From Planctomycetota bacterium (GTDB lineage Bacteria > Planctomycetota > Planctomycetia > Pirellulales > Lacipirellulaceae): DNA of 64,000 nt. Of this stretch, positions 1 through 64,000 are shown one piece after another. The position numbers were made by a program, and so were the translations under genes. How positions within the stretch are numbered: the first letter of the stretch is position 1; every line of letters begins with the position of its first letter. Below the pieces are notes generated by a model, which did not search any database, was not told the origin of the DNA, and saw only the letters and a list, made by a program, of their open reading frames with translations. The stretch lies in the NCBI GenBank assembly GCA_024278955.1, contig JAJRSE010000102.1, positions 62,001 to 126,000 of the forward strand. Reading direction: 5' to 3'.

Positions 1-1
1 C

Positions 2-1420
2 ATTGATTCGGAAGAGTTTAGCGTCTTGCAAGCGACACTCGAAGAGAGCGCTGCTGCGCGCCGCACATGCCTGGCCTTCATGAGCGTCGATGCTGAAATT
101 TTCATCTTGGCTACGGCGAGCAAGGAACATCTTCAGACACCAACATTAAAAGACGTCGGACTTGGCAAACCGCCGGGAAAGATCAAGGCGGTTACTTCTC
201 GGATATCCTTTTTCTTAGCCATTGCTGCCGGGTTGCTGCTGGCCTTTGGGGTCTGGCAGGGGAGCGGTGAGTCGAAGCTAGAGCGGATGGCCAGTGAGAG
301 GCCGCCGGCCTTGAATGAGTCATTGATTCTGTCTGAGATTAAACCGGTGTCAGACGCTTGCCGATGGCATGTGGTGAATGCGCACCGTCCGCGAGTCGAG
401 TCCTATCGGTCAGGTGACATTATTCGCGTGACTCAAGGTAAGCTGAACTTGCGCTACCCATGCGGGACGAAGGTGGTCTTGCACTCGCCGGCTGCTTATC
501 AATTAATCTCCGACAAGGGTGCACTGATTCTTCTGGGGCGTTTGACAGCCAGTGTCTCGGAAGCGGGTATTGGATTTTCCGTGGTTACGCCTCGAGCGAC
601 GGTGGTGGATCTAGGCACAGATTTTGGAGTCGAAGTCAACAACGACGGAGAAACGGACGTGGTGGTCTTCCAGGGTAAAGTCGACGTCGAATATCACGAC
701 GATCGAGTGAGCACTCAACGTCTAAACAAGGGCGAAGCGGTGCACCTCGAAGCGACGGGGACAGTCAGCCGTATTGTCTCGATTTCCAGTCTCACTTACT
801 CTGGCCAGTCGTTGCCTCAAAGTTCTCAGCCGACGGTAATTGCCCAGGTTCGCGATAACATCAGCACACGGACTTCGTTGTTTAAGTTCTACGAGATTGT
901 CCATGCGGGCATGGACGAAGACGCGCTCGTCTACGTCGACCGGCAGCACGAATACAATGGCATCACGAAAAAGGGAATGCCAAGCTACCTACTAGGCGGC
1001 GACTACGTCAAAATGTTCAATGACGATAAGATCCGACACGACATTCAAATTGAGGTCAAACTGGCAGTTGTCGCCAAGCTGTATATCCTGTTCGACGACC
1101 GTCTTACTCCTCCAAAATGGTTGCGAGACAGTTTCCTGGATACAGGCGACAATATTGGCATCGAAAGAGAGAACGCTGTCTTCTCAGAAGGCCGTTGGCG
1201 GATTCTAACGCAACAACGTACCGTGGGGCCGGGCCTGGATATGCGTGTCTCGAATACGCTCTCCGTTTGGGTGCGCAAAGTCTCCAGTCCAGGAGTGGTA
1301 ACCCTCGGCGCGATTACTTCTGAAGGTATCAATGCACCGCCGTCAATGTTCGACGAAGGCGGGAATATGCTGTCCAGCATGTACGGGATCGTTGCGGTTC
1401 CTTTGGGAAAAACGTATTGA
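2..1420 (+). CDS. FecR-domain membrane protein (5' end outside window)
   Basis: The frame is open to the left edge, so the true start lies before the window; a TTG at 26 is only an internal candidate. About 472 residues are visible. The first part is helical and acidic, as in the cytoplasmic region of planctomycete FecR proteins. One membrane segment follows (ISFFLAIAAGLLLAFGVW), then a FecR-type beta domain with the hallmark stretch VVTPRATVVDLGTDFGV and a second signature VVVFQGKVDVE. The rest is an extracytoplasmic domain of unknown fold ending in MYGIVAVPLG. In planctomycetes such proteins usually sit beside ECF sigma factors and act as anti-sigma or sensor partners; the expected partner would be upstream, outside this window, so that role is inference. 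Confidence 0.85.
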   Translation: MDSEEFSVLQATLEESAAARRTCLAFMSVDAEIFILATASKEHLQTPTLKDVGLGKPPGKIKAVTSRISFFLAIAAGLLLAFGVWQGSGESKLERMASERPPALNESLILSEIKPVSDACRWHVVNAHRPRVESYRSGDIIRVTQGKLNLRYPCGTKVVLHSPAAYQLISDKGALILLGRLTASVSEAGIGFSVVTPRATVVDLGTDFGVEVNNDGETDVVVFQGKVDVEYHDDRVSTQRLNKGEAVHLEATGTVSRIVSISSLTYSGQSLPQSSQPTVIAQVRDNISTRTSLFKFYEIVHAGMDEDALVYVDRQHEYNGITKKGMPSYLLGGDYVKMFNDDKIRHDIQIEVKLAVVAKLYILFDDRLTPPKWLRDSFLDTGDNIGIERENAVFSEGRWRILTQQRTVGPGLDMRVSNTLSVWVRKVSSPGVVTLGAITSEGINAPPSMFDEGGNMLSSMYGIVAVPLGKTY

Positions 1421-1535
1421 TGACCATGCAAGTTAAACTGCGATAGCCCTGCGTTTTCGGACCGTGCCGGGAGCCGGAGTAAGGGTTCCTGGAGGAAGTC
1501 CGAGAGATGGACGGACAAGAGAAACGAACATGCTA

Positions 1536-1638
1536 GTTCTTTGTCAAATGCTAATTTTCGGGTGTGAGATGTCAGAACGACTTGTTCAGTAACGACTTCT
1601 GGCATCTCACACCCGAATTTTTGATAATGACAAAGCAC
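1536..1638. mobile_element. MITE-like palindrome with TA target duplication
   Basis: This 103-bp unit is an almost complete inverted repeat. Its ends are GTTCTTTGTCA (1536-1546) and TGACAAAGCAC (1628-1638), which pair with one mismatch, and each end is followed outward by TA (1534-1535 and 1639-1640). Inside, GGGTGTGAGATG (1560-1571) pairs with CATCTCACACCC (1603-1614), so each arm covers over 40 bases. A TA duplication and ends of the form GT...GTCA resemble IS630/Tc1-mariner derivatives. It carries no gene. The flanking bases 1421-1533 and 1641-1747 show nothing else recognisable. Confidence 0.75.
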
Positions 1639-1747
1639 TAGGTGCGTGTGAGCAATTTGATCAAGGGAAGCTTGAATGGTTACAATAGGCGTTTTACGTA
1701 GTAAGCATTGGAGGTGGGCCACCGACTTCAATGAACCGGTAACTTCC

Positions 1748-2791
1748 ATGAACGGGAAAACAGCTAGAAATTGTTTTTCCGGAATGTGGTGTTTGCTTTT
1801 CGTAAGTCTATTTCCTTTTACCACAGCGATTGCGCAGTCGCCCGTCAAGATCATCTTTGATACTGACATGGGTTCCGATTGCGACGATGCCGGAGCCATG
1901 GCGCTCCTGCATGCGCTTGCTGATTTGGGAGAGGTGGAGATTTTGGCTTCCATTTTTAGTTCCCGTGGTGACGCCGGAGACAATCAATACGGTCCAGGTG
2001 TTCTGGACGCCATACAAACCTATTACGGAAGACCGAGTCTTCCCATCGGCGCCAATCGAGGCGGTGACGTGGGAGATCCCAAGGTTCGATATCTCAAGCA
2101 GATCGGAAACCACCCGGAAATATATGGTCACGATGTAATTAAAACGTCCGACGTTCCGGACATGGTTGATCTTTATCGAAAAACCCTCGCTGACAACGAA
2201 GATCACTCTGTCGTCATCCTAACGGTGGGACATCCTATCGCCCTGGTCCATCTCCTTCGATCGAAGGCGGATTCTCATTCCGACTTGAGCGGAACAGATT
2301 TGGTCAGGAAAAAAGTATCCCGATGGGTGGCCACGGGATATTCCGAATCATCCCCTGCAAAGAACTGTAATTTTGTAAAGCAAGGGATGTCTGAATACCT
2401 GGACGAGTTGCTAGAAAACTGGCCCACTGATTTTTATATGTCGGGATCAGGTAAAACGGTTGTGACAGGAGCCAAACTGCAAGCCACGCCAAAATCGAAT
2501 CCGGTCCGTGAAGCTTACCGACTTTGGCTCAAAAATTGGGTTCGGGAAAAGCCCAAGCGTGATGGAAAAAATCGTTCTTCATGGGATCAAATAGGCACCT
2601 TATTTGCGATCCGGGGCACGAACGGGCCATTCTCAATTACTTCAAAGGGTTCCGTCCAACATACGAGTCGTGGGATATTTTGGGATTCCTCAGAAAACAA
2701 CCCCAAGCACTTCCGTGTGAACATGACCGTCACTGACCAGGAAATGGCTCGTCTGGTCGAGGCGTTGATGATCGTGCCTCCGGCGATGTAA
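1748..2791 (+). CDS. Exported nucleoside hydrolase-like protein
   Basis: The 347-residue product matches the inosine/uridine-preferring nucleoside hydrolase fold. After a signal peptide (MNGKTARNCFSGMWCLLFVSL, cut near TAIAQS) it opens with IIFDTDMGSDCDDAGAM, the calcium-binding aspartate cluster DTDxGxDxDD of that family. Later TVGHPIALVHLL and WDQIGTLFAI fit the same fold. Known members cleave the N-glycosidic bond of ribonucleosides; planctomycetes encode many exported versions whose substrates are unknown. I chose the ATG at 1748 because the signal peptide begins there; the frame could also start at 1676. The gene stands alone, just downstream of the MITE. Confidence 0.85.
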   Translation: MNGKTARNCFSGMWCLLFVSLFPFTTAIAQSPVKIIFDTDMGSDCDDAGAMALLHALADLGEVEILASIFSSRGDAGDNQYGPGVLDAIQTYYGRPSLPIGANRGGDVGDPKVRYLKQIGNHPEIYGHDVIKTSDVPDMVDLYRKTLADNEDHSVVILTVGHPIALVHLLRSKADSHSDLSGTDLVRKKVSRWVATGYSESSPAKNCNFVKQGMSEYLDELLENWPTDFYMSGSGKTVVTGAKLQATPKSNPVREAYRLWLKNWVREKPKRDGKNRSSWDQIGTLFAIRGTNGPFSITSKGSVQHTSRGIFWDSSENNPKHFRVNMTVTDQEMARLVEALMIVPPAM

Positions 2792-2819
2792 GCAGTTAAG
2801 TCTGGAAAGTCTGATTTCC

Positions 2820-3509
2820 TTAGGTCCTGTGGTGCCTGCGTCGGATTGGCTGTTGACGTCTTGCCTCGCTTCCGCCGGTGGGTAGGTAGCCGTACTCAAT
2901 GGCAAACCACTCGGCATATCGTTCGCGGGCGGTATAGCTCGTGTTGCGATCATCAACCAGATGGCCAAGTTCGTGGATCAGGATGTTGTTGAGATAAAAG
3001 TCTTGAATTGCTTCCTCGCTCCAGGTGAGCCTCCAAACGCCCGGCTCAGGCCGATCCCAACGTCCTCCGTACATTTTGACTTCATTCACAACCTCGGGCC
3101 GAGGCGGTGAGAAAAAGATCTCTTCTAGCGACTCTTCTAAAGGGTAAAGGTACAGGGAAGCTCCCCATTGCATGCCGTAGCAGGGGAAGCTCAGCTTTTT
3201 TCGCGTCATCTGGCTTAGTTGGATAACCTCCAGGCCTTGGAGGAAATGCTGAGGCACCGACTCGAGGCGTTCTCGGATTTGCTCAGCGGTGACGATGTGA
3301 CGGTGGTACTCGCCTGCCTCTTGCACAACAACTCGGTAGCCACCGCCTTGCTCATGGGGTTCGTGCCATGTCTCGGGCGGAGCAAATTCTTCGCGCACGT
3401 TCCTCGATCCCATCTGCATTCGCCGCGCTCGCCGCGACCAGCTGACGTGTGATTGAACCGCCTGACGTCTTGTCGGGCTTACCGAAGACTTTGGACGACG
3501 TGCTCTCAT
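2820..3509 (-). CDS. Zinc-metallopeptidase-like hypothetical protein (HExxH)
   Basis: A 229-residue protein with HELGH at residues 179-183 followed by E200 in RYAEWFA. That spacing is what gluzincin-type zinc peptidases use for two histidine ligands, the catalytic glutamate and a third ligand. The first 60 residues are basic and poorly conserved in appearance; M31 (start at 3419) is an alternative. No signal peptide is visible. It converges on the nucleoside hydrolase with 28 bases between stops. I do not recognise the family; peptidase activity is inferred only from the motif. Confidence 0.7.
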   Translation of the reverse strand: MRARRPKSSVSPTRRQAVQSHVSWSRRARRMQMGSRNVREEFAPPETWHEPHEQGGGYRVVVQEAGEYHRHIVTAEQIRERLESVPQHFLQGLEVIQLSQMTRKKLSFPCYGMQWGASLYLYPLEESLEEIFFSPPRPEVVNEVKMYGGRWDRPEPGVWRLTWSEEAIQDFYLNNILIHELGHLVDDRNTSYTARERYAEWFAIEYGYLPTGGSEARRQQPIRRRHHRT

Positions 3510-3803
3510 CGACGGAACCTATTTAGAAGTATGGAGTTACCGCTAACTATCAGGCTGCTGACAAAGCAACCTACAGATGTTGGTCCTGGTGGTGGTCAAC
3601 AGGCCTCGAACTGCTTATTCTATGGTAGGCAGGACTTAGGTTGGGTTCCAAGCGATCGACGTAACTCCTTTCATACACGTAACTTAAATAATTAAAGAAA
3701 CCCCCTCTGCCGGGGTGCTTGATGGTAAATTGGGGGCCTTCGGTAGCCGAGGGGCTCCACTGCTAGGCGATGTGAAAAAAGTGAATCGGTTAAGAGATTT
3801 CAA
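3510..3803. other. Intergenic, no gene seen
   Basis: Between the peptidase-like gene and the glutaredoxin gene there is no convincing reading frame. A short hairpin ACCCC/GGGGT lies near 3701-3717 without a clear T-tract. Confidence 0.5.
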
Positions 3804-4022
3804 ATGGACGTAATCCTTTACACACGAACAGGTTGTCACTTGTGTGATGAGGCTGAGCAAACTCTTGTCGAGCATGGCTTGATTCCGCAGTCTGTTGATA
3901 TCGATGCCGACCCAGAGCTTGTCGAACGATTCGATACCTGCGTGCCGGTTGTGGAGATCGATGGCAAAATTCGTTTCCGTGGATGCGTCAATCCGATGCT
4001 GCTTAAACGGCTCCTTTCTTAG
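3804..4022 (+). CDS. Glutaredoxin-like thiol protein
   Basis: This 72-residue protein has the compact thioredoxin fold of the glutaredoxin/DUF836 group. It starts VILYTRTGCHLCDEA with the redox pair C11-H-L-C14, has VPVVEIDGKIRFRG with the cis-proline segment VPV, and ends in a short helix. It is likely a cytoplasmic thiol-disulfide reductant. It is first in a co-directional set with the DUF2064 transferase and the ThiO-like oxidase, separated from the former by 147 bases. Function is assigned by fold; the partner is unknown. Confidence 0.85.
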   Translation: MDVILYTRTGCHLCDEAEQTLVEHGLIPQSVDIDADPELVERFDTCVPVVEIDGKIRFRGCVNPMLLKRLLS

Positions 4023-4169
4023 GAAAAATTGCTGTGACGTTTGAATCCTGCAAGATGTTTGAGCTTGTTTTGATCCCCAAGAATTGCAATCCCTGGGCTT
4101 TGGGGCGTTTTGCGAATTTGAAAAACGGCTCCAGGAGCGAACAATTGCTTTATCCCCGAGGAACTCCCC

Positions 4170-4853
4170 GTGTCTGATTGTTTGGGGCTGTTTGCGAAAT
4201 ACTGGGAACCGGGAAAAGTGAAAACTCGGTTGGCTGCGACCGTCGGGCCAGAAAAGGCAGCCGAAGCCTATCGCCACTTTTTGAGTACCTTGCTCAATCG
4301 ATTTGCCGACAGCCATGCTCAGAGGTGGCTTTCGTTTGCCCCGTCTGAACGAAGGGAGGACTTCCGAAAGTTCGCTCCCGAGGGCTGGGAACTTGATCCT
4401 CAGGCTGAGGGCGACTTGGGCGACCGCATACGGGCCTTCTTCTCTCGACGGTTTGACGAAGGCTTTCGTCGGGTTGTTGTTGTGGGGAGCGATAGCCCTC
4501 ATCTTCCACTGGGTTCGATCCGTCAAGCTTTCGAGCAGTTGCAAGAGAGCGAGGTGGTACTTGGTCCGACCGAAGACGGGGGGTACTGGTTGGTTGGGGC
4601 TTCTGGCGGCGTGCCTGATATTTTTGGCGGCATTCCCTGGAGCACTCCCCGAGTGTGGCAGGCTACGCTGGACGCCTTGCAGGTGACCGGCACCCGCCAC
4701 AGCGTGATTCCGGTTTGCTACGATGTGGATCAGGAGGGCGACTTGAAACGATTGGTCGCCGATTTGAAGTCGAACTTTGGTAGCGACCCTCAGTTGGATC
4801 GACTTCATGAATTGCTTAGCAAAATTTTTCCAGAGAAAGGCTTGATAGGTTGA
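4170..4853 (+). CDS. DUF2064 / TIGR04282-type glycosyltransferase-like protein
   Basis: The 227-residue product belongs to the nucleotide-diphospho-sugar transferase fold group annotated as DUF2064 or arsenosugar biosynthesis glycosyltransferase. Family marks are LGLFAKYWEPGKVKTRLA near the N-terminus (nucleotide binding), VVVVGSDSPHLP with the metal-binding aspartate, LGPTEDGGYWLVG, and FGGIPWSTPRVW. Start is GTG at 4170 with AGGA upstream. It lies three bases before the next gene, so the two are probably co-translated. The arsenosugar label comes from distant relatives and may not apply; there is no arsenic gene nearby. Confidence 0.85.
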   Translation: MSDCLGLFAKYWEPGKVKTRLAATVGPEKAAEAYRHFLSTLLNRFADSHAQRWLSFAPSERREDFRKFAPEGWELDPQAEGDLGDRIRAFFSRRFDEGFRRVVVVGSDSPHLPLGSIRQAFEQLQESEVVLGPTEDGGYWLVGASGGVPDIFGGIPWSTPRVWQATLDALQVTGTRHSVIPVCYDVDQEGDLKRLVADLKSNFGSDPQLDRLHELLSKIFPEKGLIG

Positions 4854-4856
4854 AAA

Positions 4857-5990
4857 ATGACTAACCCAGAATCGACATACGATGTGCTGCTGGTAGGCGG
4901 AGGAGTGATTGGCCTTTCGTTGGCGTGGGAGCTTTCGCGGCATGGGGCCAAGGTTTGTGTAGCCGACCGCGGGTTGCATGGTCAGGAAGCGTCTTGGGCA
5001 GGGGCGGGAATGATTCCTCCTGGTCCGGGTAAGGATTTTTGGGGAGTCGCATCGCCGGTAGAACACTTGGCTGGTGTTAGTCAGCCTCTTCACGCGGAGT
5101 GGCATGGGCGGCTGTTGGAGCAGACGGGCATCGACAATGGGTACCAAGCGTCGGGTGCATTGCATGTTGCCGAGAGCGAAGCAGAAGGAGAGTTGCTTCG
5201 GCAAGAGGCTGAGCATTGGCGTCGGTTGGGAACGGAGTGGCAATCGATTGGTGTGGCTGAGCTGTCTGATCTTGAACCTGCACTTGCCGCTCGGGCTAAC
5301 CGGTTTGCAGCGGCGTACTATTTGCCTCAGGAATCGCAGCTTCGGAATCCTCGGCACGCTCATGCGCTTGTGGCTGCTTGTCAAAAGCAAGGAGTGGATT
5401 TGCGGTCTGGGGTAGAGATTCATGATTTCAAATCGGCAGGAGGTCGCATTGTTTCGGCTGTTACGAGTCGTGGCAGCATTCGTGCGGAACAGTTTTGTTT
5501 GACCGCCGGTTGCTGGACAGGGCAAGTTGCGGCAAAGTTGGGCCTTGAGCTTTCGGTGAAGCCGATTCGAGGGCAAATTGTTTTGCTGCATGGCCCGGCG
5601 GGGTTGCTCTCTCGGCATGTCAATGCAGGCAAGCGGTATGTTGTGCCTCGACGCGAGGGCCGGTTGTTGATTGGTTCGACGATGGAAGACGTTGGCTTTC
5701 TCAAGCAAAACACGGCGGCTGCGACGGCAGAGCTGCTGAGATTTGCTGCTTCGCTGTTGCCAGCAACGGCAGACTTGCCGATTGAAACGAGTTGGTCGGG
5801 TCTTCGCCCGGCAACCAATGACGGGCTTCCGCTGATGGGGCGTATCTCTCGATTTGAAAACACTTGGATTGCGGCAGGGCATGGTCGATCGGGGTTGCAG
5901 CTTTCGCCAGGGACAGCGGTTGTCATGCGGGCGTTGATGCAGGGTACGCAACCCGAGGTCGACGTGAGTTCGCTGGGGATTGAGAGGTGA
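4857..5990 (+). CDS. thiO: Glycine oxidase ThiO-like FAD oxidoreductase
   Basis: A 377-residue DAO-family flavoenzyme. The dinucleotide-binding motif VLLVGGGVIGLSLAWEL is at residues 10-26, followed by the second strand acidic residue in CVADRG. The substrate domain contains KPIRGQIVLL, and the C-terminal FAD motif is GRSGLQLSPGTA. ThiO oxidises glycine to dehydroglycine for the thiazole half of thiamine; other DAO-family amine oxidases look similar, and no thiS, thiG or thiF gene is next to it. Start is ATG at 4857, three bases after the previous stop. Confidence 0.8.
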   Translation: MTNPESTYDVLLVGGGVIGLSLAWELSRHGAKVCVADRGLHGQEASWAGAGMIPPGPGKDFWGVASPVEHLAGVSQPLHAEWHGRLLEQTGIDNGYQASGALHVAESEAEGELLRQEAEHWRRLGTEWQSIGVAELSDLEPALAARANRFAAAYYLPQESQLRNPRHAHALVAACQKQGVDLRSGVEIHDFKSAGGRIVSAVTSRGSIRAEQFCLTAGCWTGQVAAKLGLELSVKPIRGQIVLLHGPAGLLSRHVNAGKRYVVPRREGRLLIGSTMEDVGFLKQNTAAATAELLRFAASLLPATADLPIETSWSGLRPATNDGLPLMGRISRFENTWIAAGHGRSGLQLSPGTAVVMRALMQGTQPEVDVSSLGIER

Positions 5991-6024
5991 GAGGTTGGAG
6001 GTTGGAGTGCCCCCCCAGATTGGG

Positions 6025-6089
6025 GTTTTGTCCCTTGGGGTGGGGTCCCATGTTTTGGGACAATATTCGGTAGTTTTGTCCCTTGGGGT
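6025..6089. repeat. Direct repeat GTTTTGTCCCTTGGGGT
   Basis: The 17-mer GTTTTGTCCCTTGGGGT occurs at 6025-6041 and again at 6073-6089. Between them is TCCCATGTTTTGGGA, a small hairpin. The unit sits about 35 bases after the thiO stop. Confidence 0.7.
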
Positions 6090-6207
6090 TTTCGATTGGT
6101 TCGAGGATTGTAGGGTTTGCTGCATGGGGCAGGGGACAAAATGGGGTGAATTTAGGGTTTTTGAGGGTCCTTGTTGGGACAAAATTATTGGCGATGCTTC
6201 AAGGAAA

Positions 6208-6280
6208 TTTTCAACGCGGAGTGCGCTGAGGATCGCAGAGGTGGTGTTGGGACTTTTTCTCTGCGGGCTCTGCGTTAAAA
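6208..6280. repeat. Degenerate palindrome of the AACGCAGAG type
   Basis: Left arm TTTTCAACGCGGAGTGCGC (from 6208) pairs imperfectly with the right arm CTGCGGGCTCTGCGTTAAAA (6261-6280). It looks like an eroded non-coding palindromic repeat. Confidence 0.5.
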
Positions 6281-6508
6281 CTTTTTGTCGTTGGTCTTTT
6301 CAGAAATTGTTGTCACGGGGATTATCGCATTTTGGGGGTGGCCATGCGAAGGTTATTTTTGGCCGGGTCCGGATGAGTGAAGAGGGAACCACGACGACAC
6401 GGCGGGCACGACGAGTTTTTTTGAGCTGCGACGATGCCCTGGGAAGGGTGGCTCTCGCAGAGATGTAGGGACGCAGAGTTTTTTGGGGGGAGTAATCAAA
6501 CTATGTCG

Positions 6509-6549
6509 CGATTCACTCCGTGAATCGAATCTAGTTTCACGGAGTGAAA
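6509..6549. repeat. Pair of nested palindromes
   Basis: CGATTCAC-TCC-GTGAATCG (6509-6527) and TTTCAC-GGA-GTGAAA (6535-6549) are each self-complementary and also complementary to each other, so the stretch can form two small hairpins or one long one. REP-like. Confidence 0.65.
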
Positions 6550-6565
6550 CCCGACTATCTGACGC

Positions 6566-6600
6566 GGGTGGCCCAGACAACCAAGTTGTCTGGGCCACCC
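6566..6600. repeat. REP-like hairpin with perfect 16-bp stem
   Basis: GGGTGGCCCAGACAAC (6566-6581), loop CAA, then the exact complement (6585-6600). The core CCCAGACAAC returns as another hairpin at 8131-8152, so it is a small dispersed family. There is no T-tract, so a terminator role is not supported. Confidence 0.75.
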
Positions 6601-6932
6601 GAGGAAATCGGAATGTAGGCCGGAACAAGCCTCGCAGTTGCGGCCTACTTCCTTGCTTCGGCGACTTGCGACATTTTTATTACAACCAGCAGTAGCAAGT
6701 GGCTGCAATGCATCAACGAGCCGGCAACCGAAGCAGAGCTTGAAGCCATTCGCCAAAGCTGCCGACGAGCAGCTCCCTAGGGCAGCACAGATTGGGTTAA
6801 AAAAACAGCAGAAAACTTAACTTGCAAGCAGTTGGAGTACCTGAAAAGGCTTAATATGGACCTGTCCCCGTTTTACCCTATTATCCCCGTTTTACCCTCA
6901 TCTTTCTTGTTCCCTCGTTGGCGAGATTACAG

Positions 6933-7946
6933 ATGCCGCTCCTCAAAATCCTAGTGCCCACTCCGCGAATGACGGTCTACGAGGATCTTTCGCATCCCAA
7001 GCTCGGCCTAGCATTTTGCGCACCAACTGACCCACTCGATTTTGATCCCTCTGAGGACGTTGCGCCATCGCAATCAGACGAAATCGCCGCGATGGCATTC
7101 GCCGATGGTGCGATTGATCAGAACCTTTCTGAAACGATAACTGTGGTGTCTGGCGTGGATGAATCAGATTTCTGCAAATTCACCACCATGCAATTCGCAA
7201 TGGAATCCGATTTATTTCAAATGCGAGGTTCGAAACGCACGGACGATGAAGCACTGCTCAACACACTCATCGAACACGCAGATCAACTCTTGGATGGAAT
7301 GCGCGTTGACTATTGTTGTCTTGATGTTCCGCAAATGTGTTTCGGCGTGCCTGGATACATACCCGGCAAGAATATGTTCGCGGCATTCATCCTTGATCCA
7401 GAATTGAATGACGGCCGCATCATTGCACGCGAATCGCAAGTTCCCGTCGCGATGCCGGCCCTCGGATTGGAATTTGACTCGATATCCCCGTCATTCGTCG
7501 ATCCCCTGATCACAGATACTTTTCCACCCGATGCTCTTGGTCTGCGTTTGAAACGTGTGCTCCGTACTTACGCGAATGCCCTTTCTGCCACGTCGGACGA
7601 ATCGAAGATTCTGAGCATCGTTTTCGCCCTTGATGGAATCTTGACAACTGAAAAATCAACATCGACTCAATTCAAGAAGTTCATCGGCGTATCAGCATCT
7701 AACAATACCGCTGATTCTCAGCGCCAGTACAAACGATTTTGCGAGTTTTACGCCAATGTGCGCAATCCACTGGTTCATCATGGCAAATCGTATGTGGACT
7801 TGGGACGTGATCGAAAACCTGATCTCTTGTATCTTCAATCACTCGTTGCGGGCCTTCTTGAATCCATGGTCGGTGATGCTCACGAGGCGTTCGACGCGCA
7901 TTGGCAACGAAAAATGAAAATCGCAAATGCTTCGCTCCACACCTAG
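6933..7946 (+). CDS. HEPN-domain protein, function unknown
   Basis: About 337 residues from ATG 6933; TTG 6918 is an in-frame alternative. The C-terminal third has the layout of a HEPN domain: a helix with DESKILSIVFALDGILT, then RFCEFYANVRNPLVHHGKSY, which holds the R-N-x3-H motif (R at 7761-7763) with a polar residue right after the arginine. In HEPN RNases this motif is catalytic, and many such proteins belong to toxin-antitoxin or anti-phage systems. The N-terminal 200 residues are unlike anything I recognise. The gene stands alone between repeat-rich stretches, with no antitoxin or nucleotidyltransferase partner in view. RNase activity and a defence role are inference. Confidence 0.65.
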   Translation: MPLLKILVPTPRMTVYEDLSHPKLGLAFCAPTDPLDFDPSEDVAPSQSDEIAAMAFADGAIDQNLSETITVVSGVDESDFCKFTTMQFAMESDLFQMRGSKRTDDEALLNTLIEHADQLLDGMRVDYCCLDVPQMCFGVPGYIPGKNMFAAFILDPELNDGRIIARESQVPVAMPALGLEFDSISPSFVDPLITDTFPPDALGLRLKRVLRTYANALSATSDESKILSIVFALDGILTTEKSTSTQFKKFIGVSASNNTADSQRQYKRFCEFYANVRNPLVHHGKSYVDLGRDRKPDLLYLQSLVAGLLESMVGDAHEAFDAHWQRKMKIANASLHT

Positions 7947-7961
7947 TCGAATGCTCCATAT

Positions 7962-8026
7962 ATCGGGTAAGGGCGGTCATCGCTGACGGCCCTCCCCACA
8001 CCACCTGACATGCGGGTCCGCCCCAC
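7962..8026 (-). other. Possible group II intron 3' remnant
   Basis: Read on the minus strand, this stretch gives a GTGGTGTGGGGAGGG segment, a hairpin AGGGC/GCCCT with a GTCA/TGAC inner stem (a domain VI-like shape), then TTACCCGAT. That order resembles the 3' end of some bacterial group II introns. No reverse transcriptase or domain V consensus is visible, so it would be only a relic. Recognised from memory of the motif, not from a model. Confidence 0.3.
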
Positions 8027-8130
8027 AATAATTAATGTCGTGCGGTTCCTCGAAGCGGAGCAAGGTCGCACAAGAGTTGTTTGAGCGAAAGCAGTCCGAG
8101 TTCCTCCAGCCATTTATTGGGCATCGCAGG

Positions 8131-8152
8131 CCCAGACAACTTGTTGTCTGGG
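8131..8152. repeat. REP-like hairpin, CCCAGACAAC family
   Basis: CCCAGACAAC (8131-8140), TT, GTTGTCTGGG (8143-8152). Same core as the hairpin at 6566-6600. Confidence 0.65.
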
Positions 8153-8289
8153 TGCCAACGGCAGAAGAGGATTTTATCAGTCGACCCACTGGAGAGGAAT
8201 TCCGACTGAGTCTTTCCCTGTTCGTACCACCGTGCCGAACTCCAAGGCCAATCGACGGGCTTCTCTACGAGCCCTGGGTCGCACTCCCT

Positions 8290-8309
8290 CCCAGGGCTAA
8301 CGCCCTGGG
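8290..8309. repeat. Hairpin CCCAGGGC-TAAC-GCCCTGGG
   Basis: A perfect 8-bp stem with a four-base loop, extended by one T-A pair outside. REP-like; it is followed by TTTTCT, so a weak terminator cannot be excluded, but no gene ends just before it. Confidence 0.55.
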
Positions 8310-8428
8310 ATTTTCTATTTGGCCCTTTTCGGGGGCTTCCGCTATTGAGGTGGACCCGTTTTTGTCCGAGCGAGCAAAAAGGAAAACGAGATGCCTGGAG
8401 GCTAGTATTCCACCGCTGCTTGGTTTTC

Positions 8429-8463
8429 GGGTGCCACTGCTGGCTTGCCCAGCAGTGGCACCC
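8429..8463. repeat. REP-like hairpin with perfect 15-bp stem
   Basis: GGGTGCCACTGCTGG (8429-8443), loop CTTGC, and the exact complement (8449-8463). I believe this sequence type is dispersed in planctomycete genomes and is often mis-annotated as part of small proteins; that is from memory. The open frames crossing it should not be taken as genes. Confidence 0.7.
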
Positions 8464-8550
8464 AACTCGAAAATTGAGCTATGGTAGACTACTAGAGCCC
8501 CTCACCCACGACGACTTGCAATTGGCGACCGAACGCGTCCGACAACGGTT

Positions 8551-8824
8551 AATCGACCACCACCAACGAGCTACCGGCACCGACGCCCGCGACATTGACT
8601 ACAGCCGCGATACTGTACAAACCACTGGTCGAGTGGTTGCACCAACGGTTGCACCAAATTCTGGCAAAGGGGGCATATTGGGGGCAATTCCTGACAACTC
8701 AACCGGAAATACCGAATCGCCAAAAAGTAAAGAATCCCCTGTAAAACACGGTGTATTAAGAGTGGAGCGAAAGAGATTCGAACTCTCGACCTCTGCATTG
8801 CGAACGCAGCGCTCTCCCAACTGA
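8551..8824 (+). pseudogene. Tyrosine-integrase C-terminal tail (remnant)
   Basis: The reading frame contains DHHQRATGTDARDIDYSR and RVVAPTVAPNS, the same C-terminal tail as the integrase at 34840-35688. Nucleotides 8551-8642 are identical to 35412-35503, and similarity continues to about 8698. The catalytic residues (R, HxxR, Y) are absent, so only the tail survives. The frame ends inside the antisense strand of tRNA-Ala (stop at 8822-8824), just as the other copy ends inside tRNA-Asp. This points to a former integrated element at this tRNA. Confidence 0.75.
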
Positions 8825-8835
8825 GCTACCGCCCC
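8763..8835 (-). tRNA. tRNA-Ala (anticodon CGC)
   Basis: Read on the minus strand: acceptor GGGGCGG pairs with TCGCTCC, D arm GCTC/GAGC, anticodon stem CTGCG/TGCAG with loop TTCGCAA giving anticodon CGC, T arm GAGAG-TTCGAAT-CTCTT, discriminator A. 73 nucleotides, no CCA encoded. An integrase remnant abuts its 3' side, so this tRNA has probably served as an attachment site. Confidence 0.93.
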
Positions 8836-8993
8836 AAGTTCTTTGATTGTAGTGGTTTACGGCGATTCTCAGAGACCCATTGAACAGGCAAAAGAACAGA
8901 TTTACAACCTGTTGCTCGCTGTTTTCAAGGCCCCGGTGCGTATGCCGATGAACAGAAAATAGCATCATAACTACCCGAGAGGAAGGTCCAATT

Positions 8994-9227
8994 ATGCTCG
9001 TTCAAACCCGGCTCAACATGTTCTCCGCAGCCATTGCTGTCGATTGTCAGGGGAAGACTTACAACGCCCGTTGGCCCAAAGCGACTGGTCGTTACTGTGT
9101 GCGTACCTTCGGCCGGAAAGAACGCCTGTCGTGTGACTCCGAAGATGCCGCTGGCGCTACGAACAGGATTGGCCGAGGCACGGTGCCCCGATCGAGATTT
9201 CTAGTATTCGATCGGTCACTTGTCTGA
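8994..9227 (+). CDS. Small hypothetical ORF (doubtful)
   Basis: 77 codons preceded by AGGAAGG nine bases before the ATG. The first 50 residues (for example IAVDCQGKTYNARWPK) look protein-like, while the end does not. No family recognised. It may be the degraded start of a gene from the integrated element next to tRNA-Ala. Confidence 0.3.
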   Translation: MLVQTRLNMFSAAIAVDCQGKTYNARWPKATGRYCVRTFGRKERLSCDSEDAAGATNRIGRGTVPRSRFLVFDRSLV

Positions 9228-9329
9228 TAAATATCTCGCCGTTTCTTTTGAGGCATGCGGCCTCTATATTCATTATGGAAAGGCCGCTGGTGACTATGGC
9301 ATGGTGCTCGGCTACGAGTAAAGGAAATC

Positions 9330-9515
9330 ATGATGAAGCTGCGCAAGTGCGGCTATTCGCCGTCACGCTCTGGCCCAAGCCAAAACCGGGCGACCATCGA
9401 CGACGCAAACCACGTTACCCGAGGCCGAAGCGATGAGGAAATTCCAGCACTTCGGCATGAAGGGGTGGAGTACCTGGACGATTCCGACGAAATCGCCACG
9501 GTCGACGTCCGTTAA
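9330..9515 (+). CDS. Small hypothetical ORF (doubtful)
   Basis: 61 codons with AAAGGAAAT just before the ATG. It is rich in charged residues, ending EYLDDSDEIATVDVR. No family recognised; it lies in the same direction as the ABC operon 200 bases upstream of it. Confidence 0.3.
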   Translation: MMKLRKCGYSPSRSGPSQNRATIDDANHVTRGRSDEEIPALRHEGVEYLDDSDEIATVDVR

Positions 9516-9720
9516 TCTTGGGCTATCGCAAGCTTTCTTCCGGCTATCTACTCTGTTTGTGTATCAATCTGTCTGGCTAGTCGATCGACAAGCCTACGCG
9601 AATCGGCAATAATGTCATCCTTTGGTCGCCATTCCGCGAAAAAGCAGCAACTTCGTAATTCTACGAACTACCGATTGTACCCGTGAACGGTTGCGAATAA
9701 CTCGACAAGAAGCATAAGCA

Positions 9721-11268
9721 ATGACTTGCAATTCAACGCCGATTCTCAGAATGCGGGGGATTTCTAAGCATTTTGTTGGGGTACAAGCTCTGCAAGAGGT
9801 TGATTTTGAGGTGCTGCCAGGCGAGGTGCATGCTTTGGTTGGTGAGAATGGGGCCGGCAAAAGCACGTTGATGCATATTCTCAGTGGCGTCTATCGGCCT
9901 GATGGCGGTTGGATCGACTTCAACGGTGAGAACGAAGTCGTTTTTGCCGATGAACAGGCAGCGCAGCGCCACGGGATCGCCATCGTTTTCCAAGAGAGGA
10001 GTCTTTTCGGCCCTCTCTCGATTGCGGAGAATATTTTTGCAGGCAGGCAACCAATAGGTCGCTTCGGATTTGTTGACCGGGCTGCCATGATTGAAGAGTC
10101 TCGCAAGCTGCTTGCCGAGGTTGGCATGGAGGTCGATCCTCAATTGCCGGTGGAAAGGCTTTCTCCCCATCAGCAGCAGCTTGTTGAAGTGGCGAAGGCA
10201 CTCTCGCTACGGGCTCATCTTATCGTTCTCGACGAGCCGACCGCTGCCCTTACCGAAACCGAAACGGACCATCTGTTTGCCGTGATCAAAAAGCTGCAAG
10301 AGCGACAGGCTGCTGTTGTTTATATCTCGCATCGTATGGAAGAGATATTTCTCTTGGCCGATCGTGTGACGGTGCTGAAAGACGGGCAGCATCAAGCGAC
10401 GTTGTCGGTCTCGGAGACTTCTCCTCAAGAGCTGGTAACGACGATGGTGGGACGTGAATTGGCGGGCGAATCTTTCGACCGTGGCGCCCCGCCCGTCGAT
10501 CAATCGCCGTTGCTAGAAGTAAGGAACTTGTCCGATGTTGCGGGCAGTGTTCCTCGCCGAGTGGAACTGAAGGAGATTAGTTTTTCTGTTCGGGCGGGTG
10601 AAGTAGTTGCCCTAGCCGGGTTGGCTGGAGCAGGGAGAACGGAGTTGGCACTAGCCATTTTTGGAGCGAGAAGCCGAACGCATGGAACGATTGCTGTTGA
10701 TGGGCAATGCCTTCAGCAAGGGAATTCTCGTGGGCGGTGCGTAGCAGATTCGATCGCAGCCGGAATCGGATATCTCCCCGAAGACCGTAAAGAAGCCGGG
10801 CTGTTTCTCGAAAAAAGCATTGCTAGTAACATCGCTGCGGCAAGCCTAAAGCAGTTTGGGCGAGCTTGGACCCAGGACAGCCAAATTGCGAAGGTTGCCG
10901 ACGAGTACTGCCAGTCGCTCCGGATTGCCGCTAGCGGGATCGAGCAGTCGGTCGTCAGCCTAAGCGGTGGCAACCAACAGAAAGTTCTTTTGGCCAAGTG
11001 GTTGCTCGTAAAACCCAAAGTGTTGATTGTGGACGAGCCAACCCGTGGGGTCGACGTTGGGGCGAAAGCAGAGATCCACCGATTACTTTTTGAATTGTCC
11101 AGAAAAGGCGTTGCTGTTATTGTGATTTCTTCGGATTTACCCGAGGTTTTGACCGTGGCAGACCGCGTGCTCGTCATGGCAGAGGGGCGGATCTCTGGAG
11201 AGCTTTCCCACGAAGAGGCAACCGAAGAACGCATTATCCATTTGGCTTCTCAGGTCGAGGTTGTTTGA
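9721..11268 (+). CDS. Sugar ABC importer, tandem ATP-binding protein
   Basis: A 515-residue protein of the RbsA/MglA/XylG type with two nucleotide-binding domains. Domain 1 has Walker A GENGAGKST (residues 41-49), Walker B LIVLDEPTAAL and the atypical signature LSPHQQQLVEVAK. Domain 2 has the degenerate Walker A GLAGAGRTE that is normal for this family, a full signature SLSGGNQQK and VLIVDEPTRGVDVG. It powers uptake of a monosaccharide or related ligand. It is followed 45 bases later by the permease and then by the binding protein, giving a complete CUT2 system. The substrate cannot be read from sequence alone. Confidence 0.93.
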   Translation: MTCNSTPILRMRGISKHFVGVQALQEVDFEVLPGEVHALVGENGAGKSTLMHILSGVYRPDGGWIDFNGENEVVFADEQAAQRHGIAIVFQERSLFGPLSIAENIFAGRQPIGRFGFVDRAAMIEESRKLLAEVGMEVDPQLPVERLSPHQQQLVEVAKALSLRAHLIVLDEPTAALTETETDHLFAVIKKLQERQAAVVYISHRMEEIFLLADRVTVLKDGQHQATLSVSETSPQELVTTMVGRELAGESFDRGAPPVDQSPLLEVRNLSDVAGSVPRRVELKEISFSVRAGEVVALAGLAGAGRTELALAIFGARSRTHGTIAVDGQCLQQGNSRGRCVADSIAAGIGYLPEDRKEAGLFLEKSIASNIAAASLKQFGRAWTQDSQIAKVADEYCQSLRIAASGIEQSVVSLSGGNQQKVLLAKWLLVKPKVLIVDEPTRGVDVGAKAEIHRLLFELSRKGVAVIVISSDLPEVLTVADRVLVMAEGRISGELSHEEATEERIIHLASQVEVV

Positions 11269-11313
11269 GACTTTTACCAATAGAGCCTGAGGCTTTTTGA
11301 CCAGAAAACTAGT

Positions 11314-12330
11314 ATGACCGATTCCAAAGAAAACAAACCGGCCAGTCCGCAAAAAAACTCCCCGCAGGGGCGTTCGCCTAAGAAGCCCTACTCGCGTCTG
11401 GCACCCTATTCGCGTGAGTTAGCGTTGATTGGGTTGACTTTGCTAATCGTCGTGTTGTTTTCGATCCTCTACCCCTATTCGTTTTGTTCCTGGGACAACT
11501 TCAACGCAATCCTCCGGAACCTTGCCTTTGAAGGCATCTTGGCAATCGGCATGATGGTCTTGTTGGTTTCTGGCGAGTTTGATCTTTCAGTAGGCGCCAT
11601 GGCCTCGATGATCGGCGTTATTACCGCTTGGTTGATGAAAGTCGCAGGTTGGCCTGTCCCTTTAGCCGTCTCCGCGGGGCTTGCTATCGGTGCTTTGGCC
11701 GGTGCGATGAATGGAGTTTTTGTCGCCAAGCTACGGGTGAACGCGTTGATTGCCACGCTGGGGACGATGGGGATCTTTCAAGGAATCTCGCTGCTGGTCG
11801 GTGGGCCTGGGATTACGTTTCTACCTGAGTCGTTTTCAAGTGTCGGCCAAGCGGAGCTGTTCGGTTTACAATCTCCGGTCTGGTTGCTGGCCGCTTTGGG
11901 CTTAGTGGTCCATGTGCTCCTTACCCATTCGCGTTTTTTTCGCCAACTTTTTTATGTGGGCAGCAATGCGAAAGCGGCCCGCCTTTCGGGCATTCATGTC
12001 GACCGCATGCAGATATTTGCGTTTGCAATGATGGGAGCGATCGCAGGGTTGGCGGGAATCGTCTACGCGTCGCGAATCGGCACCGCAACCGCTACCGTCG
12101 GCGTGGGGGCCGAATTGCAGGCCATTGCGGCGGTGATCCTGGGGGGGGCGAGCCTCTCGGGCGGTAAGGGCACGATTTGGGGCGCTTTGGTCGGCGTCTT
12201 TTTCATGGCTTTGATCAAAAACGTGCTGATCATTGCCCGAATCTCTTCCGAATGGCAAGGCATTGTCCTCGGTTCTGTGTTGGTCTTTGCCGTAGCCCTT
12301 GATTCTTTGATGTCAACGCAAAAGGAATGA
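11314..12330 (+). CDS. Sugar ABC importer permease
   Basis: A 338-residue RbsC-type membrane protein. A hydrophilic, lysine- and proline-rich N-terminus of about 30 residues precedes eight or more membrane segments. The family marks are VSGEFDLSVGAMASMIGV after the second segment and VILGGASLSGGKGTIWGALVG near the C-terminus, where it contacts the ATPase. It lies between the ATPase and binding-protein genes in the same orientation. Confidence 0.93.
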   Translation: MTDSKENKPASPQKNSPQGRSPKKPYSRLAPYSRELALIGLTLLIVVLFSILYPYSFCSWDNFNAILRNLAFEGILAIGMMVLLVSGEFDLSVGAMASMIGVITAWLMKVAGWPVPLAVSAGLAIGALAGAMNGVFVAKLRVNALIATLGTMGIFQGISLLVGGPGITFLPESFSSVGQAELFGLQSPVWLLAALGLVVHVLLTHSRFFRQLFYVGSNAKAARLSGIHVDRMQIFAFAMMGAIAGLAGIVYASRIGTATATVGVGAELQAIAAVILGGASLSGGKGTIWGALVGVFFMALIKNVLIIARISSEWQGIVLGSVLVFAVALDSLMSTQKE

Positions 12331-12426
12331 GCCCACTCGAATCGGTCTCTGCTTACAAGCAAAGTTTTTAAGCTCCGAATGATTTACTCCTCCACAATTT
12401 CCCACACTACTTCACAACGGTTTTTC

Positions 12427-13485
12427 ATGAACAAACAATCAATTCATCGACGAGATATGCTTGGCTCGGCCGGAATCCTTGCGGGAGCAAGCCTAATGGC
12501 CGGGCTTGCCGGTTGTGAAGATCCGCCTCATTCTCAGGGGAACCAATCGCAGCCCAACTCAGACACAAAAACAACGGGAGGCCAAGCCCCGTCTTACGCC
12601 CATGAAGAGTACGTTTGGGTGGCCGCCCTGGCGAACCTTCCGCTCTTTACCCAACGCGACCACCCTGCCCTTCACTTGGCTGGAAAAGAGCTGGGTGTTC
12701 GAGTGACGATAACAGGCCCTAACACGATTGACATCCCTGCCCTTGTGGCCGCGATCGAGCAAACTGCGGCACGGAAACCGGCTGGCATGATGGTTGTTGG
12801 CTTCGACCCCTCCGCTTTAGTTGCGCCAATTAATCGAGCGATGGAAGCAGGCATTCCTGTTGTTTGCATCGATGCGGATGTTCCTGCGAGCAAACGGATT
12901 TCCTTTATCGGCACCGATTGGTTTGATTTGGGAGTGCGGCAAGCTAAGGGAATGCTCGAAGGGCTCGAAGGACGGAAGGGAGAGATCGCTATGCTAGGCA
13001 TGATTGAGCTGCCGATCATGCAGGCTGCCTTCAAGGGGTTTCGTTCGATCGTCGAACCGGCCGGCCTGACTCCTTTGCCGCCTCAACAAGACAAAGCTAA
13101 CCAAGTCGAGGCGGCAAGAGTGATGGCCTCAATCATCCAAGCACATCCCAAGCTGGTAGGCGCGGCAGGGTTCGATTCCCAAAGCGGCCCCGGAATGGGG
13201 CAAGCGATCAAAGAGGCGGGCAAGGCAGGCAAGATCGTTGCTACCTGTGTTGACGATCAAGAACAACATCTTCGACTGCTGAAAGAAGGAGTCCTTCACA
13301 CATGCGTGGGCCAAAAGAGAGAGCTTTTTACTTACATGGGGCTCAAGGCACTGTTCGAGGTGAATCACTCCCCCATCAAATTCACCAACGACGACCAAGC
13401 CGCAGGTGTCTACCCGATTCCCGTCGTTTACAATACTGGGGCCTACACTATTACAAAAGAAAATGTCGACCTTTTCCTGGAATGA
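12427..13485 (+). CDS. Sugar ABC importer substrate-binding lipoprotein
   Basis: A 352-residue periplasmic-binding-protein-like I protein (RbsB type). It starts MNKQSIHRRDMLGSAG, a twin-arginine-like N-region, and has a lipobox LAGC about 31 residues in, so it is probably an anchored lipoprotein. The ribose-binding fold is visible in GVRVTITGPNTIDIPALVAA, GIPVVCIDADVP and GAAGFDSQSGPGMGQAI. I chose ATG 12427 for the signal peptide; ATG 12379 would add 16 residues. Third gene of the importer operon. Confidence 0.9.
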   Translation: MNKQSIHRRDMLGSAGILAGASLMAGLAGCEDPPHSQGNQSQPNSDTKTTGGQAPSYAHEEYVWVAALANLPLFTQRDHPALHLAGKELGVRVTITGPNTIDIPALVAAIEQTAARKPAGMMVVGFDPSALVAPINRAMEAGIPVVCIDADVPASKRISFIGTDWFDLGVRQAKGMLEGLEGRKGEIAMLGMIELPIMQAAFKGFRSIVEPAGLTPLPPQQDKANQVEAARVMASIIQAHPKLVGAAGFDSQSGPGMGQAIKEAGKAGKIVATCVDDQEQHLRLLKEGVLHTCVGQKRELFTYMGLKALFEVNHSPIKFTNDDQAAGVYPIPVVYNTGAYTITKENVDLFLE

Positions 13486-13537
13486 ATCAGTGCAAAACGG
13501 GTAGCAGAAATCAAAAAAACCTACCAGAACGTGTGGA

Positions 13538-15886
13538 TCAGCTAAGTCGCGCAGATCGCAGTCGTAGCGCATTGACGATCACCGAAAGGCTACTCAAGCT
13601 CATCGCGGCTGCGGCGATCATGGGACTAAGCAACAAACCGAAAAACGGGTAGAGCAACCCGGCGGCGACGGGGATTCCCAGGACGTTGTAGACAAACGCG
13701 AAGAAGAGATTCTCGCGGATATTTTTCATGGTCTTGCGACTTAGGTGGCTTGCTGCGGCGACTCCCCGCAGGTCGCCTCCGACAAGCGTGACTCCAGCCG
13801 CTTCGATTGCCACGCCGGTGCCCGTTCCCATGGCGATGCCGACATCGGCCTCGGCAAGCGCGGGTGCATCGTTGATGCCGTCGCCAGCCATGGCAACGAC
13901 GCGCCCCTCACTTCGTAGCCGAGCCACAAAATGATGCTTGTCTTCCGGAGAAACCCCGGCACGGAATTCGTCGATGCACAGCTTGTCTGCAACCGCCCGG
14001 GCGGTCGGTTCTGCGTCGCCGGTTAACATGATCACTTTCAGGCTCAACTGGTGAAGCGTTTTTAGTGCAATCGGCGTGCTCTCCTTGATCGGGTCGGAAA
14101 TCGCCAGCATGGCCGCTGCTTCGCCGTCGACAGCAACAAGAATGGCAGTTTGGCCCTCTTCTTGATAGGACGCGGCCCGCCTGCGAGCTTCGTCCACTCC
14201 TGCAACACTCTGCTCGGCAAGAAAATCGGCTTTGCCGATCAGGACGGTTTTCCCGTTCACGACTGCGCGAACGCCGCCTCCGGTTATGCTTTCAAATTCG
14301 AGAGCTTCGACGAGCGAAAGCCCATCTGCCTTGGCGCGACGGACCACCGCTTGGGCCAATGGGTGCTCGCTTTGACTTTCAACCGCCGCAGCCATCGCAA
14401 CGATTTTTTCTTCCGTCCAATCCCCCAATGTTTCGACCGAAGTAACTTCTGGGCGCCCGAGCGTTAGCGTTCCCGTTTTGTCCACCACGATTGTGTCGAC
14501 TTTTTCCATGGTTTCCAACACTTCGGCATTCTTGATCAGCACGCCTTCTTTGGCACCACGGCCGACTCCGACCATCACCGACATGGGCGTAGCCAAACCG
14601 AGCGCACAGGGGCATGCGATGATCAGCACCGCCACCGCGGTGACAAAAGCGTAGGCCAGTTTGGGGTCTGGTCCCCACACGGCCCAGCCGATAAATGCCA
14701 ATATCGAACAGACGAACACGACAGGAACAAAGTATTGAGCCACTTGGTCGACCAATTTTTGGATCGGAGCCCGACTTCGCTGCGCGTCGGCGACCATCTG
14801 CACGATGCGGCTCAGCACCGAGTCGTTTCCGACGCTGACTGCTTCAATTACTAGCGCCCCGGTTTGATTCACGGTGCCGCCCGTCACTTCGTCGCCTTCG
14901 ACTTTCTGAACTGGTAGCGGCTCGCCCGTCAGCATCGATTCATCGATGCTACTCGATCCGCTCAACACACGGCCATCCACGGGGACTTTTTCTCCTGGGC
15001 GTACGCGCAGTCGATCTCCCTTGTGAACCAAGTCCAATGAAATTTTTTCCTCTCCTTCGTCCGTGATCCGATGAGCCGTGTCCGGCGCAAGTTGCATCAG
15101 CTCGCGAATCGCCCCGCCCGTTTGTTGTCGCGCACGCAACTCTAGTACCTGCCCAAGCAAAACGAGCGTGAGGATCACTGCCGCCGCTTCGAAATAGAGC
15201 GGGAGCTGGCCCTTCTCGTAAAAAGCTTCAGGAATCCAAGTTGGAAACAAGAGGACAAACAGACTAAACAGATAGGCCGCAAGGGTTCCAACCGCAATTA
15301 AAGAAAACATATTCAGGTTCAGCGAACGAAACGAACTGGCGCCTCGCGTCAGCAGTGGCCAACCGCACCAGAAGACCACCGGCGTAGCCAGAGCTAACTG
15401 AACCCAATTCAAGAATTGTACGGGCATCCAATCGGCAACGCGCAGCCCGATCATCGGCCCCATCGTAATCACGAGCAACGGGATCGACAACGCGACGCCA
15501 ACCCAAAACCGGCGATTCATGTCTTGCAGTTGAGCATCTTCCGATTCGGTGGAATCGCTGACAAACTTCGGTTCCAAGTCCATCCCACAGAGAGGACAAG
15601 CCCCTGGCCCGGCTTGCTCGACCTCAGGATGCATTGGGCAAGTGTAGATGTTTTTTTCAGTAGAGACGGCACCATCGTGAGCATCGCCGGAATTCACAGA
15701 GGTGGTGTCTGCTTCTGTTTTTGATTGCCGAGCAAGTATCCCTTGAGGATCACTGTCAAACTTCTTTTGACAGCTCTCGCTACAGAAAACAAATGTTTTC
15801 CCCTGGTACTCTCTTTTGAGTGCCTGAGCTGGGGAAACTTCCATTCCGCAAACTGGGTCGGTCGTTATCGCCTGGCTGGTGCTCAT
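13538..15886 (-). CDS. copA: Cu+-exporting P1B-type ATPase
   Basis: About 782 residues. The N-terminus has a YHS metal-binding domain ([25 protein letters not shown]) and a heavy-metal-binding motif YTCPMHPEV...[12 protein letters not shown] in place of the usual HMA domain. The core holds the TGE phosphatase loop (MLTGEPLP), the membrane CPC ([12 protein letters not shown]), the phosphorylation site DKTGTLTLG, an HP motif (SEHPLAQA) and [10 protein letters not shown]. The last membrane helices carry YN and MSLSS, the signature of the Cu+ subgroup P1B-1. The ATG at 15886 is preferred over an upstream TTG at 15904. It converges on the sugar operon. Confidence 0.9.
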
Positions 15887-15980
15887 CGTTTTTCTCGCTA
15901 CCAAGGATCTTTTACTATGACATGGCGTTGCTAGCAGTCTGGCGGGGCTGAAAATTGGTAACCGTTCACGAGATGGGAAA

Positions 15981-16113
15981 AATTAGCCACAGATGAACAC
16001 AGGTGAACACTGATTTTTTGGATGAGTTCGGAGTTTTTCCATTCTATTTCTCTTTCGATAATCGAAGTTTCTCTAAAAATTTCTTTTTCATCCGTGTTTA
16101 TTTGTGACTTTTT
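15981..16113. repeat. Imperfect palindrome, AGCCACAGATGAACAC type
   Basis: Left arm AATTAGCCACAGATGAACAC (15981-16000) pairs imperfectly with CATCCGTGTTTATTTGTGAC (16089-16108). The gap between copA and the DUF4914 gene (15887-16155) is otherwise empty. Such palindromes are common non-coding repeats in environmental bacteria; whether this one is mobile cannot be told. Confidence 0.55.
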
Positions 16114-16155
16114 CCTCTTTCATCGCAATGAACGGTTACAAAAATGGGTGTTCAC

Positions 16156-18054
16156 TTATAGGGCCGACAGCTCTTCGTACTGCTGTGCGCTCGCGCCGGC
16201 GAGGCAAGCTTCGATGATCTCGCGGCCCTTGGGGTCGAGGTCGGGGTCGAGAAACTTGCGGATTTGCTCATGGAAAAACTCGCTGAGGATGGCGGCTCCC
16301 TTGTCATAACCCTCTTCGCCGACTTCGGGCTGAGTCTCCACTTGCAGGAACCAGTGGCCGATGGTCTGGCCCTCGACCTGGATGGTACGTGGAGTTCTGC
16401 CGAGTAATGGGCAGCGAGATTCCAGCACTTTCTCTGGTGCAAATGGGTTGGCGCCGCGCCGTGCGAGATACTCTCGAGCGACCCACTGCGGGGCAAATCC
16501 AGTCTCCCAGCACCCGATGTGCTGGTTGGGGCAGATGATAAACATCGTATCGTCGGTGTTGAGTATCTGGTGCAAGAGAATGTTGGCTTGATCGACGCGT
16601 CGACCTGTGGCAAAAGGCCAGTACGAACCAACTCCCTCAGAAGTCATACCGCCCTCATCGACGATAGATGGGTTGCTGTAACCCCGTGGCGAAACCAAAC
16701 GCCATAACCAGGCCAGCGACGGGGAGAGGATATGGAATACGCCGAAGATTCCGTAGCTCGGATGTTCTCGGGTGCATGGAGGGCATCGCACTCCGAACGA
16801 ACGGATATCGACCGTGACCGGCTCATTAACAATGTCGGGGTAGTGCCGACGCGGGAAGACGATGCGAGGGTTGGGGCAGGGTACGCCAGGCTGGTCCTGA
16901 ATATGGTCCCAGATAAGCGCGGTGGAGCCAGGAGCCGCATCGATATTAAGAAACAACAATGGCGAAGGGGGATGAACCATGATCGCTTCGAGGTGAGGAT
17001 CGGTGCCATAGCGTGTGATGTGGTTGACGCGTAGGAACCAAGCCGATTCGGCGTCGGTGACGGTGAGCTTACGTTCCCGAGAGTCGGGTTTCTGGAAGTC
17101 GGGGTGGCAAAGAGCCATGTCGTCGGTAACGGGCCGAAGTTCGCAACCTCGCGGCAGGGCAACGTAGCGTTGTTCGCCAGTTACCGTGTTTTTACCGAGC
17201 TTGACCCGGCCGTCGGCCTGACGCTGCATCTGTCCGATCATCTCCGACTTGCCGCCGCCTGAAGCGCCTTCGTGCATGATGGTGACGGTATTATCATACG
17301 GGGTAATTACTTGAACCGTGGAGCAGTGGGCGGTGGTCCAGTCATTTTTCTCGCCAAGGGTCAGCAACATGCCGTAGACGCCCTTTTTGGCAGATGGCCC
17401 AGGGTAGAGGTTATAAGAGTAAAGTTCGTGCAAGCCCTCACGACGGTTGTGGACCACCACTTGCTTGCCGTCGAAGTGAGTGTGGCGGAACGGCGGGGCG
17501 ATATAGATGATTCCGTTGTGGTTGTAGGCGTCGCCCTGATTCTCAATATCTTCGAGGGGGATGATACCTTGAAGCATCGCCAAACCAAGCGCAAAAAATC
17601 CAGCGTTGGCTGGGCAAATGGCCAGAGAGGTTAGCCCCTTGCCGGCGCTTCCGGCATTGAAAAAGAAGCATGCCAAGTCTTGGGTCTTGAGCCAGGCAAA
17701 CGTCTCTTGCCGGATCTCTTCGAAATCTTTGTTGAACTTTCCATCGAACGTGGGCTTGTCGGTGGCTCCGTCATCGGCGATGAACATGCAATTCGGGTCA
17801 CGGCGACGCATGTAGGGATCGATGTAGTTTGCAGAGATGCCATTCTTGACCCGACAGACTTTGACCTCGGGGATAAACTCGCCATTCACATCGTAGCCGA
17901 CAGTGTAATAGCCATGGAGGTCGGTCTGGCCCTCAGGTACCGCCAAAGCCACCAGTTCTTCGACGCTGCCGACGAAGGTGACCGATTTGGCCTCTGCGAG
18001 GACGCTTTCGGCGGAATGAGAGAGCGAGACGTTGGGCATGAGGACCTGAGACAT
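16156..18054 (-). CDS. DUF4914 family protein, P-loop kinase-like
   Basis: A 632-residue cytoplasmic protein that I recognise as DUF4914. In the middle is HEGASGGGKSEMIGQM, a P-loop of the kind in PEP-carboxykinase-like and HPr-kinase-like folds. Other marked segments are FFNAGSAGKGLTSLAICPAN, the hydrophobic stretch LLFLNIDAAPGSTALIWD, and IICPNQHIGCWETGFAPQW. The reaction is unknown. ATG 18054 has AGGA upstream; the frame extends 15 codons further. The gene is single, with about 300 bases of empty sequence on its 5' side. Confidence 0.8.
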   Translation of the reverse strand: MSQVLMPNVSLSHSAESVLAEAKSVTFVGSVEELVALAVPEGQTDLHGYYTVGYDVNGEFIPEVKVCRVKNGISANYIDPYMRRRDPNCMFIADDGATDKPTFDGKFNKDFEEIRQETFAWLKTQDLACFFFNAGSAGKGLTSLAICPANAGFFALGLAMLQGIIPLEDIENQGDAYNHNGIIYIAPPFRHTHFDGKQVVVHNRREGLHELYSYNLYPGPSAKKGVYGMLLTLGEKNDWTTAHCSTVQVITPYDNTVTIMHEGASGGGKSEMIGQMQRQADGRVKLGKNTVTGEQRYVALPRGCELRPVTDDMALCHPDFQKPDSRERKLTVTDAESAWFLRVNHITRYGTDPHLEAIMVHPPSPLLFLNIDAAPGSTALIWDHIQDQPGVPCPNPRIVFPRRHYPDIVNEPVTVDIRSFGVRCPPCTREHPSYGIFGVFHILSPSLAWLWRLVSPRGYSNPSIVDEGGMTSEGVGSYWPFATGRRVDQANILLHQILNTDDTMFIICPNQHIGCWETGFAPQWVAREYLARRGANPFAPEKVLESRCPLLGRTPRTIQVEGQTIGHWFLQVETQPEVGEEGYDKGAAILSEFFHEQIRKFLDPDLDPKGREIIEACLAGASAQQYEELSAL

Positions 18055-18352
18055 TTTGACGATTCCTGATCGGGGATACGGTTGGGTGGCCTGTGCCAAA
18101 GTCTCTACCGCACAGGTGTATGAGAGTGCGGTTTGGAGGAGGAAACGGACAGGTGATAATAGTTTAGACCCTTAGCAGCGGTGGCGGTAGTCAGGCATTT
18201 TGTTCACATTGAGTGTTTGGCCACCGTCCAAAAAATTGGGGCTCGTTAAATTAGCCGTTTTGGTGCGAGGCACGGTTTTTTCTGCTCGAACAGTGGCTAG
18301 TGCCAAAACTGCCCCAGGTCTCAAAATCACGGCAAAAATCGGTGATGCAGCG

Positions 18353-19159
18353 TCAATGATGTTTATACCAACCGGTGCCAAGAATGTCGTTCCACGAGGT
18401 GGTTTGATGGCACTGAAAACATTGATCGACGCGTGCATGCGGCTTGCCGGCGACGCGGGCCGAAATCATTTTGAAGTGCATCATATAATGGCTGGGCGGC
18501 GCCTGATGACATTGGGCACAGTCCGTTGAGTTTGCGGGCGGGTGACGAAATTCGGGAATGGTCCAACGGTCTGTGGCATGGCATTGCGCGCAGTCTTGGC
18601 CAAACAGCTTGAAATGACGGTCGTCGTTGGCATGACAGGCCCAGCAGTTGAGTGTTGTTTCGGTGGCTGTAATGCGAAGATGGGGCGCGTTCTGAAGTTC
18701 GGTCTCCATGAGAATTACTCGACGCAAAATCTCATTCTCGCTGTCGGCTGTGTCACCGTCTAGTTGACGCAGGCCAATCTTGACCAGCGCCGTATGGTCC
18801 ATATTGGTCGGACGTTTATCCATTCCCTCGTGTTCTAAATGACATTCGGTGCAGCTACTGATGTTGGCATGGAACGCGGTCGGTTGCCGTTGTAAAATCG
18901 ACTCGTTGTTGGCGTGGCAAACAATGCACTTGGAAGTTTCGATGCCCCGGACGGAGGTATGGCATGCGGCGCAATTGTTTTCTAGGTGGGCATGAGCTGC
19001 TGACAATTTTCCCGGTTCAACCATCTGCTGCCAAACGGCCGGTTGTTTGAAGGAAGATTCCGTGGGCGTTAGCATCCAGATGGCAAAAAAGCTCAACGAG
19101 CTCGCGCCCAATACAATTCGGGTGGAAAACTTATTTTTCTTTTTTGATCTGGCTGCCAT
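18353..19159 (-). CDS. Heptahaem cytochrome c
   Basis: A 268-residue exported or membrane-anchored protein with seven CxxCH motifs: CAACH (63), CIVCH (78), CTECH (103), CWACH (172), CAQCH (190), CAQCH (214) and CFQCH (247). A single N-terminal hydrophobic segment (IVLGASSLSFFAIWML) after a basic stretch serves as signal or anchor. Additional histidines could be sixth ligands. It is the last gene of a run of five on this strand, 15 bases behind the cytochrome b-DUF547 gene, so it is probably the periplasmic electron partner of that membrane module. No catalytic family was recognised. Confidence 0.9.
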   Translation of the reverse strand: MAARSKKKNKFSTRIVLGASSLSFFAIWMLTPTESSFKQPAVWQQMVEPGKLSAAHAHLENNCAACHTSVRGIETSKCIVCHANNESILQRQPTAFHANISSCTECHLEHEGMDKRPTNMDHTALVKIGLRQLDGDTADSENEILRRVILMETELQNAPHLRITATETTLNCWACHANDDRHFKLFGQDCAQCHATDRWTIPEFRHPPANSTDCAQCHQAPPSHYMMHFKMISARVAGKPHARVDQCFQCHQTTSWNDILGTGWYKHH

Positions 19160-19174
19160 GTGCTTATGTTCCCC

Positions 19175-20803
19175 TCAGTCTTTCTTCTCGGCCAGAGCGG
19201 TGTCATTCAAGCCCCAATCGTGTTCAAAAAATCTGATCTTGATCTCGCCACGGTTAGCATCGATCCAGTCGCGTCCCCCGGGAGATCCCTCTTGGCCTGA
19301 TGGCGCATAGCGGCACACAAAGTCGATTAAATCGCGGTCTGTGCCATTGCCAAAGAGTTTTTGATCGGCTTTCAATATCCATGACAGGGTTAGCACTTTA
19401 CTTTGTTCGTCGATTGCCATCCCTTTGGTTGGATTGGCCAGTAGAGTGCGAATAAGGTTGTCGAGTTGTTCGTCGAGTTGCGCGGCAGAAAAAATACGAT
19501 CCATACGGTCGGGGCAACTAACGGCCGCACAGCTCACGGCAAATACGATTCGCGGGTCGTCAAACTTTTTGAGCAGGATTTCCTTTTCAATTTGACGCAG
19601 CGCATACCGCCCGGTGCCGACGAGGATGCCTGGAATTCCCCACGGATTGCCGTCACTGATCTTCGAGTCTGTAATCGAGGTCACCGGGTAATTTTCTGCT
19701 GCCAGCTTCATCGCGCCGAAATTGTAGACGTTAATCCAAAAAGCCTTTTCGTGGTCGCCTCCGCCAAGGCGATCGGGATCGACCTGTTCGAGCGCCAAGC
19801 GTGCCTGTGAAAAGTCGGACTCCGCCTGACCCACCTCGCTGGCGATGCCGGCATAATCGAATGCCGTGGTTCGTATGCCGTGAATGACAACCGGCTCGCT
19901 CCAATACTGTTTGAAGAGCTGGCCAAAATGGCGAGAAAAATTATCGACCGCAGCTGCGGAGTCGGACGCTTTAGATCGATCGGCGATGGGAGCCGAAGGA
20001 ACGGCCTGACTCGTAAAGTGCGAGGCGTTCGCATTCCACGAATCGAACCATCTCAAACCGAAATGAACCGCTCCCCAAATATGCAGCGCCATCAGTCCAT
20101 ACAGGACGAACGAAATCCAAATATGAAACTTCAGCCATTTGGCAAACCACGCCTTAAACTTCTCGTGGGTCTTGATGGCATATTCTACGTCTGCGATCGA
20201 CTCTGAGAGTTGAAGCAATCTGGCCGGACTGGGCAGGCCTTGAGTTGGCTCCTCAAAACGGTCGTGAACAAATAGGCTCCCGAGAAGGCGACCGAAGAAG
20301 CCGGAAAACGGTTTCAGCATTTGGGCGTGTTCCGGGAATGTGGCGAGTGTGGCTGCGGCTTGTTGGTAGGAGGTTTGGAGCGAGGCAAGGATTTTTTTCT
20401 TCTCACGTATCTCTTGCGAGAATTGGTTCATTAGATAACGGCCTACAAATCCACTCACCACGACCAGCAGCGTCATGGCCGTCAGCACGATACCCAGCGT
20501 GCTTTCGTATTTGTGCCCGCTATGGATTACCACCAAAATCGGCCCAAGCACGCCCGCATAAATATGCCAGGCCAAGAGGGTCTTCATCGAGGCCCAGGGC
20601 GCAACTTTCTTTTTTAGCCACTTGATCCGTTTGACGAACAGGTAGAGCAGCGGAACGAGCATCAGCAGAACGCCGATCACACCCAACACGCCGCCCCATA
20701 GGCTGCCAGCAAATCGCGACGACTGGTGAAACGGAAAGCCCAACCAAAGAATGAGCATCAGCGCAACGAGACCGGCAACGACGAGACGTTCTTTTTCTTT
20801 CAC
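19175..20803 (-). CDS. Di-haem cytochrome b-like domain fused to DUF547
   Basis: A 542-residue fusion. Residues 1-250 form about five membrane helices with two histidine pairs, H80/H94 and H227/H241, each separated by 13 residues, which suits two stacked b haems as in b561 or ferric-reductase-type proteins. A helical linker of about 80 residues lies between the pairs. From about residue 300 a DUF547 domain follows, with EKAFWINVYNFGAMK, DGNPWGIPG and AVSCAAVSCPD. DUF547 has no settled function. The gene ends 15 bases before the heptahaem gene and begins one base after the reductase gene, which implies one complex or pathway. Confidence 0.8.
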   Translation of the reverse strand: MKEKERLVVAGLVALMLILWLGFPFHQSSRFAGSLWGGVLGVIGVLLMLVPLLYLFVKRIKWLKKKVAPWASMKTLLAWHIYAGVLGPILVVIHSGHKYESTLGIVLTAMTLLVVVSGFVGRYLMNQFSQEIREKKKILASLQTSYQQAAATLATFPEHAQMLKPFSGFFGRLLGSLFVHDRFEEPTQGLPSPARLLQLSESIADVEYAIKTHEKFKAWFAKWLKFHIWISFVLYGLMALHIWGAVHFGLRWFDSWNANASHFTSQAVPSAPIADRSKASDSAAAVDNFSRHFGQLFKQYWSEPVVIHGIRTTAFDYAGIASEVGQAESDFSQARLALEQVDPDRLGGGDHEKAFWINVYNFGAMKLAAENYPVTSITDSKISDGNPWGIPGILVGTGRYALRQIEKEILLKKFDDPRIVFAVSCAAVSCPDRMDRIFSAAQLDEQLDNLIRTLLANPTKGMAIDEQSKVLTLSWILKADQKLFGNGTDRDLIDFVCRYAPSGQEGSPGGRDWIDANRGEIKIRFFEHDWGLNDTALAEKKD

Positions 20804-20804
20804 A

Positions 20805-22811
20805 TTACGCCTCCACCGTTACGTCGCCGGTGGACTTGGCCTGACATGCTAGGACCATGCCCGCTTTTTTATCGTCGGGCTCCAGACCGTCCTCAACTTC
20901 CATCGCGACTTGCCCAGCAAGAATTTTGACCGTGCAGACACCGCACATGCCTGTGCGACAGGAGTAGTCGATGTCAACGTCAACACGCTCTGATGCATAG
21001 AGGATCGTCTCGTCGGGTAAAAATTGAGTCGATTTCCCTGACTTCGCAAAGTTCACCTTGGCAGCGGTCTCGGTTGTCGGAACGCTGCCTGCTTTTTTTC
21101 GCTTGGCGGCCTTGGCACGAGGCTTTTGTTGCGAACCAAAGTTTTCTGAGTGAATGTTTTTCGCAGGCACACCCAGTTCTGCCAGCATCTCTTTGGTGGA
21201 GTCCATCATCGGCGGCGCGCCACAGATGTGGATCCACTTTGAACCGATATCGGGAACCCACTCAGCGAATAATTCCTTGGAAAGACGCCCGCGATGAACG
21301 CCCGGGATGTCTTTTTCAATACGGCTCATTGCAGCAAAGACATGCAAGTTTGGATGACGTTCTTGCAGGCGTTTAAGTTCGGTGGCAAAAATAAAATTTT
21401 CAGGATCGCGGCAGGCGACGAGAAAATAGATTTCGCCCGGCCATTCCATGTCGGTCATCGCTCGGGTGATGCTCATCATTGGCGTGATTCCGACGCCACC
21501 GGCGATCAGCACGACACTCTCTGCCTCCTTCCCGGTGAAGATGAACTTGCCGCTTGGCGCCTGAACTTCCAGGGTATCGCCCTCTTTGACCGTATCGTGG
21601 AGGTAGCGGGAGCCGGCACCTTGGTCTTCTCGCTTAACCGTCACCTCGCAGTAGTATCCCTGCGTCGGCGAAGACGAGATGGTGTAGCTCCGCCGGATCG
21701 GTTTTTCGCCTTCAACAATAGGCATCGTGATCGTGAGAAACTGGCCAGGAAGATAGCTGAACGGGATGCCGCCACCGTGACAAGCGACCAATCGAAACGT
21801 TTTTACGTCGGGTGTCTCTTGGTAAATCCTCGCCACGCGAAGTCGACAAAGTTTTCGTTTGCCGATGTGCAGTAGCCCTTGCGCGTTGGCCGACTCCTCC
21901 TCTGCGTCGCACTCGACGGCCGACTCTTGGCAACAATCCTCCGCCGCGGTTGCCGAGCTTTTTGCTATGGGCTCACGGGCCACTCCCGCCGGGTTGCTGC
22001 TTGGGGGCGTTGGTGCTGGTATTGTCGGTGCAGCGATTGCCGAAGGGTCTGCCGCCGCTAGTTTTTCCATAAGAGCAGCAGCTCGGCGCATCTTAAAGAA
22101 ATACATCCAAACCATTGCCGCGGCGAAGGTGATGAGCACCGCCATAATGCTCGTATGAAAGAGAGTCATGCCGAAAAGATGAAACCCTGGCTTGGCGGAG
22201 GCTCGGGATAGCAAGTTCATTTCGCGTTTGAACCAAGTGAGGGCTACGTTGCGAGGCGATTTGCCTTCGGCCAGTGCACGATGTGCGGCCAAACCGCTCT
22301 CGAATCGTGCGAGCCCTTCTCGCATCTTGGCGGTTGCCGTTTGCATCGTTGCAAAATCATCGCTTATTGCGGCATCGGAAAGTTCATCAATCCCCTTCGA
22401 CAGCAGTGCTGTGCCATCGATCATGCGCTGATGAGCTTCCTGCTTGATCTGGGCTCGCTCCTCCAGGGGTAAGTCGGGCAAGTCCATCAGTTTGGGATAC
22501 AAATCCTTGGGCTTGGGCGCGCCCATTTTCTTCATCATACCGCCCATGCCGCCGCCCTTGCCGCCCCCCATCATGCCGCCACCTTTACCGCCACCCATCA
22601 TCCCCCCGCCAGAGGATGGGGCCGATTCGCTACCTTGCGTGCTTGCTTCTGGGTTGCCTTGGGCTTGACCTGGGTGGTGCTGGGCGTGTTCATCGGGCGA
22701 AGCTTGTCCGTAGGTGAGCGGTATCTCCGCGAGAAAAGCCCCGAGAAGCGAAAGCATCGCCACCCCGGTCCATCGGAGCCTTGCAAAATACAGGGCCGCG
22801 TCTTTGATCAT
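20805..22811 (-). CDS. Membrane-anchored flavin reductase with 2Fe-2S domain
   Basis: A 668-residue multidomain protein. An N-terminal signal/anchor leads into a Gly/Met/Lys-rich stretch (repeated GGGMMGGGKG), a helical region, and a second membrane helix (MAVLITFAAAMVWMYFF). Then comes a short CC-containing acidic linker and an FNR-type module: RRSYTISSSP for FAD and VVLIAGGVGITPMMS for NAD(P)H. The C-terminus is a plant-type ferredoxin domain, CRTGMCGVC plus LACQA. The layout suggests electrons pass from NAD(P)H through FAD to the iron-sulfur centre, then probably to the adjacent cytochrome b. AAAGGAAATG precedes the ATG. An electron acceptor cannot be named. Confidence 0.85.
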   Translation of the reverse strand: MIKDAALYFARLRWTGVAMLSLLGAFLAEIPLTYGQASPDEHAQHHPGQAQGNPEASTQGSESAPSSGGGMMGGGKGGGMMGGGKGGGMGGMMKKMGAPKPKDLYPKLMDLPDLPLEERAQIKQEAHQRMIDGTALLSKGIDELSDAAISDDFATMQTATAKMREGLARFESGLAAHRALAEGKSPRNVALTWFKREMNLLSRASAKPGFHLFGMTLFHTSIMAVLITFAAAMVWMYFFKMRRAAALMEKLAAADPSAIAAPTIPAPTPPSSNPAGVAREPIAKSSATAAEDCCQESAVECDAEEESANAQGLLHIGKRKLCRLRVARIYQETPDVKTFRLVACHGGGIPFSYLPGQFLTITMPIVEGEKPIRRSYTISSSPTQGYYCEVTVKREDQGAGSRYLHDTVKEGDTLEVQAPSGKFIFTGKEAESVVLIAGGVGITPMMSITRAMTDMEWPGEIYFLVACRDPENFIFATELKRLQERHPNLHVFAAMSRIEKDIPGVHRGRLSKELFAEWVPDIGSKWIHICGAPPMMDSTKEMLAELGVPAKNIHSENFGSQQKPRAKAAKRKKAGSVPTTETAAKVNFAKSGKSTQFLPDETILYASERVDVDIDYSCRTGMCGVCTVKILAGQVAMEVEDGLEPDDKKAGMVLACQAKSTGDVTVEA

Positions 22812-22849
22812 GTCATTTCCTTTCGCTTCTCCAAACAGCCGTCACAAAT

Positions 22850-23521
22850 TCAAAGGACTTTGCTCGAAACGTATCGCTGTGGATCCGACATGAATTTTTC
22901 GTGACATCCGTGCGAACAAAAACAGTACATGTGACCGGCGTGCTCCGTTTCTTCGGAAGCAATGCTCCTGCGGAACCGCATACCGCATACCGGATCTGTA
23001 ACCAAGCTACTTTGCTGGTACTGGTCCGTTTGTTCGAGTTGCAGATAGGTGTCGACAAACGCGAGGATTTTTTCGTCTATCCATTCCGCGATCCGTTGCT
23101 GATCAGGAACGTCCACAGAAAAAGTGGCCTCATCGTGCCTTTCAAATTGAAAGAAGATCGGGATGATCTCCAAGTCATATAAAAGCAAGAGGTTTTTGAT
23201 TTCGGTGTCATGAGCAACAGAAAGCGTCAATTTGACTGTGGCCGGATACCGGGGCGAATGGTTGAAGCGACACACGCGGCAATGATTTCCGGCTTCGTTG
23301 CGTTCGAGCAAATCGGCATTGTCGAAGAAGCTCGCCAATTTCTCCATTCTCGAATCAATGACTGTTGTCATGAGTTCATCGGCCAATGGGTTGAACCTCG
23401 CATGACGGGCTTCAATTTCAGCCATTTTTGTTTGCAACTGAACTTGCTGGGTCCGGTCTTGCTCTTCGACAGCTTTTAGCCGCTGTTGTATTTGCTGCTC
23501 TAATGCTTGCAAGTTGCTCAT
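22850..23521 (-). CDS. YHS-domain protein with coiled-coil start
   Basis: A 223-residue soluble protein. It opens with a coiled coil (LQALEQQIQQRLKAVEEQDR), has a C-x2-C pair in HCRVCRFNHS, and ends in a YHS metal-binding domain (TDPVCGMRF, YCFCSHGCHEKFMSDP) close to the one at the start of the Cu+ ATPase in this window. The middle region is unfamiliar. It lies between the glutamate dehydrogenase and the flavin reductase genes with gaps of 58 and 38 bases. The ATG at 23521 is preceded by GGAG. A metal-sensing or metal-delivery role is inference. Confidence 0.75.
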   Translation of the reverse strand: MSNLQALEQQIQQRLKAVEEQDRTQQVQLQTKMAEIEARHARFNPLADELMTTVIDSRMEKLASFFDNADLLERNEAGNHCRVCRFNHSPRYPATVKLTLSVAHDTEIKNLLLLYDLEIIPIFFQFERHDEATFSVDVPDQQRIAEWIDEKILAFVDTYLQLEQTDQYQQSSLVTDPVCGMRFRRSIASEETEHAGHMYCFCSHGCHEKFMSDPQRYVSSKVL

Positions 23522-23579
23522 TTTATCGGCTCCAGGTCGAGAAATTTTGGTTTCGTTTGTGTGCGAATAGCGTTTTTCC

Positions 23580-24947
23580 CTACGTCGAAGCCAATCCGTT
23601 TGAGAAATACTTGTTCGTCCCGAGAGCCTCGACAGCAGCGCTGATCCGATTAAGCGCATGGGCGTAGGCTGCTGTCCGCATCTCGATGCCTTTGGCCGTC
23701 ATTAGATCGTAGATCGAATGGAATTCTTCGGTCATAATGGTCCGCAAGCGGGATTGCACTTCCTTTTCAGTCCAACTGTAGCCAGCGCGGTTTTGGACCC
23801 ATTCAAAGTAGCTTACCGTTACGCCACCCGCATTGGCAAGAATGTCTGGTACTACGAGTGTATTCCGCTCGGCCAAAATCTCGTCGGCATCGCTAGTGGT
23901 CGGGCCGTTGGCCACTTCGACGATCACTGGCGCCTTGATTTGGTTAGCATTGTTGGCAGTTATTTGATTTTCCAAGGCAGCAGGAATCAAAATATCAACA
24001 TCAAGTTCCAACAAAGCGGCATTGGAAATTTTTTCGCTCTTTGCTTCGTGCCCGTCGCTGCAATGACAATCTTCGCACTGGCACCCTTCGGATCCGCAAA
24101 CGGGACAATCACAGACAGACCCTTCGCAATAAACCGCATCGATGCGACGTGTACGATTCTTGGTTTCTATCAAACAGGGAATATCAAGGCCGTCGGGATG
24201 GTATACCCCTCCACGGGAGTCGCTGATGGCCACAACTCGGTAACCATCGGCGTGCAATAGCCGCGAGACGTGTTGCCCCGCATTCCCGAATCCCTGAACA
24301 GCAACGCGGGTGTCCGATGGCTGCCAGTCCTTCAGCTTCTCCAATTCCTTGATGCAATAATAGGCGCCGCGACCCGTTGCGTCGTCGCGTCCCAGGCTGC
24401 CGCCCAGCGGAATCGGCTTGCCGGTGATTACGGCCGGCGTACGCTGCCGACGTATCTTTGAATACTCATCCATCATCCAGCCCATGATCATCGCATTCGT
24501 GTAAACGTCAGGAGCGGGGATGTCGGTCTCTGGGCCAATGAAGTCCGCAACTTGTGCAATAAACCCACGGCTGAGCCGCTCCAACTCGGTCCTTGAGAGC
24601 TGCTTCGGATCGACAATAATGCCGCCCTTGCCTCCTCCGAACGGGATACTCACCACCGCACACTTACAGGTCATCCAGAAAGCCAACGCTTTCACTTCAC
24701 TCAGACAAACGCCTGGATGGAAGCGAATGCCGCCCTTGGTTGGGCCACGTGTGTCGTTGTACCGAACTCGATAACCTTGAAATACACGCAAAGATCCGTC
24801 GTCCATTCGCAGCGGGATGGACACCTGTAAAATCGACTTCGGATTGCGTAGCTTTTCCAAAGCTTCGGCGTCGATCTCGGCAAATTCAGCAGCACGGTCC
24901 AAGCGTCTGATAGCGTCTGAGAAAGTGTCGTTTTGTCCGGCTGTCAT
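23580..24947 (-). CDS. gdhA: Glutamate dehydrogenase-family enzyme with Cys-rich insertion
   Basis: About 455 residues of the Glu/Leu/Phe/Val dehydrogenase family. [20 protein letters not shown] and [15 protein letters not shown] hold the substrate and catalytic lysines, [17 protein letters not shown] the catalytic aspartate, and [13 protein letters not shown] the NAD(P)-binding loop. Unlike ordinary members, the Rossmann domain has an insertion with eight cysteines and two histidines in about 27 residues (24048-24128; C-x4-C-x-C-x2-C-x4-C-x-C-x2-C-x-C), which could bind metal. ATG 24947 has GGAAGG upstream; GTG 25025 would add 26 residues. It heads the run of redox genes. Confidence 0.88.
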
Positions 24948-25120
24948 TGGAAACCTTCCGCTTAAGTAGGTAACAAGATCGGTTCGTACAGTGGGTTGGA
25001 TGCCGGGCGAAGTGGCTTTCTTCACCGGACGTGCGGAATTGCATTGCCTACGGGTGAATGCAGGACCGCAATTGAAGAAACTGCGGATGACACAAGGAAC
25101 ATCGCCTCGCTGTCGATCTG

Positions 25121-25699
25121 TTAGTGCGGATTTTCAGAGCGGACATGAAGCCACAGCAACTCGCTTTGCATTTGGTTCAACTGCCATTGCAGGTGGGTAT
25201 AGGGTGTACTAACCGAAGCAGGATCGCGGCCCTTATCGATCGCCAATTTGGCGACCTCTGCCGCCAATCGTAGTCGCTTGATTTCTAGTTCATCAATCGT
25301 TCCTGCCAGACTCTTGTTGATGGCTATCGCGTTGGCCAAATTCATCTCGGCCAGATTCTTTGCCCTTTCGAGTTCTTTGAGGTGAATGTCGTGCAACCTA
25401 ATTTCGCCGCCGGCAAGCTCGTACTGGAGCTTCATCTCTGCAATCTCGACATGATTCCGCAACTGCTGGACCGTGTTTTCAGGGTACGTCCCACTGATCC
25501 GTCTGTTCATATCCAGCACGATCTCCAAATCGACTTCGGCCAAATGCAAGTACGCCCTCGCATAGCGGGCGCGAATGCCTCCGGCATCAGGATGCTGCGG
25601 GGCATCGGTTTGTGCGGTTCCATAGGACGTTAAGAACATCGTTGCTGCTAGGCAGCCAGCAGCAAAGCAGATGAGCGTAACAATTGGCTTGGCATTCAT
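25121..25699 (-). CDS. Exported coiled-coil hypothetical protein
   Basis: A 192-residue protein with a signal peptide ([21 protein letters not shown], cut near GTAQT) and then almost continuous amphipathic helix rich in A, L, E and R (for example [18 protein letters not shown]). It lies 173 bases upstream of gdhA on the same strand. No family recognised. A similarly built exported helical protein follows on the other strand at 26541. Confidence 0.65.
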
Positions 25700-26392
25700 G
25701 ACGTATTCTCTTTCCTTGCTCGTCATCCTCTGATTCAGAGTAAAAAAACGTGGCTAGTGTCATGAGGCTAATTGGGGTGACCTCAATTCTAAAAGTTGAA
25801 AAAGCATAGCTTCCAATGGCCCCTATAGAGTGGGATGCCATGGAGGATCGGATTCTTCGCAGGTGTGCGGAATCGTAGTCTGATTTGAACAAAATGCTTG
25901 AGGCATGACCATTTTCTTCGCAAATCTCCCCTTCTTTCTTTCTTGCAAAATCCACCTTGACGTAAACCGACATCCGACGCTACATGTACGCTCTCTTGAG
26001 AAGAATCGTTGATCATTCTCTGGCGGCGCGACCGATTTTATAGGAAAGCACGGGCGAGTGTTGTATGGGGCAGTGCGGATTGAACCTTCCGCTGGTCGGC
26101 AAACTTGGGTTTATCGATCGGCATAATCGAATCTGGCTTTACCAGACACAGTCGTCTAACTACGATCTTGGATTGGTCAGTTTTTTGTCGATGAATTCTT
26201 TGGCTACCAAGGCGATTTAATCGGCCTGTCGGAAACGATCGTTGGTTTGATGGCGATTTGTGTGAGGAGTACGGCGCCGGCAACGAGATGAGAGATTTCG
26301 TCGCTGCATGAAACAGCGTTGGATGTCTGGTTGTGAGTTGCGTTACGGAGGACGCTGCCCGCAATCTTTTTTCTTCAATACCTAAGGCTTAG
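25700..26392. other. Intergenic, no gene seen
   Basis: This stretch between two divergent exported-protein genes holds no frame I can support. It must contain both promoters, but no clear -35/-10 pair stood out. Confidence 0.5.
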
Positions 26393-26504
26393 AGCAGTTC
26401 CTTAAATTGTGTAGCCACAGAGTTCACAGAGAACAGCGAGAGAAGGTGGTTCACTCCAGTGTTTTTTGTGTGTGCTCAGTGGCTATGTTTTTTAAGGAAG
26501 TGCT
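26393..26504. mobile_element. MITE-like element with TTAG target duplication
   Basis: A 112-bp unit with terminal inverted repeats AGCAGTTCCTTAAA (26393-26406) and TTTAAGGAAGTGCT (26491-26504), one mismatch apart. Further complementarity inside is TAGCCACAGAG against CTCAGTGGCTA. It is flanked by TTAG on both sides (26389-26392 and 26505-26508), consistent with a 4-bp target duplication. No coding capacity. It sits about 35 bases before the next gene. Confidence 0.6.
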
Positions 26505-26540
26505 TTAGTATCAGCCTCTACGAAAATCAGGAGATTTCAA

Positions 26541-27305
26541 ATGTTTGAGAATATTTCAAATCGAAAATGGGTTGCAGCGTTACTCATCACGATGCTCGTA
26601 TCCATCTTTTCCTTACGGCCACACGCGACGAGGGGCCAAGAGTCTTTTCGGAAATTGCCGGTTCTTCAAGTCGCGGTCGATGAAGACATTTTGGCGGCTT
26701 TTGTTGACGAGCCTTGCCGTCAATTCGAGGCCGCTAGAGATAAAGTCCTCCTTGGAGAGAACCGGCAGGCTGCACAACACCTGCGCATCGCGTCTGCGTT
26801 TCTGCGACTCGAATTGGCTCGTGCAAGAGCCGACAGCAAATTGGCCCTCGAAGCGTCGGTAAGCGAACTTCAGAGGCTGGCCGATGCCGTGGAGAACAAA
26901 CAATTGAAAACCGTTCAGGTGCTTCAGCAGGCATTCGCCCGCGCCCACTATGCGTTGGCCGGCCACCACTGTATCAACAGCGCTCACCGGTGTTGTCAAC
27001 CGGCGGCACTGACAGACAAACAAGAGATGAGCCGAGTCGGTTACGACATCAATGCAGCAGCAATTCATCTCAAGCATGGCGAGTTTTGGGGCGGTATCAA
27101 ACCAAACGAAGATACGCTTCGTGTGCTGGACGTCGCACAACTTTCGGCCGAACAACTAATCAACTTCGGTGAAGTTCCTCAAAGTGATGTCGTGAATGCA
27201 ATTCAGTCGGTGCGAAACAAACTTGAAAAATTGACCGGCCGAAGAATTAGTCTGGCTCCGCCACTTACGGATGATGACACACTCGGCTCCTCGATTTTTC
27301 GGTAA
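26541..27305 (+). CDS. Exported helical hypothetical protein
   Basis: A 254-residue protein with a signal peptide (WVAALLITMLVSIFSLRPHA) and a helical body with ARADSKLALEASVSELQRLADAV-like heptads. It includes an H- and C-containing segment, AGHHCINSAHRCCQ. No family recognised. AGGAGATTT precedes the ATG. Its stop overlaps the start of the ISAs1 remnant, so the insertion may have altered the C-terminus. Confidence 0.6.
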   Translation: MFENISNRKWVAALLITMLVSIFSLRPHATRGQESFRKLPVLQVAVDEDILAAFVDEPCRQFEAARDKVLLGENRQAAQHLRIASAFLRLELARARADSKLALEASVSELQRLADAVENKQLKTVQVLQQAFARAHYALAGHHCINSAHRCCQPAALTDKQEMSRVGYDINAAAIHLKHGEFWGGIKPNEDTLRVLDVAQLSAEQLINFGEVPQSDVVNAIQSVRNKLEKLTGRRISLAPPLTDDDTLGSSIFR

Positions 27306-27553
27306 AGCAGCGACCTTTCCTCAAGGATTGGGAGAAGCTAACGACCATCGGCCAGGTTATTTCGTTCACGGAGCGCGACGGCAAGGAGTGCTCGGAAGTG
27401 CGATACTACATCAGCAGCCTCAAGCCGGACAATTTCGCGTTGCTAAGACGTTTTGTCATTACCCTCATCAAGCAGGACACCTCGCCGGGAAGCATCAAGA
27501 AAAAAACGAAAACGGGCCGCCTGGAACAATCAATCTCTCGCAAACATCGCTAG
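27302..27553 (+). pseudogene. ISAs1-family transposase remnant
   Basis: The frame reads KDWEKLTTIGQVISF, then EVRYYISSL, then directly KPDNFALLRRFVITLIKQ and a basic tail ending SRKHR. The first two blocks and the NFALLRR block are C-terminal landmarks of ISAs1 transposases. The segment that normally lies between YYISSL and NFALLRR (the RGHWxIENxLHW region with a catalytic residue) is missing. The remnant therefore combines 5' truncation with an internal deletion. It has no usable start codon and no recognisable terminal repeats. Confidence 0.75.
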
Positions 27554-28034
27554 GCTAACGACTTAGCGTGCGGTTGCCCTGGGGCGGGCACTCCCCTCCG
27601 CAGCTCTTCGAGTCCCTTGCGGATGGTCTTTCGGGACCCAACCAAAAACGGTTTCCGCCAATCTTGGGCCATCGCACAGGTCTAAGGAAATCTTGGTATG
27701 CCAGTCTCAAGGACCTGCCTTACTGTAATCGTACCAGCAAATTCCCCGCATGAGCGGCCTTCACAATCAAACCACCGTGAAATTAAGGACGGAAAGGACA
27801 ATCCCTTTATTCCTCCTACGCTGCATCGAGTGGATAGATTCAATTATTCGGTAGACCTGCTGCCGTAGCCGTGAACTTCGTCCTTCGTGATGATATACTC
27901 TCTACGTGAACGCATGGCGTCCTTCTTAGAGATGACTCAAGTCATCTACCAAAGAGAGCTTGCGTTTACCTAGGCTTTGTGTCTTTTTGAAGCGACTGAG
28001 TTTACCTACTAGTTGTCACCAGGAGAAACCTTCG
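27554..28034. other. Intergenic, no gene seen
   Basis: Sequence between the ISAs1 remnant and the DUF1080 gene. A small perfect hairpin AGATGACT-CA-AGTCATCT lies near 27930-27950; nothing else is supported. Confidence 0.5.
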
Positions 28035-28703
28035 ATGAAATTTTCACGCTCGATTTGCGCTACTTTGGGGTCCTTACTTGCTTTCATGATGCTCGGGCTC
28101 TTTTCTACCACGGCCCAGGCCGACTCTCATAAGGCGGGACCTTGGGTTTCGCTTTTCGACGGCAAAACGCTTGGAGATTGGAAGGCAAACGAAAATAAAG
28201 ACGCCTTCACCGTTGTCGATGGCTCCATCGTCGTCAATGGTCCTCGTGCGCATCTGTTCTATATGAGTAAGTGCAATGACTTCAAGAATTTTCACTTCCG
28301 CGCAGAAGTCAAAACCAGTCCCACAAGCAACTCGGGAATCTACTTCCACACCAAATGGCTGGACGAAGGGTGGCCCCAGAACGGCTACGAATCGCAAGTG
28401 AACGTAACTCACGGCGACCCCGTCAAGTCGGGCAGCCTATACAACACCGTAAAGATATTTGCCGAAGATATCGAAAAGGCGGGCCTTAGCAACGACACTT
28501 GGTGGATCCAAGAGATCATTGTTCGAGGCAAGCATGTGGTAGTGAAACTGAACGGAAATGTCGTGATCGACTATCAAGAGCCCGAGGACAAAGAGGGTAC
28601 GGTCAAGCTCAGCTCGGGTACTTTTGCTCTTCAAGCTCACGACCCCGGCAGCACGGCATACTTCCGTAACATCGAGGTCCGAAAACTTCCCGAAGACGAG
28701 TAA
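28035..28703 (+). CDS. Exported DUF1080 (3-keto-disaccharide hydrolase-like) protein
   Basis: A 222-residue protein with a signal peptide ending TTAQADS and a single concanavalin-like DUF1080 domain. The typical markers are WVSLFDGKTLGDWKA, FHFRAEVKTSPTSNSGIYFH, WLDEGWPQNGYESQVN and FALQAHDPGSTAYFRNIEVR. Some members of this large planctomycete/Bacteroidetes family hydrolyse 3-keto-glycosides; most are uncharacterised. AGGAG lies 10 bases before ATG 28035. It is followed by a strong palindrome and then the DegT-type gene. A second member is at 51315. Confidence 0.9.
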   Translation: MKFSRSICATLGSLLAFMMLGLFSTTAQADSHKAGPWVSLFDGKTLGDWKANENKDAFTVVDGSIVVNGPRAHLFYMSKCNDFKNFHFRAEVKTSPTSNSGIYFHTKWLDEGWPQNGYESQVNVTHGDPVKSGSLYNTVKIFAEDIEKAGLSNDTWWIQEIIVRGKHVVVKLNGNVVIDYQEPEDKEGTVKLSSGTFALQAHDPGSTAYFRNIEVRKLPEDE

Positions 28704-28737
28704 CGACTGTCCGTTGAGCTAGGAAGAACATTCATGA

Positions 28738-28764
28738 GCCGTGCGCTGCCGGGCAGCGCACGGC
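28738..28764. repeat. Perfect 13-bp palindrome between genes
   Basis: GCCGTGCGCTGCC (28738-28750), a central G, and the exact complement (28752-28764). No T-tract follows. It could be a REP-like element or attenuate transcription between the DUF1080 and DegT-type genes. Confidence 0.7.
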
Positions 28765-28818
28765 CCATTGCCCATTCTTTACCGATGGATTCCCTTTCTA
28801 CTTGGAGCGATATCTCGA

Positions 28819-30081
28819 ATGACCAAGCTAGCGATCAACGGCGGCTTGCCTACTAAGACCAAGCCTTTTCCGGCCTGGCCTCACTACGATGAACGAGAGC
28901 AGAAGGCTCTAACACGCGTTTTAGAAAGCCGCCAATGGTGGCGCACCGAAGGCACTTGTGTCACGCAGTTCGAGCAAGATTTCGCGGCCTTCCATAGCGC
29001 TAAACACGGCATCGCAATCACCAACGGCACACATGCTCTCGAAGTAGCAATCGCAGCGTTGGGAGTTGTGCCTGGCGATGAAGTGATCGTGCCGGACTCC
29101 ACTTTTGTGGCCACGGCCAGCGCGATCCTATTCGCCGGGGCGATGCCTGTCATGGTCGACATCTGTCGCGACACCGAGTGTATCGATCCCGACTTGGTCG
29201 AGGCGGCCATCACGCCGCGTACCAAAGGAATGATCCCAGTTCATCTAGGAGGGCATCCCGCAGACTTGGATCGCCTCAAGGAGATTGCCAACAAAAATCG
29301 ATTGTTTCTACTGGAAGATTGCGCCCATGCCCACGGCAGCGAATGGAACGGCCAGAAAGTAGGCACGCATGGGATCGCGGGAACTTTTAGTTTTCAATCG
29401 GGCAAGAACATGACTGCCGGTGAAGGTGGCATCATTATTACGAATGACGATGAGCTTGAACGCAAGCTTCGCTCGGTTCACGACTGTGGGCGTCTACCGG
29501 GTGAATGGTTTTATAGCCATTTTGCTTGTGGCTCGAATTATCGGCTGAGCGAATGGCAAGGAGCCATTCTGCAAGTCCAGTTAGAACGCCTCGACGACCA
29601 ACGCCGCCGTCGTGATGCCAATGGCACAGTCCTCGATCAGCTTCTGGCCGACATTCCCGGCATCACTCCACAAGCTCGCGACCCTCGTTGTACGCTCAAC
29701 GGTCACTATGCGTACATCTTTCACCTCGAGAGCAGCGCCTTCGCAGGCATCTCGGCACAACGATTTACGGAAGCGATGAACGCCGAAGGGATTCGCAATC
29801 AGGCACCCTATCCTCCGGTTCATAATCTTGACGTTTTCCAAAACGGAGCCTACAAAACCCGTCTTACGGGGGAACAAGCCAACGAAGAGCACGCCTTCTT
29901 GAAGGCCGATTTTCCCAACAGCCGGCGGGCAGCTACCGAGGGCTATTGGGTTCCGCAATACTGCCTACTCGGCGACGAGCAAGACATGGAAGAAATTGCT
30001 GCCGCAATCCGAAAGATTCAGTCGCACGCGGCGAGTCTCCTCCCTGGGGAAAGTTCGGGGGCAGAGAAAACGCCGGGCTAA
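28819..30081 (+). CDS. DegT/DnrJ/EryC1/StrS-type PLP aminotransferase
   Basis: A 420-residue type I fold PLP enzyme of the sugar-aminotransferase group. It has the N-terminal block LAINGGLPTKTKPFPAWP, ITNGTHALEVAIAALGVVPG, the cofactor aspartate in LLEDCAHAHGS, the PLP lysine in FSFQSGKNMTAGEGG, and the C-terminal HPxxH-like region. Members transaminate keto-sugars or inositols in cell-surface or antibiotic pathways. No partner sugar genes lie nearby, so the substrate is unknown. ATG 28819 is preceded by GGAG; an upstream in-frame ATG lies in the palindrome region and is unlikely. Confidence 0.88.
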   Translation: MTKLAINGGLPTKTKPFPAWPHYDEREQKALTRVLESRQWWRTEGTCVTQFEQDFAAFHSAKHGIAITNGTHALEVAIAALGVVPGDEVIVPDSTFVATASAILFAGAMPVMVDICRDTECIDPDLVEAAITPRTKGMIPVHLGGHPADLDRLKEIANKNRLFLLEDCAHAHGSEWNGQKVGTHGIAGTFSFQSGKNMTAGEGGIIITNDDELERKLRSVHDCGRLPGEWFYSHFACGSNYRLSEWQGAILQVQLERLDDQRRRRDANGTVLDQLLADIPGITPQARDPRCTLNGHYAYIFHLESSAFAGISAQRFTEAMNAEGIRNQAPYPPVHNLDVFQNGAYKTRLTGEQANEEHAFLKADFPNSRRAATEGYWVPQYCLLGDEQDMEEIAAAIRKIQSHAASLLPGESSGAEKTPG

Positions 30082-30126
30082 ACCGGCTTGGAATTGGGAA
30101 TGAAAGAGTCCTGCAGGGAAAAGCTA

Positions 30127-30846
30127 GTGTACTGCGTCACTATTGAGTGATCGTATTGCGCCATCGCCTGCCAGTAGGTAGAATTCTTTGATTCTCCCAA
30201 CAGGGAAGGTGTCTATGCGAATTGCAGTGGCGATTGATTTGACGTCGGAAGAGCAGGTAACGCTGGCGAAATACAGCCGAGGGCGTCACACTCCGATGCG
30301 TTTAGTGAAGCGTGCCCAGGTAGTCCTCTTAGCCGCCGAAGGCAAAACGACGCTCAGATCGCTGAGGAAGTGGGGATGGCCCGTGGACCGGTTGGTAAGT
30401 GGCGGAAACGGTTTGCCGGGCAGCGTTTGGGAGGGATTGAGAAGGACGCTCCACGTTCGGGAAATCCAGTCCTAATCGAGCAGAGTTGACCGAGAAGATT
30501 CTCGAAGCAACCACACAAACCGAGCCGGAACATGCCACGCACAAGCATCCTGCCGTGCTGCGTTGGCTCAAGCGTCCCCCACGATTTCACATGCACTTTA
30601 TCCCGACCAGCAGCAGTTGGCTGAACTTGGTTGAACGCTTTTTCGCCGACCTCACCAACAAGCGGCTCAGACGCGGAACGTTTCGCAACGTGCCTCAGCT
30701 AGTCAAAGCCATTCAAGCCTACGTCAAGCATCACAACGACAACACCGAAGGGTTCCACTGGAAGGCAACCGCTGAGGAAATTCTCGAAAAAGTGGCTCGC
30801 GTAAGGGCTACTCTGGATAAGATCAACTCTGTTTGACGCAGTACAC
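30127..30846 (+). mobile_element. IS630-family element, internally deleted
   Basis: The 720-bp element has perfect 13-bp terminal inverted repeats GTGTACTGCGTCA (30127-30139) and TGACGCAGTACAC (30834-30846), flanked by TA on both sides, as IS630 requires. Its transposase is broken in at least two frames and lacks its middle (see separate entry). It lies 45 bases after the DegT-type stop. Intact ends mean it could still move if a related transposase is supplied. Confidence 0.88.
30215..30836 (+). pseudogene. IS630-family transposase, frameshifted and deleted
   Basis: The N-terminal helix-turn-helix part is readable as MRIAVAIDLTSEEQVTLAK...RAQVVLLAAEGKT, then shifts frame to DAQIAEEVGMARGPVGKW near 30345. 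A second shift lies near 30470, after which LTEKILEATTQTEPEHATH runs straight into KHPAVLRWLKRPPRFHMHF. The part between those two blocks, which carries the first catalytic aspartates, is missing, perhaps through recombination at the short repeat ACGCAC. The C-terminal SSSWLNLVERFFADLT block with the last catalytic glutamate remains. Confidence 0.82.
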
Positions 30847-30848
30847 TA

Positions 30849-31203
30849 GGTCTTGAGCGTCTGGGCTTCTTGGGCTATCGCAAGCGAATTCTGCTTCACC
30901 GAAGTTCCGGGAATTTGCGATCAAATTTGCGTTAGCAGTTTCGACAGAAACAGGTTGAAAATGCCTTCGGACGGTGTGGCAGAAACGGGTTCATCAGTCG
31001 GTCTGGAACACTTTGGTTGGCCTCCCCGAATGCTCGAATCTTTCAAAGCAAAATCTCACAGGTCGGTTTGTCCTTGTGCCGTTTGCAAAAACCGGAACTA
31101 GGTTCAGAAGTGCGTTTCTTGTGCACTCATCTTGATGACGCGGATCGACCATCTTGGTCAGGCAAATCGCGGTCGATCGACTCAGACCTGTGTATCGATC
31201 CCT
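30849..31203. other. Intergenic, no gene seen
   Basis: About 350 bases between the IS630 element and the BlaR1 tail gene, with no supported reading frame or RNA. Confidence 0.5.
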
Positions 31204-31236
31204 TGCACCTCGTTCGGAGTTTGGAAACGAGGTGCA
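31204..31236 (-). terminator. Hairpin downstream of the BlaR1 tail gene
   Basis: TGCACCTCGTT (31204-31214) and AACGAGGTGCA (31226-31236) form an 11-bp stem with an 11-base loop, 15 bases past the stop of the minus-strand gene. There is no strong T-tract, so termination is likely but not certain. Confidence 0.55.
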
Positions 31237-31250
31237 TCGGACTCCGCGGC

Positions 31251-32639
31251 TCAGTTCTTGACATCGCCCTTGCTGTCCGGACCGGTGACATCGCCGAGTT
31301 CGATGACGTCGCCGGGTTTGGCAGCAGTCAGGTCAATCGTGAAGCGGATGCGGTTGTTGACGAAGTTGCCGTCCTTCACCGCCTTCATCTTGTATACGAG
31401 GCCGGCCATCAGGTACTTGATCTCGAAGCGGCCCTCGTCATCGGTGAGGCACCAGTGGATGGGAAACTTCACTGGCGGATACTTTTCGTTGACAAGAGAA
31501 CATTTCTCGCAATTAATGAAGTAACGCGCCGCAGGAAGATCGGTTTCGTTTTCGATCAAGCGTCCCGTGGCCCGGACGGACGGTTGGAGCTTGACCACGA
31601 TCTCCTCCGGGGCGTCTCCTTCCAGGCGGTACTGGCCGACAAGCGTTTCATCCCGATTCTTGAAGAACAATTGCCGCGGGCCTTTTCCGTCATAGAGGTA
31701 GACGGCGAACCGATCGGTCGCGAGAACGTTGGCTGAAAATTGCGGGCTCCAGAACCTGTCTCGCTCGGTCTGTCCATGGACAAAGAGGTCAGAGATTGGT
31801 TTCCCGCGGGGTCCGACGGCGCGGCCGGGAATTGAGACGCCGGCATCCAACACGAGATCAGAGGTAAACGAGGTCGCGTCGGTGGCTGGATCGATCTGTT
31901 TCAGCAGGTGCCAGTTTGAGACCTGCTGGGGCCAAATCGTGGGGATGACGCCGCCCGACGCATCATAACCGTCAATCGTCTCGGCACCGGCTGCCAGGGG
32001 ATAGCCCGGAACCTGCATCGTCACCAACAACACGCCGGGACCGGGCAGAGCGAGCACGCGGTAGCGGCCGTCACTGTCCGTCCCGTAGCGCTGCGTGATC
32101 CAATCCCAATCCAGCCCCGATTTCTCCAGTGCGTGAGGATTCTTCTTTAGAGCCAGATATCCGACCGTCGCTGAAAGCGGTTCGCCGCTCTGCTTGTCGG
32201 TGACGCGGCCTTCGATCCAGATTCCCCGCTTCACCTGAATCTCGATGCGCTTCGCGTCGCCGTCCTCAAGACTGAGCGAGACGTCCTGCGACGTCATCAG
32301 GTACGGCTCGGACTTTCGCGGTACGGCTTCGAGGACGTGTCCCTCCCCCGGCGGCATGCCGGTGATGCGGAAGCGGCCTCGCCCGTCGGTCACCGACCGC
32401 ATGTGGTGTGTATCGAGCCGCAACTGCACGTCCGGTTCCTTGAACAGACGCTCGACGTACACCGGCACGTTGGCGACCGGCTCACCCGTGTCATAGTCCG
32501 TGACGACCCCTTCCACCGGAACCGAGGGGCCGACGGCATAGGTGAAGTCCCGTCCCACAAACACGTCTTTCGCCCCGCCGGGATTTTGAGCAATGTGCGG
32601 CAGGCTCACCGTCTCCATCTCGCGACCGAGGACAGACAC
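31251..32639 (-). pseudogene. C-terminal part of BlaR1-type receptor, frameshifted from its front
   Basis: 462 codons without a credible start of its own. The frame stays open upstream as DDQLVKLVFNADRVEARPVS, meeting the end of the 32606-34294 frame. The product has repeated carboxypeptidase-regulatory-like (Ig-like) domains, each with a phrase such as VEGVVTDYDTGEPVANVPV, GRGRFRITGMPPG and IEGRVTDKQSGEPLSATV. In planctomycetes such domains commonly follow an M56 peptidase in one polypeptide. A one- or two-base shift near 32640-32720 separates the two parts; whether this is mutation or sequencing error cannot be judged here. Confidence 0.7.
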
Positions 32640-34294
32640 TGGGCGAGCTTCAACACGATCGGCATTGAAGACGAGCTTGACCAGTTGATCGTCGCCGATG
32701 CCACCAATTGCGTCTGCAAGTAGTTGAATCGCTTGTGCATCTCCTGACGCTTGCGGATTTCCTGAGTCGTCACCGCATCCAGCACGATCTCAAACCGCCC
32801 CTGCTCATCCGTCGTCCCCAACTCGCGCAGTAGTCCCTCCCTATTCGCCAAGACAGTGTACCTCTGCGACGCCACGGCCAGCCAAATCTTCGCCCCGGCA
32901 ATCGGTTCACCTTGTGGCGTCTCCACACGCCCGGAATACGACCGTGGTTCTGTCGAACTTTCACGATTTGCCACTGGTGAATCATTGCCGAATGAGGTCT
33001 CTTCCACTGACTCTTTGGGAGTCACGACCCCTGAGCTGTCCTCGACGACTACCGCCTCTGCTTCGGCTTGCGAAACGCCGGGCGACAAGCCGACGAGTCC
33101 TGTGATCGTCGTGCCAATAACTCCGCCAACTAATACGGCAACCAACAAGAGATTACCCACGCGTGTAGAAAGAGCGCGAGACGTATCCATAATGCGCGTA
33201 ACTCGCTGGGCAAGCATCGAGCGGAGCGAGACGATGCCCACGCCGGCCATCGCAATGGGTGCCGTGGATAGTTCGGCGATGTCGACCAGTCGGTGTGCAT
33301 ACTCTTGACGATCGCCGCCATAGGCGACGACGTAGTCGTCGCAGACTTCCTCGGCCGTCGCCTCTAGACGATGGGAGAGTTTCCACAGCAACGGTTGAAA
33401 GAAAAACACGGCTGTGGAAATTTGGCGGAGTAGGTTCCAATGGCAATCGCGACGCTTCAGGTGAGCCAATTCGTGGATGAGCACGTTGCGAATCGAGAGT
33501 CCTTGGTCTACCTCGGGCAACAGCACGGCAGGCCGACGAATACCTGCCAGGCAAGGACTCGGCAGATAGGGGCTTCGCAATACACGAGGCGCTGAAACTT
33601 CTAATGTTGAGGCGACTTCCTGGCAAACTCGCTGCTCGTTTCCATCGGCTCGCACTGCCTGTCGTCGCAATCCAGCCAACCGCCACCAGGAGGCGGCAAG
33701 TCGTCCGATGAGAAGAACCGAGAAAACCAACCAAACGGCGACAACACTCAAAGCCAGCAATCCAAATCGCCCAAGGGAGAATCTTGTGGAAGTCGCCGGG
33801 GCAGGTTCAATCGCCAATGATTCGGTTGCAGCAGACGAGAGACCCGTCACTTCTGCCTGTCCGGAAACCAGCGGAACTAGTGCTTCGATTACTGAGTTTT
33901 CACTCGTCGGTGCGATCGCGCGTAACGACTCGATTTGGGACGAAACAACAGGAGGGGATTCGACAGACAAAGCTTCGGGAACGGGAAAGACTAACTCCTT
34001 CTCCGCAACGATATCTTCCGTAACTGCGTAGCCCCAACCTTTGGGCAACTCGAGCGACCAGCCTGAAACGCCCATCTGCGACAGCCCCCAGGTGGCCAGC
34101 GGACAGATGAATACAGCAGCCATCGTCGTCCGATAAACGACCGATTGCACGGCAGAGCCTCGCTTGCGCAAAAAACTCCCGATCATCAGGCCAGCCAAAA
34201 TGAGCAGCGTGGATTGCAAGAACCAATTCACGCTAAACTCGACGGCGCCCGTCGCCGCGTCGACAAACGTCATTTGAGTGTTAAGCCAGTTCAT
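32606..34294 (-). CDS. BlaR1-type M56 peptidase receptor (front part)
   Basis: 562 codons. The N-terminal region has membrane helices (FLQSTLLILAGLMIGSFL and YRTTMAAVFICPLATWGL), then an M56 zinc-peptidase domain with HELAHLKRRDCHW and the third ligand in EATAEEVCDDYVVAYGG. A further helix (LLLVAVLVGGVIGTTITGLVG) leads outside the membrane to the first carboxypeptidase-regulatory-like domain (YSGRVETPQGEPIAGAKIWL). The last 40 residues are out of frame. In beta-lactam sensing, BlaR1 cleaves BlaI; here the outer part is different, so the signal is unknown. It follows blaI by 26 bases. Confidence 0.85.
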   Translation of the reverse strand: MNWLNTQMTFVDAATGAVEFSVNWFLQSTLLILAGLMIGSFLRKRGSAVQSVVYRTTMAAVFICPLATWGLSQMGVSGWSLELPKGWGYAVTEDIVAEKELVFPVPEALSVESPPVVSSQIESLRAIAPTSENSVIEALVPLVSGQAEVTGLSSAATESLAIEPAPATSTRFSLGRFGLLALSVVAVWLVFSVLLIGRLAASWWRLAGLRRQAVRADGNEQRVCQEVASTLEVSAPRVLRSPYLPSPCLAGIRRPAVLLPEVDQGLSIRNVLIHELAHLKRRDCHWNLLRQISTAVFFFQPLLWKLSHRLEATAEEVCDDYVVAYGGDRQEYAHRLVDIAELSTAPIAMAGVGIVSLRSMLAQRVTRIMDTSRALSTRVGNLLLVAVLVGGVIGTTITGLVGLSPGVSQAEAEAVVVEDSSGVVTPKESVEETSFGNDSPVANRESSTEPRSYSGRVETPQGEPIAGAKIWLAVASQRYTVLANREGLLRELGTTDEQGRFEIVLDAVTTQEIRKRQEMHKRFNYLQTQLVASATINWSSSSSMPIVLKLAQCLSSVARWRR

Positions 34295-34320
34295 GGCACG
34301 TCTCCTTAGGTAGTACGGCC

Positions 34321-34695
34321 CTATTTCTTGCCGCGTCGGTTGATCAGTTTGCGAATTTCGTCGATTTCCTTCCGCGATACATTTTCGTTTTTCAGCAAGT
34401 GAGCCACGAGCGTCCCCGCGTTGCCGCCGAAGACGCGCTCGACCAAGTCGCGTGTTGCGCTGCTCTTAAACTTGTCCTCTTGCACGAGAGGAACGAAAAC
34501 AAAGGTTCGCCCCTCAGTTTCGTGCGAAACCGAGCCTTTTTCTTCTAGTCCGCGCAGGAGAGTCTGCACAGTGCTGTGGGCGATTGGCTCCGCAGCATTG
34601 ATCGCATCAGTAATCTCACGGGCAGTAGCGCGTCCCATTTCCCACAGCACTTGCATGATGAGGAGTTGTACGCGACCAAGCTGGGTTGCTGTCAT
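34321..34695 (-). CDS. BlaI/MecI/CopY-family repressor
   Basis: A 124-residue winged-helix repressor. MTATQLGRVQLLIMQVLWEM begins the DNA-binding domain, STVQTLLRGLEEKGSVSHE is the recognition helix and wing, and the C-terminal helix VSRKEIDEIRKLINRRGK serves dimerisation. Partner of the M56 receptor encoded just downstream, which would be expected to cleave it on stimulus. The start at 34695 is chosen because the winged-helix domain starts there; an upstream run of 45 codons crosses the putative operator. Confidence 0.9.
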   Translation of the reverse strand: MTATQLGRVQLLIMQVLWEMGRATAREITDAINAAEPIAHSTVQTLLRGLEEKGSVSHETEGRTFVFVPLVQEDKFKSSATRDLVERVFGGNAGTLVAHLLKNENVSRKEIDEIRKLINRRGKK

Positions 34696-34726
34696 AACCA
34701 ATAATCTCCGTCTGGCGAAATCGTCG

Positions 34727-34740
34727 TTTAGTACACTAAA
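34727..34740. promoter_or_regulatory. Putative BlaI operator
   Basis: TTTAGTACACTAAA is a 14-bp dyad (TTTAG/CTAAA around TACA), 32-45 bases before the blaI start. BlaI-family repressors bind dyads with a central TACA/TGTA, so autoregulation is plausible. Only one copy was seen. Confidence 0.5.
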
Positions 34741-34839
34741 TTTAACAGAGTAGATGAATGCTGTCAACTCGCCCGCGAAAAGCTCGCTGACAACCTCGAA
34801 TTCATTGCAAAACTCGAAACAAGAGGGCAAGAGCGGGCG

Positions 34840-35688
34840 ATGATCTACAAAACGCTTGTGCTCACTGGGCTACGCCGCAACGAGTTAGCGTCGCTAACGG
34901 TCGGCTCGCTGGTGCTCGACGGCCCCACACCTTGCGCAACCCTCGAAGCGGGCGACGCCAAGAACCGCCAGCAGAGCAAGATACCGCTGCGGACAGACCT
35001 TGCGGCGGAACTGGCTCGATGGGTATCGGAAAAGCAGGAAGCTCACAGCCGCGGCTATGGAGCTACTGGTGACGTACTAAGCATTGAAGCGGCAAAGGGC
35101 GAACAACTGCCGCTCGATACGTTGCTCTTCCCGAGTGTGACCCGAGAGTTTATCAAGGTACTCGACCGCGACCTTGCAGCAGCGGGCATCGCCAAGTGTG
35201 ACGACCGAGGGCGAACGATCGACGTTCACGCTTTGCGGCACACTTACGGTTCGCTGCTTTCTGCTGGTGGCGTTGCGCCACGAACCGCCCAAGCGGCAAT
35301 GCGACATAGCTCGATCGATTTAACGATGAACGTCTACACCGACCCGAGAGTTCTCGACGTGCATGGTGCCTTAGATGCGCTGCCACAACTGCCGCTCGAC
35401 TCATCGCCACAAATCGACCACCACCAACGAGCTACCGGCACCGACGCCCGCGACATTGACTACAGCCGCGATACTGTACAAACCACTGGTCGAGTGGTTG
35501 CACTAATGGTTGCACCAAATTCTGACAAAGGGTGCATATCGGGGGCAATTGCTGACAATTGGGCGGAAAATTCCAACGCCACAGGAAAGCGTTCTCGCCC
35601 TGGAAAACTAGATGTTTCCCGAGAAAAACAAAGCGACGCCGACGGGAATCGAACCCGCAACCTCCGGATCGACAGTCCGGTGCTCTAA
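34840..35688 (+). pseudogene. Tyrosine integrase, N-terminally truncated
   Basis: The catalytic domain is whole: first arginine in LVLTGLRRNELASL, then HALRHTYGSLLS (HxxR), MRHSSIDLTMNVYTD (third His and the nucleophile Tyr). The N-terminal core-binding domain that such integrases have is missing; the open frame reaches only about 30 codons upstream of the ATG (LAREKLADNLEFIAKLE), where similarity to integrase stops. The C-terminal tail DHHQRATGTDARDIDYSR is shared with the remnant at 8551. The last 18 codons read through the antisense strand of tRNA-Asp. Confidence 0.75.
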
Positions 35689-35707
35689 CCAATTGAGCTA
35701 CGGCGCC
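35634..35707 (-). tRNA. tRNA-Asp (anticodon GTC)
   Basis: Minus-strand reading: acceptor GGCGCCG/CGGCGTC, D arm GCTC/GAGC, anticodon stem CCGGA/TCCGG with loop CTGTCGA giving GTC, T arm GCGGG-TTCGATT-CCCGT, discriminator G. 74 nucleotides. The integrase frame overlaps its 3' part by 55 bases, so it is a probable attachment site. Confidence 0.94.
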
Positions 35708-36044
35708 ACACTGCTATTACAGTGTCGCTCTCACTTCATCGATAAAATTAGATGAAGAATACTAAAACAATGCTGCTAAATCTGTGATCACGGGCACCGA
35801 AACACTGGAGGCGAACTCTTTCCCCCCGCAATCTTAGGGCGGTGAAAGAGCCCATTATAGGTAAGTTGCCAGGCCTGGAAAGCCCCTCTCAAATTTTCCT
35901 TAGTTTGCCAGTTTTTAACCCGAGGACCTCAAAAGCCGCCGTTTCTCCTGCCTTCCGACTATTCGAGAGAGGCCTTGGCAAAGTATCGGCTTTTGATTGC
36001 CAAAACTGCATCGCAACCTCTGCAAAATGAAGGGAGTTACCAAG
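35708..36044. other. Spacer between two tRNA genes
   Basis: About 340 bases with no supported gene, between tRNA-Asp and tRNA-Arg on the same strand. It may hold the promoter for tRNA-Asp. Confidence 0.5.
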
Positions 36045-36118
36045 TACCCCGGGCAGGACTTGAACCTGCAACATCCGCTTTAGAAGAGCGGTGCTCTATC
36101 CAGTTGAGCTACCGGGGC
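36045..36118 (-). tRNA. tRNA-Arg (anticodon TCT)
   Basis: Minus-strand reading: acceptor GCCCCGG/CCGGGGT (first pair G-U), D arm GCTC/GAGC, anticodon stem CCGCT/AGCGG with loop CTTCTAA giving TCT, T arm GCAGG-TTCAAGT-CCTGC, discriminator A. 74 nucleotides. It decodes AGA (and possibly AGG). Confidence 0.93.
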
Positions 36119-36298
36119 AGTGGAAGCCGATTGCGTTTTAATCAGAGCAAAGGGCATTCAGAGCATCCACTGTAGCGGTTTACGACCCCCTTGTCAGCCG
36201 TTGTTTTGGGGCTGAAGAGTGGCATCTTAATCGCAGGCGTCGACCCTCATGGCGATTGCTTGGACGATTGAGGAAATTCAAAGCTGGCTCGCCGAGTG

Positions 36299-36694
36299 TT
36301 AAACGGCGCTTGCCTGTCTGCGGACATCACGAACAAAACCGATCAGGTCGCGCCGGCTAAGGACCCCTACAATACGTCCCTCTTCGACGATGGGAATGCG
36401 ACGAATTGAATTGTTGCAGAAGATGCATGCCGCATCGTCTAGCGATGCGTTTATGTCAAGCGAGTTGACTTCCTTTGTCATGTAGTCGCCCACAAGACTG
36501 GCCTCGATGTCCGCTTTGTACACGAGGTCGATGATGTCGAACTCGGTAATCACTCCAAGCAGCAAACCCTGCTCGTCGACCACGGGCAAGCCGCTAACTA
36601 AGTGATCCAGCAGTAACGAGATAGCCTGATCAATCGTTGCCTGAGCAGCAACGACGACGACCTGTTCGGTCATGATGTCTTTGACTCGGTTCAT
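36299..36694 (-). CDS. CBS-domain-pair protein
   Basis: A 131-residue protein made of two CBS motifs. The first runs through VKDIMTEQVVVVAAQATIDQ, LVSGLPVVDEQGLLLGVITE and the second through VGDYMTKEVNSLDI, NNSIRRIPIVEEGRIVGVLSRRDLI. Such stand-alone pairs bind adenine nucleotides and act as energy sensors or regulate partners. The ATG at 36694 is preferred; the frame extends 28 codons further upstream with no clear ribosome site. No obvious partner is adjacent. Confidence 0.85.
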   Translation of the reverse strand: MNRVKDIMTEQVVVVAAQATIDQAISLLLDHLVSGLPVVDEQGLLLGVITEFDIIDLVYKADIEASLVGDYMTKEVNSLDINASLDDAACIFCNNSIRRIPIVEEGRIVGVLSRRDLIGFVRDVRRQASAV

Positions 36695-36819
36695 AATATG
36701 AGGTCTGTTCCGAAAATGAGGTCCGCAGCAAACTGTGACAGATAGATACACTCTTGCAAGCATACTGCGCGAAAACACACCGTGACGGCAAAACCTGAGG
36801 CGTATTTTTCGTGAGAAAG

Positions 36820-38151
36820 CTACAGGCTGGCAGTCTCGCGGATTCTAGGGACGAAATCCCCAAGAAGCCCCTCGCCCTCGGCACCCGACAGGACGCGTCG
36901 ATCAAAATGTAGGTCGACTTGCAACCGCCCCGCGTAGGTAAACACTCCAAACGCCACCACGGTTTTCGGACGGATCGGCGGTAAGAATTCCATGCGTTCC
37001 AGCGTCATTTTGCCAACGGCAATTTTCCCGTTGCGACGAGGCATCGGCATGTCGAGCAGTGGCCTGCCTAGATTGCTTAGCACGACTGTTCCGCGGCAGG
37101 TTTGGGTATTGCATATTCCTCGCAATCGCGAGCTTCCGCCGGGTAGCGAGCGGGCAAACCAGAGCGACAGCGGAAAAGTAAGCCCCAGGCGATTTGCCTT
37201 AATCAGTTGCATTTCTTGGCCAATACTTTCCAGCAAGGCCTTTCTGTGATGAAGATCTGCTGGCTGCCGATCCAGAAAGACCATGCTCACCACGTTGGCC
37301 GCTGAAAGCTGATTGTCGTTCGCTCCCCGCAAATTGATGGGAACCGAAAGCCGAAGCCAATCGTTTTTTTCGGTCAACCGTCTCGTCGAGCGAAAATCTC
37401 CGAGCGCCAAGAAAAGATCGCGGGCAAGCAGGTCGTTGACCGTTGCACCAGCTCGGCGAGCCGCCGACAAAAGCCCTGCTGTTTCGGCTTCTGAAAACTG
37501 ATGCCCACACGATGACGGAAAACTGTCTGGCACCTTCGCCTTCGATTCGATTTCGACCGGCAGTAGCGGTACTGCCTGCCTCATCAAAAACTGCCGCACC
37601 CCCAGAAGGCCTTTTGCTTGCTTGGGTGCCAGACGCAACAGCTTCCAGGGTGTCAAACCAAATCGACCGCGACCAAGCAAACGCTTTTTATCAATCGAAG
37701 AGAAAGAGGCTGGTTCGGTCCGATTTTCAGACGCGGCATACCCAACCATCAAATCCTCGACCAACTGCAAACCGCCCATCGCGTCGCAGCACGAATGGTG
37801 AAACTGAAAGCCTAGCTTCGTCTCCTCTCCGCAGCGGCGGGCTGAAACACGTAGCCCCGGCTCGGCGAAAAGATCGATGGGCGTTGCTGGGAGAGGCGTC
37901 TCGTCTGGCATCCAACGCACCGCAACTTCTTCCGAAGGGACCTGAACCCACTCGAATCGATTTTTTTTTGCCCCAACCCGAGCTGACAAAAGCGGATGCC
38001 GCTCTATCGCCGTTCGTAACGCAGCGTCTAGCAGTACCCGGTCGAATTCGCCCGAAAAAATGAGCTTCAAAAAAAAGCTCATCGGATACGCCGGTCGGTC
38101 ATCCACAAGCATGTATTCTTCAAATGGCACTAGCGGCAGTGGAAAGGTCAT
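36820..38151 (-). CDS. CoA-dependent acyltransferase-fold (condensation-like) protein
   Basis: A 443-residue soluble protein of the chloramphenicol-acetyltransferase/condensation superfamily. Early on it has LLDAALRTAIERHPLLSARVG, a typical first block, followed by the active-site motif HHSCCDAMGG (HHxxxD). Later NLRGANDNQLSAANVVSMVF and LSNLGRP match the second half of such proteins, including wax-ester synthase and alcohol acyltransferase relatives. The substrate is unknown and no carrier protein lies next to it. ATG start at 38151 is followed at once by conserved sequence. Confidence 0.75.
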   Translation of the reverse strand: MTFPLPLVPFEEYMLVDDRPAYPMSFFLKLIFSGEFDRVLLDAALRTAIERHPLLSARVGAKKNRFEWVQVPSEEVAVRWMPDETPLPATPIDLFAEPGLRVSARRCGEETKLGFQFHHSCCDAMGGLQLVEDLMVGYAASENRTEPASFSSIDKKRLLGRGRFGLTPWKLLRLAPKQAKGLLGVRQFLMRQAVPLLPVEIESKAKVPDSFPSSCGHQFSEAETAGLLSAARRAGATVNDLLARDLFLALGDFRSTRRLTEKNDWLRLSVPINLRGANDNQLSAANVVSMVFLDRQPADLHHRKALLESIGQEMQLIKANRLGLTFPLSLWFARSLPGGSSRLRGICNTQTCRGTVVLSNLGRPLLDMPMPRRNGKIAVGKMTLERMEFLPPIRPKTVVAFGVFTYAGRLQVDLHFDRRVLSGAEGEGLLGDFVPRIRETASL

Positions 38152-38257
38152 AGAAACGACTCTGCTTTTTGCGTATTCCGCGGGCCATCTTTCTTGGACA
38201 CCAGCAACGGGTACCTGCCAGGAAAGTAAAATGCGAGGAAAAAGGCCGCTCTATGAA

Positions 38258-39106
38258 TCAGGAGTGCTTCGGTAGAATCGTGTTGAGAAACTTTCGAGCT
38301 TCCTTCGCCGATTCGTCGGGGGAATCGATATAAGGATACAGTTCCACGGTGAGCCAGCCATCGTATTCGGTTGCTGCAATTGCTTTGAGCGTCGCATCGA
38401 AGTCAATTGCACCGCGACCAGGAATTAAGTGGGCATGGATTCGAGTGTCGGCGATATCTTCGAGATGGTAGTGCACGGTGTGCTCTGCCATCTTGGCGAC
38501 CCAATCTTGCGGGTCTTCGCCGACGCAGTAAGCGTGGCCAATGTCGAAGTTAAGGCCGACGACCGGCGAATCGACTCGATCGGCAAACTCAAGGTACTGA
38601 TCGAAGCGTTCGATCAAAAGTTCAGGTTCCGGTTCAATGAGAATGAGTTGCTCAAGTTGTTCGGCAAGTTCCACGCAGGGCATCAGCTCCTCGTAGAAGA
38701 TGTCAGCAGCTTCTTGCCAAGTTTGCTCAGGCGCAACCAGCCCGCCGGGCTCGGTGGTGATGTGTGGAGCACCCAAGTCGGCCGAGAGCTGCAAGGCCCG
38801 CTTTGTGTGTTCTCGTCGAATTGCACGATAATGTGGATCGGGGTCGGTCCAGCCGGGATGCCAGTAGGGTTGTCGAGGGTCGGCAACGGCGTTCATCATA
38901 AACGCGTTGATGTTCGAGATAGAGAGTCCATGGGAGTCGAGGCATTGGCGAATCGCCTCGATCCGTTCGGGCAGCAAGCCCGCAGGCCATGCGTGGGGCA
39001 CATCGGCCAGCACTTCGATGCCTTGGTAGCCAATTTCGGCGATGCGGCGGATAGTTTCCTCGATGGAAAACTGCATGTAAGCGTTTGAGCTAAAAGCCAG
39101 TTTCAC
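38258..39106 (-). CDS. Sugar phosphate isomerase/epimerase-like TIM barrel protein
   Basis: A 282-residue member of the AP-endonuclease-2/xylose-isomerase-like barrel family. It opens KLAFSSNAYMQFSIEETIRR, has IGYQGIEVLADVP, metal-ligand segments LILIEPEPE, VGLNFDIGHAY, YHLEDIAD and HLIPGRGAIDF, and ends with DGWLTVELYPY. These enzymes typically isomerise or epimerise ketoses or inosose. A GTG at 39106 with GGAG six bases upstream is the most likely start, although the frame extends to 39172. It is not clearly in an operon. Confidence 0.88.
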   Translation of the reverse strand: MKLAFSSNAYMQFSIEETIRRIAEIGYQGIEVLADVPHAWPAGLLPERIEAIRQCLDSHGLSISNINAFMMNAVADPRQPYWHPGWTDPDPHYRAIRREHTKRALQLSADLGAPHITTEPGGLVAPEQTWQEAADIFYEELMPCVELAEQLEQLILIEPEPELLIERFDQYLEFADRVDSPVVGLNFDIGHAYCVGEDPQDWVAKMAEHTVHYHLEDIADTRIHAHLIPGRGAIDFDATLKAIAATEYDGWLTVELYPYIDSPDESAKEARKFLNTILPKHS

Positions 39107-39184
39107 GTGGGTCTCCAAAGTGAATCGAGTGGGTGGCAGAGTTTTTGTTGAGCTTCTGATTCTAATCAGCAATGCGTGCGAGGT

Positions 39185-40405
39185 TTAGCCTATAGCATAG
39201 GGCTTTGGGGTATGGCGTTTTGCCAAAATGGCAACTTCTCGCGGGCCGATTTGGCCAAGTAGGAGAGTTGCCGCGTTGTTGCCTCTTAGTTTTAGTTGTT
39301 TTCGGAGTTGTTCAGGGTCGATCTTGACCCCTCGTTTCTTAATTTCCAATCGGCCTATGCCCAGGCTTTGAAGATGGTTTTTTAGCGGGCCAATGCGAAG
39401 CGGAAGGTGGTCGATTACCTCGAAGCAAGAGAGGAGCGGATGGTCGACGGCACGGTCGCTGGTGAAATAGGCCGATCCCGGCGCCAAAGCGGCAAGCTCG
39501 TTTTCGACGGCGAACGCGCCCGACAAGCTTGCTGCCCGAATGGCGGGGTCGAATTCGTAAACGTATTGCAAGAGGTCTCTCGCGCAGGGTGCAGCGACTT
39601 CAGGGTTGCCTTGAAAGGTGTGAGGAGTCGCCGACGAGTCTTTTTCGTTCGATTTTTTTAGAATGGTTGCCCGTTGCGTGCCGGGCGAGCAGGCCAGATT
39701 GCCGAACCAGACAACCAACTGCCGACACTCGCGGTCTCGCGAGATCCACTCGAGTTCAGCTTGGCATTGCCAAGGCTTGGGAACGACGGCAGCGGGGGCC
39801 AGTTTTAGGATTCCTTGGGGGGCCAATTCGAGCCAACGATCGACCACTTCGGGGCCAGGGGAATGCCATTGAATTTGCGAAGATCGCCGGCCCTCGACCC
39901 GACGGTCTGGGTCGAGATGCCATATTTCGCCCGGATCTGGCGTTTGCTCTTCGACGTTGCCGATTTGCACCTCGGAGCCAGAGGAAAGGTTGGCTACTTT
40001 GAGATTTGCGATAGCAAGACAAGCGACTTCAGGTGAGTTGTCCCAGCCGCTGGTGGGCGACTGCTCGGCAAACGCAAGAAGGTCGCCGCCGATACCGCAG
40101 CAGAAGTCGAGAACTTTTTCTGTCTGCGGAAGGCGTGACGCTTTGTAGTGGGCGATCCAGCGGTCGGTCGATTGTTGTAATCCCAGGTCCGTGAAGAACA
40201 GATGCTTGGCAAGAGTTCCGAATTTGACAGTTGCGCGGCGACGCAGAGTAAGTTGCTCGACCAGCAGCCGCGACCTTTCGGGGCTGAGTACTTTGCGCAA
40301 TCGGCCCAAGAGTTGCAATGCAGGGGCCTCCTGCTCGGCAAACTCCGTAAGCAGGCTCGCTGCTTCGGGGCCTGTTAGCCATGAGTAATCTTCGATTTCC
40401 GCCAC
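39185..40405 (-). CDS. Class I SAM-dependent methyltransferase-like protein
   Basis: A 406-residue protein. The SAM-binding region is VLDFCCGIGGDLLAFAE, followed by HLDPDRRVEGRR in the position where catalytic residues lie. The C-terminal part (LEIKKRGVKIDPEQLRKQLK and NNAATLLLGQIGPREVAIL) resembles the THUMP-like end of this planctomycete/actinobacterial family. The substrate is unknown; RNA modification is a guess based on the C-terminal fold. ATG at 40405. It follows a possible small gene by three bases. Confidence 0.82.
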   Translation of the reverse strand: MAEIEDYSWLTGPEAASLLTEFAEQEAPALQLLGRLRKVLSPERSRLLVEQLTLRRRATVKFGTLAKHLFFTDLGLQQSTDRWIAHYKASRLPQTEKVLDFCCGIGGDLLAFAEQSPTSGWDNSPEVACLAIANLKVANLSSGSEVQIGNVEEQTPDPGEIWHLDPDRRVEGRRSSQIQWHSPGPEVVDRWLELAPQGILKLAPAAVVPKPWQCQAELEWISRDRECRQLVVWFGNLACSPGTQRATILKKSNEKDSSATPHTFQGNPEVAAPCARDLLQYVYEFDPAIRAASLSGAFAVENELAALAPGSAYFTSDRAVDHPLLSCFEVIDHLPLRIGPLKNHLQSLGIGRLEIKKRGVKIDPEQLRKQLKLRGNNAATLLLGQIGPREVAILAKRHTPKPYAIG

Positions 40406-40408
40406 AAT

Positions 40409-40603
40409 CTACCTGTCTTGCTTGTCTTTGGGTTCTTTCTTGGAGGCCTGTTCTCTCGATATCGCGGCTCTGACGGGCTGCACTAGTTGCTCGGGACATC
40501 CGGTCCACGATTGTCGCACAAGTTGCAGGGCTGATTGCTCGTTAGCCGAACACGGGCAGGTGAAACTGTCGAAATAAGTATCGTAGAGAGTAGGTCCCAG
40601 CAC
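40409..40603 (-). CDS. Possible small protein upstream of methyltransferase
   Basis: 64 codons from GTG 40603, ending three bases before the methyltransferase ATG. A CPC motif lies in SFTCPCSANEQ and the C-terminus is basic (SKKEPKDKQDR). No family recognised; the tight spacing is the main support. The remaining bases up to 40716 hold nothing else. Confidence 0.35.
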   Translation of the reverse strand: MLGPTLYDTYFDSFTCPCSANEQSALQLVRQSWTGCPEQLVQPVRAAISREQASKKEPKDKQDR

Positions 40604-40716
40604 CGTGCAGCGTCTATTCTCGCGTTGGTTTAGCGTTTTGACAACATTCAGAATTCATCCATTCGCAAAGTACTCCTATTTTGATCGAGTTCTTAGTTTA
40701 AGAAGGTCTGATAATT

Positions 40717-41556
40717 ATGTTCTCTCGAGTGCTCGGAATTCCGCTCATGTTGGGCGCAGCTGTCGGCGTGCCTTATGTTGCGACCAACGGGCCCGACCTT
40801 GGTGGTCTCTGGGATGAGACACCTCAGCAAGCTAACACGAGCAGCGTTCCCAGGGTGTCTGCGGCCAGTTTTCCTGCTCAGGGGTCTGCCGCGACTGCGG
40901 TCGAGACAGAGGTCGCCAATGTTTCTTTGCAAGAGGCTCTTCGATTCGACGTGAGCAAAGAATGGGTTTATCAGCGGTGGACTCGAAAGTCGACTGCGTT
41001 GTCGAAGCTCGGCCTCTATGGCATTCGGGTTGCTTTGGTGACGGGGACCGAGTTGCACGATGTTGCTGGGTCGCTGACCTATCTTTTTGGTCAAGATGGC
41101 AGGGTGCAGAGGATCTCGTTTCGCGGGCGAACGGGTGACACAACTCAGCTGGTTATGCTGGCGACTCGGCGTTATGGCTTGCAGCAGCAACGCACGGCAA
41201 TTGTTGGCGAGCAACTTTTTCAGATTCGCCGGAATGATTTGGTGTTTAGCGAGTTGCGGACACGACCAGCCCCGATACTAAGGACCAGTGCGCTGCATGA
41301 CAGCTTTCAAGTGAGCCTCGAACTACAGCGTCCCGATTCGACGACTCCTCTGCCTCCGGAGTTTGTCCCACCACCGATCGTAAAACAGCCCGAGCCGCCG
41401 AAACCGACACCGCCGAAGGCAGAGGTGGCCGATGCTGCTGAACAAACCGAGAAGAAGGAGAATGACGACCAGGAAAGCTGGAAAGCCTTTTTCCCTCGCA
41501 GTCGTGTTCCCGAAGGGCAGGTCGAGAGTTTGGATAAACGGGGACGAATCTGGTGA
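40717..41556 (+). CDS. Hypothetical membrane-anchored protein
   Basis: A 279-residue protein starting MFSRVLGIPLMLGAAVGVPYV, a short hydrophobic anchor without a clear cleavage site. A central folded region (QEALRFDVSKEWVYQRWTRK, GIRVALVTGTELHDVAGSL, YLFGQDGRVQRISF) is followed by a proline-rich, then acidic tail (PPIVKQPEPPKPTPPK). I recognise the general look of planctomycete-specific conserved proteins but no function. It is followed 48 bases later by the GNAT gene. Confidence 0.75.
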   Translation: MFSRVLGIPLMLGAAVGVPYVATNGPDLGGLWDETPQQANTSSVPRVSAASFPAQGSAATAVETEVANVSLQEALRFDVSKEWVYQRWTRKSTALSKLGLYGIRVALVTGTELHDVAGSLTYLFGQDGRVQRISFRGRTGDTTQLVMLATRRYGLQQQRTAIVGEQLFQIRRNDLVFSELRTRPAPILRTSALHDSFQVSLELQRPDSTTPLPPEFVPPPIVKQPEPPKPTPPKAEVADAAEQTEKKENDDQESWKAFFPRSRVPEGQVESLDKRGRIW

Positions 41557-41603
41557 TTGTTGCTTCTGTTTTTGCAGCTGCTGGGGCTGAGCTGCCGTAA
41601 GAG

Positions 41604-42548
41604 ATGGGAATCGATTATCCTGTCGGTATGGCTGATCCGATAAAAATTACGCCCTGCCCTGCTGCCGATCGTCCCGAGGCGTTACGGTGGCTTCACGATA
41701 GCTTGCCAGAAGACCAACGCGAAACTTTTGTTCAGACGCTCAATGCGACGACGAGCCAGGCGGAGGACGCTTTTTCGGGGCTTATCTGGGCGGTTGATTC
41801 GCAGGGCCTGCAAGGCGTGGTATGGGTTCAGCTTACGCCTGGGAGCACGGCCGTAGTTTGGCCCCCAGGCAGTTCATGCCGAGTTATAGAGCTGCTGCTT
41901 AGGGCAGCGGCCAGCTTTCTTGATGAGCAGCAGGTTGTTCTCGCACAAATTTTGGTGAGCCCCGATTCACCGGCAGAGCCTGAAGTGCTCTCTGCCGGTG
42001 GGTTTCGAGAACTTGCAAATTTGGCCTACTTGACGGTCGATCAGAAGTTTTTCCCAGGCTCTCAGCCGGGCAGCGACCTGCAATTTTTCTCGCAAGCGTC
42101 TAACGATTCAGACCGATTGGGCAAACTGCTTCTGGAGACCTATGAAGACACGAAGGACTGTCCTGAATTAAACGGAATTCGGCAGTTACCTGAGGTGCTT
42201 GAAGGGTACAGGTCGCAGGGGATATTTTCTCCGAAGCACTGGTTTTTTATACAAGACGAAGGCCAAGATATCGGCACCCTGATTCTTACCGAACATGCTA
42301 AGGGAGGGACTTGGGAATTAACCTATATGGGAGTCACGCCCTCGGGACGCGGAAAAGGCTTGGGTTGGCAGATCGTGCAGTTCGCTCTTTGGAAAGCAGG
42401 TTCTGGAGGTGCTGAGCGATTGGTACTCGCCGTTGACGAGGCAAACGAACCTGCTTTGGCCGTTTATCGACGTGCCGGCTTCATCGTATGGGACAGGCGT
42501 ACAGTATTCGCAAGGTTGTGTTCTCTTCCAGGAGAAGATTGCTGTTAG
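41604..42548 (+). CDS. GNAT-family N-acetyltransferase
   Basis: About 314 residues. The C-terminal half is a GNAT fold: GTLILTEHAKGGTWELTYMGV, then the acetyl-CoA loop SGRGKGLGWQIVQFALW and the end ANEPALAVYRRAGFIVWDRR. The N-terminal half is a weaker second GNAT-like domain (DSQGLQGVVWVQLTPG), so it may be a tandem enzyme. ATG 41628 (MADPIKITP) is an alternative start. The acceptor is unknown. Confidence 0.85.
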   Translation: MGIDYPVGMADPIKITPCPAADRPEALRWLHDSLPEDQRETFVQTLNATTSQAEDAFSGLIWAVDSQGLQGVVWVQLTPGSTAVVWPPGSSCRVIELLLRAAASFLDEQQVVLAQILVSPDSPAEPEVLSAGGFRELANLAYLTVDQKFFPGSQPGSDLQFFSQASNDSDRLGKLLLETYEDTKDCPELNGIRQLPEVLEGYRSQGIFSPKHWFFIQDEGQDIGTLILTEHAKGGTWELTYMGVTPSGRGKGLGWQIVQFALWKAGSGGAERLVLAVDEANEPALAVYRRAGFIVWDRRTVFARLCSLPGEDCC

Positions 42549-43078
42549 AGCCTTTGTTTCTAACGGCAATTCAAGGGGAATAAATTTTCGATTTTTGGCA
42601 AAGCGACTACAGGTTTTTGCGACACACAACATAGGGTAGTCCAAGAGACTCACGCTGCGCAACAAAATCTAATTCCATCGTTTACGACTGTTTTTCAGGG
42701 GAGGCGATGCCTTTCTTGGGATTTCAAATTGGGCGAACAGCTTATCCACCTACAGCCCAAACGTCTTGGATTTTTTTTTCGCGCCGTTTGGTTCTTTCGG
42801 TACGTCGGTTTCCCTACAACTGTAGAGACCGCGGCGCGGGACAAGTTGTTTAAGCAAGTCAAGACCTATCTTCTCGACGCTAGCACTTCTAGAATCGCGT
42901 TCCTAATGAGTGCTCGTTCGGGTTCTTTCGTGACGAGCGATGGTAGTCAAATCAATAGCTCGTAGGGCTCCGCTTTTGGGGCATGTTTCTAGCATGGGGT
43001 TCAAAGCGATCCGGAAGGTCGCCGCTCCTGTTAGTCAATCGTTGGCGTCCTACGCTCTTTTATAAGCAGGAACTGGTC
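42549..43078. other. Intergenic upstream of dnaA, single DnaA-box-like site
   Basis: About 530 bases with no supported gene. A single near-consensus DnaA box TTATCCACC lies at 42742-42750, one base off TTATCCACA. No cluster or AT-rich unwinding region was found, so an origin is not supported; the box could serve dnaA autoregulation. Confidence 0.45.
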
Positions 43079-44551
43079 ATGGATGATACGGGCACGATGT
43101 CCGTGCTGCGTGAAGAGCTTGGGCGTAGCCTAGGTCAACAGCGCTACGATCTTTGGGTCGGTCCCCACACGACCCTCGAGCGTACCAGTACGGGCTTAAA
43201 GGTCGGCTGTCCGACGCAGTTTGAGCTGCAATGGCTGCGCCGCCGCCTACATCGCACGTTGCTCGATTGTTGCTGTAAGCTTTGGGGAGAAAAAGCGGGG
43301 GCCGAAGGGGTCGAAATCCAGTATCATGTGCTAACGGCTTCGGCGACTCCCGAGCAGCCGGTGGAAAGTAAACCGCAGGAAACGGATCTTCCGATGACGA
43401 GCGTCGAAAACCAATCGACGAGCCCCAGACGCGAGCAGGCAGAGGCTACCCGTCTCTCCGTGCCCGCATTGGTATCCGCGCCTGCATTGGCAAAGCCTGC
43501 TAGAGCGACCGATTCTCGCTCGACCCTCACGTTCAGCAGCTTTATGGTAGGCAAAGGCAACGAGCTGGCTTTCCGTACAGCGAAGGCGGTGGCGGGGCAG
43601 CTTGGGCAGTATGGGCCGTTGCTGTTATTTGGCCCTCCCGGAGTTGGCAAGACTCATTTACAGTTTGCCATTCTGCAACAACTGCGACAGTCGCCTGCCC
43701 GAATCCGTTCTCTGCGACTGACAGCCGAGCAATTTACGGCTGAGTTTCTGGATGCTTTGAATCGTCGGTGCCTGCCAAGCTTCAGGCATAAATATCGTAC
43801 GATCGATGTTTTGCTGATCGACGACATTCAGTTTTTAAGCGGCAAGCGAGCCACGCTCGACGAGCTGCTCTACACGATCGATACCCTGCACGAACGTGGC
43901 CGACAGGTTATTCTTACTTGTGATCGTTGCCCGGGGGACTTGCAGAAGGTTAGTGCGGAGCTTGTCTCGCGTATCTCGGGTGGGCTGGCAATACCAATAG
44001 AGCAGCCAGGCTATGCAACCCGCGTGGCAATTGTCAGGCAGCTTGCTTCGCGTCGGAGCCTATTGCTTGATGAAGAGACGCTTGCTTTGGTGGCCACGCA
44101 AGTTGTTGGCAGCGCCCGGCAGCTGAGTGGTGCGATCAATCGTCTACTAGCGACGAGCCAAGTATTAGAGCGACGGATTGATGCCGATATGGCGCGGGCT
44201 TCGCTGGCCGAGTTTGTCCAGCAGAATGCTCCTGCGGTTCGGCTCGCCGATATTCAGCGGGCTGTGTGCGAAGTATTTGGAGTGGAGGCGGCAAGCCTCA
44301 AGTCGAACCGGAAAACGCGTTCGGTTTCTGAACCCCGCATGCTTGCGATGTGGCTTGCCCGAAAGTACACTCGCGCAGCTTTGGGCGAGATTGGTGAATT
44401 CTTCGGTCGTCGAAGCCATAGCACTGTTATTTCTGCGCAGCGCAAGATCGAAGGTCTCGTCAGCAAAGGGGCCGCAATTTCGGTGGCAGATCGCGACTGC
44501 AACGTCGAAGAAGTAATCCGCAAAGTCGAGTCCGCACTACGAACGGCGTGA
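43079..44551 (+). CDS. dnaA: Chromosomal replication initiator DnaA
   Basis: A 490-residue DnaA with all domains. Domain I: LREELGRSLGQQRYDLWVG and a KVGCPTQFELQWLRRRL stretch. Domain II is a low-complexity linker. Domain III is AAA+: TFSSFMVGKGNELAF, Walker A GPPGVGKTH, Walker B VLLIDDIQFLSGK, and RISGGLAIPIEQP. Domain IV ends ALGEIGEFFGRRSHSTVISA, the DNA-binding signature. The first 32 codons of the longer frame have no DnaA character, so ATG 43079 with AGGA upstream is chosen. No dnaN, gyrB or rpmH lies beside it; planctomycetes can carry more than one dnaA. Confidence 0.9.
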   Translation: MDDTGTMSVLREELGRSLGQQRYDLWVGPHTTLERTSTGLKVGCPTQFELQWLRRRLHRTLLDCCCKLWGEKAGAEGVEIQYHVLTASATPEQPVESKPQETDLPMTSVENQSTSPRREQAEATRLSVPALVSAPALAKPARATDSRSTLTFSSFMVGKGNELAFRTAKAVAGQLGQYGPLLLFGPPGVGKTHLQFAILQQLRQSPARIRSLRLTAEQFTAEFLDALNRRCLPSFRHKYRTIDVLLIDDIQFLSGKRATLDELLYTIDTLHERGRQVILTCDRCPGDLQKVSAELVSRISGGLAIPIEQPGYATRVAIVRQLASRRSLLLDEETLALVATQVVGSARQLSGAINRLLATSQVLERRIDADMARASLAEFVQQNAPAVRLADIQRAVCEVFGVEAASLKSNRKTRSVSEPRMLAMWLARKYTRAALGEIGEFFGRRSHSTVISAQRKIEGLVSKGAAISVADRDCNVEEVIRKVESALRTA

Positions 44552-44702
44552 TGGCCAACCTTTTCAGAGGGAAGGGGCTGGGGGCTAGGATTTAGGGGCC
44601 ATGGATCCCCCCAGTATTTCTAGCTCCATTTCGTTGTACCCGTCGTGTCGTCGTGGTTCAACCTAGCGTTGTAGTCGAGTAAGTTCGCATCTGCCGCTCG
44701 CC

Positions 44703-46628
44703 TTACTGCTCGCCAGCTTCGTCGTCTTCTTCTTCCCCGCCGCTCATCTCGAGCTGTCGCATTTTTCGGTAGAGATTCGATCGATGCAATCCCAGTCGTT
44801 TGGCTGCTTTGCTCATGTTGCCTCGTGTTGAGTCGATCATTTGGCGGATGTAGCGTGCCTGAAATTCTCGCGATGCTTCGCTGAGCGTCGAATTGGTGTC
44901 GAGTTGTTGGTCGTTGGGGTCGACTCCTGTATTGATAAACGAAAGATCGTCGGCTTCGATACAGTCTTCCGAAGTAAGGTAGGCGAGTCGTTCCATGAGG
45001 TTGCGCAACTCTCTGACATTGCCCGGCCAGCGGTGACCTACGAGTCGCCTTTTGGCAGCGGACGAGAATCGAGGGGTTTGGCGACCCATGTTGGTGCAGA
45101 ACGACTTGAGGAAGAACCCTGCTAGAATAAGGGTGTCGTCGCCTCGCTCGCGCAGGGGAGGTAGTTCGAGGCTAACGACGTTAAGGCGAAAAAACAGATC
45201 TTCCCGGAATTTTTTGCTTCGTACCATGGCTGAGAGGTCTTGATTCGTGGCGGCAAGAATTCGTACTTCGGTATGGATCGGTGTTGTACCACCGACTCGG
45301 ACGACGGTCTTGTCTTCGAGCACGCGGAGCAGCTTGGCTTGCCCGTTAAGGCTCATGTCGCCGATTTCGTCGAGAAAGAGTGTGCCGCCTGAGGCAAGTT
45401 CAAATTTCCCCATATGAGCTTGGTGGGCATCGGTGAAGGCACCTTTTTCGTGGCCAAAGAGCTCGCTTTCGAGCAGCGATTCGCTGAGGGCTGCACAGTT
45501 GACGGCGATAAAGGGTTGATCTCGCCGGCTGCTCAGGTAGTGGATCGAACGGGCGACAACTTCTTTACCGGTGCCGTTTTCGCCTAGGATAAGTATTGCA
45601 AGGTCGGTATCGGCGATACGGCTTGTCGTCGAACGTACGGCCTCGATCGCTGGGCTCTCGCCGATAAGCTGAATTCCTTCGGCTGCTTCTTCGACCAGCA
45701 GTTGGTGCTTCGAGACAAGCTCTTCAAGCTGTTGGGTGTTTTCTAGTGCTACCGCGGCATGGACGGCAAGCTCGACAAGGCCTTGCTCGTCTTCGTCGGT
45801 AAATCGCCCATCACGCTTATTGAGCACTTCAAATGCGCCAAGGCATTTCCCCGTGGGTGACACCAACGGTACGCAGAGCAGAGTCTCGGTGTGGTAGCCG
45901 GTTTCTTGATCGACGTCTCGGCCAATTTGATCGGCATCCATCCCGCCGCCAACGCGACGTGGTTCGACATCTCGGATTACCTGCCCCACAAGCCCGGTGC
46001 TGTCGGGGATGCGTAGGGCTTCATCTTCGACTCCTAGGGCTGGCCGGGCGACAAGAGTCTTGTTGGGCTTATCCCAAAGGAAAATGCTTGCGCGGTCGGC
46101 ACCAAGTAGCTTGGTGGCTGCTTCTGCCATGGCTTGTAATAAGGTTTCGGTGCAATTGGTTTGGCCCCAAGCGTGGGTGATCTCAAGAATTTTTTCGAGG
46201 CGACGGATGCGACGGATACGGCGTTGTCGCTGAAGAATGATTTCTACGGCCTCATCAAAAGCTGATCGAAAACGCAGAATCTCTTCCTCATTCAGGGGCG
46301 ACTGTATTAGCAATGCGTAGTTACTTGCCAAAGGCGTCGCGGCCCATTGCTCTTCGGTGACGAGCGTTTCTCTGTCGAGTGCTTCGGCAGCAAGGCTGGT
46401 AGGGACATGCTTTGAGGCAACGCCTTCGTAGGCAAGTACAACCCAATCGGGGGGGGTGGACTGTACTACCGCAAGGGCCTTGCACGGGAGGGAGGCTTGA
46501 ATCTCTGGCAACACGGTTCTGAGAAAGGCAATTAAGTCTTCGCAGTCGCTTGCTTTTGAGAGCAGTAGCTCTATAAGCCCTTGCCCCAAAGTGCTTCCAG
46601 GAAGAGATTGTTCTGGTCCGGTTGCCAT
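44703..46628 (-). CDS. Sigma-54-dependent activator with GAF domain
   Basis: A 641-residue enhancer-binding protein. An N-terminal sensory region is followed by a GAF domain (TKLLGADRASIFLWD, CVPLVSPTGKCLGAFEVLNK). The AAA+ core has Walker A GENGTGKEVV, Walker B GGTLFLDEIGD and the sigma-54 contact loop GAFTDA (45426-45443), where most relatives read GAFTGA. The Fis-type helix-turn-helix is at the end (NMSKAAKRLGLHRSNLYRKM), then an acidic tail. It should activate sigma-54 promoters in response to a small ligand; the ligand is unknown. A perfect palindrome lies 45 bases upstream of its start. Confidence 0.92.
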   Translation of the reverse strand: MATGPEQSLPGSTLGQGLIELLLSKASDCEDLIAFLRTVLPEIQASLPCKALAVVQSTPPDWVVLAYEGVASKHVPTSLAAEALDRETLVTEEQWAATPLASNYALLIQSPLNEEEILRFRSAFDEAVEIILQRQRRIRRIRRLEKILEITHAWGQTNCTETLLQAMAEAATKLLGADRASIFLWDKPNKTLVARPALGVEDEALRIPDSTGLVGQVIRDVEPRRVGGGMDADQIGRDVDQETGYHTETLLCVPLVSPTGKCLGAFEVLNKRDGRFTDEDEQGLVELAVHAAVALENTQQLEELVSKHQLLVEEAAEGIQLIGESPAIEAVRSTTSRIADTDLAILILGENGTGKEVVARSIHYLSSRRDQPFIAVNCAALSESLLESELFGHEKGAFTDAHQAHMGKFELASGGTLFLDEIGDMSLNGQAKLLRVLEDKTVVRVGGTTPIHTEVRILAATNQDLSAMVRSKKFREDLFFRLNVVSLELPPLRERGDDTLILAGFFLKSFCTNMGRQTPRFSSAAKRRLVGHRWPGNVRELRNLMERLAYLTSEDCIEADDLSFINTGVDPNDQQLDTNSTLSEASREFQARYIRQMIDSTRGNMSKAAKRLGLHRSNLYRKMRQLEMSGGEEEDDEAGEQ

Positions 46629-46672
46629 CGATTTTCGCCGTTTTTTTCAAGAGATGAGTTTTTGATTCGGTC

Positions 46673-46691
46673 TATAGTCACAGTGACTATA
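46673..46691. promoter_or_regulatory. Perfect 19-bp palindrome, putative operator
   Basis: TATAGTCACAGTGACTATA has two 9-bp arms around a central A. It lies in the divergent region between the sigma-54 activator (start 46628) and fabI (start 46903), nearer the former. The size and symmetry suit a dimeric repressor or autoregulation; the binder is unknown. Confidence 0.6.
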
Positions 46692-46902
46692 CCTAGTGTA
46701 GCGAAAGGATGTCATTTACGCAACACGTAGTGATGCTGTTTGGATTCCCTTTTTATCTTGGGAGCGCAGTCACTTTGGCGGAGCAGTGAGAGTTTTGACT
46801 ACTTTTCTAGGGGCAAGTTGCCCCCTTCCGGTGCCCCCATGGGCAGTGCTATCCTGCGGGATTCAGCCGAGTTACGAGATTTAGCCGTCCAGGAGTAAGA
46901 GA

Positions 46903-47733
46903 ATGGGTATGTTTGAAGGAAAAAAGGGATTGATTACCGGGGTATTCAACAAGCAGTCGATTGCTTGGGCGATTGCCGATCGGATCATGGACGAAGGTGG
47001 TCAGTGTGCTTTTTCCTACATGCCTGACAAGCCAGACGATGCGCGTCAGAAAAACCTGAAGCGGATCCAGAAGCTCACCGAGGGCAATGCTAAAGTGGCG
47101 TTTCTCCAGCCGATGGATGCGACCAAGGATGAGCAAATCGCGGCCGTCATGGATCGATGCCGTAGCGAAATGGGCCAGATCGATTTTCTCCTGCATTCGA
47201 TTGCCTTTGCCCTGCCCAGCGATCTTAAAGGCGATACGATCGCCACCAGTCGTGAAGGCTTTAAGCTTGCCATGGAAATTAGTGCTTACAGCTTGATCGC
47301 CCTTGCCAATGCGTCTCAAAGCGTCCTGAGCGACGGCGCTAGTATTTTGACCCTGACATACTACGGCGGCGAAAAAACGGTTCCGGGCTACAATATCATG
47401 GGAGTCTGCAAGGCAACTTTGGATTCGGCGACGAAGTACTTGGCTCACGATCTTGGTCCTCGAGGTATCCGTGTGAATGCCCTGAGTGCTGGGCCGTTGC
47501 AAACGGTCTCGGGTCGTGGAGCAGGCGTGGAAGACATGCTTGGGCTCTACGAAGCGATGGCACCACTCGGTCGGAACATCACGCATGAGGAAGCTGGAAA
47601 GAGCGGTTGTTTTTTGCTGTCGGACATGTCGTCAGGTATCACGGGCGAAATACTGCATCTTGACGGTGGCTACAACTCGATGGGCTCGCCTGGGCGGTTG
47701 CTCGATCAGGTTCAGGCGGCGAGGTCGGTTTAG
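46903..47733 (+). CDS. fabI: Enoyl-[acyl-carrier-protein] reductase (NADH)
   Basis: A 276-residue FabI. It has the typical opening KKGLITGVFNKQSIAWAIA, DFLLHSIAFA, an upstream active tyrosine in LTYYGGEKTVPGYNIMGVCK with the Y-x6-K motif, LGPRGIRVNALSAGP, and C-terminal SGITGEILHLDGGYNSMG. It catalyses the last reduction in each fatty-acid elongation cycle. AGGAG lies before the ATG (ccaggagtaagagaATG). It stands alone; other fab genes are not in view. Confidence 0.95.
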   Translation: MGMFEGKKGLITGVFNKQSIAWAIADRIMDEGGQCAFSYMPDKPDDARQKNLKRIQKLTEGNAKVAFLQPMDATKDEQIAAVMDRCRSEMGQIDFLLHSIAFALPSDLKGDTIATSREGFKLAMEISAYSLIALANASQSVLSDGASILTLTYYGGEKTVPGYNIMGVCKATLDSATKYLAHDLGPRGIRVNALSAGPLQTVSGRGAGVEDMLGLYEAMAPLGRNITHEEAGKSGCFLLSDMSSGITGEILHLDGGYNSMGSPGRLLDQVQAARSV

Positions 47734-48008
47734 CCGCAAATGCTAGCACTCAAGCGTTTTCTTTGCGAACTGGCCTAGGCGGTTTTGCGAGACTGGTGGT
47801 AAATTTTGCAATTCGTGAACTGCCGCTGTGATTCTCCCGTAATCATAGGCGGCATGCAAAAGCGGAAGAAAAGCAGCACCGATTGGGTTTTCGGAAAGGT
47901 CGCTTGGCTTTTGGCCCGCTATTTGCCTTACCTGCACAAGAATAATTGCGTGGAGCGGAGGATCGCTTCGCGAGGACATGGATTCGTCCTTCAACTTGAG
48001 GAAAGAGC

Positions 48009-49058
48009 ATGGAAGCTCGTATCGCTGGGGCCTTTGGGCCTATAGTTCGTCTTGTATTTCTCACGACCCTCTTGAATAGCACGGTAGCCGATGCGGCCGG
48101 TTATCGAACGGCTAATTTTACGGTCGACGCGCCGACGCCGCAGCTGGCAAAAGAGATCGGCGACTCGGCAGAGCGTTGGCGAACCCAGCTAGCTCAAGAA
48201 TGGCTTGGCAAAGCGCTGCCGAATTGGTCGAAGCCGTGTCCGATCAAAGCCAAGGTTGCCCCCGGCTTAGGGGCGGGTGGGGCGACGAGCTTTATTTTTG
48301 ATCAGGGGCAAGTCTTTGGTTGGCGGATGACCATCCAGGGGAGTCGCGAGCGAATTCTCGACTCGGTATTGCCGCATGAAGTAACGCATACGATTTTCGC
48401 AAGTCACTTTCGGAAGCCCCTGCCCCGTTGGGCCGATGAGGGCGCTTGCACGACGGTCGAGCATCGTAGCGAAATCTCGAAACAGGAAACGATGTTGATC
48501 GAGTTTTTGCAGACTCGTCGGGGAATTCCTTTTAGTCACATGTTTGGAATGACGGAATACCCTAGCGATGTCCTGCCACTCTACGCCCAGGGGCATTCGT
48601 TGTCGAAATTTTTGATCGACCAACGAGGCAAGCGAGAGTTTCTAGAGTTTCTAGCGGACGGTATGGATGGCGGGGACTGGCAGCGATCGCTCGATAAACG
48701 GTACGGTTATCGCGATTTGCTGGTGCTACAAAATTCTTGGATGGATTGGATTCGCCAAGGACGACCCCCGCTACAGCTTGCTTCCGACGCCGTGCTAGTG
48801 GCTTCGCACGAGGCGCCTGTAATTCGAGGACAAGACCCGGGAAGTATGCGCGAGACGGTTGATCCTTTTGCGGCACAACCTCGCGGAAACTCGGTCGTCA
48901 CACAGCCCTGGACGTCAACGGCTGCATCCCACGCTTCGCCGACGACTCCGCGTGGGCTAACGGCTGAACAGCTTTGGCCTGCGGAGAAAAACGAACCGGG
49001 ACGCACGCCGCCAAGCGTCTATGATGCTTCACGACAAACGGGCACGATTCGGCGTTAG
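48009..49058 (+). CDS. Exported gluzincin-like protein, function unknown
   Basis: A 349-residue exported protein with a signal peptide (LVFLTTLLNSTVADAAG). The central motif SVLPHEVTHTIFASHF contains HEVTH and is followed by PLPRWADEGACTTVEH, where the glutamate in ADEG is in the position of a third zinc ligand; this fits the peptidase MA-like group. The C-terminal 80 residues are proline- and threonine-rich. It precedes a strong bidirectional hairpin shared with the helicase gene. Substrate unknown. GAGGAAAG lies before ATG 48009. Confidence 0.75.
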   Translation: MEARIAGAFGPIVRLVFLTTLLNSTVADAAGYRTANFTVDAPTPQLAKEIGDSAERWRTQLAQEWLGKALPNWSKPCPIKAKVAPGLGAGGATSFIFDQGQVFGWRMTIQGSRERILDSVLPHEVTHTIFASHFRKPLPRWADEGACTTVEHRSEISKQETMLIEFLQTRRGIPFSHMFGMTEYPSDVLPLYAQGHSLSKFLIDQRGKREFLEFLADGMDGGDWQRSLDKRYGYRDLLVLQNSWMDWIRQGRPPLQLASDAVLVASHEAPVIRGQDPGSMRETVDPFAAQPRGNSVVTQPWTSTAASHASPTTPRGLTAEQLWPAEKNEPGRTPPSVYDASRQTGTIRR

Positions 49059-49074
49059 GTTAACGAGTTAAATT

Positions 49075-49106
49075 CAACGCCCGAGGGTTGTAACCCTCGG
49101 GCGTTG
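49075..49106. terminator. Bidirectional hairpin terminator
   Basis: CAACGCCCGAGGGTT (49075-49089), GT, and its exact complement (49092-49106) form a 15-bp stem between two convergent genes, 16 bases past one stop and 14 past the other. No long T-tract on either side, but the placement suits a shared terminator. Confidence 0.75.
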
Positions 49107-49120
49107 ATGACGGTTTGCCG

Positions 49121-50509
49121 CTATTTCGAGCTTGCGGTAGATCGATGCTTTTGTCGGCGTTTTGCACCTGCCCCGCCAGCGGTCTTGCCTGCGGCGGGTT
49201 TTTTTCCCTTCCTTTTGGCGTAATTGCCAGGGCTTCCGTTTTTCTTGGGGCCGCCGCCTGAACCGTTGCCAGACTTGCCACTGCCCTTTTTCCAGCCTGC
49301 TTTTTGTTGGCCTCGGCGGAAAGACTTGCCTGGGGCCGTAGTCGCTGGTGGGGCGATGTCGGTCGTGATGTCGGGGTGATCTAGGGCAATATCAATTTTT
49401 CGGCGAGTTAGCTTCTCGATGCTGCGAAGTTGATAGACCTCGTCGGAAGTACAGAACGAGACGGCCTTGCCCTCGGCACCTGCTCGGCCAGTGCGGCCAA
49501 TGCGGTGGACATAAGTTTCAGGGGTTTCGGGCAGGTCGTAGTTGACCACATGCTCGACATTCTTGATGTCGAGACCACGGGCGGCAACGTCGGTTGCGAC
49601 CAGCACTGGCGGGCTCTTCGATTTGAACTGGTCAAGAGCTCGCTTACGGGCGGCTTGGCTCTTGTTGCCGTGGATGGCGGTGGCACGAATGTTACACTTG
49701 TTCAGATGTTTTACGATTTTATCGGCACCATGTTTGGTGCGGGAGAACAGCAAGGTTCGCTCGCCGGCTGCTTTTTCGAGAAAGAGCTCGAGGAGGCGAA
49801 CTTTATTGCGGCGATCGACAAAGTAGACCGACTGCTTTACTTTTTCGGCAGGTGCCGAGATTTGTGCCGTTCTTACGCTGATGGGTTTATCAAGCCACTG
49901 ATCGGCCAGCTTGCGAATCTCTGCCGGCATCGTGGCCGAGAACATCAAGGTTTGGCGTCCAGGGGGAACATGCGCCTCGATGCGGCGTAGGTCGTGGATA
50001 AAACCCATGTCGAGCATTTGGTCGGCTTCGTCGAAAATGAGGGTTTCGACGTGGGTAAGGTCGACGTGGCCTTGTTCGATTAAGTCAAGCAAACGGCCAG
50101 GCGTGGCAATTACGGTGTCGACGCCGGCCCGTAGCTTGCGAACTTGCGGCACTTGAGAAACGCCACCAAAGATGACGCAATGGCGCAACTTGGTGTAGCG
50201 ACCATAGGCGGCAAAACTATCGGCGACTTGGGCGGTGAGTTCGCGTGTAGGGGCGAGAACGAGAACGCGGATTTTTTTGCCTTGCTGGGCAGGCGAGTTT
50301 CGTTTGCCTACGGTAAGCAGCCGATGCAAGGTGGGCAGCGCGAATGCGGCGGTCTTGCCGGTGCCGGTTTGAGCACAGCCAACTAGGTCGCCGCCCTTCA
50401 TGACATGTGGGATTGCGTCTGCCTGGATGGGCGTCGCGGTTTCGTAGCCTTTTGACTCGACGGCTCGCAACAAGGGGGCGGCTAAATTGAAATCTGAAAA
50501 ATTCGACAA
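49121..50509 (-). CDS. DEAD-box RNA helicase
   Basis: About 462 residues of the RhlE-like DEAD-box group. Q-motif GYETATPIQADAIPH, Walker A AQTGTGKTAA, Ia VLAPTREL, DEAD in LIFDEADQMLDMGF, SAT in LMFSATMP, then ARGLDIKNVEHVVNYD and HRIGRTGRAG in the second domain. The C-terminal 80 residues are Gly/Lys/Pro-rich, suited to RNA binding. I place the start at a TTG (50509), where the Q-motif flank starts (LSNFSDFNLAAPLLRAVE); an ATG at 50590 is possible. It probably remodels ribosomal or messenger RNA, useful in cold or stress. Confidence 0.9.
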   Translation of the reverse strand: MSNFSDFNLAAPLLRAVESKGYETATPIQADAIPHVMKGGDLVGCAQTGTGKTAAFALPTLHRLLTVGKRNSPAQQGKKIRVLVLAPTRELTAQVADSFAAYGRYTKLRHCVIFGGVSQVPQVRKLRAGVDTVIATPGRLLDLIEQGHVDLTHVETLIFDEADQMLDMGFIHDLRRIEAHVPPGRQTLMFSATMPAEIRKLADQWLDKPISVRTAQISAPAEKVKQSVYFVDRRNKVRLLELFLEKAAGERTLLFSRTKHGADKIVKHLNKCNIRATAIHGNKSQAARKRALDQFKSKSPPVLVATDVAARGLDIKNVEHVVNYDLPETPETYVHRIGRTGRAGAEGKAVSFCTSDEVYQLRSIEKLTRRKIDIALDHPDITTDIAPPATTAPGKSFRRGQQKAGWKKGSGKSGNGSGGGPKKNGSPGNYAKRKGKKPAAGKTAGGAGAKRRQKHRSTASSK

Positions 50510-51314
50510 AGTAAAAACTCTTTCTTTCGGCGCTCGGTGCGCACAAGGACGTTCGGCCACACGACCACGGTCGAAGAAAATTACGACCATTCCGCGGGCG
50601 GGGGCCAGGCAACGATTGCCTAGCGGGTGTCTGTTGGAATGCCAAGGACAGCACTTGGACGGCAGACCGAAATTGTGGAAACCGAGCCTCAAAAGCTAGG
50701 TCCTCAGAATACCGACGACTGTATGCCCATTGTGAAGCGATAGAGCTCGAAAAAAATCGGGCCTGCACTCCACATGCTGGAGGGGCAAGAAAAATCAGTC
50801 GCGGTCGTAAGCAAGATATCGGGGAGCTTGCCTAGATTGGCAAGCTGGCACCCAATGGCCGCTCAAGTCGAAGTTGAATGATCCGGTCCGTGTTAGCCAT
50901 ACCAAACAAACTCGCTTGGCACAGAAACAGGGGGAGCGGTCTCGCACCTGTTCTACTGGTAAGTCGCAAGTATACCCGCTGGCTGGCTCAAGTCAAGGTG
51001 ATCATTCCCCCAGTTCCCCCGTTCCGGGGAAACTGGGGGAATGAAGCGATAACCGATTCTCGTCTTTTGGTAACATAGCAAGGACGCCAAGGCAAAGTAT
51101 TACGAAGGAAGACCGGGAAAAGCAGGTTCTTCGGCAACCTAATTTTATTCTTCTTTTTTCTTGGCGATATTGGCGGTTTTTTGACTTTGCAATTCTCCTG
51201 GGCTGCTCCTGGGGATTCTTTATCTCGGTGGGGAAATTCGCTAGATTGCTTGGTCTCCCTACCGCATCGGGTTGTGATTTTTTCCCAAGCCATTTTGACT
51301 GGAGTAGCAAGGCA
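50510..51314. other. Intergenic, one strong palindrome
   Basis: About 800 bases without a supported gene. At 51003-51043 CATTCCCCCAGTT-CCCC faces GGGG-AAACTGGGGGAATG, an imperfect 17-bp palindrome. The rest holds no tRNA or small RNA that I recognise. Confidence 0.55.
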
Positions 51315-52043
51315 ATGAAGTTCAACCACACATTTTTCTTGGGGACTCTTTTTCTTTTGAGTGGAACCTCTAGCCTCTGGGCAGCAGAGCCGATGCAATT
51401 TCGTGACTTGTTTAACGGAAAGGACTTGGCAGGCTGGGTCGATGTAAATACGAGTGCCAAGACTTGGAGCGTCCGTAATGGTTTACTTGTATGCACCGGA
51501 CTACCAATAGGAGTGATGCGTTCAGAGAAACAGTATGAAAATTTTGTTCTTCATATCGAGTGGAAGCATATGGAAGCGGGGGGGAACTCTGGCGTGTTTA
51601 TTTGGAGCGAAGGAACGGTGCCTCATGAGAAGCAATTGCCCAAAGGCTTGGAAGTGCAGATGCTGGAGCTTGATTGGGTAAATCTTCATGCTAAGCAAGA
51701 CGGCACACCACAACCAATCGCATATGTTCATGGCGAACTATTCGGCGCGAATGGCTTAGAGGTAATTCCAGACAACCCTCGAGGACCCCGTAGCAAGTCG
51801 ATAGAAAACCGCTGCCTGGGGAAGGGGCAGTGGAACACTTATGACGTGGTTTGCGTGGACGGTACGGTAAAACTTTCGGTAAACGGCAAGTTTGTAAACG
51901 GCGTAAGGCAAGCGTCGGTTAAAAAGGGATATCTTTGCTTGGAATCGGAAGGGGCAGAGATCCACTTCCGAAATATCCAAATCCTGGAATTACCACCAGG
52001 GATTGCTAGCCCAGAGCAGACAGCAGCGATTGTTGTCCAGTAG
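51315..52043 (+). CDS. Exported DUF1080 protein
   Basis: A 242-residue protein with a signal peptide ([20 protein letters not shown]) and one DUF1080 domain ([63 protein letters not shown]). It is a second member of the family seen at 28035, but more divergent. GGAG lies 13 bases before ATG 51315; an in-frame ATG 29 codons upstream lacks a signal peptide. Tail-to-tail with the secreted cyclophilin gene, only 8 bases apart. Confidence 0.88.
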
Positions 52044-52051
52044 CAATTGCC

Positions 52052-53098
52052 TCACCGACGTCGGCGACGGAAGTCTCGCAACAAGACAAACAGGCAGGTT
52101 GCGCTTACTAGGGCGATTGAGCCTGGCTCAGGTATGCCAGCAGCCGCCAGCGTGGGGGCCGTCTCGAAGTCTCGTTGCCAGAGCAGAAAGTCGGCGCCGT
52201 CGATACTGGCGGTACCGTTCCCGTCGGCAGACACATCGAGGGTAGAACCGAAGCCTTGATCCCAAACAAGCAAGTCGTCGGCGTTGATCGAGCCATTGCC
52301 ATCCGAATCGCCATCGGTGTAGGCGGCTCCGACTTTCCCAAAGCCTTGCTGCCACTGTAAAAAGTCAGCACCATTGATTTCTTTATCGTCGTTGTAGTCG
52401 CCGCCAACAAGGTTAAGCCGACCGAAGTCTTTGCTCCAGACGGCAAGATCTTGAGCATCAACAGCACCATCGAAGGTGTAATCGCCATCGGCAAGGTTCA
52501 CCACCGTGACGCTGTTGACGAGTATATAATTTTCTTTGAGTGGAAAACCTCCCGAGAAATTTTGAAGAGGTAGGTTGCCAAATGCGGAGTTGAGCGGTGT
52601 GCCATTGAAAATTGGAATCTCTGCAATCGCGTCTAAGACATCCATGCCATCGCCTAGCACGGTAGCAAAAACGGTGAACCCTCCGTTCTGGTTGTCGAGA
52701 TTTGCCGTATTGTTGCTGAGGTTGGCAAACCATCCGCTCGTTGCGCTGTTGGGGTTTCCACCCTGCTTTGCATAGGCGAGGGTTCCACGAATATTCGAGA
52801 TATTGGGTTCGTTTACTACCGGGGCGTCAGTGGGAATGGCAACATTGCCAACCCCGTCTAAGGTATACGTAAAGCCACCGCTCTGAACGATAAAACCAGG
52901 AATGCTTCGATGGACAATGCTATCGATAAAGTCGCCATCGTTGACGTAGTTCAGAAAATTCTGGGTGCTGAGCGGCGTAGCACCATCAAACAACCTTACC
53001 GAAAAACTTCCCAAGACCGTATCAAATTGAACGATCGTTGCTTGGGCACGAGTGCCAAAGGTCACGATCGCAAGGGTCGAGAGCAAGATTCGGAGCAT
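52052..53098 (-). CDS. Secreted cyclophilin with dockerin-like repeats and PEP-CTERM tail
   Basis: A 348-residue protein. Signal peptide MLRILLSTLAIVTFGTRAQA; then a cyclophilin-type peptidyl-prolyl isomerase domain (VQFDTVLGSFSVRLFDG, NFLNYVNDGDFIDSIVHRSI, GFIVQSGGFTY, ATSGWFANLSNN). After it come three to four dockerin-like calcium-loop repeats (DYTFDGAVDAQDLAVWS, DYNDDKEINGADFLQWQ, DSDGNGSINADDLLVWD, DGNGTASIDGADFLLWQ) and a PEP-CTERM signal, IPEPGSIALVSATCLFVLL plus RRRRR. The tail implies export with cell-surface sorting. The ATG at 53098 fits the signal peptide. A PPIase joined to dockerin repeats suggests an extracellular folding role, which is inference. Confidence 0.88.
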   Translation of the reverse strand: MLRILLSTLAIVTFGTRAQATIVQFDTVLGSFSVRLFDGATPLSTQNFLNYVNDGDFIDSIVHRSIPGFIVQSGGFTYTLDGVGNVAIPTDAPVVNEPNISNIRGTLAYAKQGGNPNSATSGWFANLSNNTANLDNQNGGFTVFATVLGDGMDVLDAIAEIPIFNGTPLNSAFGNLPLQNFSGGFPLKENYILVNSVTVVNLADGDYTFDGAVDAQDLAVWSKDFGRLNLVGGDYNDDKEINGADFLQWQQGFGKVGAAYTDGDSDGNGSINADDLLVWDQGFGSTLDVSADGNGTASIDGADFLLWQRDFETAPTLAAAGIPEPGSIALVSATCLFVLLRDFRRRRR

Positions 53099-53687
53099 TT
53101 TCAAGGTAGATAATTCCCGTGTCCTCAAGCCGCGCACTGCGGCCAAGGCTGTTGGTTTTCTTGGGTTGTTCCGGAGGAGAGAATGCCAAGTTTGGCTACT
53201 TCAACTGTAGTTGAACCCTGCGATTTTGTCGAGAATTTGGTCGTGGGAGAGGCGGTTTGAGCTGATTTGCCGGGAGTTTGAGAGGGAGTTCTGCAAGTTC
53301 CTCCGGATTTTCCGACATTGGACAGCTCGCGACTGCCCTTTCTACTTTCCGCTTCTACGTGCGTACTGAAAAGGCGGGAACAAAGAGCCCTACGTAAGCT
53401 GCCGCGTTAGCGAGGAAAGCCCCATGGCATCGCCCGGCTCTGAAGTGGGCTTCTTGACCCATTGTGCTAAGAAAAAAAGCGCTAGGGGAAATCTCAATAA
53501 GTTTCTTTCTACTTGATCTGGCAAATTGTAAAGGCAATGCTAGGATGCACAATCTCGCACGAGTGAGGTGTAGGGTAAGGCTCTAAAATGTGTGCGAAAA
53601 TGCACACTATTTGTACATTGATTAAAAGAGTATTCTCACGGGAGTTCAATTAAAAGAGTTGACTCGCAAAGACGAAAAGTACATCCC
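53099..53687. other. Intergenic upstream of the Rieske gene
   Basis: Nearly 600 bases of divergent promoter region. A small dyad GTGTGC-N6-GCACAC at 53590-53607 lies about 80 bases before the Rieske start and could be an operator. No gene or RNA is supported. Confidence 0.5.
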
Positions 53688-54275
53688 ATGAGCGACGACA
53701 AATCGCAAGTATCGGAAAATTCAGCAAAAGTTTTGGATTCGCATAGCGCTGATACAGAACTTGGTAGGCGGTCGTTTTTGTCGACTTCGGTCACGGCGAT
53801 CATGGCCGGTGGGCTAGTCGGCGGGTATGGCACTTTCTTTGCCATGGCGGGGCGATACTTTTATCCCTCGGGTGACAACCGGCAGTGGGTTTTTGTTTCT
53901 GCTGTCGACCGTATTGCCCCTGGCGAGTCGTTTCCATTTCAGTCGCCTGGTGGAGTGCCGGTGATGATCACCCGACGTGCTGAAACATCGACCAAGTCTT
54001 CAGGCGATGAAGACCAGACCGATGAGACCATTTCGGTCGACAGCTTCCTTGCACTTTCAAGCGTCTGTCCCCACCTGGGTTGTCGGGTGCATTGGGAATC
54101 GAACAACAATCGATTTTTTTGTCCATGTCACAATGGGTCGTTTGACGCCGAGGGAGTCGCCACCAGCGGGCCGCCAGCAGCTGAGGGTCAGGTGCTACCG
54201 CAATACGCCCTGCAGATCGTCGATGGTTCTTTGTATATTGAGATGCCTATCACATCAATTGGCCGAAAGGCTTAG
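53688..54275 (+). CDS. Rieske iron-sulfur protein
   Basis: A 195-residue Rieske subunit. A twin-arginine-like start (LGRRSFLSTSVTAIMAGG) leads into one membrane anchor. The cluster ligands are CPHLGCRVHW (CxH box 1) and CPCHNGSFDAEG (CxxH box 2), with GPPAAEGQVLPQYAL after it. In a bc or b6f-type complex it takes an electron from quinol. It is followed 11 bases later by the cytochrome b gene, and then by an octahaem cytochrome c, so these probably form one quinol-oxidising complex. Confidence 0.93.
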   Translation: MSDDKSQVSENSAKVLDSHSADTELGRRSFLSTSVTAIMAGGLVGGYGTFFAMAGRYFYPSGDNRQWVFVSAVDRIAPGESFPFQSPGGVPVMITRRAETSTKSSGDEDQTDETISVDSFLALSSVCPHLGCRVHWESNNNRFFCPCHNGSFDAEGVATSGPPAAEGQVLPQYALQIVDGSLYIEMPITSIGRKA

Positions 54276-54286
54276 GGGATTTAGCT

Positions 54287-55336
54287 TTGTCACGCTTGGC
54301 AGATTGGTGGAGCGAACGGGTGCCAGTTTCGGGGGCCCAGTTGCGCGAACTTACCAACGAACCGGTTCCGAACCACATGAAGAAGTGGTGGTTCTGCCTG
54401 GGAGGGACTCCGGCCTATCTTTTTGTAGTTCAAATCGTCACCGGCATTATGCTGGCGATGTATTACCAACCCTCGTCGACTACCGCTTACGAGTCGGTCC
54501 GATACATTACCGAAGAAGTTACCTTCGGGTGGTACTTCCGAGGGTTGCATAAGTGGGCTGCGACGCTCATGATTGCCGCGGTCGTGCTGCATCAGATGCG
54601 AGTCTATTTTACCGGCGCCTATCGGCGTCCGCGCGAGTTGAACTGGCTCATCGGTATGAGCCTGCTGATGGTGACCTTGGGCCTTGGTTTTACAGGCTAC
54701 AGCTTGGTGTTCGAGCAGTTGAGCTACTGGGGAGCGACCGTTGCCGGCAATATCACCGACACCGTTCCCGTGGTCGGCGGCTTTTTCAAGAGAATCCTCC
54801 TCGCCGGCGATACCTACAACGAGCAGACCCTTCCGCGGTTCTATATTCTGCATGCCGCAATCATGCCCGTCTCTCTGATTCTCTTGATCATCGTTCATGT
54901 CGCTTTCATACGCCTCCACGGAGTGACCGAGGTCGAGGTGCCTGAGGAACCTAAGGACGAGCCCAAGCATTTCAATTTTTTCCCTGATCACATGCTTACC
55001 GAGCTTGCCCTAGGGTTGGTCGTGATGATCGTGCTCAGTGCGTTAGCAACGATCTTCCCGGCAGAGCTTGGACCGCGGGCCGATCCATTGACAACTCCCG
55101 AAGTAATTAAGCCCGAGTGGTTTTTCTACGCTTCGTTTCGCTGGCTCAAGCTTTTTGGGCCGACTTTTGCGGTTTTGAGTATGGGGTTGATTGTATTCCT
55201 TATGTTTGCTTGGCCTTGGATCGACCGTTTGTTGATCCGAGTAACTCGCAACAAAGAGCTAAGTACCTATATCGGTATTGTTGCAGTATTTTTGTTGATA
55301 GGCCTAACGGTTTGGGAAGCTGCCGTGACACATTAG
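54287..55336 (+). CDS. Cytochrome b subunit of a bc/b6f-type complex
   Basis: A 349-residue membrane protein starting at TTG 54287 with GGGGA upstream. It combines an N-terminal cyt b6-like half and a shorter C-terminal half. Haem ligands are the pairs in HKWAATLMIAAVVLH and HAAIMPVSLILLIIVH. The quinol-site loop reads KPEWFFYASFRWLK, that is PEWF in place of PEWY. Oxidises quinol together with the Rieske protein. The C-terminal membrane segments are fewer than in mitochondrial cytochrome b. The stop lies inside a short TA-flanked dyad described elsewhere. Confidence 0.92.
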   Translation: MSRLADWWSERVPVSGAQLRELTNEPVPNHMKKWWFCLGGTPAYLFVVQIVTGIMLAMYYQPSSTTAYESVRYITEEVTFGWYFRGLHKWAATLMIAAVVLHQMRVYFTGAYRRPRELNWLIGMSLLMVTLGLGFTGYSLVFEQLSYWGATVAGNITDTVPVVGGFFKRILLAGDTYNEQTLPRFYILHAAIMPVSLILLIIVHVAFIRLHGVTEVEVPEEPKDEPKHFNFFPDHMLTELALGLVVMIVLSALATIFPAELGPRADPLTTPEVIKPEWFFYASFRWLKLFGPTFAVLSMGLIVFLMFAWPWIDRLLIRVTRNKELSTYIGIVAVFLLIGLTVWEAAVTH

Positions 55337-55354
55337 TGCTAGGACAAAGCACTA
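55334..55354. repeat. Short TA-flanked dyad sharing MITE ends
   Basis: TA-GTGCT-AGGACAA-AGCAC-TA. Its right half GACAAAGCAC-TA equals the right end of the MITE at 1536-1638. It contains the cytochrome b stop codon (TAG at 55334-55336). It may be the scar of an excised or collapsed MITE. Confidence 0.4.
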
Positions 55355-55411
55355 TCACAAAAGCATTCAATGGTTTTTTGTGTTTTTTTGAGAGAAAAGT
55401 GGGACTGAACC

Positions 55412-57130
55412 ATGTCGTTACGAATTAAGCAGTTGTTGATCGGTTTTTTGGGGCTCGTGTTCCTTGCATCGCTGATCTTTGTGCAAGGAATGGAAGTTAT
55501 TCGGAAACGCGAAGAGTCGGGGTTGATTGCACACCGCATTTCGATTCCGGCCTCCTCGGCAAAGTGCATTGAGTGTCACGACGATCTCTCGCCCGGTATC
55601 ATCGACCACTGGGAAAGTTCGACCCACGCTGTTAAAGGCGTTGGCTGTGTTGAGTGCCACAAAGCGAACGAAAAAGATGCCGATGCTTTTCATCACTACG
55701 GCCACACAATCGCGACGATTGTCACTCCGCTCGACTGCTCTCGATGCCACCCAAAAGAGTTTGACGAGTTCACGAATAGTCATCACGCCAAGGCGGGGAA
55801 TATTCTTGCCTCGCTCGATAACTTCCTGGCAGAAACGGTCGAAGGTTCCCGCGAACCCTTTAACCCCCATTCGCCGACTCCAGGAATGGAAGTCGACATG
55901 GTCAACGGGATGGCGAGCGTCAACTCGGGCTGTAAACAGTGTCACGGGAGCGAAGTCGCTTTGCAGGCCAAGGACGGCGGCTTGATTACGGTTGCCGATC
56001 TCAAGCCTGACGATAAAGGCTTGCCGACGAACCTAGAGGCAGTAGCCAGAATTGCCCGAAACGACAAAAATGAGCCCATGATGGACCCTTCGACTTGGCC
56101 AAACACGGGCATCGGGCGACTCAATCTCGATGGCTCGCGTGGCTCGTGTTCTGCTTGCCACTCGCGGCACGATTTTTCGCCTCGCCGGGCGCGTCAGCCT
56201 GAGAACTGCGGAAAGTGCCATCTTGGCCCCGATCATCCACAAAAAGAAATCTACGAAGAATCGAAGCATGGCGTAGCATTCCGCGACCTCAAGGGACACA
56301 TGAACCTTGATGCCGAGAATTGGGTTTTGGGAGAAGACTACACCCAAGCACCCACCTGTGCGACTTGCCATATGTCGGCCCACAGCAAGGGACAGGCGGT
56401 TACGCATGATCCGGGTTCGCGTATTTCTTGGACCAACCGGCCGCCGGTAAGCATGAAAATGGATACCGACGAGCACCATGCCGTTATTAAAGAAACTGAC
56501 CCTGTCAAGCGTCAGGCGTTAATCGACAATGGTGGCGATAGTTGGCAGAATAAGCGAGATCGGATGCGACAGGTTTGTTTGCACTGCCATACGAATAACT
56601 ACGTGAGTGCGTTCTACAAACAGTACGACGACTTTGTGATTAACTTCAACGAAAAATTTGCCAAGCCCGGCAAAAAGATCATTGCCGCCTTGCGAGAAAA
56701 CGAACTAATCACCAAAACCCAGTTCGACGAAGAAATCGAATGGACTTGGTTCTACCTATGGCATCACGAGGGACGCCGTGCTCGTCACGGAGCTTCGATG
56801 ATGGCGCCCGACTATGCTCATTGGCACGGTATGTACGAAGTGGCCGAGAGATTCTACATGGAGCTGATTCCCCAGGCACGCGAAATCGCAGAACATGCCG
56901 TGGAAGCTGGGAAATCCGAAGCAGGCGAGGCTGTGTTTGAGGCCATCGATGCAATCTTAGCCCGTCCTGAGCACCAGTGGTTCCAGGAGGTCAAGAAAGC
57001 AAAGGACATTGAGCACGCAGCCAGGGCCGAGTCCGATGAACCGGCTGAGAAAGAAGAGTCCGTCGAGGAAGAAGAAGCCGAAGAGGCTGCTGAAGAAGAA
57101 TCCGAGGATTCTGATAGCGAAGAGCCATAG
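55412..57130 (+). CDS. Octahaem cytochrome c, hydroxylamine-oxidoreductase-like
   Basis: A 572-residue protein. One N-terminal membrane anchor (QLLIGFLGLVFLASLIFV) is followed by eight CxxCH motifs: CIECH (52), CVECH (79), CSRCH (109), CKQCH (174), CSACH (246), CGKCH (266), CATCH (316), CLHCH (389). The block HWHGMYEVAERFYMELIPQA near residue 470 fits the HAO/epsilon-HAO family. The last 35 residues are highly acidic (for example SVEEEEAEEAAEEE). It may accept electrons from the Rieske/cyt b complex and reduce a nitrogen compound, or act as an electron store; no HAO crosslink tyrosine can be assigned by eye. Confidence 0.88.
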   Translation: MSLRIKQLLIGFLGLVFLASLIFVQGMEVIRKREESGLIAHRISIPASSAKCIECHDDLSPGIIDHWESSTHAVKGVGCVECHKANEKDADAFHHYGHTIATIVTPLDCSRCHPKEFDEFTNSHHAKAGNILASLDNFLAETVEGSREPFNPHSPTPGMEVDMVNGMASVNSGCKQCHGSEVALQAKDGGLITVADLKPDDKGLPTNLEAVARIARNDKNEPMMDPSTWPNTGIGRLNLDGSRGSCSACHSRHDFSPRRARQPENCGKCHLGPDHPQKEIYEESKHGVAFRDLKGHMNLDAENWVLGEDYTQAPTCATCHMSAHSKGQAVTHDPGSRISWTNRPPVSMKMDTDEHHAVIKETDPVKRQALIDNGGDSWQNKRDRMRQVCLHCHTNNYVSAFYKQYDDFVINFNEKFAKPGKKIIAALRENELITKTQFDEEIEWTWFYLWHHEGRRARHGASMMAPDYAHWHGMYEVAERFYMELIPQAREIAEHAVEAGKSEAGEAVFEAIDAILARPEHQWFQEVKKAKDIEHAARAESDEPAEKEESVEEEEAEEAAEEESEDSDSEEP

Positions 57131-57140
57131 GAGCCAATAG

Positions 57141-57160
57141 CCGTCGGCGGAAGCCGACGG
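57141..57160. terminator. Hairpin between convergent genes
   Basis: CCGTCGGC (57141-57148), loop GGAA, GCCGACGG (57153-57160) lies 11 bases after the octahaem stop and 10 before the SDR stop. Shared terminator likely. Confidence 0.65.
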
Positions 57161-57169
57161 TTATCGTTC

Positions 57170-57991
57170 TTAGACAAAAAAGTCGGGCAGCAACTCGGCG
57201 CCAGGGGTCACTGCGTACATCTCGAAGTCGGTGACGCCATGCTTGCCGAGCAGTTGTTCGTCGATGTAAAAATTGCCGGTGTGCTGGCGGCTGTCGCTGG
57301 TGAGGATGGCGTAGGCCGCGTCGGCCATGATCTCGGGGGTTCGGCAGCGTGCGATTGCCTGCTCGCCGCCGAGCAAGTTTTGGACGGCGGCCGTCGCGAT
57401 GACGGTTTTGGGCCAAAGAGCGTTTACCGCAACCCCCTGCTCTTTTAGCTCGGTTGCCATGCCCAGCACGCACATGCTCATGCCGAATTTCGACATTGTG
57501 TACGCGACGTGCGGCGCAAACCACTTGGCTTCCATGTTCAGAGGCGGCGAGAGGTTGAGAATATGCGGGTTACCAGCCTTCAATAAATGCGGCAGGCAAT
57601 GTTGTGACGTCATGTAGGTGCCGCGTACGTTAACGCTATGCATCAAGTCGTACCGCTTCATCGGCGTGTCGAGCGTGCCGGCTAGGAAAATAGCACTGGC
57701 GTTGTTGACCAAAATGTCGATCCCGCCGAATGTTTCGACCGTCTTCTCAACCGCCGCTTGCAATTGTTCTTCGTGCCGAATGTCGGTAACGCAAGCCAGC
57801 CCCTGCCCACCAGCGGCCTGGATCTCGTCGACTGTGCTGTAAACCGTGCCAGGCAGTTTAGGATGAGGCTCCGCCGTTTTCGAGACCACGGCAACATTCG
57901 CCCCGTCGGCAGCAGCCCGCAAAGCAATCGCCTTGCCAATGCCACGGCTAGAACCAGTAATAAAAAGTGTTTTTCCTTGAAGATTATTCAT
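57170..57991 (-). CDS. Short-chain dehydrogenase/reductase, HSDL2-like
   Basis: A 273-residue SDR. It has TLFITGSSRGIGKAIALR for NAD(P), IDILVNNASAIFLAGT, the catalytic region with ILNLSPPLN, then YTMSKFGMSM (YxxxK), and NALWPKTVIATAAV. The WPKT block and the lengthened N-terminal loop (SKTAEPHPKLPGTVYST) place it near the HSDL2 subgroup, but without the SCP2 sterol-carrier domain. Substrate unknown. It converges with the octahaem gene. Confidence 0.9.
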   Translation of the reverse strand: MNNLQGKTLFITGSSRGIGKAIALRAAADGANVAVVSKTAEPHPKLPGTVYSTVDEIQAAGGQGLACVTDIRHEEQLQAAVEKTVETFGGIDILVNNASAIFLAGTLDTPMKRYDLMHSVNVRGTYMTSQHCLPHLLKAGNPHILNLSPPLNMEAKWFAPHVAYTMSKFGMSMCVLGMATELKEQGVAVNALWPKTVIATAAVQNLLGGEQAIARCRTPEIMADAAYAILTSDSRQHTGNFYIDEQLLGKHGVTDFEMYAVTPGAELLPDFFV

Positions 57992-58100
57992 GACGTCATT
58001 TTAGAACGTGCTATGAAAACTGCAAGAACGAGCCGAGGCAAGGTTTAATTCGCGGCTACGGAGAGGGACGTTCCTGATCTTAACGCGAGCCCTTCAAGTA

Positions 58101-58177
58101 GTGTTTTGTCAGTTTCACTCGTATTTCAAAGGTCGAATCGAAATGACGACCCTGGAATCATGATTTGACAAAGCAGC
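58101..58177. repeat. Degenerate MITE-like hairpin
   Basis: Left end GTGTTTTGTCA (58101-58111) preceded by TA, and right end TTTGACAAAGCAGC (58164-58177). The inner arms are TTCAAAGGTCG against CGACCCTGGAA. Both ends match those of the MITE at 1536-1638 closely, so this seems an older copy. It could also end transcription of the MFS gene, whose stop is six bases away. Confidence 0.5.
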
Positions 58178-58182
58178 AGATA

Positions 58183-59438
58183 TCAATACGCCTTGCGTCC
58201 CAAAGCTGCCAGGGCGCCCATCGCGGCAAGTAGGGGGACGACAAGCCCACAAAGCCCAAGATGGACATTCCCCGAGTATTCTGCGATTTGGCCAATGCCC
58301 CAGCTACAGAGGCTTACCCCAGCAAGTCCTGCCATGGCCAACATCGAAAATAGCGTTTGCGGGTTGGACCGGATGATCGTCCCAGCATAAACCAACAGCG
58401 TCGGCCAGACGCCCGAAAGTGCGAGGCCTAGCAGGGCCAGCCAAACGATCGAAACCGTTGCGGTAGTCGCCAGCCAGAGACCTAAGAGAGAAATCGCCGA
58501 AACAACGCAGCTGGCCATTAAGATCGAAATGTAACCGAAGCGTTTGGCGAAGGAACCATAAAACAAGCGACCGACGACCATGGGGGCGGCAAAAAACGCG
58601 ATGCCGATGCCTCCGAGTAAAGGCTTGGGGTCAGTGAGCCCCAGATGCGCGGTTAGCCAGTCGCTGGTCGAAGAGAGAGTGAATTGTCGTTGTAGGAAAG
58701 TGGAAACCCAGCCAAGGATGCCTGCTTCGACTCCTCCAGAGACCGCGATTACTATCGCGCACAACCAAAAAGACTTTTGCGAGAGAAGCCCTCTGATGCG
58801 TATCGGCGAGGTATGCTCATGGGGGGTGGGAAGCGGGTGATGGCATAGAGAAACGCAAGCACCGCACTCAGCAGCATCACGGGTAAGAAAGTATCGGTCC
58901 AGACCCCTCCGCGCGCGAGGTAGATCCCAGCAGTAAGGGCGGTGCCGACCACTCCGATCTGAAAGCAACTATGTACGAGGTTCATCAGCGAGGCGTTGCT
59001 GTCTCCTTCCTCGTGGGGATAGAGGTCGATAAGTAGCGGGCTGATCAGAGCGTCGATAATGGAGCAGGAGAGGCCAATTGCCAAGGAGCCCATCAACAAA
59101 ATCGAGTACTGGTCGGCTGAGCGATAGCAGGCCATGGCTGCGACCAGCAGGAGCAATCCCAAAAAGAGTATTGGCCGCTTGCCCCAGCGTTCGCTAAGTT
59201 GTCCAAATAAAGGTAGCGATACGAGAGTGACAGTGGGGCCAAGTGCAAGGAAGAGACCACACTGGGCATCGCTCAATTGAAATTGCTCAGAGATCTGTAC
59301 CAAGCAAAGAGCCGGCAAGACGCCTCCAGAAGCAAGTGCCGCATTGCTGAGGCTGCCAGTGGCTAGCAGCCGGCCTTTGGGAACCTCATTGAGTTCGCAA
59401 CTGTCGACATCAGGATCTTGAGCTTCGAGGATAGGCAT
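58183..59438 (-). pseudogene. MFS transporter split by a frameshift
   Basis: Two overlapping frames make one 12-helix MFS protein. The front (59438-58752) has QISEQFQLSDAQCGLFLALG and FGQLSERWGKRPILFLG, ending FLYAITRFPPP. The rear frame (codons down to 58183) resumes HEHTSPIRIRGLLSQ and VGRLFYGSFAKRFGYISIL, ending with a helix-rich C-terminus. The shift maps to a run of six G on the plus strand (58821-58826). This is either a homopolymer sequencing error or a true inactivating mutation. The substrate is unknown. Confidence 0.8.
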
Positions 59439-59674
59439 GGCGGAAAAGATGAGGGTAGGCGGAATAGGTCAGGCAGGAAATTCGTGGGGAGCCGAGTCAT
59501 CCTATCGGGAGTGCTGCTGCACGGAAAGGGACCTTTGTAAGGGGCTGAGAATCGTGTGAGAATCTAACATCACGAGAGAGTAAGCTCCAGCAAATCTTTT
59601 GCACATACCGTGGTTTGACGTTAGAGCGACAGAAGAGCGGCCGAAACATGTCGGTGCGGCACAGGCAGGGTTGC

Positions 59675-60598
59675 TTATCTTGCTAGCGTTTTGCCCATCA
59701 CGCTTAAGCCAAGTGGCCGAATCGTCTTGCCCGTATGCTGATAAAGACTGCCATTCTCGCTTACACGGGCACTATACAGGGCCGAATCGGCTCGCGAGAG
59801 TAACCGCTCAACCGATTCCCCGCAAACGCCTTCAACGATGCCACCGTAAAAGGCTCCGTTATGCTCAATCTCGACCTGTTTCTGCACGGTTTCGCCAAAC
59901 ATCGAGACGGACGCCATCGTTGCTTCTGGCATTAGCACGATAAACTCATTTTTGCTAAAACGGGCAACCAGGTCGTTTTCTTGAGCGCAGCGTTCAAGGA
60001 TTTGAGCAAAGTTTTGCAGTTGGTCTTGGATGGCATAATTGTCTGCTGGAACGGGGGCATCGCAATCGATGCGAAAGAGCCCTAACGCAAAACGGAGTTT
60101 GCCTTCTTGGTATTGAGAAGCAAGAACTTTGAGGTGCTCTTCCATTGCCTTGCGGCTAAGAACGCCCGTTTCAGGATCGCTGTGCGAGTCGGCGAAATTT
60201 GAAAGCAACGAAGACTGTTTGCGAATTTGGTCGTAAGTTAACGAGAGCTTCGTCGCGAGTTTGAGAGTGGGGGCAAGCATCGCCTCGGCTTCACTGCTTA
60301 AGTCGAGACCGATATCGCCAGATTCGTCAGCTCTCAAGTTCTTGACACGAGACTCGAACTGCAAAATGCTCGACTGGTGCAAAGCCACATCCTGGCGAAG
60401 TCGCTGAGTGATCAGCCGAAGCTCGTTTGCAATCTGGACGGTGCGAGAAAGTTCTAGCACCAGCTTCTCGTCGGGCCTCGAATCTGCAGGCTTGCTCGTT
60501 CGGCTACCAAACAGATATCCAATCAAGGCGACTGCTGCTAGCGCAACCGTATCGGCAACATACCACGACACATTCTCTAATAGGCTTACGAACATCAT
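59675..60598 (-). CDS. Degenerate GGDEF-domain membrane protein
   Basis: A 307-residue protein with one N-terminal membrane helix (ADTVALAAVALIGYLFG), a coiled-coil linker, and a C-terminal GGDEF-like domain. DPETGVLSRKAMEEHLK starts the domain; the expected GGDEF is replaced by SKNEF (59942-59956), and the later part has GGIVEGVCGESVERLLSRAD. Loss of both glycines and the first aspartate argues against diguanylate cyclase activity; a GTP- or c-di-GMP-binding regulatory role is possible. The frame runs far upstream, but ATG 60598 fits the membrane helix. Confidence 0.82.
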   Translation of the reverse strand: MMFVSLLENVSWYVADTVALAAVALIGYLFGSRTSKPADSRPDEKLVLELSRTVQIANELRLITQRLRQDVALHQSSILQFESRVKNLRADESGDIGLDLSSEAEAMLAPTLKLATKLSLTYDQIRKQSSLLSNFADSHSDPETGVLSRKAMEEHLKVLASQYQEGKLRFALGLFRIDCDAPVPADNYAIQDQLQNFAQILERCAQENDLVARFSKNEFIVLMPEATMASVSMFGETVQKQVEIEHNGAFYGGIVEGVCGESVERLLSRADSALYSARVSENGSLYQHTGKTIRPLGLSVMGKTLAR

Positions 60599-60729
60599 GA
60601 GGTCCCTGTTTTTTGTACGTAAAGTTTTTTTCAACCCGCTCCAGAGAAAGGCAAAACGCTCGAAGCAAGTTTCCCGCAGGAGTTTCGCTCGACCACAAGA
60701 GACAATCAAACATGTCCGTGCGACACGCT

Positions 60730-60894
60730 CTAAACGCGATCGATCGAACCAAAGCCTCTCATGCAGAGAAATCCAAACGCGGCAACCATCCCAAGCACGA
60801 CAAACCATTCCTGATGGTCTAGCATGGCGAACCAAGTCCACGTTTCGTGGAGAACGGTTTTGAACCAGCCGCTAATCGCAGACGAAATACCCAT
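60730..60894 (-). CDS. Small single-span membrane protein (54 aa)
   Basis: A short gene of 54 codons, MGISSAISGWFKTVL at the start, then HQEWFVVLGMVAAFGFLCMRGFGS, one membrane helix with a conserved-looking CMRGFGS end. GAGGGTG lies about 12 bases before the ATG. Small proteins ending FLCMRGFGS seem familiar from planctomycetes, by memory only. It lies 130 bases upstream of the GGDEF-like gene on the same strand and could be co-expressed. Confidence 0.55.
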   Translation of the reverse strand: MGISSAISGWFKTVLHETWTWFAMLDHQEWFVVLGMVAAFGFLCMRGFGSIDRV

Positions 60895-60898
60895 TGGC

Positions 60899-61140
60899 CA
60901 CACCCTCTTATTCGCTTTAAGACTAAGTTCGAGAGACTTTCGCCCTCCTACTCAACGATAGGTCGCGAATAAGATGCGAAAAAGAGGCATCTGGCCTTTG
61001 CCTAGTCAACTTCGGGCTGCTGTCCTTTTATGCCGAATAATCGGGATAAGTGTATCCTCTCAACCGCTCACAGTAGCTTGGATGGCTGAGACGCGACGGG
61101 AGCCAGCATATCTTCTACGAAAGCTCAGCTTGGTAAAGTC
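60899..61140. other. Intergenic, no gene seen
   Basis: Region between the 54-residue gene and the amt-glnK terminator, with no supported feature. Confidence 0.5.
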
Positions 61141-61163
61141 AAAAAAACCGCCATTTAGGGCGG
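61141..61163 (-). terminator. Rho-independent terminator of the amt-glnK operon
   Basis: Read on the minus strand: CCGCC (61163-61159), loop CTAAAT, GGCGG (61152-61148), followed by seven T (61147-61141). It lies about 85 bases after the glnK stop. Confidence 0.85.
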
Positions 61164-61248
61164 GTCTCGCGGACGTGTTCCGGTCGCCGTACTGGCATGT
61201 TAGGGAGAAATCGTGCTATGGGCGGAACCCGCGCGTCTGAGATTTGCT

Positions 61249-61596
61249 CTAAATTGCTTCGGGGCCACGCTCGCCGGTACGGATGCGGATGCAATCTTCT
61301 AGTGGCAGAACAAAGATCTTGCCATCGCCGATTTGTCCTTCGCCGTCCGAGCGGCCTCCTTCGATAATCGCGTCGATCGTCGGCTGGACGAACTCGTCGT
61401 TTACCGCAATCTGTAACTGGACTTTGCGCAAGAGATTGACCGAAATTTCACGACCCCGATAAACTTCGGTCTGACCTTTTTGCCTGCCGAACCCCTGGAC
61501 GTCCATGATGGTCAGTCGCACGATTTCGACCTGAGAGAGAGCCGTCTTGACGTCGTCGAGTTTGCTGGGCTGGATAATTGCGAGGATAAGTTTCAT
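61249..61596 (-). CDS. glnB: P-II nitrogen regulatory protein
   Basis: A 115-residue PII protein. It has MKLILAIIQPSKLDDVKTAL, the T-loop GQTEVYRGREISVN with the modifiable tyrosine, QIAVNDEFVQPTIDAII, the nucleotide-binding IGDGKIFVLPLEDCIRIRTGERG. It senses ATP/ADP and 2-oxoglutarate and here, next to amt, probably gates ammonium uptake, so GlnK is an equally valid name. ATG 61596; 168 bases after the amt stop. Upstream extension of the frame is not protein-like. Confidence 0.95.
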   Translation of the reverse strand: MKLILAIIQPSKLDDVKTALSQVEIVRLTIMDVQGFGRQKGQTEVYRGREISVNLLRKVQLQIAVNDEFVQPTIDAIIEGGRSDGEGQIGDGKIFVLPLEDCIRIRTGERGPEAI

Positions 61597-61764
61597 GATG
61601 CAATAGATTGGAGGCCGCGATTGAAACCACCAGATTCTAAATCCGCAGCCCGATATCCGCAATCCACAATCAAAAACAGGATGCCCCCGGCCTGGGCAGG
61701 AATTAGGCGGAAAACCTGCCCAAGCCAAAATGGGGCATCCTTACTTCTTCGTAGTTCAGGTGGT

Positions 61765-63168
61765 CTAAGGCATCATCGGAGTGGAGCCATAGGCACGCAT
61801 GCCGTGTTCGCTGATATCCAAGCCTTGCTGTTCGTCGGCGACTGAGACTCGGAGGCAGCCAGCTGCTTTGAGAATGCTAAACAGAATAAACATCGTGACA
61901 AACGCCCAAACACAGATCACTGCGGTAGCCTGTACCTGAACCGTGATGTAGCCCGCTCGTGTCATCCCCTCGGGGATCGCTGTGCCAAAGATGCCAGTCG
62001 CGATTCCGCCCCAAACTCCGCATAGCCCGTGTACAGGCCATGCACCGACGGGGTCGTCGATTTTTAGCTTATCGAGTAGGAGAATTCCCATGACAACCAG
62101 CAAGCCGGAGATGGCTCCGATCAAGATTGCCGAGAGAAAGGTCACCTGATCGCAGTTTGCCGTGATACCCACCAAGCCCGCCAAAGCTCCGTTGAGTGCC
62201 ATGGTGACGTCGGGTTTACGGAATAAGAACCAAGCAAAAGCCATCGCAGCGACCGAACCGGCTGCGGCGGATAAAGTCGTCGTTACGGCGATAAAGCAGG
62301 TAATGTTCGCGTTGACTGAATCGCTATAAGCAAGCTGGCTTCCAGGATTGAAGCCATACCAACCAACCCAAAGGATAAACACGCCCAATGCCGCGAAAGC
62401 GATGTTATGTCCCGGAGATGGAATCGACCTGCCGTTAACAAACCGGCCCATTCGCGGGCCAAGCACAATGGCTCCAGCCAGACCGGCAAAACCGCCAACC
62501 GCGTGGACGACCACCGAGCCTGCAAAGTCGGCGAATCCCCATTCGGCCAGTGCGCCGCCGCCCCATTTCCACATACCGCTTATGGGATAGACCAGGCCTG
62601 TAAGGACCGCACTGTAAGCCAAGTAGGCACTAAATTTCATACGGCCAGCTACTGCCCCCGAGACGATGGTTGCGGCAGTGGCTGCGAAAGCAACTTGAAA
62701 GATAAAGTCAGCACTTGGGCTGTACGGCGCCGTAGCATCCACTTCGGTTAACGCGGCATCTCCCCAGCCCATGATGCCCGAGCCACCAAACCCAAACCAC
62801 TTCCCAGCAGCGTCGGCTCCTGGATACATCAAGCCGAAGCCCAGGAAGAAAAACAACAGGACCCCGACAGAGAGGTCCATGATGTTCTTGAATAAGATAT
62901 TTACGGTGTTCTTTGCGGCATTTAAGCCGACCTCAACCATTGCAAATCCGGCCTGCATCGAGATGACAAGTACGGCACAAAAGAACATTACGAGCGAATT
63001 GATGGTGTAAGAAATATCTTGCTCAGCTGTTGCGGCTACTGCCTCGGAAGCAGCTTCGGCCTCTTCTTGGGCAAAAGCAAAGTCCGCAGTCCAGGCAGTT
63101 GCTGCCAGGGTAAAAATGAGTGTTGCCAGTAGCACACTTTTGCCTCGCAGAGGCTGAGGGAGGGTCAT
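61765..63168 (-). CDS. amt: Ammonium transporter Amt
   Basis: A 467-residue Amt/Mep/Rh protein. A cleavable leader (LLATLIFTLAATAWTADFAFA) and an acidic linker precede eleven membrane helices. Diagnostic residues: the twin histidines in SVVVHAVGGFAG and GAWPVHGLCGVWGG, plus the aspartate region DLSVGVLLFFFLGF. It conducts ammonium across the inner membrane and is closed by PII binding. ATG 63168 has no strong upstream alternative; the frame extends 11 codons. A perfect sigma-54 promoter lies 68 bases upstream. Confidence 0.96.
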   Translation of the reverse strand: MTLPQPLRGKSVLLATLIFTLAATAWTADFAFAQEEAEAASEAVAATAEQDISYTINSLVMFFCAVLVISMQAGFAMVEVGLNAAKNTVNILFKNIMDLSVGVLLFFFLGFGLMYPGADAAGKWFGFGGSGIMGWGDAALTEVDATAPYSPSADFIFQVAFAATAATIVSGAVAGRMKFSAYLAYSAVLTGLVYPISGMWKWGGGALAEWGFADFAGSVVVHAVGGFAGLAGAIVLGPRMGRFVNGRSIPSPGHNIAFAALGVFILWVGWYGFNPGSQLAYSDSVNANITCFIAVTTTLSAAAGSVAAMAFAWFLFRKPDVTMALNGALAGLVGITANCDQVTFLSAILIGAISGLLVVMGILLLDKLKIDDPVGAWPVHGLCGVWGGIATGIFGTAIPEGMTRAGYITVQVQATAVICVWAFVTMFILFSILKAAGCLRVSVADEQQGLDISEHGMRAYGSTPMMP

Positions 63169-63235
63169 GGGTACGCCTTTTTTCACGATTTGAAATGTCA
63201 AAGCCCGGAAACCAAGCTACGTTGGTACGGCGTAG

Positions 63236-63251
63236 TGCAAGCAGCGTGCCA
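63236..63251 (-). promoter_or_regulatory. Sigma-54 promoter of amt-glnK
   Basis: On the minus strand TGGCAC-GCTGC-TTGCA matches the -24/-12 consensus (TGGCAC N5 TTGCA) exactly. Transcription would start near 63225, about 57 bases before the amt ATG. A 13-bp palindrome TAAGCA-G-TGCTTA at 63396-63408, about 150 bases upstream, may be the activator site. Confidence 0.8.
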
Positions 63252-63472
63252 ATTCTAGAAATGCCTCTCGGTAATCGCGCAAGAATTTGGCGCAAGTCCA
63301 GTCGTGGAAAGAGTTTCTCTATGCAAGAAAGAAAAGGCTTGCCTGAAAAGACTTCTTGGGTCTGCTTAGTCGCTAGTCACTAACTGACGCGCTGTTAAGC
63401 AGTGCTTAGAGAATCAGCAAGCAAGCCCAGGGATGGGAATCTCGGGGCTTTCAAAGCGTGATTGAGACCGCA

Positions 63473-64000
63473 CTAGCCGACTTGCGGCGGTTTTTCGCTA
63501 ACGACTTCGGCAAACAGTGCGTCGACAAAGTCGTTTGGGCTAAAGAGTGCCCAATCTTCGGGCTGCTCGCCAACGCCAACATACTTGACTGGCAGACCAA
63601 CCTGCTGGCGAATCGCCACCACGACCCCGCCTTTGGCTGTGCCGTCGAGCTTTGCTAAAACGATCCCTGTGCAGTCAACCGCCTCGGTAAAGCTATTTGC
63701 CTGGCTAATCCCGTTTTGGCCTGTTGTGGCGTCGAGCACAAGCAAGACTTCATGTGGTGCTTCGGGGATCTGTTTGCGAATCGATTGCTGAATTTTCGTC
63801 AGCTCAGCCATCAAGTTTCTCTGAGTTTGGAGTCGGCCAGCCGTGTCGACGATACAGACGTCTGCCCCGGTTTTAATACATTGCTCAACCGCCCGATAAG
63901 CGACCGAAGCCGGGTGGGCTCCGTCTTCGCCGGTTACGATGTCGACTCCAAGCCGTTCCGACCAAATTTCCAACTGCTTGACCGCCGCCGCTCGGAAGGT
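63473..64000 (-). CDS. ftsY: Signal recognition particle receptor FtsY (5' end outside window)
   Basis: The frame is open to the right edge, so the N-terminal part is missing; about 175 residues of the GTPase (NG) domain remain. The visible part begins TFRAAAVKQLEIWSERL. G motifs are VCIVDTAGRLQTQ (G3), VLAKLDGTAKGG (G4/G5) and the closing VGEQPEDWALFSPNDFVDALF. It is the docking receptor for ribosome-SRP complexes at the membrane. It is the last gene in the window, 222 bases upstream of the amt promoter. Confidence 0.95.
   Translation of the reverse strand, partial: TFRAAAVKQLEIWSERLGVDIVTGEDGAHPASVAYRAVEQCIKTGADVCIVDTAGRLQTQRNLMAELTKIQQSIRKQIPEAPHEVLLVLDATTGQNGISQANSFTEAVDCTGIVLAKLDGTAKGGVVVAIRQQVGLPVKYVGVGEQPEDWALFSPNDFVDALFAEVVSEKPPQVG

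What the first reader, a model, noticed from the sequence alone, without database searches (positions are those of the whole stretch)
18353..24947. Five-gene redox operon joining glutamate dehydrogenase to a membrane electron chain
On one strand and with gaps of 58, 38, 1 and 15 bases lie a glutamate dehydrogenase with a Cys-rich insertion, a YHS metal-binding protein, a membrane-anchored NAD(P)H-FAD-2Fe-2S reductase, a cytochrome b-DUF547 fusion and a seven-haem cytochrome c. Each domain is known; the combination is not one I recognise. It suggests a route from reduced nicotinamide, perhaps from glutamate oxidation, across the membrane to periplasmic haems. The order of electron flow is inference.
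Basis: partly seen in the sequence, partly recalled or inferred. Interest (0 to 1): 0.75.

Follow-up and report, generated by a model that had tools for sequence, protein, structure and literature searches.

The report
Electron-export module of copper-resistance islands
Three of the five genes form a conserved machine, found in several bacterial phyla and also on plasmids beside copper-resistance genes, that looks built to push electrons from the cell's fuel molecule NAD(P)H out through the membrane to a seven-haem protein, perhaps to disarm copper.

Summary
In detail: five ORFs, gaps 58/38/1/15, seven CXXCH, Cys insertion in GDH. But the unit is three genes. FNR, cytochrome b and cytochrome c are collinear in 40 of 40 genome loci compared (FNR lies beyond the contig edge in one) and in 13 of 13 plasmid loci fetched, of 53 records. 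GDH is near 11 of 40, DUF547 fused in 7, YHS protein in 4. The setting is copper: copper-type P-ATPases within 9 kb in 12 of 35 genomes (0.45 expected), a Met-rich protein in 21 of 40 loci, and copper or heavy-metal-ATPase genes beside 11 of 13 plasmid copies (9 within 10 kb) against 3 of 13 control stretches. G6PDH and GDH, NAD(P)H makers, also recur. FNR carries a His/Met-rich domain predicted outside; cytochrome b keeps four His of a Fre/NOX-like dihaem core; cytochrome c has seven further invariant His, fitting bis-His haems: a wire, not an enzyme. Best reading: an NAD(P)H-driven electron exporter of copper islands, most likely a periplasmic cupric reductase. Acceptor unproven. Ten open-access searches showed me no description.

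The parts
18353..19159 (-). CytC: heptahaem cytochrome c, 268 aa, with an N-terminal signal- or anchor-like stretch seen by eye (it did not pass the hydrophobicity threshold); CXXCH at residues 63, 78, 103, 172, 190, 214, 247; seven further invariant His (56, 97, 110, 122, 182, 206, 224) = likely distal ligands
   Evidence: Pfam cytochrome c3/c7; 7 CXXCH in 39 of 40 loci and 13 of 13 plasmid loci; the seven His in 54 of 54 sequences; His 228, 267, 268 in 50-52 of 54
20039..20803 (-). CytB: membrane dihaem cytochrome b core (five hydrophobic segments); His 80/94 and 227/241, plus His 26 and 97 in loops predicted on the periplasmic side
   Evidence: His 80, 94, 227, 241 in 53-54, His 97 in 53, His 26 in 52 of 54 sequences; hydrophobicity and charge pattern; weak Ferric_reduct/DUF4405 similarity below cut-off
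19175..20038 (-). C-terminal extension of CytB with a DUF547 domain (19454-19756), predicted outside the membrane; lineage-specific, role unknown
   Evidence: PF04784 E 6.7e-15; fused in 7 of 40 loci and in L076
20805..22811 (-). FNR: His/Met-rich domain predicted extracytoplasmic (22179-22703), one membrane segment (22089-22178), cytoplasmic FAD (21543-21836), NAD(P) (21192-21509) and 2Fe-2S (20835-21041) domains
   Evidence: Pfam; alignment A3; reductase part of the model matches phthalate dioxygenase reductase, E 3.5e-23; hydrophobicity and charge; coordinates
22671..22700 (-). SPDEHAQHHP motif of FNR, residues 38-47
   Evidence: HxxHH[PG] followed by the YPxLM-like motif in 28 of 39 FNRs, several of the rest being cut, masked or split; HxxHH[PG] in 10 of 13 plasmid FNRs
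22521..22610 (-). Gly/Met-rich stretch of FNR, residues 68-97, 8 Met in 30
   Evidence: linker median 15.3% Met over 28 loci (range 7.0-21.1), all ORFs over 150 aa of these neighbourhoods 2.49%
22850..23521 (-). YHS-domain protein; optional partner
   Evidence: PF04945; same cluster in 4 of 40 loci; another YHS protein beside the Met-rich protein on another contig of this genome
23580..24947 (-). Glutamate dehydrogenase of a Cys-cluster subfamily; optional NAD(P)H supplier (inferred)
   Evidence: PF00208/PF02812; near 11 of 40 loci; 10 genomes observed against 0.22 expected
24060..24134 (-). Cys-cluster insertion of GDH, residues 272-296
   Evidence: 11 of 11 module-linked GDHs; full pattern in 2 of 20 others, partial in 2 (coordinates)
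13538..15904 (-). CopA-like copper P-type ATPase with YHS and HMBD domains, same strand, downstream
   Evidence: TIGR01511 over its cut-off; YHS, HMBD; recurrent neighbour

Best explanation
FNR-CytB-CytC is a transmembrane NAD(P)H oxidoreductase that exports electrons. Cytoplasmic FNR takes hydride from NAD(P)H onto flavin and passes single electrons through its 2Fe-2S cluster to the cytoplasmic-side haem b (His 80/227) of CytB; they cross to the periplasmic-side haem b (His 94/241) and then to the seven haems of CytC. The acceptor is most likely Cu(II) held by the His/Met-rich outer domain of FNR and, where present, the Met-rich Metal_resist protein; Cu(I) made there would be bound by Met sites and removed by Cus-type or CopA-type systems encoded in the same islands. 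GDH in this window, and G6PDH or other dehydrogenases elsewhere, keep NAD(P)H supplied. Shown: gene conservation, sequence motifs, topology pattern, copper and NAD(P)H-supplier context. Inferred: haem ligation, electron order, complex formation, Cu(II) as acceptor.
For: Collinearity in 40 of 40 genome loci (FNR not seen in one, at a contig edge) and 13 of 13 plasmid loci. Domains and fold of the reductase. Four haem-b His in 53-54 of 54 CytB, in the third and fifth hydrophobic segment as in FRD long forms (passages of PMC3591440). Seven CXXCH plus seven invariant further His. His/Met-rich outer domain. Copper-type P-ATPase (TIGR01511) near in 12 of 35 genomes against 0.45 expected; G6PDH 8 against 0.13; GDH 10 against 0.22. 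Met-rich proteins in 21 of 40 loci, upstream in 20, PF13801 in the representatives scanned. Multicopper oxidase, CopB, four-helix copper-binding, CopC/CopD and P-ATPase genes beside plasmid copies: 11 of 13 against 3 of 13 control stretches, P = 0.002; 9 of 13 if only 10 kb each side is counted, P = 0.024. In this genome the Met-rich protein lies with a CusB-HMBD gene on another contig.
Against: No activity, midpoint potential or expression data. Reducing Cu(II) in an oxic periplasm could raise toxicity, and multicopper oxidases nearby are known for the reverse reaction. CytB stays below the Ferric_reduct cut-off and its model was poor, so FRD kinship is not proven. Three more CytC His (228, 267, 268) are nearly invariant, so the count of seven ligands is not forced. 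Met-rich Gly repeats may be low complexity rather than Cu(I) sites; the window's own linker is 14% Met and 37% Gly. The plasmids are metal-rich as a whole (three control stretches have copper or heavy-metal-ATPase genes, two more have RND, mer or other metal genes), so part of the copper context may be island-level; the Legionella anisa and Pontibacter copies have no such gene by my criterion in the stretch shown. The criterion was set after the stretches had been seen, and three module stretches were longer than the controls. Chance tests ignore relatedness: GDH loci are nearly all one clade, and several plasmid pairs are close kin.
Confidence: 0.45

Rival explanations
1. The same electron exporter serves repair of copper-damaged periplasm (oxidised Met, wrong disulfides, copper-made oxidants), with the Met-rich proteins as sacrificial or repaired substrates, as MsrPQ or Scs/Dsb systems do by other means (those comparisons are recalled).
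For: Met-rich proteins in 21 of 40 loci; copper context; YedZ, known also as MsrQ (name recalled), belongs to the FRD superfamily (passages of PMC3591440).
Against: No methionine sulfoxide reductase turned up among the neighbour representatives that I scanned or by name among the plasmid neighbours; I ran no profile search for one and several clusters were not scanned. The haems look bis-His, so CytC itself should not be a peroxidase.
Confidence: 0.2
2. It is an outlet for surplus reductant: NAD(P)H from glycogen, glutamate, alcohols or H2 is dumped on outer acceptors when oxygen is short, and copper genes are companions in a wider stress island.
For: Neighbours include glycogen phosphorylase, a glucoamylase family, AMPK1_CBM, G6PDH, hemerythrin, Na+/H+ exchanger and M50 peptidase, and glgP, AdhP, aldehyde dehydrogenase, gnd and hydrogenase on plasmids.
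Against: Copper or heavy-metal-ATPase genes stand by 11 of 13 plasmid copies. No porin-cytochrome partner was among the neighbour representatives scanned; not every cluster was scanned.
Confidence: 0.2
3. One reading: a five-gene chain specialised in glutamate oxidation feeding periplasmic haems.
For: GDH next to FNR in 9 of its 11 loci and one gene away in the window; its Cys insertion marks a subfamily tied to these islands.
Against: 29 of 40 loci show no GDH in the stretch held, 13 of them with 9 kb or more on both sides of CytB; a Cys-cluster GDH also sits in an island copy without the three genes (L110); no GDH in the 13 plasmid stretches.
Confidence: 0.05
4. The three genes work in another metal or oxyanion reduction (Fe, Ag, Hg, chromate) and travel with copper genes only because metal islands cluster.
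For: Plasmids carry several metal systems, for example mer genes on the Alteromonas plasmid and arsenic genes on the Acetobacter one; one CytB is annotated 'iron reductase'.
Against: Multicopper oxidase and CopB genes recur beside plasmid copies of Variovorax, Bradyrhizobium, Sphingobium, Caulobacter and Acetobacter, and copper-type ATPases beside genome copies.
Confidence: 0.1

Closest known systems
Ferric reductase domain superfamily (Fre, NOX, STEAP, YedZ/MsrQ)
   Same: Membrane haems held by His pairs in the third and fifth helix, reductant inside, electrons delivered outside; long forms have all four His and an attached NADPH/FAD part; eukaryotic members reduce Cu(II) (PMC7558416 and PMC3591440, passages)
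   Different: Split over two genes, has a 2Fe-2S domain and a His/Met-rich outer domain, and stands with a heptahaem cytochrome c; not over the Pfam cut-off
[quoted passage not shown]
   Same: Membrane protein proposed to supply Cu(I) to copper P-type ATPases
   Different: CcoG uses two 4Fe-4S clusters and an unknown donor; here FAD, 2Fe-2S, haem b and haem c with NAD(P)H
Phthalate dioxygenase reductase family (2pia)
   Same: Flavin, NAD and C-terminal 2Fe-2S order and fold
   Different: Soluble, feeds an oxygenase (recalled); here membrane-anchored with an outer domain
Metal-resistance genomic islands and plasmids of Alteromonas (PMC4781885, PMC8478169, passages)
   Same: Copper P-ATPase, MerR, cupredoxin and hydrogenase genes; an Alteromonas plasmid in the collection carries the module among such genes
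   Different: The word 'cytochrome' does not occur in the main text of either paper; the module is not discussed in the passages seen

Membership tests
Ferric reductase domain superfamily | Two pairs of haem-binding His about 13-14 residues apart in two membrane helices | tested here: met
   His 80/94 and 227/241, spacing 14 each, in 53-54 of 54 sequences, third and fifth hydrophobic segment
Ferric reductase domain superfamily | Score over the Pfam PF01794 cut-off | tested here: not met
   13.9 bits against 28 for the window; weak matches in 11 of 21 members, best E 5.5e-4
Ferric reductase domain superfamily | Ferric reductase fold | tested here: inconclusive
   Model poor in the membrane part, best PDB match E 0.54
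CcoG cupric reductases | Two 4Fe-4S clusters | tested here: not met
   Fer2 (2Fe-2S) in FNR and no Pfam Fer4 family in the core proteins at E 0.001
NrfH | Score over the TIGR03153 cut-off | tested here: not met
   20.3 bits against 134.2
MtrC/MtrF outer-membrane cytochromes | PF22113 cut-off | tested here: not met
   24.7 bits against 30
Catalytic multihaem reductases (open haem site) | A haem without a conserved second ligand | tested here: inconclusive
   Seven CXXCH and seven further invariant His speak against it, but ligation is inferred, not seen
MsrPQ | Neighbouring MsrP molybdoenzyme | tested here: inconclusive
   None among representatives scanned or named plasmid neighbours; no profile search made
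Cupric reductase | NAD(P)H-dependent Cu(II) reduction | not testable with these tools
   Needs biochemistry
Glutamate dehydrogenase | Both ELFV domains over cut-off | tested here: met
   PF02812 and PF00208

The most novel reading that the evidence does not exclude
Bacteria have their own counterpart of the eukaryotic surface cupric reductases: a plasmid-mobile, three-gene NAD(P)H-to-periplasm reductase with a seven-haem wire and a built-in Met/His copper-binding head, found in Planctomycetota, Hydrogenedentota, Proteobacteria and Bacteroidota as an overlooked arm of copper-resistance islands, with NADPH-making enzymes in tow.
Probability: 0.35. Interest if true: 0.85.

Novelty: new variant of a known kind. 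Interest (0 to 1): 0.7.

Why it matters
[quoted passage not shown] A plasmid-borne module with an electron path from NAD(P)H to the periplasm inside copper islands would make copper resistance depend on reductant export, not on efflux and oxidation alone, and would explain why dehydrogenases, sugar-polymer enzymes and hydrogenases sit in such islands. Several of these genes are annotated only as 'hypothetical protein' or 'cytochrome c3 family protein'.

Tried and rejected
Structure of CytB-DUF547 (7 sequences) gave mean pLDDT 69.2 with a weak membrane part; Foldseek against PDB found nothing below E 0.5. The FNR model (mean 59.6) was useful only for the reductase part. Profile searches against PDB sequences: CytC, best E 0.083 over a short stretch; CytB, best E 0.053 to an ATP synthase subunit; DUF547 part, best E 0.19. 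The DUF547 extension: I have no mechanism for it; it is absent from 33 of 40 loci and scattered in the tree, so it was left out of the core. YHS as a fixed member: rejected, 4 of 40. I first noted copper genes by 12 of 13 plasmid copies (note), counting Pontibacter for its RND pump. With the criterion then fixed (a product named copper, Cop, multicopper or cupredoxin, or a heavy-metal P-type ATPase) it is 11 of 13, and 9 of 13 within 10 kb, because the Alteromonas and Methylocystis genes lie just beyond. Ten open-access paper searches were answered; nothing in the listings or passages seen describes the module.

Rows dropped: L045 (same contig as L033) and L054 (same contig as L037); loci matched only through DUF547 or by weak N-terminal CytB similarity. 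The 20 comparison GDHs were picked by hand from about 70 remaining matches. Only 13 of the 53 plasmid records were fetched. In one search the near places were typed in; the row list was cut at its end (per-genome counts were complete, so unseen rows could only add). One of the 13 near ATPase matches (G442) is counted by its nearer end, at 8,992 bases, and one (G439) is below the TIGR01511 cut-off. L039 and L051 are nearly identical and are both counted.
Full report
What is there. The five genes are as described: GDH 23580-24947, YHS 22850-23521, FNR 20805-22811, CytB-DUF547 19175-20803 and CytC 18353-19159, all on the minus strand, gaps 58, 38, 1 and 15, no internal stops, with the expected Pfam domains. 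A DUF4914 gene (16156-18099) and a copper P-type ATPase with YHS and HMBD domains (13538-15904) follow on the same strand.

The conserved unit is three genes. CytB was sought in 294 genomes of the phylum (six with a strong match to the membrane part), in 397 of the class (31 at E 1e-20 or better) and in a collection of 84,980 species (six loci, reached through short patterns, including a Hydrogenedentota MAG and a Phycisphaerae MAG). After removing two duplicates, 40 loci were compared. All 40 have CytB then CytC, and 39 have FNR recognisably in front (in L042 and L064 only its end is on the contig); in L058 the contig ends there. In seven loci (L063, L065-L070) FNR falls into two pieces, one with the outer and membrane part and a separate reductase. 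CytC carries seven CXXCH in 39 of 40 (six in L067). DUF547 is fused in seven: window, L033, L034, L035, L036, L037, L046, and also in L076, a second Hydrogenedentota locus. CytC was found in 2 of 68 Hydrogenedentota genomes.

Optional partners, by BLAST clusters of neighbour ORFs within 9 kb, with one representative each scanned by Pfam: GDH in 11 of 40 loci; a Met-rich protein with a Metal_resist domain (PF13801) in 21, upstream in 20, and its small AMPK1_CBM companion alone in 2 more; heavy-metal P-ATPase in 11; outer-membrane efflux protein in 7; G6PDH in 7; multicopper oxidase in 6; Na+/H+ exchanger in 6; a SLOG-family protein in 6; hemerythrin in 5; a glucoamylase family in 5; glycogen phosphorylase in 4; M50 peptidase in 4; YHS protein in 4. 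Several other clusters were not scanned, and many contigs end within 9 kb, so these are lower bounds.

Chance. Genome-wide counts were taken in 35 genomes: G6PDH 53 matches, GDH family 81, copper-type ATPase 178. Within 9 kb of CytB one expects 0.13, 0.22 and 0.45; observed are 8, 10 and 12 genomes (13 ATPase matches, one of them at 8,992 bases and one below the family cut-off). These figures ignore shared ancestry; the tree puts nearly all GDH loci in one clade, so that association may be one old event that was kept.

GDH insertion. The cluster SVCxCPxCG...CxC is in 11 of 11 module-linked GDHs. Of 20 other planctomycete GDHs, 2 have it in full, 2 in part and 16 not. One of the two full ones lies in a near copy of the L051 island in which the three core genes are not found (L110); the other lies near a contig end (L111), so its downstream side cannot be read, though only one CytB was found in that genome. 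So the Cys cluster marks a GDH of these islands; a metal- or redox-sensing role is inference.

Plasmids. CytC matches 53 of 72,556 plasmid records, 51 of them over at least 80% of the query in one place, at about 41-57% identity apart from one weak record (28%), in Sphingobium, Alteromonas, Rhizorhabdus, Legionella, Sphingomonas, Variovorax, Spirosoma and others; 26 are typed conjugative. In the 13 stretches fetched, all three genes are present with seven CXXCH, and the HxxHH[PG] motif in 10; in the Legionella anisa copy the CytB frame is short (match to residues 1-179). By the criterion given in Tried and rejected, copper or heavy-metal-ATPase genes are in 11 of 13 stretches: multicopper oxidase and CopB (both Variovorax, Bradyrhizobium, Sphingobium, Caulobacter, Acetobacter), multicopper oxidase and copper ATPases (Spirosoma), copper ATPase (Methylocystis), CopC/CopD and a P-ATPase (Alteromonas), CopD, P-ATPase and cupredoxin (Salinimonas), heavy-metal P-ATPase (Methylophaga). 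The exceptions are Pontibacter (RND efflux only) and Legionella anisa. Counting only 10 kb each side it is 9 of 13. Stretches of 20.1 kb from about the opposite side of the same plasmids gave 3 of 13 (Methylophaga, Bradyrhizobium, Legionella); the Alteromonas and Pontibacter controls have other metal genes that the criterion does not count. One-sided Fisher P is 0.002 for 11 and 0.024 for 9. Three module stretches were longer (24.7-28.8 kb). In the tree the Variovorax copies fall inside a planctomycete clade (support 85) and Methylophaga pairs with L059 (support 89), which suggests transfer between phyla.

Anatomy and mechanism. FNR begins with a signal-like stretch (by eye; it did not pass the threshold), then an outer domain with the S-P-x-E-H-x-x-H-H-P motif, a Gly/Met-rich linker (median 15.3% Met in 28 loci; all ORFs over 150 aa of the neighbourhoods 2.49%) and a helical part, one membrane segment followed by positive charge, and a cytoplasmic reductase whose model matches phthalate dioxygenase reductase. 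CytB has five hydrophobic segments; charges place the N-terminus and the long loop after segment 4 inside and the C-terminus, hence DUF547, outside. His 80, 94, 227, 241 are in 53-54 of 54 sequences (40 genome loci, L076 and 13 plasmid loci). That is the pattern of FRD long forms (passages of PMC3591440), but PF01794 stays below cut-off and the fold search failed, so I say it works like one, not that it is one. CytC has seven His besides the CXXCH that are invariant in 54 of 54, and three more (228, 267, 268) in 50-52. This fits seven bis-His haems and speaks against a catalytic haem as in nitrite reductases; ligation is inferred.

What it most likely does. From NAD(P)H electrons can run only outward here (established redox potentials). 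The His/Met-rich head, the Met-rich partner, the copper-type ATPases and the plasmid copper genes point to copper; [quoted passage not shown] I therefore favour a periplasmic cupric reductase, at 0.45, with repair of copper damage and reductant disposal as live rivals. In this genome the Met-rich protein and a second YHS protein lie on another contig near a CusB-HMBD gene, so the window's operon and a Cus-like island may work together (inference).

Literature. I saw passages of PMC7558416, PMC3591440, PMC8478169 and PMC4781885 and otherwise search listings only. PMC4781885 reports that an Alteromonas strain with a metal-resistance plasmid grows at zinc, mercury and copper levels that inhibit others of its species; PMC8478169 reports a plasmid island with copA and hydrogenase genes. 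Neither main text contains 'cytochrome'. Whether those very plasmids carry the module was not checked; seven Alteromonas plasmid records in the collection match CytC, and the one fetched has all three genes.

Noticed in passing
L110 (G510:C1:5044200-5064000) against L051: A second, very similar copy of the GDH/antiporter/Met-rich island in the same chromosome in which FNR-CytB-CytC is not found, with a CusB-like gene carrying HMBD domains at one side.
   Followed up: partly
window 19454-19756: DUF547 fused to the cytochrome b, predicted outside the membrane, with conserved C-A-A-V-S-C-P in the six fused proteins aligned; shared by Planctomycetota classes and Hydrogenedentota but missing in close relatives, which suggests repeated loss or gain.
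   Followed up: partly
L034:1860-3425, also small ORFs in L047, L057, L060, L065, L074: A glycogen-recognition module (AMPK1_CBM/CBM48) with cysteines, in one ORF with or beside the Met-rich metal-resistance protein; an odd pairing of sugar binding and metal resistance.
   Followed up: no
L098:16028-25982 and L103:19875-20771: NiFe hydrogenase genes next to the module on an Alteromonas plasmid, and a hydrogenase small subunit near it on a Bradyrhizobium plasmid; H2 might be another electron source.
   Followed up: no
window 16156-18099: DUF4914 protein directly downstream, match over nearly its whole length (E 1.5e-299); function unknown to me.
   Followed up: no
L128:8237-9752 (G000 contig C78): YHS protein and Met-rich Metal_resist protein side by side, near a CusB-HMBD gene and what look like sigma/anti-sigma genes, in the window's own genome.
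   Followed up: partly
L097:15963-23189: A cytochrome c maturation gene set (ccmA to ccmI and CcdA by annotation) beside the module on the Methylophaga plasmid, as if the plasmid brings its own haem-attachment machinery.
   Followed up: no
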